Shown: positions 1-64,000 of the stretch, one piece after another
How the letters are laid out: each line of letters opens with the position of its first letter
How positions within the stretch are numbered: position 1 is the first letter of the stretch
Assembly: GCA_019828595.1 (NCBI GenBank)
Contig: JAHQRK010000002.1
Span: forward strand, 1,984,001-2,048,000
DNA length: 64,000 nt
Direction of reading: 5' to 3'
Source of the DNA: Aphanomyces cochlioides
Lineage: Eukaryota; Oomycota; Saprolegniomycetes; Saprolegniales; Verrucalvaceae
Made by a program: the position numbers and the translations under genes
Notes under the pieces: model-generated
Seen by the model: only the letters and a program-made list of their open reading frames with translations
What the model was told of the DNA's origin: nothing
Database searches by the model: none

Positions 1-18
1 AATTTGGACGACTTCAAG

Positions 19-381
19 ATGGCCAAGCAAGCCCCAAACAAGAAGACGGCGAAAGCTCCGAAGAAGAGTGGAAACGACAAGAAATCCCGCAAGACAAGAC
101 GCGTAGAGTCGTATTCGACATACATCTACAAGGTGTTGAAGCAAGTTCACCCTGAGACGGGAATTTCGAAACGCGGCATGTCCATCATGAACTCGTTTAT
201 CAACGACATCTTCGAACGCATTGGCGCCGAAGCGAGTAAATTGAGTCGATACAACAAGAAGATGACATTGTCGTCGCGAGAAATCCAAACTGCCGTGCGC
301 TTGATGCTCCCTGGCGAGTTGGCGAAACACGCCGTCTCAGAAGGTACAAAAGCCGTCACGAAGTATACTTCGTCGACGTGA
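19..381 (+). CDS. histone H2B
   Basis: Core histone H2B, which pairs with H2A in the nucleosome. The product is 120 aa if it starts at the ATG at 19; an in-frame TTG at 4 would add five residues and is unlikely. A Lys/Pro/Ala-rich basic tail (residues 1-30) is followed by the H2B fold, with the family signatures [31 protein letters not shown] and [19 protein letters not shown]. The length is normal and there is no intron. The promoter lies outside the window, because the ATG is only 18 bases from the left edge. The gene ends convergently about 110 bp from the minus-strand gene at 491-1786. Identification is secure from the protein signatures. Confidence 0.97.
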
Positions 382-490
382 TTTATTGCGAGCTCTATTT
401 ATGTTGATTTGAGATGAACCAGGCTAGTTGTAAGCACGTCTCGTGTACAAATTACACGAAAGCTCCTGCTTGGACGATTGCTTTTGTTAC

Positions 491-1786
491 TCAGCTAGAA
501 ACGAAGCTCCGCATCAAAAGTCCATCGCAGCACGTGATGGAATGCAACAACCGAAGAACCATGAGCCCATCCATCACTTCCTCTTTGGTAACTTTGTCAG
601 ACTGAAGAAGCTCATGGACAATTGGAATCAAGGTGCCGCATGATTCTTCCAATCCGATTTGCAAGGCGGTAGAGCCATACTCGTTGACGTTCCATGCATT
701 TTGTAGCCTCACGAACAAGTCGTCCATAGCTTGAGTCCATTTGGTATCTTGGGCTTTGATGGCTGCAACCAACGGTCGATTGTCGACGTCGGACGCTTTG
801 TATGCTGGACAGATCGCTTGAAGAAACCTTGCACTTCTCTCAGCGGTCGCCTTCATTTCGACTCATTCATGGCGATAACTCGAGCGTCGTACCTCAGAGA
901 GCTGTGGAGGCGGAGGAATTCGTTGCATGAGGTTGGAGAGCTCGTTGTTCAATTCGTCGAGCAGCTTTTTTATCTTATGGAGCCGAAACCAAATGGGAAA
1001 CACTCTTGCAAGTGTAGGCTGACTGTCAGGTTGGTGCGAATTGATGCATTTCTCAAGCACATGCAAGACTCTTGCGTATGCATACTCCAAGCGGAAGAGC
1101 TGCTCGCGGTATGGAATCTGAACATTGGTCGTTGTGTCTCTCTGCGAGAGAATCTGGTTCATCTTGGCTCGAAAAGCTGCTGGAGGAGCATCACGCAGCG
1201 TCTCCCACGTCACCTTAGCGTCGAGGACTTCTTGTATTTGTGACTGCATGGCCCGAGGCAGTTCAAGACGATGGTGTTGGACGGATGACGTTGAAGGTCC
1301 AGAGGGAGTAGGAGGTAGTTTGGTGGAGGGCTTTTCGTCGACCGACGACTTGGAACGACTGTGCTTTGCTTGAGCATTTCGTGCACTCCTCGCTCGCTTT
1401 AACGCATCCTGTAGCGCTGTCTCGGCCTGCGCAACGCTCGCATCCTGTTCCTCTTGCGCCTCGACAGCAAGCCTCTCGGCAGACAACTTGGCTTGCTCTT
1501 CTTTCTGTCTTGAACACGTCTTCAAGCAAGATCGCAGCGTGTGGCATTGCTCATCCACGAGCGTCACGCGGAAATGCATGTCCATGATGAGGCGGTCCAA
1601 GACTGTCGCGACATGCTCGCTAGGATTCATTGTCAGAGGATTTTGGTTGTCAAGGGTCAGGTTTAACATGTGGTGGTCCTTTCCCCTTGGACAATATCGA
1701 GGCACAATGCACGCTGAACAAGTCATCCCGTGATATGCTTCGTCCGCATTCTGTCTACACTGTATATAACATTGGGATTGAGTCAA
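491..1786 (-). CDS. coiled-coil protein with C-terminal ankyrin-like repeat, two exons
   Basis: I do not recognise the family. The exons are 893-1786 and 491-850, joined by a 42-nt GT-AG intron (851-892). Splicing bypasses a stop codon in the intron and keeps the frame, giving about 417 aa from the first ATG. A later start (MNPSEHVATVL) is also possible because the first 40 residues look poorly constrained. Residues 75-140 are rich in Glu, Gln, Ala and Arg and look like a coiled coil. A Ser/Pro/Lys-rich linker follows. The last 100 residues contain an ankyrin-like unit (VNEYGSTALQIGLEESCG). This suggests a scaffold protein, but the partner is unknown. The splice is inferred from reading-frame continuity only. 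Confidence 0.65.
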
Positions 1787-2086
1787 CCACTTCGATTGTC
1801 ATTTGTTATCATCATGACAACTGGAGCCGCTCTGCTATCCATGGATAAATCGAACGACCATGGAGATCTCTCCTACTTGACCATATCGTCTTTCGCGAGC
1901 CCAAACTCATCACGACAGCTCTTTCATAATGGTCAAATTGTGATTGTAATCAGGTTGAGTGTTCTATGCGCTTTATTCTATGGCTTATCCTGCTGCGTAG
2001 ATTTCTTAGGCTGGCATCTTTCGTATCTCCGTTGAGTGGGTCGGCAGGCTCAGCCTCGAAGATTTAGCTCCTATCGCGGACTGACG

Positions 2087-2773
2087 TCAATAAAAATATG
2101 CGCGTGGGCTTACAGTCTCAGACACGACGACTTCAATTGCTTGTTCCGTCTTTTTCGATGTGCTATCTCTCCGTAGAGATCGACGAGCTTCCATGGTTGC
2201 GATTTGGTCGTGGATCTTTGTTGGTTGCAACTGAAATGGTCTCACGGCTTCTGGCAAGTACGGAGCCACGTCAAGAAGAAAATCTCTGGCCTCTCTCCTG
2301 TCAAGTGCATGACCCAAACGAAACATGAGACCATCGTAGAGAAAGCCAAACGTCGGACATGACACTTTCATGCCGCTCATCGCTGGAACTTTTTGCAATG
2401 GCCCCATGCGAGAGACCTCGAAGACGCGGGATTGACGGATACAGAGGGCCTGCCACCTATATGTTATGGTTCCTTCAACGTTGGCCACAATCAAGATTTC
2501 AGTGCCAAACACGAGCCAAAATACCGAGGAGAGAGTAAATGCAGCGATCAAGACTCCAATTACAATTGGAATGGCAATGGCTGAGCTTGAGTGAAGCACC
2601 GAGAGCCCAAGGAAGATGAGTCCATAGCCGATCGCGACCCCCGCCAAGACCAGCGCAATGATTACAGCAAAGTTACGATGGACCGGAATGTGCACTTCGA
2701 CATCGCCTTTTGTGTCTGGAATGATTCGGTATCGCGACTTCGGTGTGGTTGGGTTCGACGTGACATCGGCCAT
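2087..2773 (-). CDS. small membrane protein with two transmembrane helices
   Basis: Unidentified 228-aa protein. A short hydrophilic N-terminus is followed by two adjacent hydrophobic helices: residues ~34-58 (FAVIIALVLAGVAIGYGLIF) and ~65-92 (IAIPIVIGVLIAAFTLSSVF). About 130 cytosolic or lumenal residues follow, ending in a basic Arg/Lys segment. The hairpin of two helices plus a soluble tail resembles PH-like bacterial and protist membrane proteins, but I see no diagnostic motif. It has no intron. A decayed partial copy of the helix-2 region lies 2.7 kb away, around 5477-5610, so this locus was once partly duplicated. Confidence 0.7.
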   Translation of the reverse strand: MADVTSNPTTPKSRYRIIPDTKGDVEVHIPVHRNFAVIIALVLAGVAIGYGLIFLGLSVLHSSSAIAIPIVIGVLIAAFTLSSVFWLVFGTEILIVANVEGTITYRWQALCIRQSRVFEVSRMGPLQKVPAMSGMKVSCPTFGFLYDGLMFRLGHALDRREARDFLLDVAPYLPEAVRPFQLQPTKIHDQIATMEARRSLRRDSTSKKTEQAIEVVVSETVSPRAYFY

Positions 2774-3084
2774 CTATCTCACAGGCATAAATAGCACTGT
2801 GGCGACCAACGACATTGCTTGATGCGTCGAAACTGCCAGGCAGGAATAACACAATTTGGAACAGACACGTCCTGAATTTCAATCGCGAAGCACTTTCGAA
2901 GATATTCAAGCGCACAAGTCGCAAAATCTACGACTACCGTAATTGCTGCCCGTCTTTAGGTTTGTTGGGAAGGATTGCGAATGATCTTACAGACATTTCG
3001 CAAGTAAAACATCCGCCCAAATTTCACGAAGCCCTTCTTGACCGACTTATCCCCTTGTTGAATGGATCAGACCAAATGAAATAG

Positions 3085-3150
3085 TTTGCGCTCGGATAGA
3101 AGAGACCTTCAGGGTCCGCTTGGACTCGGAATCGACCTTCTTTGGGCAGC
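3085..3150 (-). pseudogene. decayed fragment of the neighbouring nucleoredoxin gene
   Basis: On the minus strand this stretch encodes EGRFRVQADPEGLFYPSA. This is nearly the same as EGRFRIQADPEGLFFPYA in the intact gene at 3452-4963 (near 4320-4370). No open frame of useful length surrounds it, and homology fades on both sides. It is a small relic of a tandem duplication. Confidence 0.75.
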
Positions 3151-3451
3151 ACATCCGACAGATTGCTGCTGGGCGCGCGTTTGCAACAAGGCAATGCAGT
3201 ACTGATTGAGACGATAAATATGAGCTCGTGTTTGTCCTTCATCGCTAGTGTTTTGAAAAGTTACGAGTTCTCAGTCCTGTGTACTCCGCGGCACCAACAG
3301 AGTTTTTAAGCTATCAAGCAACTTCGCTCAACTCGATTACAGTAGAACTGCAAGCAAGAATGCTTGCCACGAAGCATATTCTAGTCGTTGCTAGTAGAAT
3401 AGTCGTCCAAGTGAGGTGGATAAATTGATTGTTTTCCTTGAAGTGATTAGA

Positions 3452-4963
3452 CTATGGTTGCTTCTGCGTATCAAGAGGCTTCATTTCCAAAGTGCCAGCA
3501 AGAAACTTGGTCAAGAGGCCACGAAGACCTTCTTCGCCGACATCATCTTGGTGAACATAGCATTCGTCTTTGGGTTTGTTCACAAGCAATGCAAATGGAG
3601 AGTTGGTGTCAATCTCTGTAGCATCAGCATGAGCTTGAATCAAGTACCCCACGTCAGTGTAATCTTTGTTGCCAGCTCGCTTGTTGGTGAAAAAGAGGAC
3701 ATCGTGAAATTCGTCGGATAGAGTCTGCAAACTCAAGTCGATCTTTTCGACGGCGTCGTTTTCCAAACCATGGCAGTAGACAATCAGAGATGGTTTCTCG
3801 CCGAGGAAATAACCACGAGCATAATTGCCATCCCGGATGTCGACAACTGGCAAAGGCTGCCATGGAAACGCCACAACTTGGTTGAGCATCGTAGCGTAAG
3901 CGCTAACGTTTACAATTTGTAGATCTGGATCCAACAAGACAAACGTTGGACTGTATCCCGAGCAGTATTGAGAGTTGTCGTCTCGCTTGATATACTCGCG
4001 CAGTTCAAGAGTTGCATACATAGCCTTCTCCACAGGATGCATAATCCATGGGGTTCCCTCAAAGTATGACCTGATGCTGTCGGGATCGAATTCTTCAGAG
4101 CAATACAGCACTTCTAATTCATGGCCATTTGCACGTACAACCTTGACAGCTTTCTCAATAATTGGGCGAGAATCAGGGCGTCCGATGAATTCTTCCCACG
4201 ACGCTCCAAAGTAGAGACCCAAATATTTGCCTTGGAAGACTGATGCATCGCAGGTAGAGCCATCGCGACGGATAAATTCGTTGCCAATGATTTCAGGTAA
4301 GGATCTCTTCGCGTACGGAAAGAAGAGACCTTCGGGATCCGCTTGAATTCTGAATCGGCCTTCCGTTGTCACGACTTGTCCTTGCGGATCCAAAAGGACG
4401 GCCGTTGGCACACCATTAACTGATAGAGATTTGTTTGCCGCGTCGTACTTGTCCCGTTCGCTGTATGCTAAAGCCAGCCATGGCATGTGTCCATAGTGGT
4501 CATCAAACCTCTCTTGATCTTGATCGGCACTCATCAAGACAATTTCGAAGTCCACGCCCTTGGATCGCAACGTATCGTAGTACTCTTCGAGTTTCTCGGT
4601 GAAAGGAGCACAGAAACCACACCAATCGCCGCTGAAATAGAGGAGAACATATTTACTCGACAGAGCGCTCTCCGTGGACACTTCATCCACGGGAGCTCTC
4701 GGAGGTTGATCTGGGATTGGCACAGATTCGAGGATATGATCAGGGTGAAGCTCAAACCCAAAGGGAAGGCACTCATGGCACAAATCGAAATTGTCGTCTT
4801 TGCATGTGAATCGACTGCCGACGACCGTTTTGTTACATTTGTCGCACGTCACTCCACGCCATTTATAGCTCAGTTTGGGTGGAATCAAATGCGTCGTGTC
4901 AGCCGGCATGGGCTCTTTCTTGAGAAGGGTTGGTCCAAGCAAGTCAACGAACGCGTTGCTCAT
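3452..4963 (-). CDS. nucleoredoxin-like protein with N-terminal ZZ zinc finger
   Basis: A thiol-disulfide oxidoreductase of the tryparedoxin/nucleoredoxin family, 503 aa without introns. Residues ~38-66 form a ZZ-type zinc finger (CDKCNKTVVGSRFTCKDDNF, then CHEC), normally a protein-binding module. Residues ~95-240 are a thioredoxin-fold domain with the active site WCGFC, so this domain should be redox active. A second thioredoxin-like domain (~245-375) has SWEEF at the equivalent place and has lost both cysteines, so it is probably structural. A third, more diverged domain follows (~385-490). Tandem domains with only one active site fit nucleoredoxins. The likely role is cytosolic or nuclear redox signalling. 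A decayed partial copy lies downstream at 3085-3150. Confidence 0.9.
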   Translation of the reverse strand: MSNAFVDLLGPTLLKKEPMPADTTHLIPPKLSYKWRGVTCDKCNKTVVGSRFTCKDDNFDLCHECLPFGFELHPDHILESVPIPDQPPRAPVDEVSTESALSSKYVLLYFSGDWCGFCAPFTEKLEEYYDTLRSKGVDFEIVLMSADQDQERFDDHYGHMPWLALAYSERDKYDAANKSLSVNGVPTAVLLDPQGQVVTTEGRFRIQADPEGLFFPYAKRSLPEIIGNEFIRRDGSTCDASVFQGKYLGLYFGASWEEFIGRPDSRPIIEKAVKVVRANGHELEVLYCSEEFDPDSIRSYFEGTPWIMHPVEKAMYATLELREYIKRDDNSQYCSGYSPTFVLLDPDLQIVNVSAYATMLNQVVAFPWQPLPVVDIRDGNYARGYFLGEKPSLIVYCHGLENDAVEKIDLSLQTLSDEFHDVLFFTNKRAGNKDYTDVGYLIQAHADATEIDTNSPFALLVNKPKDECYVHQDDVGEEGLRGLLTKFLAGTLEMKPLDTQKQP

Positions 4964-5476
4964 GATGCAAATCTTTAAGTGCGTCCAGTTGACAACCCTG
5001 CGAAGTGTTGCTTGGTCGTGGTCACTTCATTCACTGTGATTGGTACAAATGGGAATCTCGTGCGTGTCTTTATCGTTGTTGGAGGAATTTGTGTGAATGT
5101 GGAGAAAGCTTTCTGCTCGTGGAGATGCAGACGATATGGATCAACAAGTACGTAGTTAGGCTCTCAGTCAGATATATGCAGTGCCTTGTGGGATAACTTT
5201 GCTGTGACCATTGCTCATCAGCATCGCAAAGTCACCTTTCGTATTCATGTGGATCCTCGGATGTTTTCAACATTGCTCGGCCCAGTTACTGAAAGTATAT
5301 TGATAGGCATCAGTCAAGGTATGCACCAGAAATGGTCATGGGAGTTCCAGCCTTATAGTCATGTGTGATTCATTTCCATGCGATAGGTACCTTCGCCGTC
5401 ATTGATAGGGTTTCTGGGTCAATGAGACGAGAAAGCCTCAATTCGCAAATGTTGACGTTGTCTGTGTCGGTGTGCA

Positions 5477-5610
5477 AAACGATATCGAAGACGTGGGATT
5501 GACGGACACAGAGGGCTCATCACCTGACCTATGGCTCCTTCAAGATTTCAGTGCCAAAGATAAAGTACAACACCGAGGAGGGAGTGAAAGCAGCGATCAG
5601 GACCAGACAT
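5477..5610 (-). pseudogene. decayed fragment of the 2087-2773 membrane-protein gene
   Basis: The minus strand reads LIAAFTPSSVLYFIFGTEIL, matching LIAAFTLSSVFWLVFGTEIL of the intact gene. The DNA also matches across about 130 bp (for example the block GGGATTGACGGA-ACAGAGGGC on the plus strand), with small deletions. The copy is not translatable as a whole. Confidence 0.75.
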
Positions 5611-6005
5611 TCCGTAAAAATTATTTGCAAAGAAATTATTCCATATTTTTTTCTCAAATTCAATACTACAGTACTCCGTTCCACATTATTTGTCACATAG
5701 TTTTTCCATTGGCAAAATTTCTTTGATTTCTGGGTATTTTGGGCCCCTGATTGGTTCATTATGAAGTAATAACCGTGCTCTTTGATTGGACTATCTGCAA
5801 GTGCTCTGAATCAAATTCAATTGAGAGAAACAACTCCTTAAACACAGACTACTCTACTGTAATCATGAAAAAAGTTCCGGTGTGCAGTCGTAGACCACTA
5901 TGGCGTCCACTACACAAGACAATCATATAAACTACCTTTGCAGAGTGCCAATCAAGACATCGATGGGATTTCGAAACATGCTGTGGAGTCTCGTTCTTCC
6001 TGATT
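5611..6005. other. AT-rich intergenic stretch
   Basis: No credible gene seen. The sequence is AT-rich with many stops on both strands. A plus-strand open stretch (5900-6322) runs across the inferred Helitron-1 left end and has no recognisable features. Confidence 0.5.
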
Positions 6006-6488
6006 TCGGGGCATCAACATACTTATATATACATTACTCAAACTCAAATATTAAGTACGTAAAACGAACTTTAAAAATCGATAAAAAATTGGCGGTTGAA
6101 TACAAACAAACAGACATTTCTAATCGAGCGGATCAAAGCCCATTAAAGTCATTATTTTTTACTTTCCATCCACAAAACATTAAATATGCTGGACTTCATA
6201 TACCGGACGTATGTGCGGACGGCACACGCGGATATTTTATGTCGAAAGATGAACATTTGCATTCTATGACGTCAAAACGGTACCGTATGCATGTTGTCCT
6301 CACTTACGAGATTCGGACTTGACTGAACACAGTAGTCACCGCTCCGCACGAATGCAAGCATCAAGCGGCAAGGGACGCGGCACTAAAATATCAACTGCCT
6401 CATCTTCATTGCCTCTTCCTAACCGCCTCTTCTTGCACCATGACTGTAAATCAACTGCCACATTGTTCGTCGACATTCCCATATCATC

Positions 6489-9400
6489 ATGAAGCGCGCA
6501 TCGACCGCGAAGCAAGGAAAACAAAAGCGGCAACGAGCAAATCAGATGTAAGTCCTTACGAGATGTCATTGATGCATGTCATTGTAGCAAGCAAGAAGAA
6601 GAAACGAAAGCATCCGATTTCTTCGCCGAAATTCATGCAATGAGAGAGCAATTAGGTGTTCGACCGTCAAGCGCGATGGGATCCAACGCTGTCTTGACTC
6701 AAGAGCAAACGGTTGTTTAAAATCTTAGACAGCATGTGGCCTGCAACAACGAGAGGTGGAATCGGCTCCATTGAGGTACACGATATCGATGTGGTATAAG
6801 TCACAACAACTCTTCAGGACTCCCACGATCGATCGTACAGACGAAGAAACAAACACAATTCCAGTTCCTACATTGGCTGTACCAGACGAAGCCAACACGC
6901 CATACAATGAAATTCTACCTCCACTTTCCTTGGACTCTCGATGTGAATACTGTGGCGCATTACTTTGGGCGGCGGAGAGGCACAAGAAGAAGACACCGTG
7001 TTGCATAAGCGGTAAAATTGCAGGCATTCAAGAGCCCGAATGGCTCCGTATATATCAAGAGCAAGTGCGTCGAGGACAATATGCTTTGGATGCTTGCGAC
7101 GAGCAAGTATTTCAAGCCGACATGAAATGGTACAAGACTCTTTTCCGAGACGAATCGTTTGCAGATATATCTCGCAAGTACGAACTCTCTGAAACTTTGT
7201 GAGCTTCATGTCGTTTAGGTACAATGCATTGTTTGCTTACACTTCGATCGGTACGAATGAACTGACACTTCCCCCGGGTCCTCCCGCATACAAAATCCGA
7301 GGCCAACTTATCCACAATATTGGTGCATTTGAACCCCCAGGCTCCAAGTCACAGACGTACGCCCAAATTTACGTTTTGGACTCCGACAAACAACACGACG
7401 TGCGATCAAATATGGCGGATTCGTTCTACTTTGATGATGGTCAGAAGGCAAAAGTCAGACAAATTCAAAGCGTGATGACAAGACACAATGGATTTGCGAA
7501 AACGTAAGTTTTGTAAGTATACATGAGATACATTGATATGTTTAGTTTCAAATCCTTAACGGATGTTGTTGAAAGTCTTCGTAGTCAACATGACCGAGAC
7601 GAACCATTTGAAAATTACGATGTGCGAGTGGCAATTCGTCCACGGTCTGGGAGAAACAGTCGAACACACAATGCACCAGACGTGGCAGAAGTCGCAATTT
7701 GTATGGATTACGATTTGAATTCAGCTGGCAGAGATGTTGTTGTCATGCCACGCCGAGGAAAGATTGAACAGGTGTCTGAAGTGGCTGCAGTGTATGATCC
7801 TTTACAATTTCCGTTGCTTTTTCCTCTGACAGAAAGTGGATGGGATTTTCATATAGTGCAAAATCCTATGGCTACATCAAACAATGCCAATTCCAAGCGA
7901 CTTACTCTCACGGAATATACAAATTACAAACAATACCAACGTCTCCCATTTTCACCTTTACACGAAGCTGGCAAACTTGGTTTACAGTATTGGACGGATC
8001 AATTTTGTCGGCGGGTTACGAATAATCTTCGATTGTATCGCGAAAATCAGACACGTATTCGCGCCGACATGTACAATAACGTTCACGATGCCGCACCGAA
8101 CGATTTCGATCCACCTCGAAGTGGCCAGCGAATTATTTTACCAGCGTCATTTCATGGCAGTGACCGTCACACAAGTTGTAATTATCAAAACTCGATGGCA
8201 TTGGTCCGCAAATTTGGCAAGCCTGATCTATTCGTGACTATTACGTGCAATCCAAAGTGGAAAGAATTCGAGGATGCTTTGGAATTTATCAAAGAATTTA
8301 GTGGACTGGAATCGAAACCTCAAACGCATTACCGCATGGACATTGTCGATCGAGTTTTCAAAATGAAGCTGGACCAATTGAGAGCTGATATCATGAAGAA
8401 TCACATTTTTGGCGAAGTGAAATATTGTACAGGGGTGGTTGAGTTTCAAAAGAGAGGATTACCACATGCACATATCTTGATTGGATTGAAGAAAAAGATT
8501 GAACATGCGGCGGATATCGATTGTTTTGTGTCAGCTGAAATACCAAATCAAGCAACACATCCACGGTTATATGAAATCATCCTCAAGAACAACTTGCATC
8601 GCTGTGTCTCCCGCTGTTTGAATCATGATGGGAAATGCAAAAAGCGATTTCCGAAGGCATTCGTTGATCAAACGACCACTGACACAATCGGATATCCATT
8701 GTATCGTCGTCGAAGCAATGATGAACGAAATAGTCGTGTCGTTCCTTACTGTGGTGAACTGTCCTTAAGATACAACTGCCACATCAATGTTGAAATCTGC
8801 ACATCAGTGAAATTCATCAAATACATGTATAAATACATCTTTAAAGGTATACTTTCTGAAGAGGAGATATCATGAACAAATGGATAGGACCTGATCGCGC
8901 TGACATTGAAGTTGACGTCAACGATGAAATTACCACGCATGAGTCGATGAGTTATGTTTCGTCGACAGAAGCCATTTGGAGAAATTTTGGCTTTGAGTTA
9001 CACTGGAGTAGTCATGCTGTCGAAGTATTGCTTGTACATTTGCCCGGAAAACAGGCAGTCCATTGGTGTGAAAATGATACCCCGGAAGCTATTCGAGCAC
9101 GAGGTGCATCAACCAAATTGACACAATTTTTCAAACTTTGTCGTGAGTTTCAACATGATCCTGTTGTTGCTAAACTCAAGTACTCTGATGTTGTTGACTA
9201 CTTTGTGTGGAATAAATCAAAACGGGATTGGACTCAACGGAAACATCAAACCAAAACTATCGGACGAATTCACACAGTCAGTCCAAAGGACTTTGAACGA
9301 CATGCTCTTCGAATTTTATTGCACCATAAAGAATGTCCCAAGTCGTTCGAAGATTTACGAACTGTTGATAGCATTTTATATCCAACATTCAAAGAAGCTT

Positions 9401-11328
9401 GCATCAAACTTGGACTTTTGGCCTCTGATGCTGAATGGGATCGATGTTTATCGGAGGCGGCCAACTTTGTCATACCTGGAAGTTTTCGAAATCTGTTTTG
9501 TGTCATTCTGCGAAATTGTAACCCAACAGACGTCGGTAAGTTATGGCGAGACTATTATGAGCATCTCTCCCATGATCACCATTATCGACTTTCAAACGAT
9601 CCTGCTTATCAAAATGATGAAGACAGTATGAATACCCAAGTTCTTGGATTTACGTTTCTTGATGTTGATCGATGTCTTTTGTCAATGGGATCGTCCTTGA
9701 CTGAATACGTGACTGCCGGTATGTTGCCGTCTATTCCTCCGACATTCAATGGTCCGCAAACATTAAGTGACAACCCTCTCCTCGCAGAAGAACTTAAATA
9801 TGCCCACTTCCACAAATCAGAGTTGCAAAAGATCATGGAACAACTACAAACGGCAACCATAGAGCACAAAGTCTTCTATGACAAAGTCAATGCAGCAATT
9901 GAAGATCCGACGAAAAACAACATGTTCTTTTTGGAAGGCGAAGGTGGATCGGGTAAAACATTCATTTGCCAAATTCTTCTCGCGCATCATCGACTTGAGA
10001 TAAACGTTGCAATTGCTGTCGCGTCATCCGGTTTAGCAGCTTTACTTATGATGGGTGGTCGCACGGCTCATAATCGCTTTAAAATCCCCATTACACCGCC
10101 AACTGAGACAATGTCTTGCACATATAATGTCAAAAGTGATATGGCAGAAATGTTGTCCAAAGCTAAGCTGATCATTTGGGACGAAGTGTCTATCGTAAAT
10201 CGATACATTGTCGAAGCCGTCGATCGAATGCTTCGCGATATCACTTCATGCGATAAACCATTTGGTGGTAAAGTCACTATTTTCTTCGGTGATTTCAGAC
10301 AACTGCTTCCCGTGATGCCGGGAGAAGATGAAGGTGCAGCAGTTCGAGCCATTTTACCGCGCAGTTATTTGTGGACAAGTATTCGTGCCAACCATTTTCG
10401 ATTGACCACAAATATGAGATTACTGCTGCAAGACTTGAACGAATCTGACAAACGAGAAATGGAAGAATTTGCAAGGTTTTTGATTTCTCTTGGTGAAGGT
10501 ACAGCGCAGTCAATTGATGGAAAAGTTCGACTTCCTGATGGGATTGCAACAGAATATGTGGATGAATCAAGCGTTACAAATTTAGTCAGAGCAATTTATG
10601 GTGATATAGCAAATTCGACAGCATATCAATCTTGGCTGTTGCAAAAGAAAATGAAGTACTTTGCAGAAAGGGCACTGCTAGCACCAAAACACGACGTCGT
10701 GACAAAATTGAATCGAATGGTGCTAGACATGTTATCATCCAACTAACGAGAATACGTCTCTGCTGATTGTGTCGCCGATGTTTCAAATGATGCAGAACAA
10801 CATGAAGCTGCAGTCAATTTTCCAGTCGAGTTCTTGAACACCTTGGAAATAAACAACTTTCCACAGCACGTCCTTCGATTAAAAGTTGGTGCTGTCATCA
10901 TGCTGTTAAGAAATCTTTGTCCAGCAAGTGGTCTTTGTAACGGAACTCGACTTATCATCACTGAACTGCATCACAATGTTATCCAAGCAAGGATCTTATC
11001 GGGAATTCATTCAGAGAAGGATGTTTTGATCCCCAGGATTGATCTATATAGTGACTCAAATGATGGCTGGCCATTTGCATTGAAACGACGACAATTTCCT
11101 GTTCGACTGGCGTTTGCTATAACAATACATAAGTGTCAAGGCCAAACGCTCAAGTATGTTTTGCTGTACCTTCATGATCCAATTTTTTCGCATGATCAAC
11201 TCTATGTTGCATTTTCCAGAGTTACATCCAAGAAAAACATCCGTGTTTTGCTCCATCATGGACGTATTGATGGCCAAGACGGTTTATGGACCCCAAATGT
11301 TGTTCTATTTCGTCATGATTTTTCATGA
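6489..11328 (+). pseudogene. Helitron-1 Rep-helicase gene, with two nonsense codons
   Basis: This gene encodes the HUH endonuclease and Pif1-type helicase that drive rolling-circle transposition. Short introns at 6548-6587, 7178-7218, 7504-7545 and 8847-8887 (40-42 nt) restore one frame, and the same introns recur in Helitron-2. Landmarks in order are: YNALFAYTSIG (N-terminal Helitron domain); RGLPHAHILIGL, which is the two-His HUH motif; KYMYKYIFKG, which is the Rep tyrosine motif; then helicase Walker A GEGGSGKT, Walker B IIWDEVS, and C-terminal HKCQGQT and QLYVAFSRV. A TAA at 6718-6720 (GAA in the sister copy) and a TAA at 10744-10746 interrupt it. The N-terminal exon around 6720-6820 is also poorly preserved. 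Otherwise it is full length. Confidence 0.88.
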
Positions 11329-11423
11329 TAGTTTTTACTGTAGACTTTGAACTTTTTAGTTCGGCACCCAAATGAAGTCTCAATAATTCATGATTGTAAT
11401 TTCAAGTGTTTAACAAATTTCAA

Positions 11424-11495
11424 TTGGACCAGACAGGCAGGAAAAAGGCTGAGTCTCAAAAGTTGACGAATACTCTGTTTACATTGGTACAAAAT
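11424..11495 (+). repeat. dispersed Helitron non-coding motif, one of at least seven copies
   Basis: Block built around GACAGGCAG..AAA.GGCTGA.TCTCAAAA.TTGACGAATA. Related copies begin near 14186, 14312, 14712, 15872, 16141 and 21356, all in non-coding parts of the two Helitrons and all in the same orientation. Copies differ by 10-30%. Function unknown. Confidence 0.7.
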
Positions 11496-11671
11496 ATTAC
11501 AAAACATCCAATGACCATGTAGGACTTAAACTGGAGCATTGAAACCAATGCATCACAGCCTTAGAGCCTTCAAAACTCACAACCGCTAAATTCTCCTAGA
11601 ACTTCAAACAAGATGCGACTGTTATTAACTGTTCTTCACCCTCTCACAATTGCTTTCTCTCCAATTTCTTC

Positions 11672-12139
11672 ATGGGGACCAAAAGGCAGGCTTTCTTTTT
11701 TCGTTTGACTGTCTTCAACAACATGTGCGACAAAATTTCATCTTGGAAGGGAAATGACATTGTCACCGTGGAAGCGAATTCTCTGCAAAAATATGGAGGC
11801 GACTGTTGTCAAGGAACATTGAGTGCAATTGTGAATCATACAAAAAGAACCAACAAGCAAATGCCTGCAATTTTTCAACCACAAGCCGCCACGAGTACTC
11901 AGGACTACGACACAATGACTCAAGGACCACACAAAGCTGTAGTTGACTCAAACGAGGATTCACAAGAAACTATTATGCCCGACACAGACGGATCCCAAGA
12001 TCCACCAAAAACAGCTTCTCAAAGCATGCCAACTCGAGCAAGCAATGTCAAAAAACGATCTCTGACAAATGACACGGATCCAAAGCCAACAAAAAGAAGT
12101 GCCAAACATCAAGATCCGCTCAACAAAGCCGACGCTTAA
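11672..12139 (+). CDS. Helitron-1 accessory ORF, N-terminally deleted
   Basis: A 155-aa protein whose first half matches the Helitron-2 ORF at 21999-22448: FFFRLTVFNNMCDKISSW here against FLFRLTVFNNMCDKIVSW there, followed by a related QKY..CCQGTL.AI block. Next to Helitron-2, this copy lacks about 250 bp just after the ATG, so the N-terminal half is missing. The alternating hydrophobic pattern is compatible with an OB fold such as the RPA-like proteins of some Helitrons, but I see no decisive motif. The C-terminal half is Ser/Thr/Pro-rich and ends in basic residues (KKRSL, PTKRSAKH). Confidence 0.6.
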   Translation: MGTKRQAFFFRLTVFNNMCDKISSWKGNDIVTVEANSLQKYGGDCCQGTLSAIVNHTKRTNKQMPAIFQPQAATSTQDYDTMTQGPHKAVVDSNEDSQETIMPDTDGSQDPPKTASQSMPTRASNVKKRSLTNDTDPKPTKRSAKHQDPLNKADA

Positions 12140-12428
12140 CAAGCCATCCATGTATGTTTCAATAAAATCTCTATCTTCATGTTGATGTACATCACACATC
12201 GATATCGGCAAGCTGCACTTCAATTGATTAATCTTTTGGTCGCTTCAAATGCCATTTTACTCCCAGCCTTAGATAATGCAATGGCCGTCTTTATAGTAAG
12301 CACGAACAGTAGTGAAAGTTCCTGTATGGTCTATTTTTCCAACTGCCTTTCATGTTACTATAAATTCATGCATACCATCATACCTAACGTTCACACTCAA
12401 GTGACGTTCCTTCACTTTCGACATAGCT

Positions 12429-13330
12429 ATGTCTTTGCGAAAGCTCTTACCCTCATGCCCATCTATCGAGACGACTGCTAAGTCGAGTCCATCTTCGGCA
12501 AATTCAAGACAAGTTATTGAAGTTGTACCGGTTGACTCATCAAGAAAACATTACGTGTGTCCGTTTCAGTCATGCACAAGTAAAACTTTCAATCTTGAAA
12601 GCCTTCGCAAGCACACTCAGTGACATCACCTTGGATACACGATTCGGAAGCAAAAACTAACGGAGGATGAAAAAAGACATCGAAAAGCCCTTCGAAATAA
12701 ACAAACGTATGCTTCTGCCTGTGCACGACAAAGAGAATTGCGCCAAAATCAACTCTATATCGAGAATCCTGATTTCGTCATGCGAGACCAACCAACCCTC
12801 TTCGTCCACCATTTGATTTGAACGACGTACTAAATGGACTCGGCATCTTTCAGCATGAAAGGTACATTTTGTACATCAAGCAGTCCACACTCAAAGATGC
12901 TGGAAATGGTGTCTTTACAAGCATGCAATTGATACGCGGTGAATACTTGACAATCTACGATGGTACGTTATTATTCGAACGTGAGCTACCAAAGGACAGC
13001 AACGGAGAATACAGAATGCTCATCGACAACAACGAAGGCATTTTTCTTGAGGGCATCAAGAAACCCACTCCAGGTCTCGGGTTTGGCTCTTTGGTGAATC
13101 GAGCAAATACACCTCAAGAAAATAATTGTGAGTTGCATGTCGACGATTCCCAAGCTGTCGTAACTGCACTACGAGCGCAAGCAGGGAAAAAACGAAGTAA
13201 AAACTCCCAACGTCACCTCGACATATCCATCAAGACAATTTGTGTTGTACGAGCTATCAAGCCAATTGCAATGAACTGTGAATTGCTTACTACCTATGGC
13301 TCAAAATATCCATTACAGAGACACAAGTAA
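12429..13330 (+). pseudogene. C2H2 zinc-finger plus SET-domain gene carried by Helitron-1, broken
   Basis: SET domains transfer methyl groups from S-adenosylmethionine to lysine. The part at 12818-13330 shows SET landmarks: DAGNGVFTS near the start; RGEYLTIYDG; NRANTPQENNCEL (the cofactor-binding Asn-rich block); and NCELLTTYGSKY, the counterpart of GEELTFDYG. Just upstream, 12429-12810 encodes a C2H2 finger (YVCPFQSCTSKTFNLESLRKHTQ-stop-HH) and a basic helical linker. A TGA splits the finger at its second His pair, and a one-base shift near 12790 separates the linker from the SET part. Repairing neither break is proposed here. Originally it was probably one gene. Helitron-2 lacks it, so it looks like cargo rather than transposition machinery. 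Confidence 0.65.
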
Positions 13331-13339
13331 TTTCTTTCA

Positions 13340-13860
13340 ATGAATACATAACAATCTACGACACAACTTTCTTCTTCAAATATGTCGTCTGTCGCCAAAG
13401 GATGGGGTAGCGCTCGAAAATAAGTAAAAGATGCCGTGATCCTTTCCAAATTGCGTTGTGTTTTGACGTGGTCCATGTAGTTGCTTGCCATTCGAAGCAA
13501 GCATGGAGATGGACAAAAGGAGAGTCCCCGTCTTGGCGACTGTCTGGCTCTTGAGATGGTTCCAGCGATGGAAGAGACGAAAACTTTGACGGCTGTCCTC
13601 AAAAGCGTTCGCGCCCACAGTCGTCTTTCAATCGCACCGTTGGCCAAACGTTCCTTCCTTGCATGCCCAGTGGCATCTACACACGCTAGAAATCTCTGCA
13701 GGCTGCGTGTGTGTGGCTACAACTGGATCAACGCACGCCGCGTTCAACCATTACCCTTCCGATAACGTCCATTTCACGCCATTTTCACAACAGAATGGGC
13801 CCCACACCTTGCGTCGCGGCTCAAAATGTCTTCTTCTTCAAACATGAGCTGCTAAAGAAA
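13340..13860. other. GC-richer insert of unknown origin inside Helitron-1
   Basis: This 500-bp stretch is less AT-rich than its surroundings and separates the SET-domain gene from a decayed copy of its own 3' end. Open frames exist on both strands (minus-strand 13294-13647 and 13376-13618), with no recognisable domain. It could be a captured host exon. Confidence 0.35.
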
Positions 13861-13884
13861 ACAAACAGAACAGAGATTGCTCAT

Positions 13885-14160
13885 CTATAACATCGATGTC
13901 ATTTTCTTAAAGGCGTCAGCAAACCCATTCCAGATCTCAAGATTGGATGAATCAGAATACTGCTCAACAATCGAATTATAATGATTTATACGTCGCCAAT
14001 GCGAACGATTAATCACTAAATCAAGTAAAAACATCAAGTACTACATCCTAATTTCACCTCGACATAACCAAAACAACAATCTGTGTTGTTCAAACTATCA
14101 AGCCCATCAAAATGAAATTCCAATTGCTTACAACTTATAGCCCGAATTATCCCATAAAGA
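13885..14160 (+). pseudogene. decayed second copy of the SET-domain 3' half
   Basis: The DNA aligns with about 13025-13325: GGCGTCAGCAAACCCATTCC against GGCATCAAGAAACCCACTCC, then CCTCGACATA and CAATCTGTGTTGTTCAAAC, then GCTTACAACTTATAGCCC against GCTTACTACCTATGGCTC. Internal deletions and stops make it non-coding. It shows that the SET cargo was duplicated within the element or arrived more than once. Confidence 0.7.
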
Positions 14161-14877
14161 AATACATCATAATGTTTCTATTCGTCCCAACAGGCAGCAA
14201 AATGGCTGAATCTCAAAACTTGACGAATAATGTATTTACATTGGTACATAATTTAATGAACAACCATGGAACATCCGACTCACTGCTTATAACTTTTCTG
14301 TACACTATAACCTGATTGGTCGATACAAGTTGAAAAATGGCTTAATCTGAAAACATGGCGAAATATTCATCCCGATTGATCACAATTATATCAAAACAAC
14401 CAATCATTTCATTCGATATTTTTGTTTTGTTTTTCAAAATTGTTATGACTATTTGTGCTGTAGTAAGTATGGGTTTACTGTCTTCAAGTACAAAAGCGTC
14501 GTCATTCCACTTGAAATGAAAAATGTACCCCATAATATTGCTCCATTCAACTCTTTTCTAGCCAATAGTTAAATTCTTAAAATAATCAATGATATCTTTT
14601 CAAAAGCTGGAAATGGAAATCTCTTGCTGGGTCTCACGACAGTCACCCACTTCAGTCAATGTGAACGATTAGTCGCTTCCGATTACAATCAAAACATCAA
14701 GCAAAAACGTCGCTGATTGGTCGAGACAAGTAGAAAATTGGCTTAATCTAAAAAATTGACGAAATATTAATTTCAATTGGTTATAAACAAATCAAAATAA
14801 CCAACCATCATTTCCAGATGTCAATTCCATATTCAAACCGATGTAAATCAACCTTGAATTGGTTTGTCATTTGATTC

Positions 14878-14898
14878 CTGCCGCCCGAAGGGCGGCAG
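14878..14898 (+). repeat. GC-rich hairpin at the Helitron-1 3' end
   Basis: A perfect 9-bp stem, CTGCCGCCC pairing with GGGCGGCAG around a GAA loop, in AT-rich DNA. It lies 8-16 bases before the first conserved bases of Helitron-2. A short GC-rich hairpin near the 3' end is the expected Helitron termination signal. Confidence 0.75.
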
Positions 14899-15363
14899 AA
14901 CCTTAATTTCTTGTACTTATATATACATTGGGCTAACGCAAATATTAAGTACGATGGACCGTTGAAAAAGTCGTTTTAAATTTTTGGTGGTTGGATTCAA
15001 ACGATCAGTCAAAATTGTATTTTTATTCAATGGTGCCGCGGAAGTGCGTTTCATGGGTTTCATCGTGCATTTTAATTTTATATCTTGAACATACTATACT
15101 GGGCGGTTCATCAGGATGGAACAACTGAAAATAAAATGACGAAAACTGCAATTTTTTTATTCGACGCCGTCAGAGGGCCTTATTGTGAGATGTCGATTCG
15201 TTATGTTTTCGCATCTAGATGGACTCGGATGTCATCGCGCCTGTTGGACCTTCCAGCCCGAACATGTCCAACTGCCTCATCGTTCACAAATCTGAAATGC
15301 CGCATTGCATGTCGTGCGATCAATCCCGCACTCGGACATCGGCGTATTGATCTCAACGCCGTG

Positions 15364-15900
15364 ATCTAGACATGATGTGAAGGTATCTCAACAGGAAATC
15401 GTGTCATCATGCACTGGATAGGGTTTACAGTCTACATTCCATGAGAAGACAGGATCGTTCTCAAACTTGATCGCATGGCGAGAGCACATCGATCCTCCAG
15501 TTGGTGTTTTGGATCAAGGTATATGACCTGCCAATCGATATCATGATATATGGATCTAGGCATGACAGCAACGTTTCTCGATAGGAAGTGGTTCCGTCAC
15601 GAAGGAACTGTCTCCTTGCACGCTGACATATCGACCTTGCAGACGGTGTTTTGGATCGAGGTATATCGACTGCAAATCAACATCATGACATGAATCTAGA
15701 CATGACAAAAAGGTTTCCCAACAGGAAGCAGTTTCACGATGCACGCCGACATAACAGCTCTGCGGTGTTCAAAGCGTTCATGCATGGCATGTAGACAATC
15801 ATCGACATTTGTTGGAATATGGTGTCCACACAGACCAGGTACATCGACATCCGAACCTCGATAAAATATCTCCATTGGATTAGACAAGCAGGAAAATGGC
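15364..15900 (+). repeat. imperfect tandem repeat in the Helitron-2 leader
   Basis: Three diverged units of about 140-190 bp. Each starts with GATCTAG.CATGA followed by GG.....CAACAGGAA..G (15364, 15551, 15692), and each has GGTGTTTTGGATC.AGGTATAT or a remnant in the middle. No coding potential is seen. Helitron-1 has no obvious equivalent. Confidence 0.65.
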
Positions 15901-16233
15901 TGAATTTGAAAAGGGGTCGATTTCCATATCGCATCTTCCTTACGATCTAGACAAGTATGGCTTCAACAATGTAAATTATCTTTCAGCGTCTGGCATGCAT
16001 TTTGCACTTGAATATGACACTTGGGCTGTCGATTAAAATTTATTTGCATTCTATGTTGGCAATCATCGATCGATTGCAGCATAGTATCCCCACAAATAAG
16101 GTACACTGTATATCAACGAGAAAATCACGATATAAGAACTCCAATGCATTAGATAAACAGAAAAATGGCTGAATTTGAGAAGGGTCGATTTCCACTGTGA
16201 TTCCCTCTCCCATTTTGAGTTTTCAATGGCCCA

Positions 16234-16250
16234 CTATCAACTGCCACATC
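16234..16250 (+). promoter_or_regulatory. candidate promoter motif upstream of Helitron-2 Rep
   Basis: CTATCAACTGCCACATC lies about 80-100 bp upstream of the Rep ATG at 16333, with a second ATCAACTGCC nearby at ~16271. Its exact reverse complement sits at 21869-21885, about 50 bp upstream of ORF2's first ATG. Helitron-1 has ATCAACTGCC copies at ~6398 and ~6448, before its Rep start. Presence before each start codon suggests a promoter element usable in both orientations. This is inference only. Confidence 0.4.
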
Positions 16251-16332
16251 TCATAGGGAGACTTTAAATCAACTGCCTTATATCTTACCATGGAGAAACA
16301 TCAATTGATATTTTTCATATTGAAAGTGCAAC

Positions 16333-19300
16333 ATGAAACCCATGTCAGCGAACAAACGTGGGAAACAAAAACAAAAGCGACAGAATACGTAAGTCAACAA
16401 GGCAGCTCCTTACATCTTATTTTGTTGTAGTGAAGAAGAAATAAAAACTTCTGATTTTTTAGCTGATGTCCTCGCAATGAGAGAGAGATATGGCGTTCAA
16501 CCATCGAGCTCAATGGAGCCAAATGCTACCTTGACTCAAGAACAATCAGTTGTTGAAAATCTGAGAGAGCAATATGACATTGAAGTATCCAATACACAAT
16601 CGGTTGGCGTCAAGTACATAACAGCTGTGTTACTCAATTCACTTTGACTCAGTAGACATCACACGGAGGATGATCCCCAAGACGTAAATGTAGATGAATC
16701 GAACACAGGACGAGTTGACCCTCCTTATGTTCCATCTTTGGCTATACCGGACGAAGCCGACACTCCGCACAACGAAATTTTGCCTCCCCTGTCATTAGAC
16801 TCCCGATGTCAAGATTGTAAGGCATTGTTGTGGGAGGCGGAGAGGCAGAACAAAATGACAACCATGTTGTATAAACGGAAGCATTACCAGCATTCAAGAA
16901 CCCGAATGGCTCAATATATATGAACAAGTCCATCGCGGACAACCCGTTTTGGATGCTTGCGACGAACAAGTATTCCAAGCCGACATGAAATGGTACATGA
17001 GCCTTTTTCGAGATGAATCGTTTCCAGATTTATCTCGCCAGTACGAACTGATTGAATATGTTTACACTCACAAGACTCTTTAGGTACAATGCATTGTTTG
17101 CTTACACTTCGATTGGTACAAATGAACAGCAGCTTCCACCAGGTCCACCTGCGTACAAGATTCGAGGTCAACTTATCCATAACATTGGCGCATTTGAACC
17201 ACCTGGGTCGCAACCACAAACCTATGCCAAATTTATGTTCTAGATTCAGACAAACAAGACCTACGATCAAACATGGCTGCATCCTTCCATTTTGATGATG
17301 GACAAATGGAAAAGGCCAAGCGAATTCAAAGTATTATGACGAGACACAACAGTTTTGCTAAATCGTATGTATCAATGAGAAATCACTGAATCCATATGCA
17401 TGGATAGATTCAAATCATTAACGGATGTTGTTGAAAGCCTTCGTAGTCGACATGACCAAGACGAGCCTTTCGAAAAGTATGATGTGCGTGTTTCGATTCG
17501 GCCTCGACATGGTCGAGATAGTCGAACATACAACGCACCAGACGTGGCTGAAATCGCAATTTGTATGGATTACGACATAAATTCAGTCGGCAGAGATATT
17601 GTTGTGATGCCACGTCGTGAGAAAATTCATCAAGTGTCGGAAGTGGCGGCAGCATATGATCCTTTACAATACCCGTTATTGTTTCCTTTGGCTGAGAGTG
17701 GTTGGGATTTTAATAATATGGTAAAAGTCCCTACAACAACAACTGCACCTACAACTGCATCTATGACTGCACCTATGACCGACACTACAACCGAACCTAT
17801 GACCGACTCTGCCACACCATCAAATAACAAAGATCCCAGGAAGAGACTTACTCTGACAGAGTATATCAAATACAAACAATACCATCGTCTTCCATTTTCC
17901 CCTCTACACGAAGGTGGCAAACTTGGACTGCAATATTGGACCGATCAATACTGCCGACGGGTAACAAACAACCTTCGATGGTATCGTGAAAATCAGACAA
18001 AAATTCGTGCTGACGTCTATAATAATGTCCATGACGCTGCGCCAAATGATTTTGATCCGACTCGAATCGGCCAACGAATTATTCTGCCCGCATCATTCCA
18101 TGGTGGTGATCGCCACACAAGCTGCAATTACCAGAATTCTATGGCATTGGTTCGTAAGTTTGGCAAGCCAGATTTATTTGTTACCATGACCTGCAATCCA
18201 AAATGGAAAGAAATTGAAGATGCTCTGATGTTTATCAAAGAATTTAGTGGTCTGGAAGCAAATCCTGACACTCATTACCGCATGGACATTGTTGATCGTG
18301 TTTTCAAAATGAAACTTGATCAACTACGGAAGGATATCATGAAGAATCATATTTTTGGTGAAGTAAAGTATTGTACCGGTGTGGTAGAGTTTCAAAAAAG
18401 AGGATTGCCTCATGCTCATATGTTGATTGGATTGAAGAAGAAGATCGAACATGCAGCTGACGTCGATTGTTTTGTGTCAGCTGAAATACCAAATCAACGT
18501 ACACATCCAAGGTTATACGACATTATTTTGAAAAACAATTTACATCGTTGCAATCATGGTTGTTTGGATCATCATGGAAAATGCAAGAAAAGATTTCCAA
18601 AAGCATATATCGACCAAACTACTACTGATACAAACGGGTATCCATTGTATCGTCGTCGAAACACTGACGAAAGAAATAGCCGTGTTGTTCCTTACTGTGG
18701 CAAACTATCATTGAGGTACAGTTGCCACATTAATGTTGAAGTCTGCACCTCGGTGAAGTTCGTCAAATACATGTATAAATACATCTTTAAAGGTACACTA
18801 TGTTCAGACGACAGAGAATTGACAATATCTCTAGGACATGACCGTGCCGACATTGAAGTTGATGTCAACGACGAGATTACCATGCACGAGTCCATGCGCT
18901 ATGTTTCTTCGACCGAAGCAATTTGGAGAAATTTTGGATTTGACCTACATTGGTCCAGTCATGCTGTAGAAGCCCTGCCTGTTCATTTACTGGGAAAACA
19001 GGCAGTCCATTGGTGTGAAGAGGATACACCAGAAGTAATCCGATCACGAGGTGCATCAACCAAGTTGACACAATTTTTCAAAATTTGTCGTGAGCATCAG
19101 CATGATCCAATTGTTGCGAAGCTCAAGTATGTTGATGTCGTTGACCACTTTGTTTGGAATACCCAAAAACGAGACTGGACACCGCGGAAACGTAAAACAA
19201 AAATTATTGGACGGGTTCATACAGTGAATCCAAAAGACTTTGAACGGCATGTTCTTCGAATTTTGTTGCATCACAAAGAAAGTCCCAAGTCGTTCGAAGA

Positions 19301-21278
19301 TTTGAGGACTGTTGATGGTGTTGTATGCCCAACATTCAAAGAAGCTTGCATCAAACTTGGACTTCTGGCCTCTGATGTTGAATGGGATCGATGTTTAGCG
19401 GAAGCAGCGAATTTTGCAATGCCAGCAAGTTTTCGAAATCTCTTTTGTGTCATTTTACGACATTGCAACCCAACTGACGTTGGTAAACTATGGAATGATT
19501 ATTATGAGCACCTCTCCAATGAACACAATTACCGACTTTTGAGGGACAACAGTTACCGAAACGATGAAGAGAGGCTCAATACTCAAGTTCTTGGGCTTAC
19601 TTTGCTTGACATTGACCAATGTTTGCTATCCATGGGCTCATCGTTGGAAGAATATGTCACTGCAGGTATGCTCCCTTCTGTACCTGCCTCATTCAATGGC
19701 CTCGAAAATTGAGCGAAAATCCTCTTCTTGCTGAGGAGCTCAAGTATGCTCACTTCCAAAGACCAGAAGTACAAAATATCGTGGATCAGCTACAAACGGC
19801 AACCCTTGAACACAAAGCATTTTACGACAAAGTCAATGCAGCTGTCGAAGATCCCACGAAAAACAATATGTTCTTTTTGGAAGGCGAGGGTGGATCGGGT
19901 AAAACTTTCATTTGTCAAATTCTTCTCGCCCATATTCGAGTCGAGGGGAATGTAGCCATTGCAGTTGCGTCGTCTGGGTTGGCTGCTTTACTAATGATGG
20001 GTGGTCGCACAGCTCACAACCGTTTTAATATCCCAATCACACCACCAAGTGAAACAATGTCATGTACATATAGTGTCAAGAGCGACATGGCTGAAGTATT
20101 GTCCAAAGCTAAACTTATTGTTTGGGATGAAGTTTCCATGGTGAATAGATACATTGTTGAGGCTGTCGATAGAATGCTTCGCGATATCACTAAATGTAAT
20201 AAACCATTTGGTGGCAAAGTTACCATTTTCTCTGGCGATTTCAGACAGCTCCTTCCAGTGATGCCTGGAGAAGATGAAGGAGCAGCAGTTCGAGCCATTT
20301 TGCCACGCAGCTATTTGTGGTCAAGCCTTCGTTCCAACCGATGTCGATTGACCACAAACATGAGATTACTGATGCATGGTTTACCTGAGTCGGAAAAGAG
20401 AGAGATGGAGGATTTTGCAAGATTTTTGATTTCTTTGGGTGAGGGCACAGCGACAATGATTGATGGGAAAGTGCGACTTCCCGACGGCATTGCAAAGGAA
20501 TACGTGGACGAGACAAGTGTCAACGATTTGGTGGACACCATCTACGGTGATCTGGCAAATTCTACTGCATACCAGTCTTGGCCGTTGGAAAAGAAAATGG
20601 AGTATTTTCCTGAAAGAGCGCTACTTGCTCCAAAACATGATGTCGTGACAAAATTGAATCGGAGGGTCTTGGACAAGCTACCCACTGACCTACAAGAGTA
20701 CATCTCTGCCGATTCTGTTGGTGATGTTTCAAATGACGCCGAAGAGCACCAAGCAGCAGTGAATTTTCCGGTCGAGTTTTTGAACACGTTGGAAATCAAC
20801 AACTTTCCATGCCATGTTCTCCGTCTTATAGTTGGTGGTGTGATCATGCTTTTGAGGAATCTTTGTCCAGCCAGTGGACTGTGCAATGGGACACGACTTA
20901 TTATCACTGAGCTACATCAAAACGTAATCCAAGCAAGAATTTTATCGGGAATCCATGCAAACAAAGATGTTCTTATTCCCCGTATTGATCTCTGCAGTGA
21001 TCCCAGTAATGGCTGGTCATTTATACTCAAACGACGACAATTCCCCGTGCGACTTGCGTTTGCAATGACAATCCATAAATGTCAAGGCCAAACTGTGAAA
21101 TACGTCTCATTATATCTTCAAGATCCAATTTTCTCATGGTCAATTGTATGTGGCATTCTCGCGGGTAACGTCGAAGAAGAATATCCACGTCTTGCTCCAC
21201 GACGGTCGTATTGAGGGTCAGGATGGGTTATGGACCCCAAATGTAGTCATTCAAGAGGTGTTAAGATCAATGTCATAA
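16333..21278 (+). pseudogene. Helitron-2 Rep-helicase gene, with three frameshifts
   Basis: Homologous along its length to the Helitron-1 gene, with the same short introns (for example 16389-16430, and about 17034-17083, 17366-17409 and 18790-18832). It retains the HUH motif RGLPHAHMLIGL, the Rep tyrosine block KYMYKYIFKG, Walker A GEGGSGKT and Walker B IVWDEVS. A one-base insertion near 16866, a one-base deletion near 19707 and a two-base deletion near 21135 break the frame. The last one removes the conserved QLYVAFSRV helicase motif from frame. It differs from Helitron-1 in having a 40-codon Thr/Met/Pro-rich insertion around 17720-17830 made of TTxPMTxx repeats. Not functional as read. Confidence 0.87.
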
Positions 21279-21868
21279 AGAATGGCTCTATATTATTTCC
21301 ACTGTCTTTCACACAGAATTACTCCGGAGTATATTGTTAAAGTGAATGAAAATCTATTGGTTCAGACAGGCAGAAAAATGGCTGAATCTCAAAATGAGTC
21401 GAATTCACGACAGTATATTATGGTTAATGAGACGAAATAATAACATTATTTTCTGAAAATGTAATTATAACTTCATTTTGGATTGAAAGGACTACTCGAA
21501 TGCATCACACAAGATTTTGGGCTCAAGACATTGGCTCTCTATACAGAACAACTCGATTGGCGACATCAAAGCAATAAGGCACTGTAAACAAGCATGACAC
21601 ATGCTTAACGTCAAAGTTAGACTATACTCAGTTCAATAATTGTCATCTCAAAATTATATGACTATGTCGTGCGATACTTGAAAATAGAAAATAGACTACT
21701 CGGCTCCGGCAATCTCCAAGTTGTAATGCTGTGAAATACGTAGCTTTAATGTACATGCAAGAGGCCAAAATAACGACGTTTTTCAACTGCCTTTGATCAT
21801 ATATTTATCCATGCATTGTGTAACCCCGAGCATTTCCATCCAGTAGATTCCAAAAGACCTTAAAACAA

Positions 21869-21885
21869 GATGTGGCAGTTGATAG
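21869..21885 (-). promoter_or_regulatory. inverted copy of the Helitron promoter-like motif
   Basis: GATGTGGCAGTTGATAG, the exact reverse complement of 16234-16250, placed just upstream of the second ORF. A weaker match is in Helitron-1 near 11611-11630. Possible shared regulatory site. Confidence 0.4.
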
Positions 21886-21998
21886 CTTTTCTTCACAATC
21901 AACTCACAAGTTCTCTCTCTTCATTCCGCCATGGGCACACGAAATAAAACCAAGCTCAAGCAAGAGTTAGCTCACCAAGATACTCTACCCTCGAATCT

Positions 21999-22448
21999 AT
22001 GGACGACATTAAAGAAAAAATGCCGACATTGCAATCCAAATCACAGTCCATGAAAATTCGCCTTCGGATTTACAGTATCGAGTCTGCTGTCAAGCGGTCG
22101 GGCGGCGAATTTGGTAAATGGGTTAACCTCATTGACATTGATGCCGACAATGAAGATTTGGCTATGCTTGAAAAACTACCCTTGCAAACAAAGCAAACGT
22201 TTCTCTTTCGTTTGACTGTCTTCAACAATATGTGCGACAAAATTGTATCTTGGAACGTAAAAGACATTGTGAGTGTGGAAGCGAGCTCTTTGCAAAAGTA
22301 CGCAGATAATTGTTGCCAAGGCACATTGACTGCAATTCTGAATCACGCTTCAAATACAAAACTAGCTCCCAAGTCAGTGTCAACCTGTTTTCAAGCAAAA
22401 AGTCCTCCAAGTACTGAGTACCAAGATGCCACAAATCAGAGCCATTGA
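21999..22448 (+). CDS. Helitron-2 accessory ORF
   Basis: A 149-aa protein, the longer version of the Helitron-1 ORF at 11672. Residues 15-60 (KIRLRIYSIESAVKRSG) form an extra N-terminal segment missing in Helitron-1. The shared core is RLTVFNNMCDKI.SW followed by QKY...CCQGTL.AI. An ATG at 21931 opens a different frame that matches the Helitron-1 start (MGT+R), so a one-base shift or short intron may separate the true start from this frame. The stop lies 15 bp before the fatty-acid synthase junction. An OB-fold, RPA-like role is possible but not shown. Confidence 0.6.
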   Translation: MDDIKEKMPTLQSKSQSMKIRLRIYSIESAVKRSGGEFGKWVNLIDIDADNEDLAMLEKLPLQTKQTFLFRLTVFNNMCDKIVSWNVKDIVSVEASSLQKYADNCCQGTLTAILNHASNTKLAPKSVSTCFQAKSPPSTEYQDATNQSH

Positions 22449-22462
22449 ACCAAAAGTTGCCT

Positions 22463-23962
22463 TTAATGCTTGTCACCATCATCCCAAATCTTGCGCACGA
22501 CAGGTGACGTCGCGTACAAGTCCATGCCCATGCCAACTTGTTGCGAACCTTGACCAGTGAACACAAACGCCGTCTTTGGCTTAAACACACTGGCCTTCGC
22601 GCCAAACACGCTCTCTCCACGGATGTTGGCCACATTCACATTCAACAAGATCAAGCCGTCACTGACGCCAGATTGAGTCACTTGCAAGAAGAGTCGTTCG
22701 TCGTTGTACACCATGCCCTTGACGTCGGCATGGTACGATTTGAGTTGAGTGACTTGGAACTGGTAACGCATCACATCCATCATCAAGTTGCGGACCTTGG
22801 TGGCCGTCCACATGCCATGCATGATGGACTGGCCATTAGGCAAGTTGGCAAAGGCTGCGGAGTACGCGCAACGATGGATGGGGTTCAAATCACGCGAGGC
22901 ACGGACGTATTCACCAGCAAACACGGGAATCTCAATCGTCACGGGAGTGGCAAGCAAGTTGCATTGTGTCTTGGCACCTTCGGTCGCAATAGGAGCCACG
23001 CGGTCCAAGTACGATGCCACGGGGTCCTTTGGCAAACCAGTTGCATTGATTGCCACCGCACCAACAAGTTGGTCAAAGTTGGGGCCACCGTACACCGAAC
23101 CTTGGACATCGAACGATGCCAAGGTCGAATGGCCATCGGCATACACGTACGAGCTCTTGAGATCAAATTTGTAACTCGCACCAGCTGCGAGGGTTTGGTT
23201 CGCGGCCAAAGTGAACCAAGCCTTGTCGCCGAGGATAGCCACGGCCGTCTTGTCCGCCAAACGCACAACGCGTGGGAACAAGAGCGAGTGCATCAAGACA
23301 CTGTCCGTGCGACCGGCGCCAAGGCCAAACTCAGACGACAAATAGCTCTTGACTTGCGAGATGTTGAAGCCACCAGGGAGTTGCTTGCGGACAAAGTCCG
23401 TGGTCAATGTCGTGAAGACAGGACCGAATTGCTTGTACGACTTGAACGACGTGGCCAAAATCGACACTGGGAGTTCAGGCACACGATCGACACCTCCACC
23501 GAATTCCTTTTCCAACTCACCCACGACTTCATTTTGGACGGCCGACTTACCGGCAGCAAGACCGTGAATGGTAACGTTGTCATCGATTTCACTCAATTGC
23601 TTCTTGAAGCGGTGTGCCAAGAAGACACGGAGCACGTGGTTGACACTCACGGGTTCATCCGTGACAGCAGCAGCAGGTGCAGCGGCAGGAGGAGCAGCGA
23701 CCACTGGGGCTGCAACAACGACAGGAGCCACTTCAACAGGAGCGGCGACAGGAGCAGGAGTCGCTTCAGCTTCTTCTGGGACTTCTTCAGTGGCAGGCTC
23801 AGCGGCAGCCAATGCGGCTTGTGCATGAGCAAAGTCGACTGCCGACGGATTCTCCGATTCATTTTCGTAGTAAATCGTGTCACGATCTTTGGTAATAAAG
23901 AGAATGTCACATCGGCTCTCCTTGACGGCCGTCTCCAGAACACCATGGAATGTCTCGTGCCT
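22463..23962 (-). pseudogene. fragment of a fungal-type fatty-acid synthase: ACP, MaoC dehydratase and start of MPT
   Basis: About 500 codons open without interruption but truncated at both ends. In order: a leader (KDRDTIYYEN), an Ala/Pro/Val-rich linker, an acyl-carrier domain with the Ser of AAGKSAVQNE as likely phosphopantetheine site, the alpha-subunit structural block (PGGFNI..GLGAGRTDSVL), a hot-dog/MaoC dehydratase (SRDLNPIHR..., then IMHGMWTATKVRN), and the first 40 residues of a malonyl/palmitoyl transferase (FVFTGQGSQQVGMGMDLY). It stops at ...DDGDKH, just where the family continues, next to Helitron-2. Upstream it abuts the TOG fragment at GGTAGGCA. No ATG opens it: the first in-frame initiator near the linker would be TTG. 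It is either Helitron-captured DNA or a gene wrecked by rearrangement. Confidence 0.82.
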
Positions 23963-24192
23963 ACCCGAGAGGAGAGGTCACACAAATCCACAACAGGCAT
24001 TTGTACCGCGTATCACGAAGCAGAGACAGAATGTCGCGAGCCTTCACTCGCACTGGCTCGCTCTTGTCATGGAGACCTTTCGCCAAGACGTTCCTGGTGC
24101 CTTCGACGTAGGGGTCCAAGTCGGCTTGGGACCACGATTTCACAATGAACTCCAGTTGGCTCATGATGAGCAGCCGTACGTCATCTACGTGC
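23957..24192 (+). repeat. inverted repeat, left arm (236 bp)
   Basis: Reverse complement of 24688-24923, with only a few mismatches and no length difference. Contains the 3' end of the TOG fragment. The spacer between arms is 495 bp. Confidence 0.9.
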
Positions 24193-24680
24193 GTTCCCGT
24201 GAGGCGATAGAACAATGTGTTAGCAAACGTACCTCCACGCACCGTGTCAAAGGTGTGGATCAACTTGTTGACATCGTATCGCGAAGGACTCGCCAACACA
24301 ACCACACAATCGTCGCCGGCTTGGCAGATCTTCTGGACGTGCGACCGTGCGGCGTCGATGAGCGACACCATCATATCGTCGACAAACTGGCCCAAGGCAA
24401 AGCCGCACGTGGTCGCGAGACCGCAGAGGAATCCACGCGCTCTATGGACGACGTCGGCGCGGATCGATTCGATCCAGCAGTCAGTCTTGAAAGGTTCCTA
24501 CATACTCGAAACAATCAAAGGACATGCGCGACAAGGATTACCGTGAGAATGATCAATGTGTTGACGACGGCGTCGAGCGAGTCCACTTGGAGGACTTGTT
24601 CGACCACCGCTTCGATGTCCGCGAGGGCTTGGAGTTGTTCACTCCAAGGTGCGTGGACGTCGAATGTAGTAATCTTAAGC
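23961..24680 (-). pseudogene. CLASP-like TOG-domain fragment
   Basis: Two exons separated by a 44-nt intron (24498-24541) encode a helical repeat protein: HAPWSEQLQALADIEAVVEQ, then EPFKTDCWIESIRADVVHRA, then CGFALGQFVDDMM, and finally MSQLEFIVKSW and HDKSEPVRVKARDILSLLRD. This order fits the N-terminal TOG (CLASP_N) array, which binds tubulin at microtubule plus ends. Both gene ends are missing. On the 5' side it runs into an inverted copy of its own 3' end (24688-24923), and on the 3' side into the fatty-acid synthase fragment. Hence non-functional here. CLASP assignment rests on pattern recognition; another HEAT/TOG protein is possible. Confidence 0.65.
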
Positions 24681-24687
24681 ACGTGCT

Positions 24688-24923
24688 GCACGTAGATGAC
24701 GTACGGCTGCTCATCATGAGCCAACTGGAGTTCATTGTGAAATCGTGGTCCCAAGCCGACTTGGACCCCTACGTCGAAGGCACCAGGAACGTCCTGGCGA
24801 AAGGTCTCCATGATAAGAGCGAGCCAGTGCGAGTGAAGGCTCGCGACATTCTGTCTCTGCTTCGTGATACGCGGTACAAATGCCTGTTGTGGATTTGTGT
24901 GACCTCTTCTCTCGGGTAGGCAG
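24688..24923 (+). repeat. inverted repeat, right arm (236 bp)
   Basis: Plus-strand copy of the end of the TOG fragment (LDPYVEGTRNVLAKGLHDKS is readable). It begins inside GCACGTAG and ends at GGTAGGCA, after which the sequence becomes unrelated AT-rich DNA. Confidence 0.9.
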
Positions 24924-25239
24924 AATAAAATTCGCAGTCTCCAGGGTGAAGATTTTGGGTGGGGTTTGTCCTGGTGTTGTCTGTCCCCATTAGACTTGAT
25001 TTTTGTATATATAAAAATACGAATAATTTTAATTCGAAATTTCTTTGTAGCATATGTTGTGTGAGTGAGAAGAGTGATTTTTATAATATTCTTTTATAAA
25101 AATATTGCGATATTTTGACAAGTTAGTTTGACTCATTTGAAATAGTCATTGTGATGTTCATTTTCTTCTCCTCAGCGCATATAATATATAAATGAGCAGC
25201 ACAAATTTTATTCAAAGTCAACAGAACTAATTGGAATTT
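24924..25239. other. AT-rich intergenic DNA
   Basis: Nothing supported here. It contains runs such as TATATATAAAAATACG and TTTTATAAAAATATTG. Confidence 0.5.
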
Positions 25240-25512
25240 GTGCAACATGCTGTTTGCTCAAATTGCTTGGTGGAGCAGCTTCATCGCGAAGTCTGGGGGA
25301 TCTATTCGGTGACCATCTGGTGGAGTCTGACTCCATGTGGTATCCATATCTGGCGATATCTTAGAGTTTGTATGGTTCATGGCGACGCTTGACTAAACCG
25401 CGGAATCTCGCCAAGGATGCGGAGTCCAAGACACACGGTTCTTCCAAGCGCTGGCCCTTGGCTAGCAAGGGCACCTTGTAGTCATTGTTGGCTTGACGTT
25501 TCCGGCATCACA
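25240..25512 (-). repeat. inverted 5' part of the retrotransposon LTR
   Basis: Reverse complement of LTR bases 1-273 (37753-38025), including the LTR tip TGTGATGCCGGA at 25512-25501. About 3% of positions differ from the 3' LTR. It stops at exactly the LTR position where the 5' LTR remnant at 27023 begins (two-base AC overlap). The base run outside the tip is GGGG (read outward), matching GGGG after the 3' LTR end at 38491. Confidence 0.88.
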
Positions 25513-27022
25513 CCCCTTTCCGCAGACTTTTTCCGCAAAATGCGGAAGTTGAGGAAGGCCATTCCGCAAAATGTCGCTCCGACATCAATGGAAAGTAAGG
25601 TAGATCGATCTTGGTTAGTGTGCGATGCACAGAGGAAGCTGGTCTTTTGCATATTTTATTTTGTGCAGGCTATGAAACCCCTCTTCTAACCAAGGAGGCT
25701 TGGTATAAAGACCACATGCACAACATCCCAGATTTTATCGACAGCTTGTTAATTGGATTCATTGTTTTCATCCCAAGTCAGTACTTGGAAACATCGTTAT
25801 TATCTCTCTTCGACATTACACTGTACTACTCTGTCCTTAAATGATGTTCGGAAAGTATAATTGGATGAAATTAAGGCCAATTTTGAGTAAAATTACCTCT
25901 CAATTGGATGAAAATATTAATTACTGCATTTAAACCCCATTAATTGGTTGAAAATGTCAAAACGTTTACCAACTCGATTAATCTCGACGATTTCTAGTAG
26001 CCAATAAGAAAATTTCTTTTTCCAAATTTTCGCCAATCAGATTTGATTTCTGTCATAAGGTGCGTACCATCTTGAATTTTAGTCACACTTTGACCGTCGA
26101 TAAATTTCTGCAGAGTCAAATTAACGATAAGAAAAGCGGTACTATCGATAGATATGGATTAGAGGGAGGCATGTTACCGCTTGAAATTGCTCTTTTCAAA
26201 GAATTGATCGAGTAATGGTGATTCTCCTGAGGTCACTTTTGTGACCAAATGTATGGTAGAATATGATCACTTTTCGGACAATATATGAGAATGAATCCTC
26301 GGACATACTTGACGTTTGTATTGGACTTAACGGAAACATATTTTGTCCGAACACTTGGACAATATGCAATATGCTCGGACATACATGTGGTTTGTATAGG
26401 CACAAGGTGGGTATATTCGTGTTGGCCCCGAGCGCCCGGGAGGCCGTCTGCGCAAGCGCGGCCGGACGAGAGCGCGGATCTAAGCCTCTCGTGTTAACCA
26501 AATGATCTTTATTGTAGACCGCTTACGCTTTAGGCGCAGTCTCACTGCGACTCAACAATGATTAACTGCAAATATGAATAACATCAAGTACAACAAGGGC
26601 CTGTTCTACCTTTGCGAGGAAATTGATGCATCGTCGTTAACTTCTGGAAAACTTTAGGAAAAACGAAACACGAAAATTTATATGGATAATTTAAAGTATA
26701 TAATTATCCAATGATAATTATTATTAAAAAATTCATTTGTTAATCTGGGAGAATTAACTGTAAAAATTCATCTAAGGTTTGCAAGAAATTGAGTCAAATG
26801 AATACCATCAGAACAATTTCAAGCGCACTACTATTAATAATATCAACTTCAATTTAAGTCTTTTGTTTTGATCCAAATAGTTCGAAACAAATTTTTCCGA
26901 GAATTATTGCATATTTGATTTGGATATGCACCATAGTGTTGTTGGCGAAAATTGATGAATTACAAACGAACATCAATGAAAATGGACAAAAAATTTTGTT
27001 TCAAATTTGGTCACGTTAGCTG
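25513..27022. other. non-coding segment between the two halves of the 5' LTR
   Basis: No gene supported. It contains repeated TTCCGCA/TGCGGAA words near 25520-25570, a duplicated 45-60-bp block (26274-26325 and 26356-26401, both with GGACAATAT and CTCGGACATAC), and a GC-rich island at 26429-26480. The segment is probably the inverted flank of the retrotransposon insertion. Confidence 0.5.
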
Positions 27023-27490
27023 ACCCAACAAGACATTCGAACAGCGTGAGCCGCGCAGACCAACCAAAACAAGAACCCAGGATAGATTAACTTTGAATTC
27101 ACTCTTCTTTTTGCCTCGCTTACCAATCCTGTGAGTTTGCGGCGTGGCCAGAAGTGTACCCAAGTCCAAGACAGTTTGAGAGTTCCGCCGGCTGCCTCGA
27201 GAGAAGCCGACACCGATTGAATCCTTCCCCCATTGCCCTGCATCAGCGTCAGCCACAGCTAGACGTAGTACTCGGGCCATAGTACAACCTCCTCCGAAGT
27301 CTCACGCATACGCGAGTGTCTCTGCGTGACTCCAAGGAAGAATCCGACTCCAACTCTCTGCCTAACCTTGCCCTCCATCAACCTTGCTTGCTGCCTCGGG
27401 TGTCTGCGTTGATCTTGGTCCCACCTAAGATCCAGCTTTTCAACCCCTTCTAATTTTCTTGCGGCTACGACCTACATTCCCGTTCCCACA
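27023..27490 (+). repeat. 5' LTR, 3' 468 bp only
   Basis: Identical, without gaps, to 38024-38491. It ends CCCGTTCCCACA. The first ~271 bp of the LTR are missing here and lie inverted at 25240-25512. Confidence 0.93.
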
Positions 27491-27492
27491 AG

Positions 27493-27510
27493 TGGTGCCA
27501 CGAACCGGGA
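27493..27510 (+). promoter_or_regulatory. primer-binding site of the retrotransposon
   Basis: TGGTGCCACGAACCGGGA begins two bases after the LTR end. It starts with TGG, the complement of a tRNA 3' CCA. I cannot name the tRNA without a tRNA set. Confidence 0.75.
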
Positions 27511-27520
27511 CCGAGGATCA

Positions 27521-28899
27521 ATGAGTAGCTCTCCCCTTGCAACTAGTATGGTTGATTCTGCTATCACAAATCACAATTTGTCTACGGCTGAAGTACTCTT
27601 AGCCGAACTAAACCCTCACGCCAGTGTGAGCTCCAATGATGACCCACGCGCTCCCTTGAGAGAAGAGTCCGTGCCCTCGCACCCTTGGGTGCAAAATATC
27701 CCCTCGACGATGAATGGACATTCTCTCGCGTCCAACGCCACGCGTCGAAACTTTGGCAGCCTTGCTGCATCCGAGCACGATGACCACCAGCGTCCGGGTG
27801 ACGTCGTTGCACGCGCCGATATGCTTGCGCTCTTCCGTGCTCAGAGCGAGAATTTGATTGCACTCATTCAACGCTCCCGAAAACATTCCCTGGATGATGA
27901 ATTCGACTACCCAGATGACCCTGACGATGAGCCTCCTCCAATTGGACGACGAATCGAAGGAAACCAAGTCCAAATCCTACCAGTGGAGTCCTTACCCACG
28001 TTCAAAGGCGACTCAGAAGGAAGAGATGCCGCTGGAGCCTGGCTCCAGAGATTTGAAGAGACAGCCGTCTCCTGTGGGTGGACCGACGTGGAAACGAAAC
28101 GGCGATTTCGTCTGCATGCAGCCCGACCAGTACAAGACTGGTTTGCACAATTGGATCCACGCTACAAAGTCAAATGGGGCACCATCCGATCCGCTTTGTA
28201 AAGGAGTTCGTGCAGAGTCTAATCCCAAACGAAGAGATCTATTACACCATGAAGCAGCGTCCTGGAGAATCCAACAAAGCTTACCTATTCCGCTTCAATG
28301 CCGCTGCACGAAAGATCAACCTAGACTACGTGGACAATCGAAGGAACCTTCGGCTCCATATCAAGCGATACGCCCGAGCACTAATGGATAAGACATTTGG
28401 CGCAACATTACTGCCCATCGGATTCCAATCCATGATGGAACTTGAAGAGCATCTCGACACTCAGCGCGAAAATGAAGCCATGAAGGCGTTTGAACATGGA
28501 ATCAAAGAGTCCGCCTCTCCACCGTTCCCCAGAACCAAACGCAAGGTTGCCTACATGGAATCGGACTCCTCAATGGATCTAACTGAAGCGTTGCGAGCGG
28601 AGGTTTACGCTCTTGGACGAGGCCCACTCAAACGAGAACTATGCCAAGAGTGTGGCGAAGAACACTACAAGCCGGATGGGAAGTGTTGGGCCAACACGAT
28701 GTGCTCCTTATGCCAACGCAAAGGTCACCCTGACTCCAATTGCTTCAAGGCATGCGCTATGTGCAAGACTCCAAGTTATGTTCCTCACCTGAAGACCGAC
28801 TTCTGCCCGCGCCAGGCCCAGATGACGAAACTCAAAGACCACCTGGAGAGGATGGGCATCGACGACGTGAGCGATCTCCTGGATTGTTTAAAAGTCTAA
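27521..28899 (+). pseudogene. retrotransposon gag, one frameshift
   Basis: Capsid-nucleocapsid polyprotein. Frame 1 (27521-28201) has a Ser/Asn-rich leader, an acidic stretch (DDEFDYPDDPDDEPPP) and the capsid signature LPTFKGDSEGRDAAGAWLQR ... WFAQLDP. At about 28195 the reading must shift by one base to continue as FVKEFVQSLIPNEEIYY and RPGESNKAYLFRFNAAARKI. The C-terminus carries a Cys/His array (CQECGEEHY, CSLCQRKGHPDSNC, CAMC), a nucleocapsid-like zinc knuckle. The shift lies mid-capsid, so a mutation is likelier than programmed frameshifting. It overlaps the pol frame. Confidence 0.85.
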
Positions 28900-31800
28900 G
28901 TCTGGGGGACCTGCAAAGCCCCAGTTGCGCCGGACATCGACTGCAATTACCCACCACTGAACAAAAACCGAAAAAAGAAGATAACCAAGGAAAAACCAAG
29001 AAACAACATGCATTCAAGCCCGTCATAGTACCCCAGACAAGAGACCAAGCCATGGCTCTGGACGAATATGAGGAACGATTGCGAGCCAGCGTCCGACTCC
29101 TAGCTTCCAAGCTAGCATCGGCCGCTACTCCACCCGTCATCTCAGAAGAATCCAATGCCAACAGCTTGAGCACTCCTACACCTGTAATCTGGAATATATC
29201 AAGTCCATCCCCTACGATTGCTCCACAAGTATTCTTCGCCAACGAGGATAGCGCAACTATGCCTCAGCAACTCAGTCTACTCGCGGGAGAACGACTTGGA
29301 TTCTGGCGAACCAGCGAAGTGGATCATGAAGCTCACTGTCAAGCTTTCTTGGACGCGAAAATTCTGAACGAACCTGCTGTGGTCCTTGCCGACACTGGTG
29401 CCAACATGAGCGTACTACACACCCGATTTGCGGAAAGGCTAGGTCTGCGAGTAGACGCCTCCACCAAAACGGGAATCGATGGGTTTGGAAATGGATCGGC
29501 CACCACCGCTGGCACTGTCCCGATCAAGCTGACCATTGGAGACGGACTGACATATCTCTTCACGATTGCAGTCTGCGATTTTGGACCAGTCGGATTCCAC
29601 GCCATCCTTGGCATGGACTTCTTGGAGAAGGCAGGCATGATTATTGACACTGTGAAGCGAGAGATCCAACTCCCGGATGACAATTGGATCCCACTAGTAC
29701 TGCAGCCCATCAAGTACCGACGAGGGAGAGTCGACACTGTCACGACTCCACGGCAAATACAACTTCAGCCTGGAGACAGCATCTGCATCAAACTACCATC
29801 TCCAAGACCAGGATTAACCAACGCACCAGAATTTTGGGTTCAGCGAGGAGCCCGATGGGTTACCACGGCCATTGTCGACGACTCAGGCACTCCTAGGTCA
29901 TATCGAGTCACCAATGTGGGAAATTCGCTACTTGTGTTACCACCCCACTCAATTGTTGGAGCTATCTCCGCTCCAGGTGACCGACCCAATGACCACACCA
30001 TGGTGCGCACTAACAGTCTGCGATATAAGGAATGGAAGGCCGCAACCTACGAAGGAAGTTATTCAACACGGTACCAACGAATGCGAGACCAAGTCATGGC
30101 GGGTGACTGCCCTGAAATGCCTTACACGGACAGGCCACCAAGAGCTCCCCCAGAAGCACTCCTAACCCAGTCAGGAATTAGAAGACTGACCCAAAGAGAG
30201 GCTGACGCCAAACCTGGAGACGTCGACGCAAGAAAAGACTTGGTTGGAGGAGACGGACATGAAGCAGTACTGGTGGACGACTCCACCAGGCAGGAGTCCA
30301 ACTTCTCATACTTCACCATAGAACATCACCATGGGCTCCCTCCTCCAAGTATCTTTACCTTGCAGGCGCCTCCTCCTGATCTTGATCAAAAGACACTACC
30401 TTCGGAAGTGGTCATCAGAGAAGGGGTCGATCTGACATCAGAAGAGATGGAGAGTCAGCTAGCTCTCATTCCAGAGATTCCCCCTCAAGTGCCTTTCGAT
30501 ATGGACCAACTGGACTACGGGAAAGTCGGACAATCCGAAGAAGAACGACAGCAGATGCGCGAAGTGCTCGACAAATACAAGGCATACTTCATCCAGTCTG
30601 GGAACGGCCTCCCACCTCCAGTGCGAGGAACTGTTTGCGACATTGACGTGGGATCAGCTAAACCCATCGCCCACCGGCCGAGACGAGTCCGCCCTGAACA
30701 CCTCCAAAAGCTGTTTGAATTACTCCGAGGACTCCTCAGCTATGGACTTATCACCTTCTCCAACTCTCAGTGGGCGTCCCCAATTGTAATCGTACTCAAG
30801 AAGGGTAGATCTGATATCCGACTCTGCATCGACTACCGTGGAATCAACGACCTCCAGGAACTGATGAGGTTTCCAATGCCTACCTTGGACGCCATGCTAT
30901 CAGGCTTCCATGCGGTGCAGTGGCTCCTATCCCTCGACAATGCCAGTGGTTTCTGGGTGGTGCGTGCAACCAAACGAGCGCGACTCATTAGCGCTTTCAT
31001 TTGCCCTTTGGGACACTTTGAGTGGACACGTATGGGTCAAGGATTGAAGAATGCGCCGATGATCTATCAAAGAATGATCACTAATGCGCTCTATGGCTTT
31101 GTCGATCTGCAGCCGGGAATGAACGAGGTTGACGAAGACGGTGAGCCCCGAGACATGTTCCAAATCGGTCATGTGCGCGATGCCTCCTCGATGCCAGCCC
31201 CAGCAAACCGACCCTCGTTTGTCGATGACATCAGCGATGGGGCGGATACGTGGACTGGAGTCGTGGACCTCACAGATCGCATTCTGCAACGACTAACCTA
31301 CTTCAACATCAGCATCAGCGCCCTCAAGAGCAAGGTCGGGAAGACGGTTGTCGACTTTTTGGGGCATCTTATCTCGCGGGAGGGAGTCCACGCAAAGCCC
31401 CGAGGACTCCATCAGGTCCTGCAAATGCCCTTCCCCAAATCGCTTCGAGTCATGCAATCCTTCCTGGGATCCATCAACTTCTACTCCAGGTTCATCGAGA
31501 ACTACTCCATTAAAGCCAGCTGCCTATACGAGATATCAGATGACCAGCTGCGCCAAGGGTCTGTCTCCTCGGCTGCTTTGGCTGCGTTCGGTGAGCTCAA
31601 ACGTGCCTACGCTAGCACTCCAGTCCTCAAGCACGCCAACCCGAACCTTCCCTTCCACGTGCTGCTCTACGTCACGAACTGGGCCATATCGGCCACCCTA
31701 TATCAAGATCATGATGGACTCCTCCATCCAGTGCGATTCTGTGGACGTGTCCTCAAAGGTGGCGAACCTCGCAACGAGCACTGGGAAAGGGAGATCCTGG

Positions 31801-34472
31801 CTCTACTACACGCCCTCAAGGTCTGCTTCTATGAGCTACGGAACAACTCGTTGACAGTGTACTCCAAGCATGCTATCATCAATTGGATCCGAAAGGACAA
31901 ACAAGGACGCACTGACCACCTCTCCTGGGCTGCAATGTTATCTCCATGGACAATTCAAGTGGTGGACTCCTCCAACCTTCAAGGACTCGATGGCATCCCG
32001 ATGATGCTGGCCTCCTCACTTTGCCCGCCATCGGACTCTACAATGGACGATCTTACACTATACACCCCTTTGAAGTCCACGAGATCTCTGACTCCAGTGC
32101 AACAGAGCCTACCGTGTTTCACCGCCGAAGAGTCCGCTGTCATAGCTACATTTGACGGCTCCATCAAATTTTCTGAACGAGTGGGTGGTTTTGGTGCGAT
32201 CCTGTGGCAGCTACCCGAGTGGAAGATCCTATGGGCCGGATATGGCGTTGTCACAGACACTACAGTCAATGGGGCCGAATATGCAGGTCTCCTCGCGGTA
32301 CTATCAGCAGCTATCCGCCTCCACCTCACCAGCGTCCGAGTCTTTGGAGATTCACGGCTTGTTATCCAGCAGGTACTCAATCGGATGAGGTGTACCAAGC
32401 CCCACTTGCAGACACTGCTTGCTGAAGTTCACACGCTCAACAACCAGCTTGCCAGTCCGTCATTCCATCATGTGAAACGCGTGTGGAACGGTGCAGCCCA
32501 TTACCTGGCTTCAGGCTTAACCGACCGGACGACAGGTGAGGTGACCGATCCCTCTACGCTCGATTTACTGCACTCTTTAAACTGGCTGCCGCACCTTGTC
32601 CACGACATCCGATTTCCACTCCCGGAGCACCTACAATACTTGGCTCAACCTGACTCCACTGCGGCGTCGTCTCGGTCTCGGGGTGGCGTCGTGTGTAAGC
32701 CTGGCGATACCCCCCCATCAATTTTTGCTATCACGGCCTCACGCGGAACCATTCTAGTAGTCCAAAGACAAGAGTCCGACACCCTGGCACATATCCGCCT
32801 TCAACGAATATCCCGCGCACAAGATCGAGAAAAGAAATGGGCCAACATGAAGAAGTACATCAGAGGCGAGTTTGACGGTCTATCCCAACGAGAATGTCAA
32901 CAAATGGCCAAGACGGTGCATCAGTTCGATATATGCGAAGAAGGAGCCCTCTACCTACTCCTCTGGTCAACCAAACGGAGTCCGACTCCTCAACTCACTT
33001 GGTCACTAGTCATACCACGATCCCTAGTGACTGAAATCCTCCAGCAATGTCATGATGGAGTCCAAGGAGGACATTTCAAGTTCATGAAGACCTACGCTAA
33101 AGCCAAAGCCTTCTACTACTGGGATTCGATGTATGCGGATACCAAAACTTACTGCGAAAACTGCGAAACTTGCGCTACTGGCGCTCCTTCACCGCACATC
33201 AAAGCACCATGCCCAGGCAATCTTCTGCCGCAAAGACCCATGGACATCGTATGCTTCGACATTGGAACAGACCTCCCTAAGTCCTTCCGCGGAAACACTC
33301 AACTAGTCCTCTTCGAAGATATATTTACAGCGATGGTCATGGTCAAGGCTACACCAAACAGACATGCCCACACAATTGCTCAAGCATATGAATAGGCGGT
33401 CTTCAGAAGGTTTGGTGCCTGCAGAGAGCTCAGACATGACCGAGAACCCAGTTTCATGAGTGAGGTACTCAAACACTTTGCAGCAATACTCGGTCTGTGT
33501 CAGTCTCCTACCTTTGCATACCGACCTCAAGCCAATGGTACCGCTGAACGAGGAATCCAGACTATCACAAGGATGGTGAAATTGTACATCCAGGACCCAC
33601 ACCAACGAGACTGGGACGACGTAGCCGAACGAATGGTCTTTGCCCTGAACACCTCAGTGTCGGCCACCAGGAAGGAGGCCCCATTCTTCCTGATGCATGG
33701 GTGGGATCCGTACACCACCATGATGGCTAGTTTACCATCCGTGAAGACGGACGCCAACTTGGATTCATATGAATGGAGACTGCAACTTTACCACCAATAC
33801 GCTCATTGTATGGACATGGCCCGTCTACTGGTCAAACAAGCTGTGGAAGAACGAGCCAGACGACACAATGAAGGACTCCCGGCTGATGTTGACACTCGAA
33901 TCAGAGTGGTCGACGCAGTATGGGTCTATATCGACAAAGTCAAGCCAGGAGTCAAGCTCAAGCTTGCTCACCTCTGGCATGGACCATTCAGAGTGGTGAA
34001 TCGACCGAAAAATTACGCCAGCGAAGTCGAAGTCATAAGCTTGAAATCAGGAAAGAACCATCGCTTCTACACGACTATTCATGATTCTCGCTTGAAGACA
34101 CGACGACTGAGTCCCCTGAGGCCAACTGAATTACTAGAAGACATGCCTCCAGTCGACTTCGACGAAGAATTACTGCCTGACACCTCCTTTACCAATCGGC
34201 AACAGCCCATTCCAGGGACTCCTCTTCAGGTGCCCGTGGCTGTGAGGAATACTCGTCTAAATGGTGGCATCCGAGAGCTAGAAGTACAGTTGATCAATGA
34301 TGGACCATGGACTTGGGAGCCTGAAGCTCTGCTGGAGTCCACCCCCGAATTGAGGAAGTTCCATAGAGACCGACTTGGGTGGAGTCGGCTAACAAGGATG
34401 GTCGATGATGATTTGAACCCAGCCCCCACCGCTCCTGAAGGGCCTCTTCAAGAAGCGGCTACAACGGTGTAA
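28900..34472 (+). pseudogene. retrotransposon pol: protease, RT, two RNase H domains, integrase; one nonsense codon
   Basis: The frame is open from 28740; the part before ~28900 overlaps gag. Protease: VLADTGANMSVLH and HAILGMDFL. RT: WASPIVIVLKKG, RLCIDYRGIND, FVDDISDG (FVDD in place of the usual YxDD), FLGHLISREGVHAKP. First RNase H: LLYVTNWAISATLYQ and EREILALLHALK. A second RNase H follows (ATFDGSIKFSERVGGFGAIL, NGAEYAGLLAVLSAAI, VFGDSRLVIQQVLN). Integrase: an HHCC finger (CENCETC), CFDIGTD, RHDREPSFMSE and YRPQANGTAERG for D, D and E. A TAG at 33393-33395 falls between the two catalytic Asp. A chromodomain-like tail (GPWTWEPEALLESTPELRKF) ends the protein. Confidence 0.92.
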
Positions 34473-34620
34473 CCTATGGAGCCCGCCTCGTACTGCACAA
34501 GCCGTACGGCGCCAACTCGGGCGCAGGAGGCGGATTGCTCAAAACTTAGGCAAATTTGAGGAACCCACGATTGACAAAAGAAGGCAAAAAAATGGAAGTT
34601 ATTCACAAATGCTCAACCTC

Positions 34621-36879
34621 CTACTTCTTGGAAGATCCCTTACCACCGTCAGCTGCAGCAGTCTTTCTGGCCGCTCGTCGTTCTCGCTTAATAGCGGCCG
34701 TTCGCCGAGTGACTGGAACCAGCAGCAAGAAAATACAATTCGCCACTTGACGCCGCCGTTCTCGCTCTAGTTCCGCAGGAAGGAGCTCCTCGGCTTTGTG
34801 CTTTCCGCAACTTCCCAAAGGATTCAGGCATGCAACCCGACTTGTGCCAACGAAGCCGCAACGAACACGGTTGGGATACTTGGCGCTTGGTTCAAAAGGA
34901 AGATTCTTCGCGGCCTTCAGCTCGTCAGCCGAGATACCCAACATCCGAGAATAAACATCCCAGTCGTGCTCAGACAAGGCGCTTGGTTGCTCACCAGTGT
35001 TGGATGCTTGAACAGGCAGGGACTCCACTTGAGAAGACCCAGAAGGATCCTCCTCCGAATCAGGCTCGCTCGGCAAGTTGTCTTGACCACCGGCAGCTGG
35101 GGATGCCACTGCTGAATCTGACGCGACTTCGTCCTGCCATCCTCCTTCAGCCGGGGCAGATGGCGCCGCGAGCGGAAGAGCCGAAGACTGAACCACTGAT
35201 GATGACTGCTCCAACTGGCCGAGACGATCATTCATTTTTGCGGCAACCTGTGGCCACGCGCGGGCAGTCTCCTCCAGCTTCCTCAGTCGATCTTCATAGG
35301 TGGATGCTACAGAACCCGGGACAGCCGTGGCAGAAGGCGCAAGAGCCCCGATCTGGCCCAAGATGTCATTTATGGTGTCGATCTTCTTGAGTATTTCCTG
35401 GTCCTATCAGAAGATTAACCAAAAGCCAAAAGAGAGACCACTCACATGCTGAGCACGCGACGCTTCCACTGCAGAGAACTGGGCTTCCAACTCAGCCAAA
35501 CGCGAGCCTAAGGAAACGTTTGCCTTCTCGGACGCATCCAAACGCCCAGACAATTGTTCGACCTCGAGGGAGACGTTAGCCGAGAAAGAGACCACACTGC
35601 CAGACAGGGCCACGGAGGCTTGCTGAAGGGCTCTCAACTTCTTGCGCACAACATCTTGATCGAAGCCTTCGGCTACCTGCTCGTGCAACTCAGTGGCAGT
35701 CTGCAACAACGCTCGCTGTGCCAGCACAATCTCCTGAGCGGCAGGACGCAAGGAGTCCGAGTCCGGCAAGGATCTCTCCCAGCCAGCTATCAAGTCGCCC
35801 CGCATGATTGGTTGTGGGTCAGCGATCATAACGGTCGGCAGAGACTTCGAAGAGCCACTAGTATCACCGTCCGATTCGCTCAATTCCAAAGTACCAGAGT
35901 CGGACTCCTCCGCTTTGGAGTCTTCTCCTTTCCTCGAGAGCCCAGCTCCATCCTTGGCAGTTGTGGTTGAAAGAGCCGACGTCGGAGGAGCACTGGCCGG
36001 CACAATGCGTGGCAAGTATCGCAGCATCACCTCACCATCGACTGTGGCAGTTGTCAAGGAGTCTTCGACTTCGGCCCGCCAAGAGCGCTCAGCCAATATG
36101 CTTGCTTCGGCATCCGCCTCCTCGGCATTTGACTCATCCTCCCATGAAACCGTGAAATCGGAGTCTTCGAGGGGCGCTTCCGCATGTGCACTTGAAGAGA
36201 CTGGCTCCTCCTTGATGCAAAAGATTGGAGGAGCTGCAACATCCAACACAGACGACGATGGCGCCCTTGACTTTCGAAGAGTGTGGAGCGACGTCGCAAA
36301 GCCGCAAGGATGGTCCACCTCGGGATCAAACACTCTCGCTTCAATTCTGTTGGGCCGATACTCGAACTCGTGGCCAGGCGTATCGGAGCTGGGCGAACCA
36401 AAGATCTCCGCCTCGCTTTCGGTGATCTCAATTGCTGGCCGGTAAAGATCGTGACGATCGTACACCCACTCATCACAAGAAGACGCCGATGAAGACGGAG
36501 TGGACGGCGCTGAATATGGTGGCGCCGGAGGAAGAGCCAACAGAGGTGGCAAGACAAAGTCGGACGTGACAGGCGTTCGTTTCGTCACATGACGTCGTCT
36601 CGACGAACGATCGTATGAATCACCCTTGGCTGAATAGCCGAGGACTACCGGGGGCGGACGCATGCCAGAGAGGACAGAGCCCAAAAGACTGGAACGGCGC
36701 GAGACTTGTGCAGATGATTGGGACTCCAACTGGACGGAAGAGTCCACCAGGACCGGAAGCGACTGACGACGAAAGCGGGCCATGTGCTCAGCAACCGCAT
36801 CAATCGCCCATTGACCGGCCTTGGGTGGGTGTGCAGACTTAGTTGGCTTGGTCTCTTGATGAGCTGACATGAAAATCAA
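34621..36879 (-). CDS. spliced antisense gene inside the retrotransposon
   Basis: Opposite strand to gag-pol, downstream of integrase. Exons 35446-36879 and 34621-35403 join across a 42-nt GT-AG intron (35404-35445) in frame, giving about 735 aa from the ATG at 36870. No homologue is recognised. The N-terminal two thirds are Ser/Asp/Glu/Pro-rich and disordered-looking (DDSSVQLE-like runs, phosphosite-rich). Residues ~390-520 are heptad-like (coiled coil, both sides of the intron). The C-terminus has a short Cys/His cluster (CGFVGTSRVACLNPLGSCGKH) and a very basic tail (RRTAAIKRERRAARKTAA). An upstream exon may exist at 36995-37705. Long open frames free of stops argue it is or was expressed. 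Confidence 0.68.
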
Positions 36880-36994
36880 GAATGTTCGACACGTACCGAG
36901 ATCAAAAAGAGAAAAGACACCAACAGCCGGGAATTGACGAGAATGTATTGGTCAAAATTATCTGACTCCAAATGACGCGCCGGGCAAGTAGACT

Positions 36995-37705
36995 TCAAGT
37001 TCTCGCAAGGCTTGCGCTTGGTGGTGAACATACCGCAGAGTTCACCACTGCAGCGACTTCCTCGGACCCGATATCGGTGGTCGCCCGCACGGCGCGCGGG
37101 ACATGTATCGTATGGCTCAAGGCACATCTCACCAGACTCCAGATCCAACACCCCGCAAATCCGTTACGTCCGACAGCCGTCAATTGGTCCACCGCAAGCT
37201 TGAGCCGGCCGACTTCTTCGATCAACTTCTCTATGGCAGCCCGATGGATATCAGATTGGCGTTCAAGATTGACCAAGTAACGCGCTTGGTTGACCAATTC
37301 CTCAGCTACATCCTCGCTGAAAGGACTGGGACCAGCTCCCACGGGCTCACAGTCGCTCTGAGTATCCGATTCCTCCTGTGTTGAAGGAGCTCGACTCATC
37401 CCCGGAGTCGGGCGCTTCTCGGCCGACTCAGTCCCACGAGACGGTGTATGATCCGTCGACGAAGGAGCAGTGGCAGGAGCTGAAGAAGCCTCGTGCAGCA
37501 CCGTTGGAGGTTCTGGGGACGCCGTGTCATTCGATGAAGCAGGTGCTTGAGACGAACTGGCTACCCTTTTGGATACGCGCCGTGGCTTGCTGAGGTCATC
37601 TTGCGAAGACATCGGACGTTTTGCTTCAAAATCAGATGAGTCACTCGTCAGCACAGAATGACTGCGAGCGATACGAGACTGGCGTTGCGAAGGTAAAACT
37701 GGCAT
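36995..37705 (-). CDS. antisense ORF, possible first exon of the antisense gene
   Basis: An open frame of 236 codons ending about 50 bp inside the 3' LTR boundary. It is rich in Ser, Pro, Thr and Ala, with one amphipathic helix (NQARYLVNLERQSDIHRAAI) that looks like a coiled coil. Composition matches the antisense gene that follows on the same strand, and a good donor (GTGAGATG) lies near 37130. I could not find a splice that keeps the frame into 36879, so the joining is unresolved. Confidence 0.45.
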   Translation of the reverse strand: MPVLPSQRQSRIARSHSVLTSDSSDFEAKRPMSSQDDLSKPRRVSKRVASSSQAPASSNDTASPEPPTVLHEASSAPATAPSSTDHTPSRGTESAEKRPTPGMSRAPSTQEESDTQSDCEPVGAGPSPFSEDVAEELVNQARYLVNLERQSDIHRAAIEKLIEEVGRLKLAVDQLTAVGRNGFAGCWIWSLVRCALSHTIHVPRAVRATTDIGSEEVAAVVNSAVCSPPSASLART

Positions 37706-37752
37706 CCGTTGTGTTCACTCGTTCCGCGTGTCTCGAGGTGACCAGGGTGGCT

Positions 37753-38491
37753 TGTGATGCCGGAAAAGTCAAGCCAACAATGACTACAAGGTGCCCTTGC
37801 TAGCCAAGGGCCAGCGCTTGGAAGGACCGTATGTCTTGGACTCCACATCCATGGCGAGATTCCGCGGTTTAGTCAAGCGTCCCCATGAACCATACAAACT
37901 CTAAGATATCGCCAGATATGGATACCACATGGAGTCAGACTCCACCAGATGGCCACCGAATAGATCCCCCAGACTTCGCGATGAAGCTGCTCCACCAAGC
38001 AATTTGAGTAAACAGCATGTTGCACCCAACAAGACATTCGAACAGCGTGAGCCGCGCAGACCAACCAAAACAAGAACCCAGGATAGATTAACTTTGAATT
38101 CACTCTTCTTTTTGCCTCGCTTACCAATCCTGTGAGTTTGCGGCGTGGCCAGAAGTGTACCCAAGTCCAAGACAGTTTGAGAGTTCCGCCGGCTGCCTCG
38201 AGAGAAGCCGACACCGATTGAATCCTTCCCCCATTGCCCTGCATCAGCGTCAGCCACAGCTAGACGTAGTACTCGGGCCATAGTACAACCTCCTCCGAAG
38301 TCTCACGCATACGCGAGTGTCTCTGCGTGACTCCAAGGAAGAATCCGACTCCAACTCTCTGCCTAACCTTGCCCTCCATCAACCTTGCTTGCTGCCTCGG
38401 GTGTCTGCGTTGATCTTGGTCCCACCTAAGATCCAGCTTTTCAACCCCTTCTAATTTTCTTGCGGCTACGACCTACATTCCCGTTCCCACA
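37753..38491 (+). repeat. 3' LTR, full length (739 bp)
   Basis: Starts TGTGATGCCGG and ends CCCACA (TG...CA). The start is defined by the inverted copy at 25512. No convincing polypurine tract precedes it: the bases just upstream are ACCAGGGTGGCT. It would also supply the promoter region for the antisense transcript. Confidence 0.9.
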
Positions 38492-39142
38492 GGGGCTTTC
38501 AAAATTCCGCATATTTTTAAAAAATATCCGCAAAATTCGGAAAAATTTGCGGAAATGGTGACGCTGCTCATTGGTAACACCAACAATAGCAGCATGAAGG
38601 GAAAGACACGGAGAGCAACGTCTCTGAAATGCAAGGACGTTGCTCTCCATTTCTGTCGTCGCGGAGCCTTGAAATTCCCGACGCTGCAGCCTACGTTGTA
38701 GTATGTGTCATGTCGCCTGTCGACGAAAGTATTGAACGTCCAGAGTTCTCTCGATGCAATTGTCAAAAATGTCCGCGCAAATTTCGTCGCCCGCTTTGTT
38801 CAAATACGCACGCGCCCTCTCTGTTCCGTGGCTTTGTCCACGTCGTTCCCATTCTAGTCGTTGTGCGCCACCGTCCTCCGTAAAGCGTCACGGCGCTCTT
38901 GCATCGTGCTTTGCGTGGTCTACAAGTAGACTATCATCTTGTCCAGCTCAACCAAAGTCATGTCCACTTTCATGTTGTTCATCGTGTTGTCGTTCGTCAC
39001 AACTAGCAATGGATTTTCTTGGCCTGGTCGTCTGGGTGTGAGTAGATACAAGATCGTTGGCAACATGCGCTGCGAAAGGCGCGTCCAGCAAATATTGACA
39101 CGGGAGTTCTTGCGCTCTAATCATTTTGAAATTCGCTTTGAC
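38492..39142. other. non-coding flank of the retrotransposon
   Basis: Begins with GGGG (target duplication candidate) and contains several TTCCGCA/TGCGGAA words like those near 25520, which supports both being the original insertion site. A 20-bp inverted repeat (GGAGAGCAACGTCTC... / ...GACGTTGCTCTCC, 38608-38650) is present. No gene supported. Confidence 0.45.
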
Positions 39143-39376
39143 ATGCGTGTATTGATTGCTGTAGCTGCTGCTGTGATTGCTCTCGCCGCTGGTTCAGCGC
39201 CATCCATGGAGGCGCACGAGCCGTCATCGTTGGCCCAAGAGAGTGGTCAACTTGCCCAATCCGCTAGCTTGGAAGATGGACATCAACACCCTCCAAGTCT
39301 ACCACCCGGCGCAAGTCTCGAGGTCGACCATCGCGAAAGAAGAGAGCGAGGAAGCAAAGCTGGAGCACTGGCTTGA
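39143..39376 (+). CDS. candidate small secreted protein
   Basis: A 77-aa ORF starting MRVLIAVAAAVIALAAGSAP, a textbook signal peptide with probable cleavage after about residue 18-20. The mature part is short and hydrophilic, rich in Ser, Glu, His, Gln and Pro, with a basic end (EVDHRERRERGSKAG) and no Cys. An ATG at 38939 in the same frame would add 68 residues with a second hydrophobic stretch but is less likely. Secreted small proteins are common in pathogenic oomycetes. No effector motif (RxLR, CRN) is visible. A short intron could extend it into the downstream Arg/Gln/Pro-rich frame (to 39524). Moderate to low certainty. Confidence 0.4.
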   Translation: MRVLIAVAAAVIALAAGSAPSMEAHEPSSLAQESGQLAQSASLEDGHQHPPSLPPGASLEVDHRERRERGSKAGALA

Positions 39377-39820
39377 GTCCATCCATTCTTGCCCGTGTTG
39401 GAGGCATGGAGTTGGAAAATCGAACTCGCAACGTCGTCGCAGCTTTCGACGCGGCGGTGGCCAAGAGCAAGGACAACCACCACGCCCACAACGTCAGCCG
39501 TCGTTCTATCGACCTCAGTTTTAGGACGAGTTTAGCATGCGCACCGCTGTGTCTCCAACAAGTCTCAAGTCGAGCTAGGACGAACTTGTTTGCTTGCGTT
39601 TCTTTCTTCATGTGGTTCTATCGCCAAGTCGCACTCAACCCCAATCCACGCTGCAGCCATCCACATAAAACTACTTGAGTACTCGCCTCTATATCACAGC
39701 GTGAGGATGGACGGTCTCCACAACTTGCCACTTCGATCGACCACCACATCGCGTTGTACTCGAGCCCATGGGACGTCCATCAAGCAATTGCCGCGCAAGT
39801 TGACCATGTCAGCATCAAGT

Positions 39821-40141
39821 CTAGGCATGAAAAAGTCTGTCGTATGACAGAGAAAGAATGCTAGGAGTCTGTTGACGCCTCGGAGGCGATTCTTCTTTGA
39901 GAGCGGCTTGACTGCTCTGCCTTTCAATCGAGATGGATGTGACTCTGGCTGCAGGTGTGCTCTTGGCGCGTGCTTGTTCACCTTGCCGTTCTTTGGACCG
40001 ACCGCTTTCTTGTTGACTTTGGGATTCGACCTGTGAGAGCTGCTTCACGGCCAACTTGGGGGTCGACAACTTGAATCGGGATTCGGAATAGCTGGTCCAT
40101 TGGCGTCTATCGATGATGGATGACGGCAGCATAAGATACAT
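39821..40141 (-). CDS. hypothetical basic Ser/Gln-rich protein
   Basis: A 106-codon open frame of ordinary coding composition, with SQ/QS-rich and basic stretches (VKQLSQVESQSQQESGRSKE) and no recognised domain. It lies just downstream of the SNF2 gene on the same strand. A short open frame at 40195-40389 (minus) overlaps the SNF2 stop and could be an upstream exon, but no valid splice was found. Confidence 0.35.
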   Translation of the reverse strand: MYLMLPSSIIDRRQWTSYSESRFKLSTPKLAVKQLSQVESQSQQESGRSKERQGEQARAKSTPAARVTSISIERQSSQAALKEESPPRRQQTPSILSLSYDRLFHA

Positions 40142-40381
40142 TGTTGTGCATGAAATATTCGTCGCTACGATGCAACTACCGAGCTAGTTGAGAGCTAGAG
40201 CGTCTTCTCTGATGAGTGGCAGCTACTGCTCTCCGTTGGAGACGCTATGGCGTCGTTAGAATTCCTTGAAAGAGCGGCAAGATGTGGTTTCGCCGCCGTG
40301 GACTGACCAACGAGCGGCTCGAGACGTCGAGAGGACGCCAACGATGCCTGCGAATGTACAAGAGCTGCTGTGTTATCTTGG

Positions 40382-43300
40382 TTAGCCATCCCGCCTGGCC
40401 CTCTTTGCCGCGTTTACTTGGTCGTTGTCGTCTCTGTCCAAGGTGGACGCTTGTCGAGCGTGGGTTGGTTCGTCCATCATGCTCGCGTTTTGGAGGACGT
40501 GGTAAATCCGCATGCTCGACATGCTTTCCTTGTTCATGACGCTGAAGAGATTCTTCTTTGGCTTTGTCGCTGGTTTCTTTCGAGCCTTGTCGTGCGTTCG
40601 CTTCTTGGTCGGATCGGGCGGCACGCTGTAGAGCTCTCGGACCTACTTCGAGTGTCAATCCACGTCATGTTGCGTCGAGACGCACCAACGCTTCCATGCT
40701 GCCACGCATTTCCAACTGCTCCACGACGACGGAATCGGTCGCACCCATGCGATGCGCGCGGGCAATCACTTGTTGCTCGACGCTCTTGTCCCAAATTTCA
40801 TCCATGAGGAATATATGCGTCACGAACGACAAGTCGAGGCCAATGGCGCCGATTTCCGTCATGAAGAGGACGTGAATGTTGTCGTTGGCTCGGAACGCCG
40901 CGAGCTGTTTGATCCGCTTGGCCATGTTGACTTCGCCCGAGACAAATGAGACGTGCTGGACGCCCGCGCGGGTAAAATCTGGTCGAATGCGGAAAATGTG
41001 TTCTTTGAAATCGCTGAAGATGATGCATTTGATCGGTCTCGACAACTCGGCCACGGGTGTCTTGAGCAGCGTTTGGATGCGCTCGAGGACGTAGAGGCCT
41101 TTGCTGCTTGACCAAACGTGTTCGTCCGGATTGAGGATGCCATGAGGGGCCGCGGCGACCGCCGCTTGTGCGGAATTGCGCTCGTCGTCGCTCCATTGAT
41201 AATGAAACCCCGGCTGGAGCTCTTGAAACTCTTCCCAGTCGTACATCGCGCCGCAGACTTCGCAAGGCACGAGCATGCCGACTTTGAAGCCGTGGACTTC
41301 GACGTACGCCTCGATGCAGTTGGCACAGATCAAGTGACCGCACACTGTCACCATGAGGAACTGCAATTCGCGGCGGCAGACTTCACACGCTGTGCATTTG
41401 TTTTCCTGGGCATCGCGCATGTATTGCTGGACAATTGGACGGCGTTCCCATGGCATCTAGACAGCGCCAACAGCGTCAATGCCATCGACGAAGAAAGCGA
41501 AAAACGTACATCAAAGTCATTCATATAGTTGACCGTCTCGACGAAATGCGCTGTCGAGAGCAAGACTTCCATGCTGCCGCCACCACACGCTGCGAGACGC
41601 AGATTCGCCACGGCCGTCATGGCATCCTTGCTGTTGCAAACATGTCAGGACGTCGTTGGAGGACTTTGTACCGATTAGCAGGATTGAGCAGACTATCCTT
41701 GTGCAATGGCCCTGGGAATTCAGGATCCCATCGCGTGACCTAATGCCGTCCATGGTCTCCGTGAGAATTCGAGCTACAGAGATCGCAGTCGACGTACGAC
41801 TAGATTGCCGCGGACGACGCCGACAACGCCGTTGTAAATGCGATATTCCACTGGCGTTGGATCGACCACCGTGCGTAAATACGTTGGCTTTGGAATTGTC
41901 GTAACGTCGGCTTTGACATGCCGCAGCATGATGCGGTTCAGCAAGCGTTCCAGCCGCAGATAACCTTTCAAGCACTTGGCTTCGAATGGCCGCGCGATGG
42001 CTTGCAACCTACGACGACCTCAGTGGGAAAACAATCGACGGAGGGGATCACCATGGCTTGTCGTCGTCGGTTCCGTACGGCTTTTCCTGCAGGAAACGCA
42101 GAAGTCCATGCAAATGGCGCAGACCATCGGTTTGAGCGACGTGCGGCGTTGGAGTTCCCGTCATGATCCATCGCTTCTCGGCGGAAATGCCACAGAGCAT
42201 TTGCATGGCGTTCGTGACGAGACTTCCGCCGAGTTTGTGGCCTTCGTCGACGATAATACGGACCTACAACCAGTCAAGATCTTCGACAGCGCCGTCATGT
42301 ACCCAATACAGCTGAAGAAACGGCGACAACGCCTTGTACTCGACGCCGTCAGCGTATGTGACTTGATGTTCGCGGCCAAGTCGTTCTGGTGCACGGGCTT
42401 CCAGTGTACTGAGAGGGCGGCGGTGGATCCAGTGGGCGGCTAGACGGCCAAACGTTGTCACGACGACATCAAAGAGCACCAAGATGTCGGCGTCTGGAAC
42501 TGTCCTGGATGTGTCGAAGAGAACGTTCAAGCCCGTCGTGTGGAGCTGGAATTGATTCGTCCAGTGGGCCATCAGCGTGTCGGGCACGACGATCAAGGAC
42601 GCTCGCGACGCTCGCAGTTGATCCGTCGAGACGGTGCGACCAGATTGCTTGCTGGGAGTGTCTTTGTCGGTCGCGTTCACAGAGAGCAACGATCGTACCT
42701 GGAACGCAGGCCATAGTTGTTCCATGATTCTGTCGGCATGATGTTTGTTGGACACGCGAGAGTTCCTTGTGTTCGTAGCAGCAGCGATATCATCGTTATG
42801 GTCTTGCCTAGACCAGGCTCATCGCAGAGGAAGCCGCCGCGCGTGTCCTGGGACTCGCAATTCATCGCCACTCGACCAAAGACGGGATCAATCCATTGTC
42901 CGACGATGTAAGGATGCTCCAACTGCCTACAAGACGCAAGTTAGTTGGGAAACATGGCGGCGATGGACCTCAATTGAGCATTTGATTGACTTTCGCGGTA
43001 GAGCATCCACTTGAGCGCCTTCTTTTGATGGGGAAACAACGTCAAGCGAAGTCCTGGCACGGTGTCGTACGTCACGTGCTGCAGCAAGGAGCACACCGAG
43101 CTCATGCGGGCGATATCTCGCGAGTTCAAGTATTTGAGAACTTCCCAAATTGTATTCATGGGCATATCTGTGAGCACGAGCGTGGAGCCGGCAGCCAAGC
43201 GGTCGACATAGGAAGCATCGGGTCGAACGTTCATACGAATCGCTTCAAGAGGACTCTCCAAGCTCTTGAAGAGAGAAGGAAGGTTGAAATGCGATGACAC

Positions 43301-43747
43301 GGCCGATTGAAGCGATGGAGAATGGAGACGACAGCCGATGACATGGCATTCCGCTGCGCGTGCGTCAGCGAGCATCGCTGGTGTTGTGACAGACCGTCGT
43401 GGGACGAGCGCGGCTTCAAAATGCTGCAAAACGTAGTCGAACGTGCGAATCCACGCGGTCTTCTTTGCCTGTTGACCGACATATAGTAAATGCGCCTCCA
43501 AGATCAACGCAGAGTCTTCTAGCGCCATATCTTGCACTTCTAGCGCCAAAACAACATCGACCTCGTCTAACATTCGTAGCAGATTTCTCCACAACGGTTG
43601 ATCTAGTGGAAATCCGGGCCAGAACATAGCATCAGCGTCGTCAGAGCTATTGATACGATAGATTGTTTCGCGCGCGGGCGGTGTCCAGGCCGCGTCATGG
43701 CGTTCCACCAAGACTTGGACGCTGCCAATGTCCATCTTGTCGTCCAC
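40382..43747 (-). CDS. SNF2-family helicase with F-box and RING-like finger
   Basis: A DNA-dependent ATPase likely to act in chromatin remodelling or post-replication repair (Rad5/HLTF-like architecture). Exons, minus strand: 42969-43747; from 42926; to 42303; 42052-42263; 41798-42008; 41665-41739; 41510-41626; 40686-41456; 40382-40642. The introns are 38-58 nt. In order: an F-box (MPMNTIWEVLKYLNSRDIAR), LFPHQKKALKWML, motif I CDEPGLGKTITMISLLL, motif II VDEGHKLGGSL, motif III MTGTPTPH, SLLNPANRYK, a RING-type finger (CTACEVCRRE...CGHLICANC...CEVC), and the C-terminal helicase (CIIFSDFKEH, ARAHRMGATDSVVVEQL), ending in a basic tail. One join near 42700-42765 needs a frame change I could not explain by a normal intron. 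The F-box plus SNF2 pairing recalls a plant family. Confidence 0.87.
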
Positions 43748-44761
43748 TGCAATTTTTCATCTGGCAAATGTACATCAATGTACATGAATGTAGGAGATTG
43801 TACAGTCACGTACATTCCCAACTTTAATTCAGTATGCATTGTGAGACAGTACAGACATTAAATGTACAACCGTACAATCTTGAACCGTTCCACATTGTCG
43901 AGATCTTTGCATCCATGACCAGGCCATGCCGCCGTTCTCCATGGCGCACATGCTGATCGGAGGCATTCCAAAGCTCCACAGCCATGAAATGAATAGCTTG
44001 GTCGGCTCTAAGACGTCTCAACGAGATATTTATCCGCCCTTATGCAATTGCGACCGTTGGCGAGACAGAATCGATAGAATTTTAAACGGAATTCACGGAC
44101 ACCACTTAGTCTTGTGATCAAGACAACACGCATTGTTGAGGAATGAACACGGAGGCGACTATCACGTCGGCCAGCGATGATCTAAACAAGCTGCATTAAT
44201 ACGTTACTCGAAATAATCAAAACGAGAAACCGTTCTTGATGACTTATTTCTCTCCATGATTGTGGATCATGAGTCATTTGACAATGGAGTTGGCGGCCAG
44301 ACCACGGCGAACTCGACTGTTGCCCTCTTTCGGCAGTCCAAACTGCCTATTGAAGCGTTTTCTCAAGCTGATGAGGTCGCAAGGTACCAACACCTGCATC
44401 GTCCCAGTCATTGACTCGAAGAGAGTAGAGCGTGTGCATCGTCAGGACAATTGTCAGAAGCCTTCTTCCTCCAGGCACGGCTGGTTGAGCAAACGACTTT
44501 TCAGTCCCGCGCGTATGTCGATCGTGTGCTTGTTTCCATGACGCTCTTGATGGAGGCTGGAGAGTTTGCAGCATGCTGTGATTGCCTCTTGGTAAAAAAA
44601 AACTCCATCGTTGCGTCACCAACTCTATACGTCTAGCCAATCCTTCATCGCATGCCACTGCCTTTGACTCGTCAAGATGGACTCTTCCTCCTCGTAGTTA
44701 CTTTGGCTGTTGAAGATCTTGATGCATTAAGTAGGCGTACGCAAAAGCTTGTAGTGACAAC
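43748..44761. other. intergenic region, possible 5' exons of the next gene
   Basis: Between divergent genes. 43760-44250 shows no gene, only short TGTACATTAATGTACA-like words near 43770-43870. From 44262 onward plus-strand open pieces (44260-44450, 44451-44636) have coding-like composition and may be upstream exons of the gene at 44762, but I could not define the splices. Confidence 0.4.
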
Positions 44762-45898
44762 TTGGCTCAAGCTCATCTTTCATGGCGTCAAAGCCTTGGC
44801 TGTCTTTGGAAATCATTGCTAGAGTCTTCAGCAACATGGAAGTGGGTGGCGCGGCAATATTTCGCTGCTGGTCTATGGACATTTGCCGCTCTTCTCTTTG
44901 CCGAAGCCATTCCTTCTCCACAAGCGATTCTTCATGTCGTTCCCATGCCAATGGAGGAGCCTGACGCAGCTTCACTCAATCTGTACATTCTGTCCATGCT
45001 GCACCGCCCTCAGCCCGATTTTGACACAATTAACGCTATCCTCGATCTTGCGATGGCCACGGCAGCGCGATACGACAAAGACATTCGAGCTCTTTGCGTC
45101 AAACTCCATCGCACGGACATCACCAGCTCATTTGGACTTGAGAAGCAAGCGGTGGCATTTCTCGTTCGAGTGTTTCGACGGCATTTGACGTGGCGCTACG
45201 ACAGACCACGATACTGGATGGAAATCGCGGCCGGTGGTTTTCGGACGTATCGACGTCCTCCAGTAACAAAAAGCAAGCCAAAGAAAGCCAAACGCATGGT
45301 CGGCGCAACATCACCCGTCGTTGTAAAGCCACAAGATGAAAAGATGAAGGAGCGGCTGATGGAATCGATAAATGAGCACGAAGCAACGGAAGAGGTCGAA
45401 GATCTTCTTGCAGTCTATGCATCTCATAGCCCAGACGACTTGGAATCGCGGCTTCGATACATTCTCCATCGAGCCAAGACGATTGCTGCTCCAGACAGCG
45501 CCACTTCACGGAAGATTTCTTCATTGGAAGCCATCAAACCATCGTGGCTCAAGGAGCTCGAGGACATGCGGTACGTTGAGTTGTCATTTTGGTGACGAAG
45601 ATGAGGGCTTTCGTCCAGGCGGGTGGTCGATAGAAAGGGCTACATGACGGAGTGGAAGGCAACCCTGGTACGCCATCTGGGCCATGTGGTATCGGCTATG
45701 GAAGCAACACATGGACCAACGAAAGGTTCGCGCATCGTTCGTAGTCTACGGCGCGATCTCGAGACGTGCCACGTCACGAAGGAATTTCCTCTACGCCTTG
45801 ATCATGCCATTGAGGTCACCATGGACGAAGAGGCCAAACGCAACTTGGTCTTTTATCACGCTCTCCATACTGACCAAGCCAAGGGCAACCCATCGTGA
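44762..45898 (+). CDS. unidentified helical protein, two or more exons
   Basis: I do not recognise it. Exon 44762-45570 and exon 45619-45898 join across a 48-nt GT-AG intron in frame, giving about 361 aa. The first codon shown is TTG, so the true start is probably in an upstream exon, perhaps from 44262. The N-terminal half is hydrophobic and helical (WTFAALLFAEAIPSPQ, LNLYILSMLHRPQPDFDTIN), like TPR or ARM-type repeats. A Lys-rich linker follows (TKSKPKKAKRM). The second half is charged and helical (NEHEATEEVEDLLAVYASHS). Function unknown. Confidence 0.55.
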
Positions 45899-46682
45899 TT
45901 GATGTACCCGGGTGATACATTCGCTTGTCTTTTGCAAGATCCAAGGGGTAATCCATACGCACCATTCATTTCCTCTTCGTGCCGCCCATCTCGTCATGAA
46001 CCAACTACACTGTATGACATGTCCTGCCCATACATGGTTCAGTGTCGCTGTTCATCAAGCAGCCATGTGTCCAGAGGTATTTCCCGCTCGGTTTGTCTTC
46101 AATCTCTTTCCTCAGATGAATCACACGCAGCTTGCTCGGGTGCCCTTCCTGCTTCACCACTCTCTGTCCTCATCTTGCATGCCATGAGTTTGTTGTCACT
46201 GATTTATCGTTGTCGCATCTGGTGTGTTCGCTACGATCTTGGCCACGTGGAACCGGATCTCGATCACATGCATGGGAATGCGAGTGAGAGACATAGAATT
46301 GCATGGCGCGCTCGTTCTCCTTCGCCCTTCACGGCGAGAAAGACGCCAGTCTGGATGTTCTTTCTACGTCTCTTCTCGCCACGAGCGCCTTCTCCATCTC
46401 GCGCGCGCGCAATCCGGTTGCAGCAGTACGTAATGCCCAAAGATCTTGGTCTCGGTCCATACAAACAGCAGATGCAATCTTCATATCCGGATGGGACAGA
46501 ACACACCAACCATACAAACTTCAAGTATAAAAACGAGGCCAGCGTCCCTTCTACGACCAACTGACGACCAAATTTAAACTTGATATTTGTATTGTATAAA
46601 ACATGATATCATGGTATTGGTCGTTGGCGATCCATGTGTTGCACATGTGCGCAAGTCAGTCCAGCTTCGACATCCCAGAGCC
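45899..46682. other. intergenic stretch
   Basis: A plus-strand frame (45899-46564) is open but has no domain and poor composition. It more likely holds the 3' UTR of the upstream gene and the promoter of the START-FYVE gene. No RNA gene recognised. Confidence 0.45.
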
Positions 46683-48567
46683 ATGACGACGGGTGCTTTG
46701 CCGCTTCCGAAGGGATATTTTGACATGAGCCGCATTACTGAGGCCGAGCGCACTCAGTACGCAGAGTACGCAGACAGCGCGATTCGAAAAGTGTTTGCGC
46801 TGTCGGATTTTCACAAGAATTCGTGGGTCCCCGTCACGGAAAAGAAAGGCGTGTCGATCTTCCGCAACTTTACCAATGCACCAAAACCTCGCACAAACGG
46901 CGCGACACAACAAAGCAAAAGCAACATTGCAGAAGTCGGATGCAAAAGCACGATCCAAGCATCGTTGGATGACATTTGCCGCGCCTTTTCAGCCCATGAC
47001 GACGGACTCTTTCGACGCTTGATGAAGAAACTGAATCCACGTGTCTTGGACGCCGCTGTGCTCCAGAGTATTGTCCCGCGAACACCGACGAGTCCGTATC
47101 GTTATGTGGGGATCAAATGGTTTGCAGTCAAATCGGCTAGCATGATTGTCACGAATCGCGACTACTGCTGCCTCGAAGTCATGGATCGCATTGTCGATAC
47201 GAATGGCAACGACATGTTTGTGCGCGTCCTATCATCGATCGACATTCCAGAGTGTCCATCGCTTGAAAACTCCCATGGACTCGTGCGTGGAAAAATTCTC
47301 GCGGGATACATTTACCGCATGGACACTGTCGAGGTCAAGATGGTGCGGATGCACCACGTGTCGCGCTCTGACCCGAATGGGTATTGTCCCTCTCAACTCA
47401 GCTACAAAATTGCTGAAAAGGATGTTGTCACGTCCATGGTGCAATTGAAGCGGATCATAGAGAAGCTCCAAATGACGGCGTGCTCTTTGGTCGAGAAAAC
47501 GCAATGGGTAAGACCTTTCTCGTCCACTCCTTTCTGATTCCTAAACTTAATAGGTTCCATCATCGTCCCGCGTCTCCTGTGTCGTCTGTGGTCGCTCGTT
47601 CAACCTCTTTCGCCACCGCCATCATTGCCGGGCGTGTGGTGAAGTCATCTGCGGTAAATGCTCTCTCTATCGAGCTGTCGAAGTGCCTGGTACCAACATC
47701 AAGAAAGTTCGCGTCTGCACACTGTGCAACATGGGCATCAACAAAGGCGGCGACGTTGACCTCGCGCAGGAAATGTCGTTGGCATCGGTCAATTCGAGTG
47801 CAACTCAGGCGTACAACGAGTTTGACTTGTACAATGCGAACGGCCCCAATACCCCGAGTGCCTATTCAACAGCATCGAATGGCTCTAATATTTCGAATGC
47901 TTCTTTCCGAAGCACAAGTACCGAGTACCAACGTCACCTCCAGGCAGCTGGAGGTCCAGTCCCTGCTGCCGTGGCGATGGCCCGCACGTCATCGTGGGGC
48001 CGATCTATGTCCCAAGAACTGCTCCATTCTGGCCGTCAAAAGCCTGTCGACTTGTCGTACTTGCCCAAGACCCCGACCACGCCTCGAAGCGGCACGACGA
48101 CTCCCCGACAGACAAACTCAGTGTTCACACCGCGCACACAGGAGAAGCTCGATCTTTCCTACTTGCCGCAGACGCCAAAGACTCCTCGTAGTGTCCCAAC
48201 AACCCCAAACCGACACGGTGGTGGAGGCTTGGTGTACCCCACGCCGCCCACCACTCCAAACCATCACCCGCAGCAGTCGATCTTCAGCGCTCCAAGTCCA
48301 TGCCATGCTCCGCCGCCTCCAGTCAATCGCCCCAAACCAACCACATATTTCGGCGAAGGCTCGCTCAACTTTGGTGTCCACAGCACAACCCTCGGCAGAG
48401 ACACCAACTCCGCGCCTCGTGCTGCTCCGGCTCCTGCCCCAGAACCCAAGACAATGGAAGACCTCTTGCGCAAGAGTTACAGTGGCGTCGCCGTGGACTA
48501 CGTCTACAACATGCTTGCTGATCGCAACACGACAACGATGGCTCAAAACCAAACACAAGCCACTTAG
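46683..48567 (+). CDS. START-FYVE domain protein
   Basis: Lipid-binding protein of a family greatly expanded in oomycetes. Exons 46683-47507 and 47554-48567 flank a 46-nt intron that splices TGG to GTT in frame, giving 612 aa. Residues ~15-265 form a START-like lipid-transfer domain (WVPVTEKKGVSIFRNF, YVGIKWFAVKSASMIVTNRD, GKILAGYIYRM). Residues ~283-335 are a FYVE finger with the PI3P-binding signature RHRHHCRACGEVICGKCS. The remaining ~280 residues are Ser/Thr/Pro-rich, with a repeated LSYLPxTPxTPRS unit, and look disordered. It probably binds endosomal PI3P membranes. An upstream in-frame ATG (46587) is possible, but the residues it adds are not domain-like. Confidence 0.92.
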
Positions 48568-48999
48568 ATATACAAAACCAAGAAACAATATTTATACCCA
48601 CAACTCCAAGTCTTCCCGTCTTCTTACGTCGTAAAAACCATGGAGGGACCTCAACCAGCTCATGCTTTCTGCTGCGGCAGTGATGCTTTGAAGAAGTCAT
48701 GGGATGTTTTCTTGCAAGTCGATCGCCATCGAGCCGTCTCCAACGTGTTTGGGTGGACAGTAGAGTATTTCACACGTTTGAAATGTCCATGGCTTAGAGC
48801 GCCAAGGACATCGGCATTGCTGGGCAATCCAAGCAGCAAGTAAGGAAGGAAAGCGGCCTGAATGAGCGCAGAGTCGTCGTGTTTGTGTCTTTGTTGTGGC
48901 TGACAGAACCGTTTGTTATCAAGCTACAGTTGACAACTGAAAATGTATTTCACACATTTCAAATGTCTATTCAGAAAAATTGTCGTCTCATTTTCCATC
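48568..48999. other. intergenic stretch with a short direct repeat
   Basis: Contains TATTTCACACRTTT.AAATGTC twice (near 48766 and 48943), possibly a shared promoter element or small duplication. A 67-codon plus-strand frame (48640-48843) has no support. Confidence 0.4.
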
Positions 49000-49626
49000 A
49001 TGTCATCAACGGAAGAGGAGAAACCTGCCAAGAAGAAACAGCGCATGATGGATCTACTTCGGCGACCTCCAACTCTACAGACAAGGACTTTCTTGGAGCC
49101 TCTGCCGCATGACATCGTGTTCACGCAGATTTTGTCGTGGTCTGCCGGCCTTCTTGACTTGCGCGACTTGCTCACCCTGTCGATGGTGTCCCGGAGCTTT
49201 TACTACACGATGGACCACAAATATTGGGACGCGATTTTGAACTCGCGCGAGTTGATCCACATGCGGCACGGCGTGACGTACAGCAAGTTGAAACCGCGTC
49301 GTCGAGTGGCGTACGTGGTGGCGCTGCGAATGTGCCGCCATTGCCGACGAATTTGCAATCGCAACATTGCCGCATTGCGACTTCAGCGTGGAAGTTTTAA
49401 AGTGTGTGGACGCTGTGGCGAGTTACCAGAGTACAAAGAAGTCACGTACACCGAAGTGATGGAAATGTATAGCCTGAAGCGCAAGCAATTAGACACGATT
49501 CCAAGTCGCATCCAGAGTCTGCGCGGTGGCCATCGCCGTCACTTCCTCCTCAAAGACGTCCTGGAGCTCGCAGTCCAAGTTAATGCTCCAGTCAAGGCAG
49601 GTTACAAGCTAGACAACAGTCCATAA
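49000..49626 (+). CDS. F-box protein with C-terminal cysteine pairs
   Basis: 208 aa without introns, starting at MSSTEEEKPAKKKQR. Residues ~28-75 form an F-box-like domain (LEPLPHDIVFTQILSW, LRDLLTLSMVSRSFYYTM), expected to bind Skp1 in an SCF ubiquitin ligase. Residues ~110-140 carry two Cys pairs (CRHCRRICNRN ... CGRCGEL) that could hold one zinc, as in several protist and plant F-box proteins. The C-terminus is helical and basic. The start at 49000 is preferred over the in-frame ATG at 48943 because the upstream residues are unlike coding sequence. Confidence 0.72.
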   Translation: MSSTEEEKPAKKKQRMMDLLRRPPTLQTRTFLEPLPHDIVFTQILSWSAGLLDLRDLLTLSMVSRSFYYTMDHKYWDAILNSRELIHMRHGVTYSKLKPRRRVAYVVALRMCRHCRRICNRNIAALRLQRGSFKVCGRCGELPEYKEVTYTEVMEMYSLKRKQLDTIPSRIQSLRGGHRRHFLLKDVLELAVQVNAPVKAGYKLDNSP

Positions 49627-49668
49627 CGTTAACGCTTCATGACTTCAGGTGGACAGAGAATCGAGTTG

Positions 49669-50234
49669 CTAGCGCCAGTCGCTGCTGGGAGTAAATTCCT
49701 TCAAGAACCACTCGTCGAAATTTTCAGTGCCGCCGTGCATGTGATGCATGAGCTCCGCCACCGTCGAGTAGAGCAACTTTGGGGTTTCAAAGCGCCCGGA
49801 GATCAACAACTTGGGCATATTCAAGTGACCCATGTGCAAATGACGCCCCCACGCGGCTTTTTCACTCACCAAGAGCTCGCCGACGTGCTGCCGATGCACA
49901 ATGTTCAAAGCTGGTTCCACCAACTGTGGATAGTCCGTGATAAACGCGGCGACAACTTTGGTCGCATCGTCGGCGTGGTAGGCTTGGACTGCATAATCCG
50001 TCACTACAATGGATCCATGAGTTGTGCTGATAAGGAGCGCGAGCACCGACATTCCACGAGTTCCATCGTGTTGGCTGCGTCAACAAGCAGCGCAAGACCG
50101 TAAGTTGCTCCTGCAGGGATCTTGAGAGCCGCGAGGCGCAGAGCAATCCGACAGCGATGGAGCTTGTTGTCGTCGTCAAACGTAAGACCCCAGCGATAGA
50201 GCGCATCGACCGAGTCAAAGTACCGCAACGGCAT
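49669..50234 (-). CDS. paralogue A of a divergent gene pair, unknown family
   Basis: Exon 1 50051-50234 (184 nt), intron 50004-50050 (47 nt), exon 2 49669-50003; 172 aa. It is the mirror partner of the plus-strand gene at 50366-50934, which has the same exon-1 length, intron length and splice phase. Shared blocks: LRYFDSVD, KLHRCRIALRLAALK, YGLALLVDAANTME, then after the intron LTDYAVQAYHADD, EKAAWGRHLHMGHLNM, LLYSTVAELMHHMHGGTEN. An in-frame ATG at 50318 is possible, but the pair alignment favours 50234. No known domain is recognised. The His-rich GRHLHMG block might be functional. Confidence 0.75.
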
Positions 50235-50365
50235 CGCTTTCAACCGTTCAACGTAAAGAGAATGGGCAACCCAACGGTGCAATGCATAAAATCCACAGTG
50301 ATGATTGGGTTGGACCACGTGCTGTCGCTCTTCTGCCTTGGACGATCAGTTGGAGATTCTTTGCC
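50235..50365. promoter_or_regulatory. shared 131-bp bidirectional promoter region
   Basis: The only DNA between the two divergent start codons, so it must hold both promoters unless the 5' UTRs are spliced. No obvious TATA. The sequence is mixed in composition. Confidence 0.5.
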
Positions 50366-50934
50366 ATGTTGCTGCGCTACTTTGACTCTGTGGAACTCCT
50401 CCGTCGGTGGGGGCTTTCGTTCGAAGACGACGACAAACTCCATCGCTGTCACTGCGCTCTGCGAATTGCAGCGTTGAAGTACATGGAAGGCGCTCCTTAC
50501 GGTCTCGCTCTCTTGGTGGATGCTTCCAACACGATGGAGCCTGAGGAGTGTAAGTAGATCAACCTAAAGGAACTCGATGTTGACGAACGATTGTAGTGAC
50601 GGAATATGCCGTCAAGGCGTACCAAGCGGACCATGTGACCAAGGTGATTGTCGCCTTCTTGTCAGACTTGCCCGACTTGGTGGATCTCGAGAACAAAACT
50701 GTCCATCGCGAACATGTCGGCAAGATTTTAGTGTGCGAGAAGGCCGCGTGGGGCCGCCATTTGCACATGGGGAAGGTCAACATGTCCAAGTTGGTCATTT
50801 CCGGCAAGTTTGAATCCCCGCGACTGCTCTACTCCAACACGGACGAACTCATTGACCACATGCACGGCGGCACTGAAAACGCCGACGAGTGGTTCCTCAA
50901 AGAGGCCTCTCCAGACAATGGCTGGCGTGATTAA
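50366..50934 (+). CDS. paralogue B of a divergent gene pair, unknown family
   Basis: Exon 1 50366-50549, intron 50550-50596 (47 nt), exon 2 50597-50934; 173 aa. Pairs with the minus-strand gene at 49669-50234. Conserved segments: LRYFDSVELLRRWGLSFEDD, HCALRIAALKYMEGAPYGLA, LLVDASNTMEPEE, then after the intron LTEYAVKAYQADHVTKVIVA, EKAAWGRHLHMGKVNMSKL and DELIDHMHGGTENADEWFLK. The duplication predates considerable divergence (roughly 60-65% identity by eye) yet kept the intron. Helical and soluble. Function unknown. Confidence 0.77.
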
Positions 50935-52825
50935 TGTCGGCGGCGCAAGTCTCGATAAGAGTTAAGCTTGGTAATACGACGCACTTGCACTCGACGCCAA
51001 TGTCTTGACAGTGAGCTCTCACTCTTCAGCTCTGCACGCCACGAACAACCCGCTAGAAAGCGCGCAACGTGGTCGAGGCACTCGCATGATTCATGGTTGG
51101 ATCTCGTGGAGAACAACTGACAAACGACGAGTGCCGCGATCGCAATAGAGCGTTTCCGTCGTGGCTAATCGTGTTGACACCTGCTTGTTGGCTCGAAGAG
51201 GCTGTTTCCACCGTCACCAAACCCACAGGCCCGAGCGAAAACTCCGAGGTCGAGACAACATCAAACTCTCCACGTTATGCTTTTCTTCTCTGAGCTCCAG
51301 CCTCACCGCCGCAACTCGCTTGAATCACGGGTGGACTCCACTGGATTTCTCAAAAAAGTGCAAAGTGCACTGGATTTCTCGAGTTCAACTGTACAATTGC
51401 CAGTTTTCGCCTCATGCATTTTTCAAAATTTATATCAGGGTATTATGATTAGAAGTATTATGTTTCAAAGGTTTATTCTATTAATATAAGGTACTGTCAA
51501 AATAAATATTTCAAATAAAATAATATTATACAGGATATAAGTTTGGCGAAAACTGGGGGATTACTGACTTGTCTTCGAACTTCACAGAAAAATAATCCTA
51601 CTATGTATATTTCAGCCAATCAATAGTTATTAAAAGTTGTGCGGTGTTTAATTGGCCAAAAACACAAGTCATGAGACAGCGACTCTTACGTGCAAGTCTC
51701 AAATGGCAATCGAAAATGCCTTTATTGACTTCAAAAGGCAGGCAATCATCAGCACACTTGAGACTACCTTAGAGTTTAGTGTTTGTTCTAAGGGTGTTTA
51801 AATTGATGGTAATTAACTTTCGCCTGAAATGAAGTTGTTATGATAAGTGACTCTGGAGACAAAATTGAATTTGAATTGGCTCTTTGAAAATGCTGCATGT
51901 TGACACGTACTAGCTGTTGTTCTTTTGAAACACACTTTGCATGTAGACCTTCACGTTAGTTTATATAAGCTCAGTAGTGATGAGAAGTGTATCCAGTGAT
52001 TATCCTAAACGATATCAATTTACAATTACACCACACGATGGCCGATTGAGTATATGCGTATGGCTCATGGCACATCTGATGTCTGGACAAGTTCCTGTGG
52101 CATTTCATCGTATGAATCACTCACTACAGGCTTGCTCGTAGCAAAAGCAATTTACCCCCTTGTTTTGTATGTTGACGTATGATAACGACGCTTTTCTCAA
52201 TGTTTTTAGTTATATCTCAATAAGTTCTAAAGGTTCGCAGTAGCGTATGACATATCTCTAATATAACGATGAGTGATAAAACCAAGCTAGTAGATTCCAG
52301 CCATAAGTTGAAATGAAACATCGCGTTGCGTGGACAGAAAGAAAAGGGAATACAATACCTCAACTGCTCAACGCTTCTCACTATCTTAGCTTGTTGTGCT
52401 GCGCTTCCTAGCAATAGATTCTTCATCATATTGCACCTTATCTACGACTCGTCAAACGTCGTCAGTCAAGGTCAGACTGTGTTTTGTTCCCTGGTTCTCT
52501 TGATGCTATTTTTGAGATTCTCGAAATGTGATTGGCTCATTTTCCCGCAGAAAAATCCTTCTGTGGATTGCATTCCATTCGCATTCCACTCAAACTTTAT
52601 TTTATTTCATACAAAACGTAGTACTACAAATAATTAAATCATGCAAAGAATTTTGAGTATTTTGGAAAATACAGGACAAATTTTCTGTGGATGCATACAA
52701 ACGGCAATATTTGTCCGATGTTTTCCGGAGAATGTATTTTGAAAAGTACAGTATAGTGAATCCAAGTAATTCGGGAGAATCGACACGTGAACCAAGTCAC
52801 AATCGGACGAAGGGAGAGAGTGAGC
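50935..52825. other. 1.9-kb intergenic region
   Basis: No gene supported. It becomes strongly AT-rich after 51360, with many stops on all frames. Short open pieces (52326-52637) lack coding character. It could hold decayed transposon sequence that I cannot identify. Confidence 0.5.
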
Positions 52826-53302
52826 ATGAATCCGGGATTTCCATGCAGCATCCGCGTGACGGCCGTGCGCGCCGTCCAGCTCGACAACGTGCAGAAGATT
52901 GGCCGCCAAACGCCCGTCTGTGTCGTCCGCGTGGGCCATGAAAGCCACAAGACGAAGCCGCATCTCCGAGGAGGGTTAGAACCCAAGTGGAATGCCACGA
53001 TGGAATTCCACAAAGTCGCAGCGCCCAGCGCGTTTGTCGAAGTCGAAGTGCGCAATGTCATCTTCCCGCAAAGCCTCGGCAAAGCCAAGTTTACGCTCTC
53101 GGACGTGCTCAACAAGACGCAAGCGACGGAAGGATGGTTCCCGCTCTACCGCAAGAAACACACGGCGGGATACGTCTTGCTCCGACTGGAACGCATCGGC
53201 TTGGACGACGTCTGTCCGCCCACGATGGACAACGACCGCGTTTCCTTCACGATTGACTCCATGCCACAGGAAGACTGCGAGTATGAGCAGTACTTTGTGT
53301 AG
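52826..53302 (+). CDS. C2-domain protein
   Basis: 158 aa made almost entirely of one C2-like beta sandwich: SIRVTAVRAVQLDNVQKIGR, PVCVVRVGHESHKTK, LEPKWNATMEFH, FVEVEVRNVIFPQSLGKAKF and GWFPLYRKK. The motif LEPKWN followed by FHKV is typical of the C2 strand 4-5 region. The calcium-binding Asp set is poorly conserved, so lipid or protein binding may be calcium independent. The start at ATG 52826 is preferred over 52787. No intron. Confidence 0.82.
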   Translation: MNPGFPCSIRVTAVRAVQLDNVQKIGRQTPVCVVRVGHESHKTKPHLRGGLEPKWNATMEFHKVAAPSAFVEVEVRNVIFPQSLGKAKFTLSDVLNKTQATEGWFPLYRKKHTAGYVLLRLERIGLDDVCPPTMDNDRVSFTIDSMPQEDCEYEQYFV

Positions 53303-53535
53303 ATATATTTATGCGTACACTCGTTCTCCCGCGTCTTTGAAAGCATCGACGGCGTGCATGGAGGCTTGGAACGCCGCCGCGCTTCTTGGACGAAACGCTC
53401 CTTGGCGCAGTGCAACCGTTTCAACCACAGGACGGACGTGGATGCATGGCTCGCAATATATCGGTACACCCGGCATTTCCGAGCTCTCCATAGAGTTCAT
53501 CGTCGATTGTAGGACTCTTTGCCAGCACCGTGAGC

Positions 53536-54248
53536 ATGGTGCTGTCGTGGGTAAGCCTCCTGGATTCGCGCTGGGGCTACGACGTCTCGAGCTTGACGTC
53601 GTTTGGGCTGTGGACATTGTCTGGCACTGGTGTCTCGATCAAGTTGGCCAACGCTGGCGTGGACAAACTCGGCTACGATGTCGTGACGCCCAACGTCCGT
53701 CCTGCTACGTACCAGACGTACTGGTAATCTCGTGCGAAATCGCGTTGTCTCGTCAATCTCCAGTCGATTGTAGCTCGATTCAGTCCGTTCTGGACCATGA
53801 TCCATGGTGTGGCTCTGCTGCCAATGCCGCACGTTTCTTCCATGTCGTTGGGTTCATCGCTGGCATGATCGCCTTCGTCGTGAGCACGTTTGCCATGCTC
53901 TCATGGCGCTTCCCCAATTGGGATGGCACAGGCAGACGTGCATCCTTGCCGTGGGCAACCTTCTTGTCGTTTTGCCAAGGCGTGGCGTATACGCTTGGCC
54001 TTCTTGCGTGGCCGCTGGCGCAACGTACACGGTTTCTGCTCCGATGGACTGACTTGGGATGGCTTGTAGAGGCCATGGAGGCAACGTGCCTTGCCGACAA
54101 GCTCGTCGCAAATGGGGGGACTTGTATCAACACAGCACGGGCGTTCTACATCTTTATCGGCAACACAATCTTATCCCTGGCCTTGTTCTGGTGGTGGCGG
54201 CATGTTCATCAAATCCTCGTACTCCTCGCCCCATGGAGCTCCTCATGA
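53536..54248 (+). CDS. four-helix membrane protein, two exons
   Basis: Exons 53536-53723 and 53774-54248 with a 50-nt GT-AG intron; 220 aa. Hydrophobic segments lie at about residues 15-30 (weak), 88-112 (FFHVVGFIAGMIAFVVSTFAM), 128-148 (FLSFCQGVAYTLGLLAWPLA) and 193-216 (AFYIFIGNTILSLALFWWW). Six Cys lie in the loops between them. The layout resembles claudin/MARVEL-like tetraspan proteins, with GLW in the first extracellular loop, but the family is not certain. It lies only 38 bp upstream of the ankyrin gene on the same strand. Confidence 0.72.
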
Positions 54249-54286
54249 TGCAACTACTGTAGCTGGCGAAAGCGAGTGGAGCGTAC

Positions 54287-55329
54287 ATGGACGGCTTTAT
54301 CCTGGCCGCCAAGACAGGCACGTCGTCCCTCTTGGATTCCAATCACGGCGTCGTAGATGATCTTGATGAAGTCTTGGGACTGATTGCCGCCAAGACTGAC
54401 GTGAATGCACTGTGCTCCGACGGTCGCAATGCGCTCCACTGGGCGTGCGCTCTCAACCGAAGCACGGTCGTCCACGTCTTGCTCAAGAAGGGAGCCAAGA
54501 TCAGCCAGAAAGATGTAAGAATACTTGCTCACGGCTTGATGATGGCTCGATCATGATAGAAAGACGGGTGGACGCCACTGCACTGGGCCAGGTACAGTGA
54601 TGCCATCGACTAGACTCTTGCGAGCTCAAGCAAAATAGCCGCATGGGAAACACCGACGTCGTGCGGCTCCTTGTCAAAGCAGGGGCGGATGTGAATGCCA
54701 AGGACACGTGGGGCACCACGCCGCTCATGCTGACGGTGCTTGGGAAGAGCAGAAGAGCGGCGCAGTGTCTGCTCGAATTGGGAGCCAACATCAACGCACG
54801 CAACGTTCGTTTGCCTTGCCATGGCTTGGTCATTGGCATTTTGTAGGTCTATGGCCAAACAGCGCTCATGCAATGCGTCGAGGAAGACGCTGGCATGCAT
54901 TCGTTCGCAGTCATGCTCATCAACGCCGACGCATCGTTAAAGCTTCGAGATGTATGGAGAGTCTCCTCGGTCTTCATCTCTCATGGGTGGCCTTTAGTAC
55001 CAAGGGATGAACGTCTTGCATTATGCAGCTAGCGCCGGCCTGGACAACATTTGCCACGTCCTCATGGAATGCAGTGAACTAGACGTGATCACGCAAGTCA
55101 ACGAGGTTAGCCTCCACTTCATGCGCCATCCACGTCTTGGCTCTAGTTTGGAGATAGCCCTGCCAAGGAAGCTCATCTTCGCCATCGCACCACGACAGCG
55201 CGGCTGTTTCAACTCAAAGCTGAAGGGAAAGAGCTTTCGCCACGAGAATTCATTCCCCAAGCCAATCGCCGCGACTTGGACACCCCGACAGCGACCACGG
55301 ACGACAGCGACAACGACAGCGAGACTTAG
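54287..55329 (+). CDS. ankyrin-repeat protein, six exons
   Basis: Exons 54287-54514, 54560-54591, 54639-54804, 54847-54951, 54998-55105 and 55147-55329. The five introns are 41-47 nt, all GT-AG, and the frame is kept throughout (273 aa). About five ankyrin repeats are visible: DGRNALHWACALNRSTVVHV, GWTPLHWAS, MGNTDVVRLLVKAGADVNAK, WGTTPLMLTVLGKSRRAAQC, YGQTALMQCVEEDAG and MNVLHYAASAGLDNICHVLM. Introns fall near repeat boundaries. The C-terminus (~60 aa) is charged and acidic at the end (TTDDSDNDSET). Role: protein-protein interaction; partner unknown. The reconstruction rests on frame continuity and repeat periodicity, which agree. Confidence 0.88.
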
Positions 55330-55369
55330 AGACTTGGGTGCAAAAAGATTCATTCAGTAAATAGTTGAC

Positions 55370-57094
55370 CTAGGCTAACTCTAACTTTTCCACCAACAAC
55401 TTGGTGCCGGCGTGGACCTTTTCAGTGGCCGAGAGTTTCTTGACGTCGAGGGCTTTCTTGAGCGCCGCGGAGGCTCCTGCCACTTGTTCCTTGACAAACG
55501 CCAGCAAGACAAACGAGCCGCGGTTTGTCTTGGCCCACGTGTTGATGGCAGGCTTCGGGAGTGCCTTGAGCAATGCCTTGCCAAACGATTCAATTCCAAT
55601 CAAGCGTTGGAGATGCTTGTGTGCCAACGAGTCGGCAAAGAGAGGCTCAACACCATCTTGAGCTTCCTCGTTGATGACAGCGTCGACGACGGCAGCAGTC
55701 AAGTCTTCGCTGTCGGCTTGCTTGACGACTTCAAACAAAACGTGGCCGCCAGACTTGGAGCGGAGCAACGCCGTGGCATTTTCACTGCACATGGTTTCAA
55801 TCGTCGACTTGAGACCTTTCCAAAGTTCATTGCGGCGGACTTCAGGATCCTTCTTGTAGTTGACGACCTGCTCGCCATTGTCGTCGACCATCGGAGGTTG
55901 GAGGAGCTGGATCTCTTCAGGGCCGAAGTATTTCGAGTTGAGCGGCGACAAGAGCTGAAGAAGCACCTTGGAACCGTTCTGGTGCTGCGCAACTTCGAGC
56001 CAGTGGCTCTGGAGTTCGGAGAGAATGCTCTTTTGCACCAAGACGGTATCATCCACGACGTCGAGGATGCGGAGAAGCACGAGGTAGCCGCTAATGTGGT
56101 TGCACGCTTCAAACACTTTGTCCTTGAGGGTTTTGATGATACGCTTGCGGTCCTTTGGTGTGCCCACTGACAAGCAAATCACGACGACCTTGGCACCAGC
56201 ACGAGCGGCCAACAGAGCAACAGCGGCATCCCGGATGTTGGGAACCATCGCATTGATTCGTTCCGTCGAGGCGACCGTCAAGTACTCGAGCATGAGAGCT
56301 TGGACAAAAGCAAGACCGAGGAGCTGCTTGTCGACCATGCGATTGAGGAGATCGGCGACGTGGGTCAAGATTTCTTCCTTCTTCGATGGCGAGTGTTCGA
56401 TGATGTCGGCCAATGTCTTCTTCTTGTCCTCCATTTCGGATTTGAAGTATGCGAATTCCTTGCCATAAAATTCGAGCTTGAGGCCGCTCAATTGGCGAGG
56501 TTGGAGGTAATCGTGGGCGGATTCAAGCATGTTGGCTGCGACGTTGTGCGTCGCAAGCTTGACCACATTGCCTGTCATTTCGCGAACAATCAACGCACGG
56601 TCTTCTTTGGAGCCATACTTGAGCATCTTCGTAACCAAAAAGCAACCATATTGGAGCTTGGCTAGCTCGAGCAATTGTGGCTGCAATTCCTGGATCACAC
56701 TGGTTCGTTGAGCTGGTGTGCCAAATTTAAGCAACGATTGAATCACGCGGGAAGCATCGTGCTTGGCTGCAACGTCGTAAATCTTACCCGACACGAGGTG
56801 GAACAATTCCTCCACGAGCTGCGTTCGTTTGGCCTTTTCCACATCGCGTTCTCGGATAATATTCCAAATTTCTTTTGCACGCTTCACCACTTCATAGTGC
56901 GGACGGTTCATCTTGCGCTGGAGTTTGAAATCCACAGCAGGTTTGTCTCCATTCGCACCTCCCTTCTTTTGAAACTTGCTGGCTCCGTTGGGTTTGCCCG
57001 TCTTGGCAGACTTTTGTGCCTTGTTCGCTTCAGTTTTGATGTTGGCATCCGTGGCCGAACGCTTCTTGCTCGTTTTTCCTTCCGGGGCCGCCAT
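55370..57094 (-). CDS. PUF6: Puf6/pumilio homologue 3 with CPL domain
   Basis: Nucleolar RNA-binding protein for large ribosomal subunit assembly. 574 aa from ATG 57094 (MAAPEGKTSKKR); an ATG nine codons earlier is also possible. A Lys-rich N-terminus (~1-65) is followed by PUF-type helical repeats in two groups (KHDASRVIQSLLKFG, LQYGCFLVTKMLKYGSKEDR, THNVAANMLESA) and the CPL domain (AGAKVVVICLSVGTPKDRKR, NHISGYLVLLRILDVVDDT, NGSKVLLQLLSP). Length and order match Puf6/PUM3 rather than cytoplasmic Pumilio. Uninterrupted; transcribed convergently with the ankyrin gene (41 bp between stops). Confidence 0.9.
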   Translation of the reverse strand: MAAPEGKTSKKRSATDANIKTEANKAQKSAKTGKPNGASKFQKKGGANGDKPAVDFKLQRKMNRPHYEVVKRAKEIWNIIRERDVEKAKRTQLVEELFHLVSGKIYDVAAKHDASRVIQSLLKFGTPAQRTSVIQELQPQLLELAKLQYGCFLVTKMLKYGSKEDRALIVREMTGNVVKLATHNVAANMLESAHDYLQPRQLSGLKLEFYGKEFAYFKSEMEDKKKTLADIIEHSPSKKEEILTHVADLLNRMVDKQLLGLAFVQALMLEYLTVASTERINAMVPNIRDAAVALLAARAGAKVVVICLSVGTPKDRKRIIKTLKDKVFEACNHISGYLVLLRILDVVDDTVLVQKSILSELQSHWLEVAQHQNGSKVLLQLLSPLNSKYFGPEEIQLLQPPMVDDNGEQVVNYKKDPEVRRNELWKGLKSTIETMCSENATALLRSKSGGHVLFEVVKQADSEDLTAAVVDAVINEEAQDGVEPLFADSLAHKHLQRLIGIESFGKALLKALPKPAINTWAKTNRGSFVLLAFVKEQVAGASAALKKALDVKKLSATEKVHAGTKLLVEKLELA

Positions 57095-57513
57095 CTCTAT
57101 CAAGTGAGCTTGATGCTGCAATGACGATTGGATGCAACGTCGATCTTGTCTCCACCAGTCAAATAGCCGATTGACCGATTATCGGGATAGTGGAGATTAT
57201 CCGAAATTATTAGCCAATCAGTTTGTCAGATTGAACTCGTCAAATTATCTCCAGAGCTATTTTGACGTCTATATTTTACATCTGGGAGATATTAGAGAGG
57301 TTTCGCAACTGGTAGTATAGCATAAAATATCATTTGAATTTATTAATTCATAGAGGGTACTGCAAAACATTATCTCGATATGATATTTGCCTTGTGAAAA
57401 TGTCATAAAAGCCTTCGTCTATATGACCTTGCTCTCTCATAGAAGAACCCGTAGAAACTTGCACGAACAATATAAAACATCGCAGTGCAGTTGTCGTACA
57501 GACAGTCGCGCAA

Positions 57514-58274
57514 ATGAGCAACGAGATGACAACAACGCAGGAATGCATCGGTCACGAGGAGTTGCAGCTTAACAATGAAACAAAGGAGGATGCTCCGAAG
57601 AGGAAGAAGCGGTTTTCATTCAAGCCAGAGCACGACGAAAGGCTGCTTTTAGAAGTTCTCGGAGACGATGGCATCTTCAACAAATCGACTACGAAAGCTC
57701 AAGCTTGGACGACCATAGAGAAGACTTTACGTGGCCTTGGAATTGATGCGTCCAGTCACAGCTTACAGTGTCGTCTTCGTTTGCTGCACGAAGGCCACCT
57801 TGAAGAAGAGAAAGTATCGAAGGCTGCGAGTGGAGTCGCCGAAGACATGACGGAAATCAAGCGGCTCCTCACGGAGTATCATGAAGCTTTGGAGGATGCA
57901 AAGGAGGAAAAAAGAGAAAGCGCTCAAAAATGGACACTATCGAAGAAGCTAACGTAGTAGGTGGAGCAGCTCTATGTGAAGCTGCACTGTGTGGAATGGT
58001 GAAGGAACAAATAAAGAAGTCTGAAAAGATCGATATCAACACGGTCCTACGAGCAATGACAGACGCGAAAGATGCCGAGCTCAAAATTCGACAACGTGAG
58101 TTGGAGTTGAAAGAAATCCAAATAACAGAGGACGCGGCGTACAAGAAACGGATGATGGAGAATGAAGCAAAAAGCCTTGAATTGGAATTGCGAAAGGCTG
58201 AAAACGACGCCAAGGCACTTCAGCTCCAGAACAGCATGATGGAAATCATGAAGCAATTCACTTCAAAGGGCTAG
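57514..58274 (+). pseudogene. Harbinger Myb/SANT-like DNA-binding protein, one frameshift
   Basis: The second Harbinger protein, normally needed for nuclear import or DNA binding of the transposase. First frame (57514-57957): acidic start, a basic patch (KRKKRFSFKPEHDERLLLEV) opening a SANT/Myb-like trihelix (AWTTIEKTLRGLGI). After a run of A near 57930 the frame shifts by one base to 57930-58274, a long charged coiled coil (DAELKIRQRELELKEIQ) up to the stop. Composition and order suggest the two parts were one ~250-aa protein. Confidence 0.75.
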
Positions 58275-58331
58275 AACGGTACATGATAAATTCATAATTC
58301 ACATTTAGACTCTTCCATTACTTAATCATGA

Positions 58332-59371
58332 TTAAATGTCATCAAGATATTCATCCAGCGTTGGTGTTGGAGTACCAAAGAACTTGCTTGTCAAGTTTCC
58401 ACCTCGAGTACATGCCAAACAGTTTGTTAAGAAGGCTCCAATAATGTATAGCTTTCCCACTGGGGATAGGAAAACTTTCAAATTTTTCTTGTAATCGAGA
58501 AATGCCCATGATCGAATGACGTCTCCAAAACACCATTCAACACAAACTCGAACGCGGCTCATACGCCGGTTGAATTCAGATTGTCCACGGCTATGATTGG
58601 ATGACTTGTATGGATCAATAAGCCAATTGAGCAAGGGGTACGCTGGGTCACCATACAGCCTGAAATTCTCTCCAAGGGAACGCATTTTAGCGCCAAGTCC
58701 ACTCTCGCGTAGGAGTGCAACGTCATGGCGACGACCCTCGATGGGTCCATACAATGACGCGATGAGACCGTTTGCAAGGACGACGCTTTGAACTTTATAG
58801 CATGAACCCTCTTGTGGCCATTATATGCCTGGCGTTGATGTCGACTTGGTCGTGAGATTGGACGAACGCTGCCATCAATAAATCCAGTGCAGTTCAATGG
58901 AACACCAGACCTGCTGGTGATCGCTCTCACAGACTCTTGGCCATACATTTGTAGTACATGTCGATCAAACGCTTCTTTGGAGTGATATCTATCATACAAA
59001 TGCTTTACCATAAACATGAATATACGACAAAGTGCAGGTTTGGAGCGTCCAAATATTAGCGCCAAGTCGAACCATCGATTGGGATACGTGAGTCGGCGTA
59101 AAAGGATCAAACACGCTTCAACATGAGTCACTCTTGTTCGACATGGCAGGATCAGGACCGAGCTCAATCCTAGTTTGTTGACCAAAGAAAAAAAGTCTGC
59201 CTTTCGGAATCGGAATAAATCCATAAAGCTGGTCTCACTGTACGAATCAATGTCAAAGCGAAGGACTGGGATGCTGATACGTTCACGAATCGATCTGTCC
59301 AGCAGCGCATAGACAAGGGCATCGTATCCTTCAGAGTAGGCAAAGAGAGCGACCGCCCATGATGCATCCAT
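58332..59371 (-). pseudogene. Harbinger DDE transposase, one frameshift
   Basis: DDE_Tnp_4-type transposase that cuts and joins the element ends. The first part (58790-59371) contains the helix-rich N-terminus (RVTHVEACLILLRRLTYPNR) and the first catalytic Asp in GFIDGSVRPISRPS. A one-base deletion near 58795 shifts the frame into 58332-58754, which holds the second Asp (YGPIEGRRHDVALLRESGL) and the catalytic Glu (VRVCVEWCFGDVIRSW). The C-terminus looks complete. The start ATG at 59371 is chosen because the conserved family begins there; an in-frame ATG exists at 59428. Confidence 0.85.
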
Positions 59372-59496
59372 TGTAGAACTGAAACCTATACTACAAAGAG
59401 GTCGCGAAACGCTTTCTCTCCCTGTCATACATGAATCTAGTATAGCATATCCTTAGTACATTCGGGAACTATACTACATATTTGCGAAACCTCTCT

Positions 59497-59710
59497 ATTG
59501 TCTTTTTCACCCAAATTTGTATTTTTTACCAAAATCGAATTCTATTCCAAATCGATTCGATCATACTGAAGTCAAGTATAAATGGAAAGTATGGCAAACG
59601 TCCCAAATTAATAATTACACGTGTGTCTGGGTGTGTTTTGCGTGAATTAGGTAAATACTCGATTCTGATTGGCTGAGCGATTTCCAGATCGATTTGAAAA
59701 ATCGATACAT
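59497..59710 (+). repeat. direct repeat, copy 1
   Basis: Aligns with 60315-60535: ATTGTCTTTTTCACCCAAAT against ATTGTCTTTTTCACTGAAAT, then AAATACTCGATTCTGATT.GC in both. About 75-80% identical. The Harbinger right end abuts its first base. Confidence 0.7.
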
Positions 59711-60290
59711 TTCGGACCCCTAGCCCCATTAATCGCCCGGTAGCGACGACCTAGCCCTATAAAATTAAATATAGTCAAATTCATTGGATAAAATAATCTA
59801 CCAATCATGACGCGTATGTGGCAACTATTTGACCAATAATAGTCAAGACGACCAGGCCAAGAACTCAAACAGGCCTCATCAGGGTGGCGGCAGGTAGGCC
59901 GTAAGGCCGTGCCGCTTTTCCCGATGAGAGTAAATATAAAGAAGTCCCTTTTTGGTGCACGTTGGGGGCTCCCTCCTCCGAGTCATCCGCCTACAGAAAA
60001 TTTTCCACTCAACCTCCGCTTCGCTTCGGTGAGCGCAATTTTCTGGGCGGATGTCTGACGTCGTCCGCGTGGTATGAAGCTCAGCCATTATAAACGTGCA
60101 AGAACTGCCCAAGTTCCGTTTGTGGGGCTCTACTTTTAGAGCTTTTTAGTAATTTGACAGTATGATTGGTCAGATAAAGTGAATTTACACAATAATTCAT
60201 CAAAACTATTTTATCCAATTAAAACTAATTTTATGGGGTTAGGTCGTCGCTGTACCAGGCGATTAATGGAGTTATTCGGACCCCCTCACA
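59703..60290. mobile_element. non-autonomous element with ~57-bp terminal inverted repeats
   Basis: The left end GGACCCCTAGCCCCATTAAT...CGACGACCTAGCCC is matched in reverse complement at the right end (GGGGTTAGGTCGTCGCTG...ATTAATGGAG...GGACCCC). Homology continues inward as TTGGATAAAATA. No ORF. The interior carries a strong hairpin (59875-59928). MITE-like; superfamily unknown. Confidence 0.7.
59875..59928 (+). repeat. long stem-loop with GTAA tetraloop
   Basis: Nested pairing: CTCATC with GATGAG, GGG with CCC, GCGGCA with TGCCGC, and GGCC-GTAA-GGCC at the tip. Structured enough to be an RNA or a fold-back DNA signal; no known RNA family is recognised. Confidence 0.55.
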
Positions 60291-60314
60291 ATTTCGAGCG
60301 AAAAATCCATTTTA

Positions 60315-60535
60315 GCTATTGTCTTTTTCACTGAAATTTGTATTTTTGACGAAAAATTGAAATATTCTCAAATACTATTCAGGTATAGTGAGTTCAAGTG
60401 TAATATGAAAGTACATTCAATTAAGTAAAGTTTTGAATGTGTGTTTTGTGTGCGTTTTTGTCAAGAAGACAAATACTCGATTCTGATTAGCTATAGATTT
60501 CAAATAGATTTGGAAAAATAGATACATTTTCACCC
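60315..60535 (+). repeat. direct repeat, copy 2
   Basis: Diverged copy of 59497-59710, on the far side of the inverted-repeat element. The two copies flank it like a nested insertion. Confidence 0.7.
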
Positions 60536-61675
60536 CGTTCACAATTTAGAGTGTACTAGGGTGAGGCCAGGGCTACGCCCCTGGATGGAGCGTTTTGCTT
60601 TGGAAATAACAAAGATTTGCTCACACACATGAAACGTTTGAAGCCATACTATGAATTTTGAATTTGATTCAGGCCCAGTTCGAAGTAAAAAATTAAGTTA
60701 ACGCCGAGCATTCTGATTGGCTACTGTTGACTGACGAATATTTTTTTTCGTCAGGAGATAAATCATGTCCTGACCACAAAACCGTCGACTCGTACCGAAA
60801 GAATAAATTATCCAATCAGAGATCATATTATTTTGAAACTAAGGAGACGGCATTTACTTCGCACTCCTTATTCACTTCTTTCTTATTTTACTTCGAATTG
60901 GCCTCCATAGTTTCCCTGTTTTGTTGTGCAAAAATGCCAGTACTTGCACAGATAACACGAACGACTTATCAGTGATAATACAGACGCTCGAGGTACCCAG
61001 TCCTATTCACGGCGCATTTGACGGCAAGACAATGATGACCATGCGCTTAGATGATGCTCAAGGCGACTACCAACATGTCGGAGACATAGTATATCTAGAT
61101 AGAGAAAGGCGAACCTTCGATGGTAATCTACGGTTGTGTCCAATGTGAGCGTGGCATGTGGTGGGTGGAGGTTCTAGGAGCACGGTCAAGAAGGTCAATT
61201 TAGATGCCGAAGTTTCAGCAGCTGGTTGTACTGCTGGTATAGAGATTTTTCCCGTTGCGGCAACTTTGCGCACGATGTGAACGGCAAAAAGACTGTTTCC
61301 AAGAAGCAGACTCTTTGATAATTTTATAGCTTGCCGCTGTTCGATATGCTTCTCCCATTTTAATGCTGAGGTTGAATCTAAGCAGAATATACCCAAGTTC
61401 AGATTGCACAATCTGTGCGATCGATTAGTAGATCGAGGTCATCGTTGGTTGACAACCACCTACTTCTTCCTCTTGTAATACTGTAACGTTGAATCTAAGT
61501 ATAAGGTGCGTAGTTTGGGGTTAGCTAATCTCGAGGATTTATCGTCCAATTCATCGGTACGATGCAATTGGACTTGATCCAGGAAGTCACGGCAATTCCA
61601 CAACAACACAGTGTATATATTTGTAAGAACATGATAACGTTTGTTAGTTATGGATGAAGTTTTATGGAGTCCTGC
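60536..61675. other. mostly non-coding DNA downstream of Helitron-3
   Basis: Includes a GC-rich imperfect hairpin (CCAGGGC-TAC-GCCCCTGG, 60570-60587) that could be a rolling-circle or fold-back end. Short frames at 60727-60975, 60921-61148 and 61067-61411 have no recognisable domain. The Helitron-3 3' terminus should be in this stretch but I cannot place it. Confidence 0.45.
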
Positions 61676-64000
61676 CTATTGTAATGCTTCTTGATACACA
61701 ATGTTTTTCGTGTAGATTCCAGGCAGTCCATCGTACTGTCCATTGGCGACCAAAAACTTAATGTTGCCTTTTGCTTGGGCTCTTGACATGGCGACGTAAA
61801 GCTGTCCATGCGAGAAGACGGGTTCTGGAAGGTAGACGCCCACGTGAGAAATCGTTTGACCTTGAGCCTTGTGAATCGTCATTGCAAAGGCAACTTGAAC
61901 AGGAAATTGTCTTCTGCGTAGCTCAAATGGGTAATTGCTTTGCTCACCATCGTGAATTGTAGTAGTTCGGGGAATGTAAACGATCTTGTTCGTGTGGGAG
62001 CCGTTCATAATTTGAGCCTTGATACATCGTGTTTTCAGCTCAAGAACAATTAAACGTGTTCCGTTGCACATGCCTTCCGAAGTTCACAAATTACGAAGCA
62101 GAATAATGGGGCAACCAACTTTCAAATGCAGCTTGTGGCTGGGGAAGTTGTTGATGTCTATAGAATTCAGAAACTCGATGGGGAACTCGCATGCATTTGT
62201 GTCCGAGTTGGGTTTGTCAGCAACAGAATCGGCGGACAAATATGTCATTTCGCAGTCGGAAGTGAGTCGCTCAAGAAGTGTTGTGTTGATGTCAGCAACA
62301 ACACTATGTTTGGGTGCAAGGATAGCTCGACATCCAAAGTACGATCTAAGTGCATTGATGCGCAGGTTGTTCATGTCTTGATAGACGTTGTTTAAAAATG
62401 ACCCCAAATCATCAGGCGACTTGTATGGAATCGCCAAATCATCAGGTAGTCGAATGTAATCGGCACCGAGTTCGGTACATGTGGGGTATGTTCTATGACC
62501 AATAGACTTGAGCAATGCAGCAAACTCTCGAACACTCTCTGAGTTGTTGTTGGTCAACCTCATGTTCATGTTCACCGTCAGATGAAACTGTGCGATATTT
62601 CTCCAAAGGTAGCTGTTCTTCAAGCACGCTTCGAGGATTAGCCCAGGTGTGCCCTTCAAAATGACTGGAAGCATTTGCTTGAAGTCGCCCGAGAATATGA
62701 CGACCTTTCCACCAAAAGGAAGCGCGTTGTCCATCAAATCTTGTAGCATGTGATCAACGGCCTCCACAGCATACTTGTGCATCATCGAACACTCGTCCCA
62801 AATGATAAGTTCTGTGAGATGTAAAAGTTCCGCAAGATGTGACTGCGGCTCAGGGAAGACGTTCATCTCAAACATTTTACTGGCTCAAGTGCGCTCAATG
62901 AACAAAATTGCCTTGGCTGTTGCTTCGTCCGGACTTGCTGCTCTGAATTTGATCGGAGGTACAACTGCGCATTCGAGATTCTGTCTTCCAAGATCATTGC
63001 ACGAGCTTAGCCGATGTGACGTTCGGAAGGTACATGCGGTGAAAATCTTGCCTCATTTCATCTTCGAATTTGTTCCATAGCCCTCGAGCATCCGCAGGTT
63101 CACAGTGAATCAGAATACTGACAAAAAGTGTTCGGAGCTCATAGGGAGTTGCTGTTTCAGTTGCTTCTCGCATGCAGGTTAGCCATTCCTCGTCATTTTC
63201 AAGAAAGCCAAGGGCAAGTGCGGCGGACTTGAACGTCGGATGAACCACGCCATTGACGGTTCGCAAATCTTCGTGCGATGTCGGACCTCGTCGGTAGCAT
63301 AAGAGCATTCGCATAAAAAAACAGTCTCCCGAGCGGGGTGACACCGTCAGCATCCTCCCGATCATACGATCACCACCCCTTTTACGTGATGTCCACTTGC
63401 GGAGCTTTTTGTTCCATACGAAATGCTCGGGGGATATGGGGGGGGGTACAGACATTCACGCGCAAGTGCTTGTGAATCACTGTTTTCACGGCACAGTTAA
63501 AAAAACGCGGTGAGTTTCGTCCTTGCCAATTCCTGAGGGCTCATCGGGCGGTCGGTAGGAATGCATACAACTTGATCACCTTCCAAGTGTATTTCGAGGT
63601 TCTCGACAGCGTGAGATCGTTTGAACATGTCGAAAGAGAAAATGCATGTGAGGGCCTCACAGCACGATACATAGCGGGCATCTTGGTATTGCCTGATTTC
63701 GTCAAGTTCACCGGACTCAACTTGATATTTTGAGCGGTCTGAGCCCTTGTAGATGTACTTGTACAGGTACTTGACTGCAGATATACTTGTACACGCCTCG
63801 ACATTGATGTGGCAGTCGAACATGGCACTCAACGTTGGGCAGTACGGAATAACATATTGGTTGGTATACTCAGAGGGCCGCTCTGCCGAAGAGCGGCGAC
63901 GACGGTAGAGTGGATATCCATCACTGCCTTCTGATGTTTCGTTGCAGTATGCTTTTGGAAAGTTTTTCTTGCACTTCCCGTTTTCCAGGCATCGGTCGCT
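61676..64000 (-). pseudogene. Helitron-3 Rep-helicase, 3' part, inverted and broken
   Basis: A different Helitron family from the first two, running off the right edge. From the edge inward (minus strand): CLENGKCKKNFPKAY, GYPLYRRRR, CHINVEACTSISAVKYLYKY (Rep tyrosine block), FVWNKKLRKWTSRKR, then helicase IIWDECSMMHKYAVEAVDHM, GKVVIFSGDFKQMLPVI, FAMTIHKAQGQTISHVGVYL and GQLYVAMSRAQ. Breaks: an extra T in a T-run near 63498, a slip in a G/C run near 63440, a TGA near 62081-62083 (where relatives have Cys), and an internal inversion (62843-63030) that puts the Walker A segment on the other strand. Non-functional. Confidence 0.88.
62843..63030 (+). pseudogene. inverted Walker A segment of Helitron-3
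   Basis: The plus strand reads GSGKTFISNILLAQVRSMNK, then ALAVASSGLAALNLIGGTTA, then HSRFCLP..LHELSRCDV. These are helicase motif I and motif Ia that belong between the minus-strand pieces on either side. About 500 bp of coding sequence expected before GSGKT is missing. Confidence 0.85.

What the first reader, a model, noticed from the sequence alone, without database searches (positions are those of the whole stretch)
34621..37705. Large spliced antisense gene inside an LTR retrotransposon
The 3' third of the Ty3/gypsy element is open on the strand opposite to gag-pol: about 735 codons across two exons joined in frame by a 42-nt GT-AG intron, plus a further 236-codon frame upstream reaching towards the 3' LTR. 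It encodes disordered, coiled-coil and Cys/His-basic regions with no recognised relative. While gag and integrase carry disabling mutations, this gene has none, which could mean selection or host use. Antisense genes are known in a few retroelements (for example in some plant gypsy elements), but this one I cannot match to a known family.
Basis: partly seen in the sequence, partly recalled or inferred. Interest (0 to 1): 0.85.

Follow-up and report, generated by a model that had tools for sequence, protein, structure and literature searches.

The report
Selected antisense genes in oomycete retrotransposons
A family of jumping genes in a water mould carries extra genes written backwards on the opposite DNA strand, kept by natural selection over long evolutionary times, which suggests that they help the jumping gene control or complete its own life cycle.

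Summary
[quoted passage not shown] asORF2 (735 aa, two exons, 42-nt intron) is open here. Between diverged copies dN/dS is 0.16-0.51 (asORF2) and 0.12-0.29 (asORF1); close copies mostly score higher, as integrase does. The intron is 41, 42, 43 or 44 nt in different copies with GT-AG kept, which implies splicing. Relatives lie antisense downstream of integrase in about five element families: 53 of 54 asORF1 and 68 of 68 asORF2 loci that have an integrase nearby; 70 of 91 integrase loci have a partner. The proteins share coiled coils and a Cys3His motif and match no Pfam family convincingly. Antisense ORFs at this place are known in plant Tat/Retand and fungal Boty elements, so this is a new variant of a known kind. 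Most likely role (inferred): a nuclear regulator serving the element, not host domestication.

The parts
27023..27491 (+). 5' LTR, outer part missing
   Evidence: 468 of 469 bases identical to 38024-38492; primer-binding-like sequence follows
27521..28899 (+). gag, in two overlapping frames (27521-28201, 28078-28899): disrupted in this copy
   Evidence: ORF list; no significant Pfam hit; zinc knuckle by eye
28740..33395 (+). protease-RT-RNase H-second RNase H (RVT_3)-integrase zinc domain; ends at a stop not seen in other copies compared
   Evidence: Pfam hits; the stop is absent from 5 of 5 correctly oriented copies
33456..34472 (+). rest of integrase / end of pol
   Evidence: own-genome relatives, 91 merged loci; dN/dS 0.09 against three diverged copies
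34621..35403 (-). asORF2 exon 2 (260 codons + stop): end of coiled coil, Cys3His motif, basic tail
   Evidence: dN/dS 0.16-0.22 for W against four diverged copies
34798..34860 (-). Cys3His motif C-x9-C-x6-C-x2-H of asORF2
   Evidence: position; recurring motif
35404..35445 (-). asORF2 intron, GT..AG; 41, 42, 43 or 44 nt in the 11 copies
   Evidence: unspliced reading stops here; some Aphanomyces euteiches gene models join the same exons
35446..36870 (-). asORF2 exon 1 (475 codons): low-complexity acidic region, then coiled coil
   Evidence: dN/dS 0.28-0.35 for W against five diverged copies
36871..36994 (-). spacer between the two antisense genes; this copy lacks about 0.1 kb that most other copies have
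   Evidence: alignment of 12 copies
36995..37705 (-). asORF1 (264 aa with coiled coil and two Cys3His motifs in open copies); frameshifted and shortened here
   Evidence: dN/dS 0.12-0.29 between diverged copies
37753..38492 (+). 3' LTR; the asORF1 start codon lies 47 nt from it, so antisense transcription may begin in the LTR (inferred)
   Evidence: repeat boundaries; sequence context

Best explanation
The element carries its own antisense accessory-gene cassette. asORF1 and asORF2 are read from the strand opposite to gag-pol, asORF1 probably from the 3' LTR and asORF2 from a promoter before it or on the same transcript (inferred). asORF2 is spliced (shown by intron-length evolution, not by RNA). 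The products have coiled coils, acidic low-complexity stretches, Cys3His, probably zinc-binding, modules and basic segments. Most likely they enter the nucleus and bind nucleic acid or chromatin to tune the element's own transcription, RNA fate or integration (inferred, about 0.45). The genes are selected in the element lineage and decay after insertion (shown). The confidence below is for the core: selected, spliced protein genes that serve the element. The first rival is a variant of that core, so the two overlap.
For: Antisense-frame dN/dS well below 1 between diverged copies, with the other non-mirror frames at 0.77-1.94 in the five pairs tested in both exons; asORF1 likewise. A second element family confirms it (asORF1 0.11-0.12 in its two diverged pairs, codon-position p = 3.5e-19 for one). 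Intron lengths of 41, 42, 43 and 44 nt with GT..AG in 11 of 11 copies. Fixed antisense position: 53 of 54 asORF1 and 68 of 68 asORF2 loci with an integrase nearby. Cys3His motif 26 times on the antisense strand (25 distinct), 0 on the sense strand of the same 11 loci. Coiled-coil helix and two similar small modules in a low-confidence model. Acidic stretches and basic tail in the A. euteiches relatives.
Against: No RNA evidence. A recalled oomycete core-promoter pattern is not enriched (14 hits, 16.6 expected; one weak hit lies just before the asORF2 start). No known domain, so the regulatory role rests on analogy. 21 of 91 integrase loci had no detectable antisense partner. 19 of 73 asORF1 and 4 of 72 asORF2 loci had no integrase nearby and only one of these was read, so a free-standing host gene among them is not excluded. 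8 of 11 copies have a broken asORF2. Exon 1 is less constrained (0.27-0.51) than integrase (0.09). Some closer pairs of asORF1 give 0.26-0.39, others above 2, so the contrast between old and recent pairs is uneven.
Confidence: 0.8

Rival explanations
1. The antisense proteins act mainly in packaging or nuclear entry, as an extra structural or nucleic-acid-binding protein, rather than as regulators.
For: Coiled coils, basic tail and Cys3His modules would also fit a nucleocapsid-like or import role.
Against: gag already has a zinc knuckle (by eye); expression from the opposite strand suits separately timed regulation better than stoichiometric assembly (inference).
Confidence: 0.25
2. The RNA matters more than the protein: antisense transcription makes double-stranded RNA that limits the element, and the frame is incidental.
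For: Proposed for plant elements (PMC7264820, passages); pol and asORF2 are convergent with 148 nt between them.
Against: Protein-level selection in the antisense frames of two element families.
Confidence: 0.07
3. Host domestication: the host kept this copy's antisense gene for its own use.
For: asORF2 is open in the window copy while gag, pol and asORF1 are broken.
Against: Young insertion (LTRs 468 of 469); raised dN/dS between close copies; two other copies are also open; 11 of 11 copies with this asORF2 have integrase upstream.
Confidence: 0.03
4. Chance openness, a mirror of a sense gene, or a second element nested in reverse orientation.
For: The sense strand has open frames of up to 213 codons; one mirror sense frame also has low dN/dS (0.22-0.45).
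Against: That mirror frame holds 8-15 stop-containing codons per pair against 1-2 in the antisense frame; same place and orientation in about five families; the repeat search at 40 nt or more found no other direct repeat around it.
Confidence: 0.02

Closest known systems
[quoted passage not shown] TRP28 domain PF04195)
   Same: Same place and strand; found across a lineage; function unknown; Tat elements also have a second RNase H (PMC5348765, passages; that Retand belongs to Tat is recalled). PMC11963269 (passages) counts 104 antisense ORFs in Retand representatives.
   Different: No TRP28 or other convincing Pfam domain here; coiled coil plus Cys3His motif; a conserved intron; oomycete host.
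Boty antisense gene brtn (Botrytis, Sclerotinia; Zhao 2011, seen only as cited in PMC7264820)
   Same: Antisense gene between pol and 3' LTR.
   Different: Fungal; sequence not compared here.
Archon dual-RNase-H Ty3/gypsy elements of Saprolegniales (PMC5348765)
   Same: RNase H followed by a second RNase H; no chromodomain hit; nearest named relatives come from a Saprolegniales genus.
   Different: The main text has no occurrence of 'antisense' or 'opposite', and its table lists no Archon in two Aphanomyces genomes. RT relation not tested.
HTLV-1 HBZ and other retroviral antisense genes
   Same: Antisense gene with a promoter in the 3' LTR (for HTLV: PMC7264820, passages; here inferred); probably a nuclear regulator (here inferred).
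   Different: No bZIP hit; asORF2 is several times longer (HBZ size recalled).

Membership tests
Antisense aORF between pol and 3' LTR (aORF-3R) | Coding frame antisense to gag-pol, between pol and 3' LTR | tested here: met
   for the window; for orientation elsewhere (LTRs of the other families not mapped)
Antisense aORF between pol and 3' LTR (aORF-3R) | Present in most copies of the family, with protein-like conservation | tested here: met
   70 of 91 integrase loci have a partner; dN/dS
Antisense aORF between pol and 3' LTR (aORF-3R) | Antisense transcript | not testable with these tools
   No RNA data
Retand TRP28 protein | PF04195 domain in the antisense ORF | tested here: not met
   Not among the Pfam hits
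Archon | Second RNase H (RVT_3) next to the Ty3/gypsy RNase H | tested here: met
   RVT_3 also in two other families (L046, L048)
Archon | Original RNase H lacks its catalytic residues | tested here: inconclusive
   By eye in one translation: two catalytic Asp positions seem not to be Asp; no reference alignment made
Archon | RT groups with Archon in a tree | not tested
   No Archon reference sequences at hand
Archon | No chromodomain after integrase (separates it from Chronos) | tested here: met
   No Pfam hit in 33456-34469
SCA7-type zinc finger | SCA7 profile match and Cys/His spacing | tested here: inconclusive
HBZ-like | bZIP domain | tested here: not met
   Not among the Pfam hits

The most novel reading that the evidence does not exclude
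Antisense accessory genes are a recurrent, convergent partner of dual-RNase-H LTR elements. Plant Tat/Retand, these Archon-like oomycete elements and retroviruses each combine a second RNase H with separately invented antisense genes for nuclear regulators. Here that is a new family of coiled-coil Cys3His proteins that diversified into two or three genes per element.
Probability: 0.3. Interest if true: 0.8.

Novelty: new variant of a known kind. Interest (0 to 1): 0.62.

Why it matters
It shows by selection tests and intron evolution, not just by open frames, that antisense genes of LTR retrotransposons can be real, spliced protein genes, and it extends them to an oomycete with a protein family that matches nothing known. 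Plant and oomycete elements are already reported to converge in capturing a second RNase H; a shared second trait would become a testable rule about what such elements need. Dozens of related loci sit in one genome, so expression and mutational tests are feasible.

Tried and rejected
Host use of the window copy: rejected as unsupported. Mirror of a sense gene: rejected (for asORF1 the mirror frame gives 0.17-0.47 in most pairs, with 7-16 stop-containing codons). Pfam and PDB sequence matches: weak or chance hits, many coiled-coil (best Pfam Spc29, E 5.7e-4, in 2 of 10 members). SCA7 link: kept only as a lead. Oomycete core promoter (pattern recalled): no enrichment. Wider protein search with an asORF1 alignment: 13 proteins, 11 labelled A. 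euteiches and 2 unnamed. Two partnerless integrase loci (L065, L066) were read: other mobile-element sequence follows integrase and no motif was found, so they say nothing. Of the loci without integrase nearby only L047 was read: no pol frame of 200 codons or more, but its sequence downstream of asORF1 still resembles family 2 by eye, so I take it as a remnant. In one search two of seven copies (L002, L005) came from the wrong end and were left out. Family 4 copies are too alike for a useful dN/dS (0.47-0.82). C32 looks recombinant (exon 1 diverged, exon 2 close to W); copies and pairs are not independent. Four of the 53 antisense asORF1 pairings lie 5.4-8.6 kb from the integrase and may be wrong or interrupted; the one same-strand case is a 135-nt fragment beside an antisense piece.

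Full report
OBSERVATION. The antisense frame is there as described. asORF2 runs from 36870 to 34621 on the minus strand in two exons (475 and 260 codons) around a 42-nt GT-AG intron; read unspliced it stops inside the intron. The further frame, 37705-36995, is part of a second gene, asORF1, open for 264 codons in other copies. In the window copy asORF1 carries a 1-nt frameshift and lacks about 0.1 kb. The element has LTRs at 27023-27491 (outer part missing) and 37753-38492, and a pol with protease, RT, two RNase H domains and integrase zinc domain. pol ends at 34472, with 148 nt between it and the end of asORF2.

HOST AND COPIES. The window lies in a 76.2-Mb assembly of 94 contigs. The nearest named proteins are from Aphanomyces euteiches: 12 of 12 for asORF2, at 74-82% identity, and 3 of 4 for asORF1, the fourth being unnamed. 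DNA search found other copies at 76-98% identity; I compared the window with 11 other loci. Eleven loci, the window included, hold asORF2, and it is fully open in 3 of them (W, C6a, C19). asORF1 is open throughout in C13 and C29, in C19 with a 48-nt in-frame deletion, and in C14 apart from one extra base near the start.

SELECTION. Exon 1: dN/dS 0.28-0.35 for W against five diverged copies, and 0.27-0.51 over all 13 diverged pairs listed. Exon 2: 0.16-0.22 for W against four diverged copies, and 0.16-0.24 over all 12 diverged pairs listed. Close pairs: 0.51-0.89 for W against five copies in exon 1; 0.25-1.04 against six in exon 2, on few changes. asORF1: 0.12-0.29 over 11 diverged pairs; five closer pairs give 0.26, 0.26, 0.39, 2.1 and 2.3, so the rise in close pairs is uneven for this gene. 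In five pairs tested in all six frames, four of the other frames lie at 0.77-1.94 in both exons. The fifth, a sense frame whose third positions coincide with those of the antisense frame, gives 0.22-0.45 but holds 8-15 stop-containing codons per pair. As a yardstick the integrase half on the sense strand gives 0.09 for three diverged pairs and 0.50-0.66 for three close ones. So the antisense genes evolve as selected proteins in the element lineage, more loosely than integrase. A second family (fam2) shows the same: asORF1 0.11-0.12 in two diverged pairs and 0.29 in the closer one; a small extra ORF 0.09-0.15; two pieces that I take as its asORF2 0.25-0.63.

SPLICING. The intron is 42 nt in seven copies, 41 in two, 43 in one and 44 in one; the twelfth row (C6c) is deleted there. 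All eleven begin GT and end AG. Lengths that are not multiples of three, between exons that keep one frame, make sense only if the intron is removed. Some A. euteiches gene models in public databases join the same exons, others use a different donor or reading. Those are predictions, not RNA.

A WHOLE CLADE. Searches of the genome with asORF1 of two families and with integrase gave 73 and 91 merged loci. Of the 73, 54 have an integrase within 9 kb upstream, and 53 of these are antisense to it; 19 have none, 11 of them fragments under 260 nt. For asORF2 I pooled with three rows (the other 38 of its 41 rows lie at places already) into 72 loci: 68 have an integrase within 5 kb and all 68 are antisense; 4 have none. 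70 of 91 integrase loci have at least one antisense partner. The integrase list is a lower bound, as 119 of 404 candidates were scored. 'Families' are my grouping by antisense protein, not a formal classification. asORF1 is 25-32% identical between them, so the trait is probably old. Family 2 has several antisense coding regions, in the order asORF1, a small one, then two larger pieces.

WHY NOT HOST USE. The LTRs match at 468 of 469 bases, the mismatch being the last base. The insertion is therefore young, and one open antisense frame is unremarkable. The pol stop is absent from the five copies compared.

WHAT IS KNOWN. I saw passages and one section of PMC7264820, passages of PMC11963269, the abstract, outline, passages and one section of PMC5348765 and passages of PMC12477816. 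Antisense ORFs between pol and the 3' LTR are established in plant elements and reported for fungal Boty. Dual-RNase-H elements of oomycetes (Archon, Chronos) are established. My searches on antisense genes in oomycete or Aphanomyces elements listed no paper whose title or abstract start reports them; they cover open-licence papers only, one search listed 12 of 874 and 20 of 22, and I opened few of them.

MECHANISM. Shown: frame-specific selection, a reading frame that needs splicing, a fixed antisense position. Inferred: transcription from the 3' LTR, nuclear entry, zinc and nucleic-acid or chromatin binding, regulation of the element.

Noticed in passing
window 25240-25512: An inverted copy (265 of 273 bases) of the first part of the 3' LTR lies upstream of the truncated 5' LTR, as if the 5' end had been rearranged or another LTR sat there.
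   Followed up: partly
window 24000-24880: Inverted repeat arms of 193 nt, 99% complementary, 495 nt apart.
   Followed up: no
L048 (C78:1103500-1113400): Two copies of a fifth element family lie in opposite orientation as a large palindrome: 3262-nt arms, 100% complementary, 1189 nt apart, each with an antisense Cys3His ORF.
   Followed up: partly
L017 (C29), within asORF2 exon 1: About 2.8 kb of foreign sequence splits exon 1; it holds a 378-aa ORF.
   Followed up: no
C31, C32, C48, C53, C73: Five family-2 copies that mostly carry the same scores, three of them 12-24 kb from a contig start; possibly a duplicated chromosome-end region.
   Followed up: no
C32 copy (L014): Exon 1 diverged and exon 2 close to the window: looks like recombination between subfamilies.
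   Followed up: no
P0019, P0021 (A. euteiches): Gene models join a family-4 asORF1 to an unrelated lysine-rich C-terminal part; may be annotation or a real fusion.
   Followed up: no
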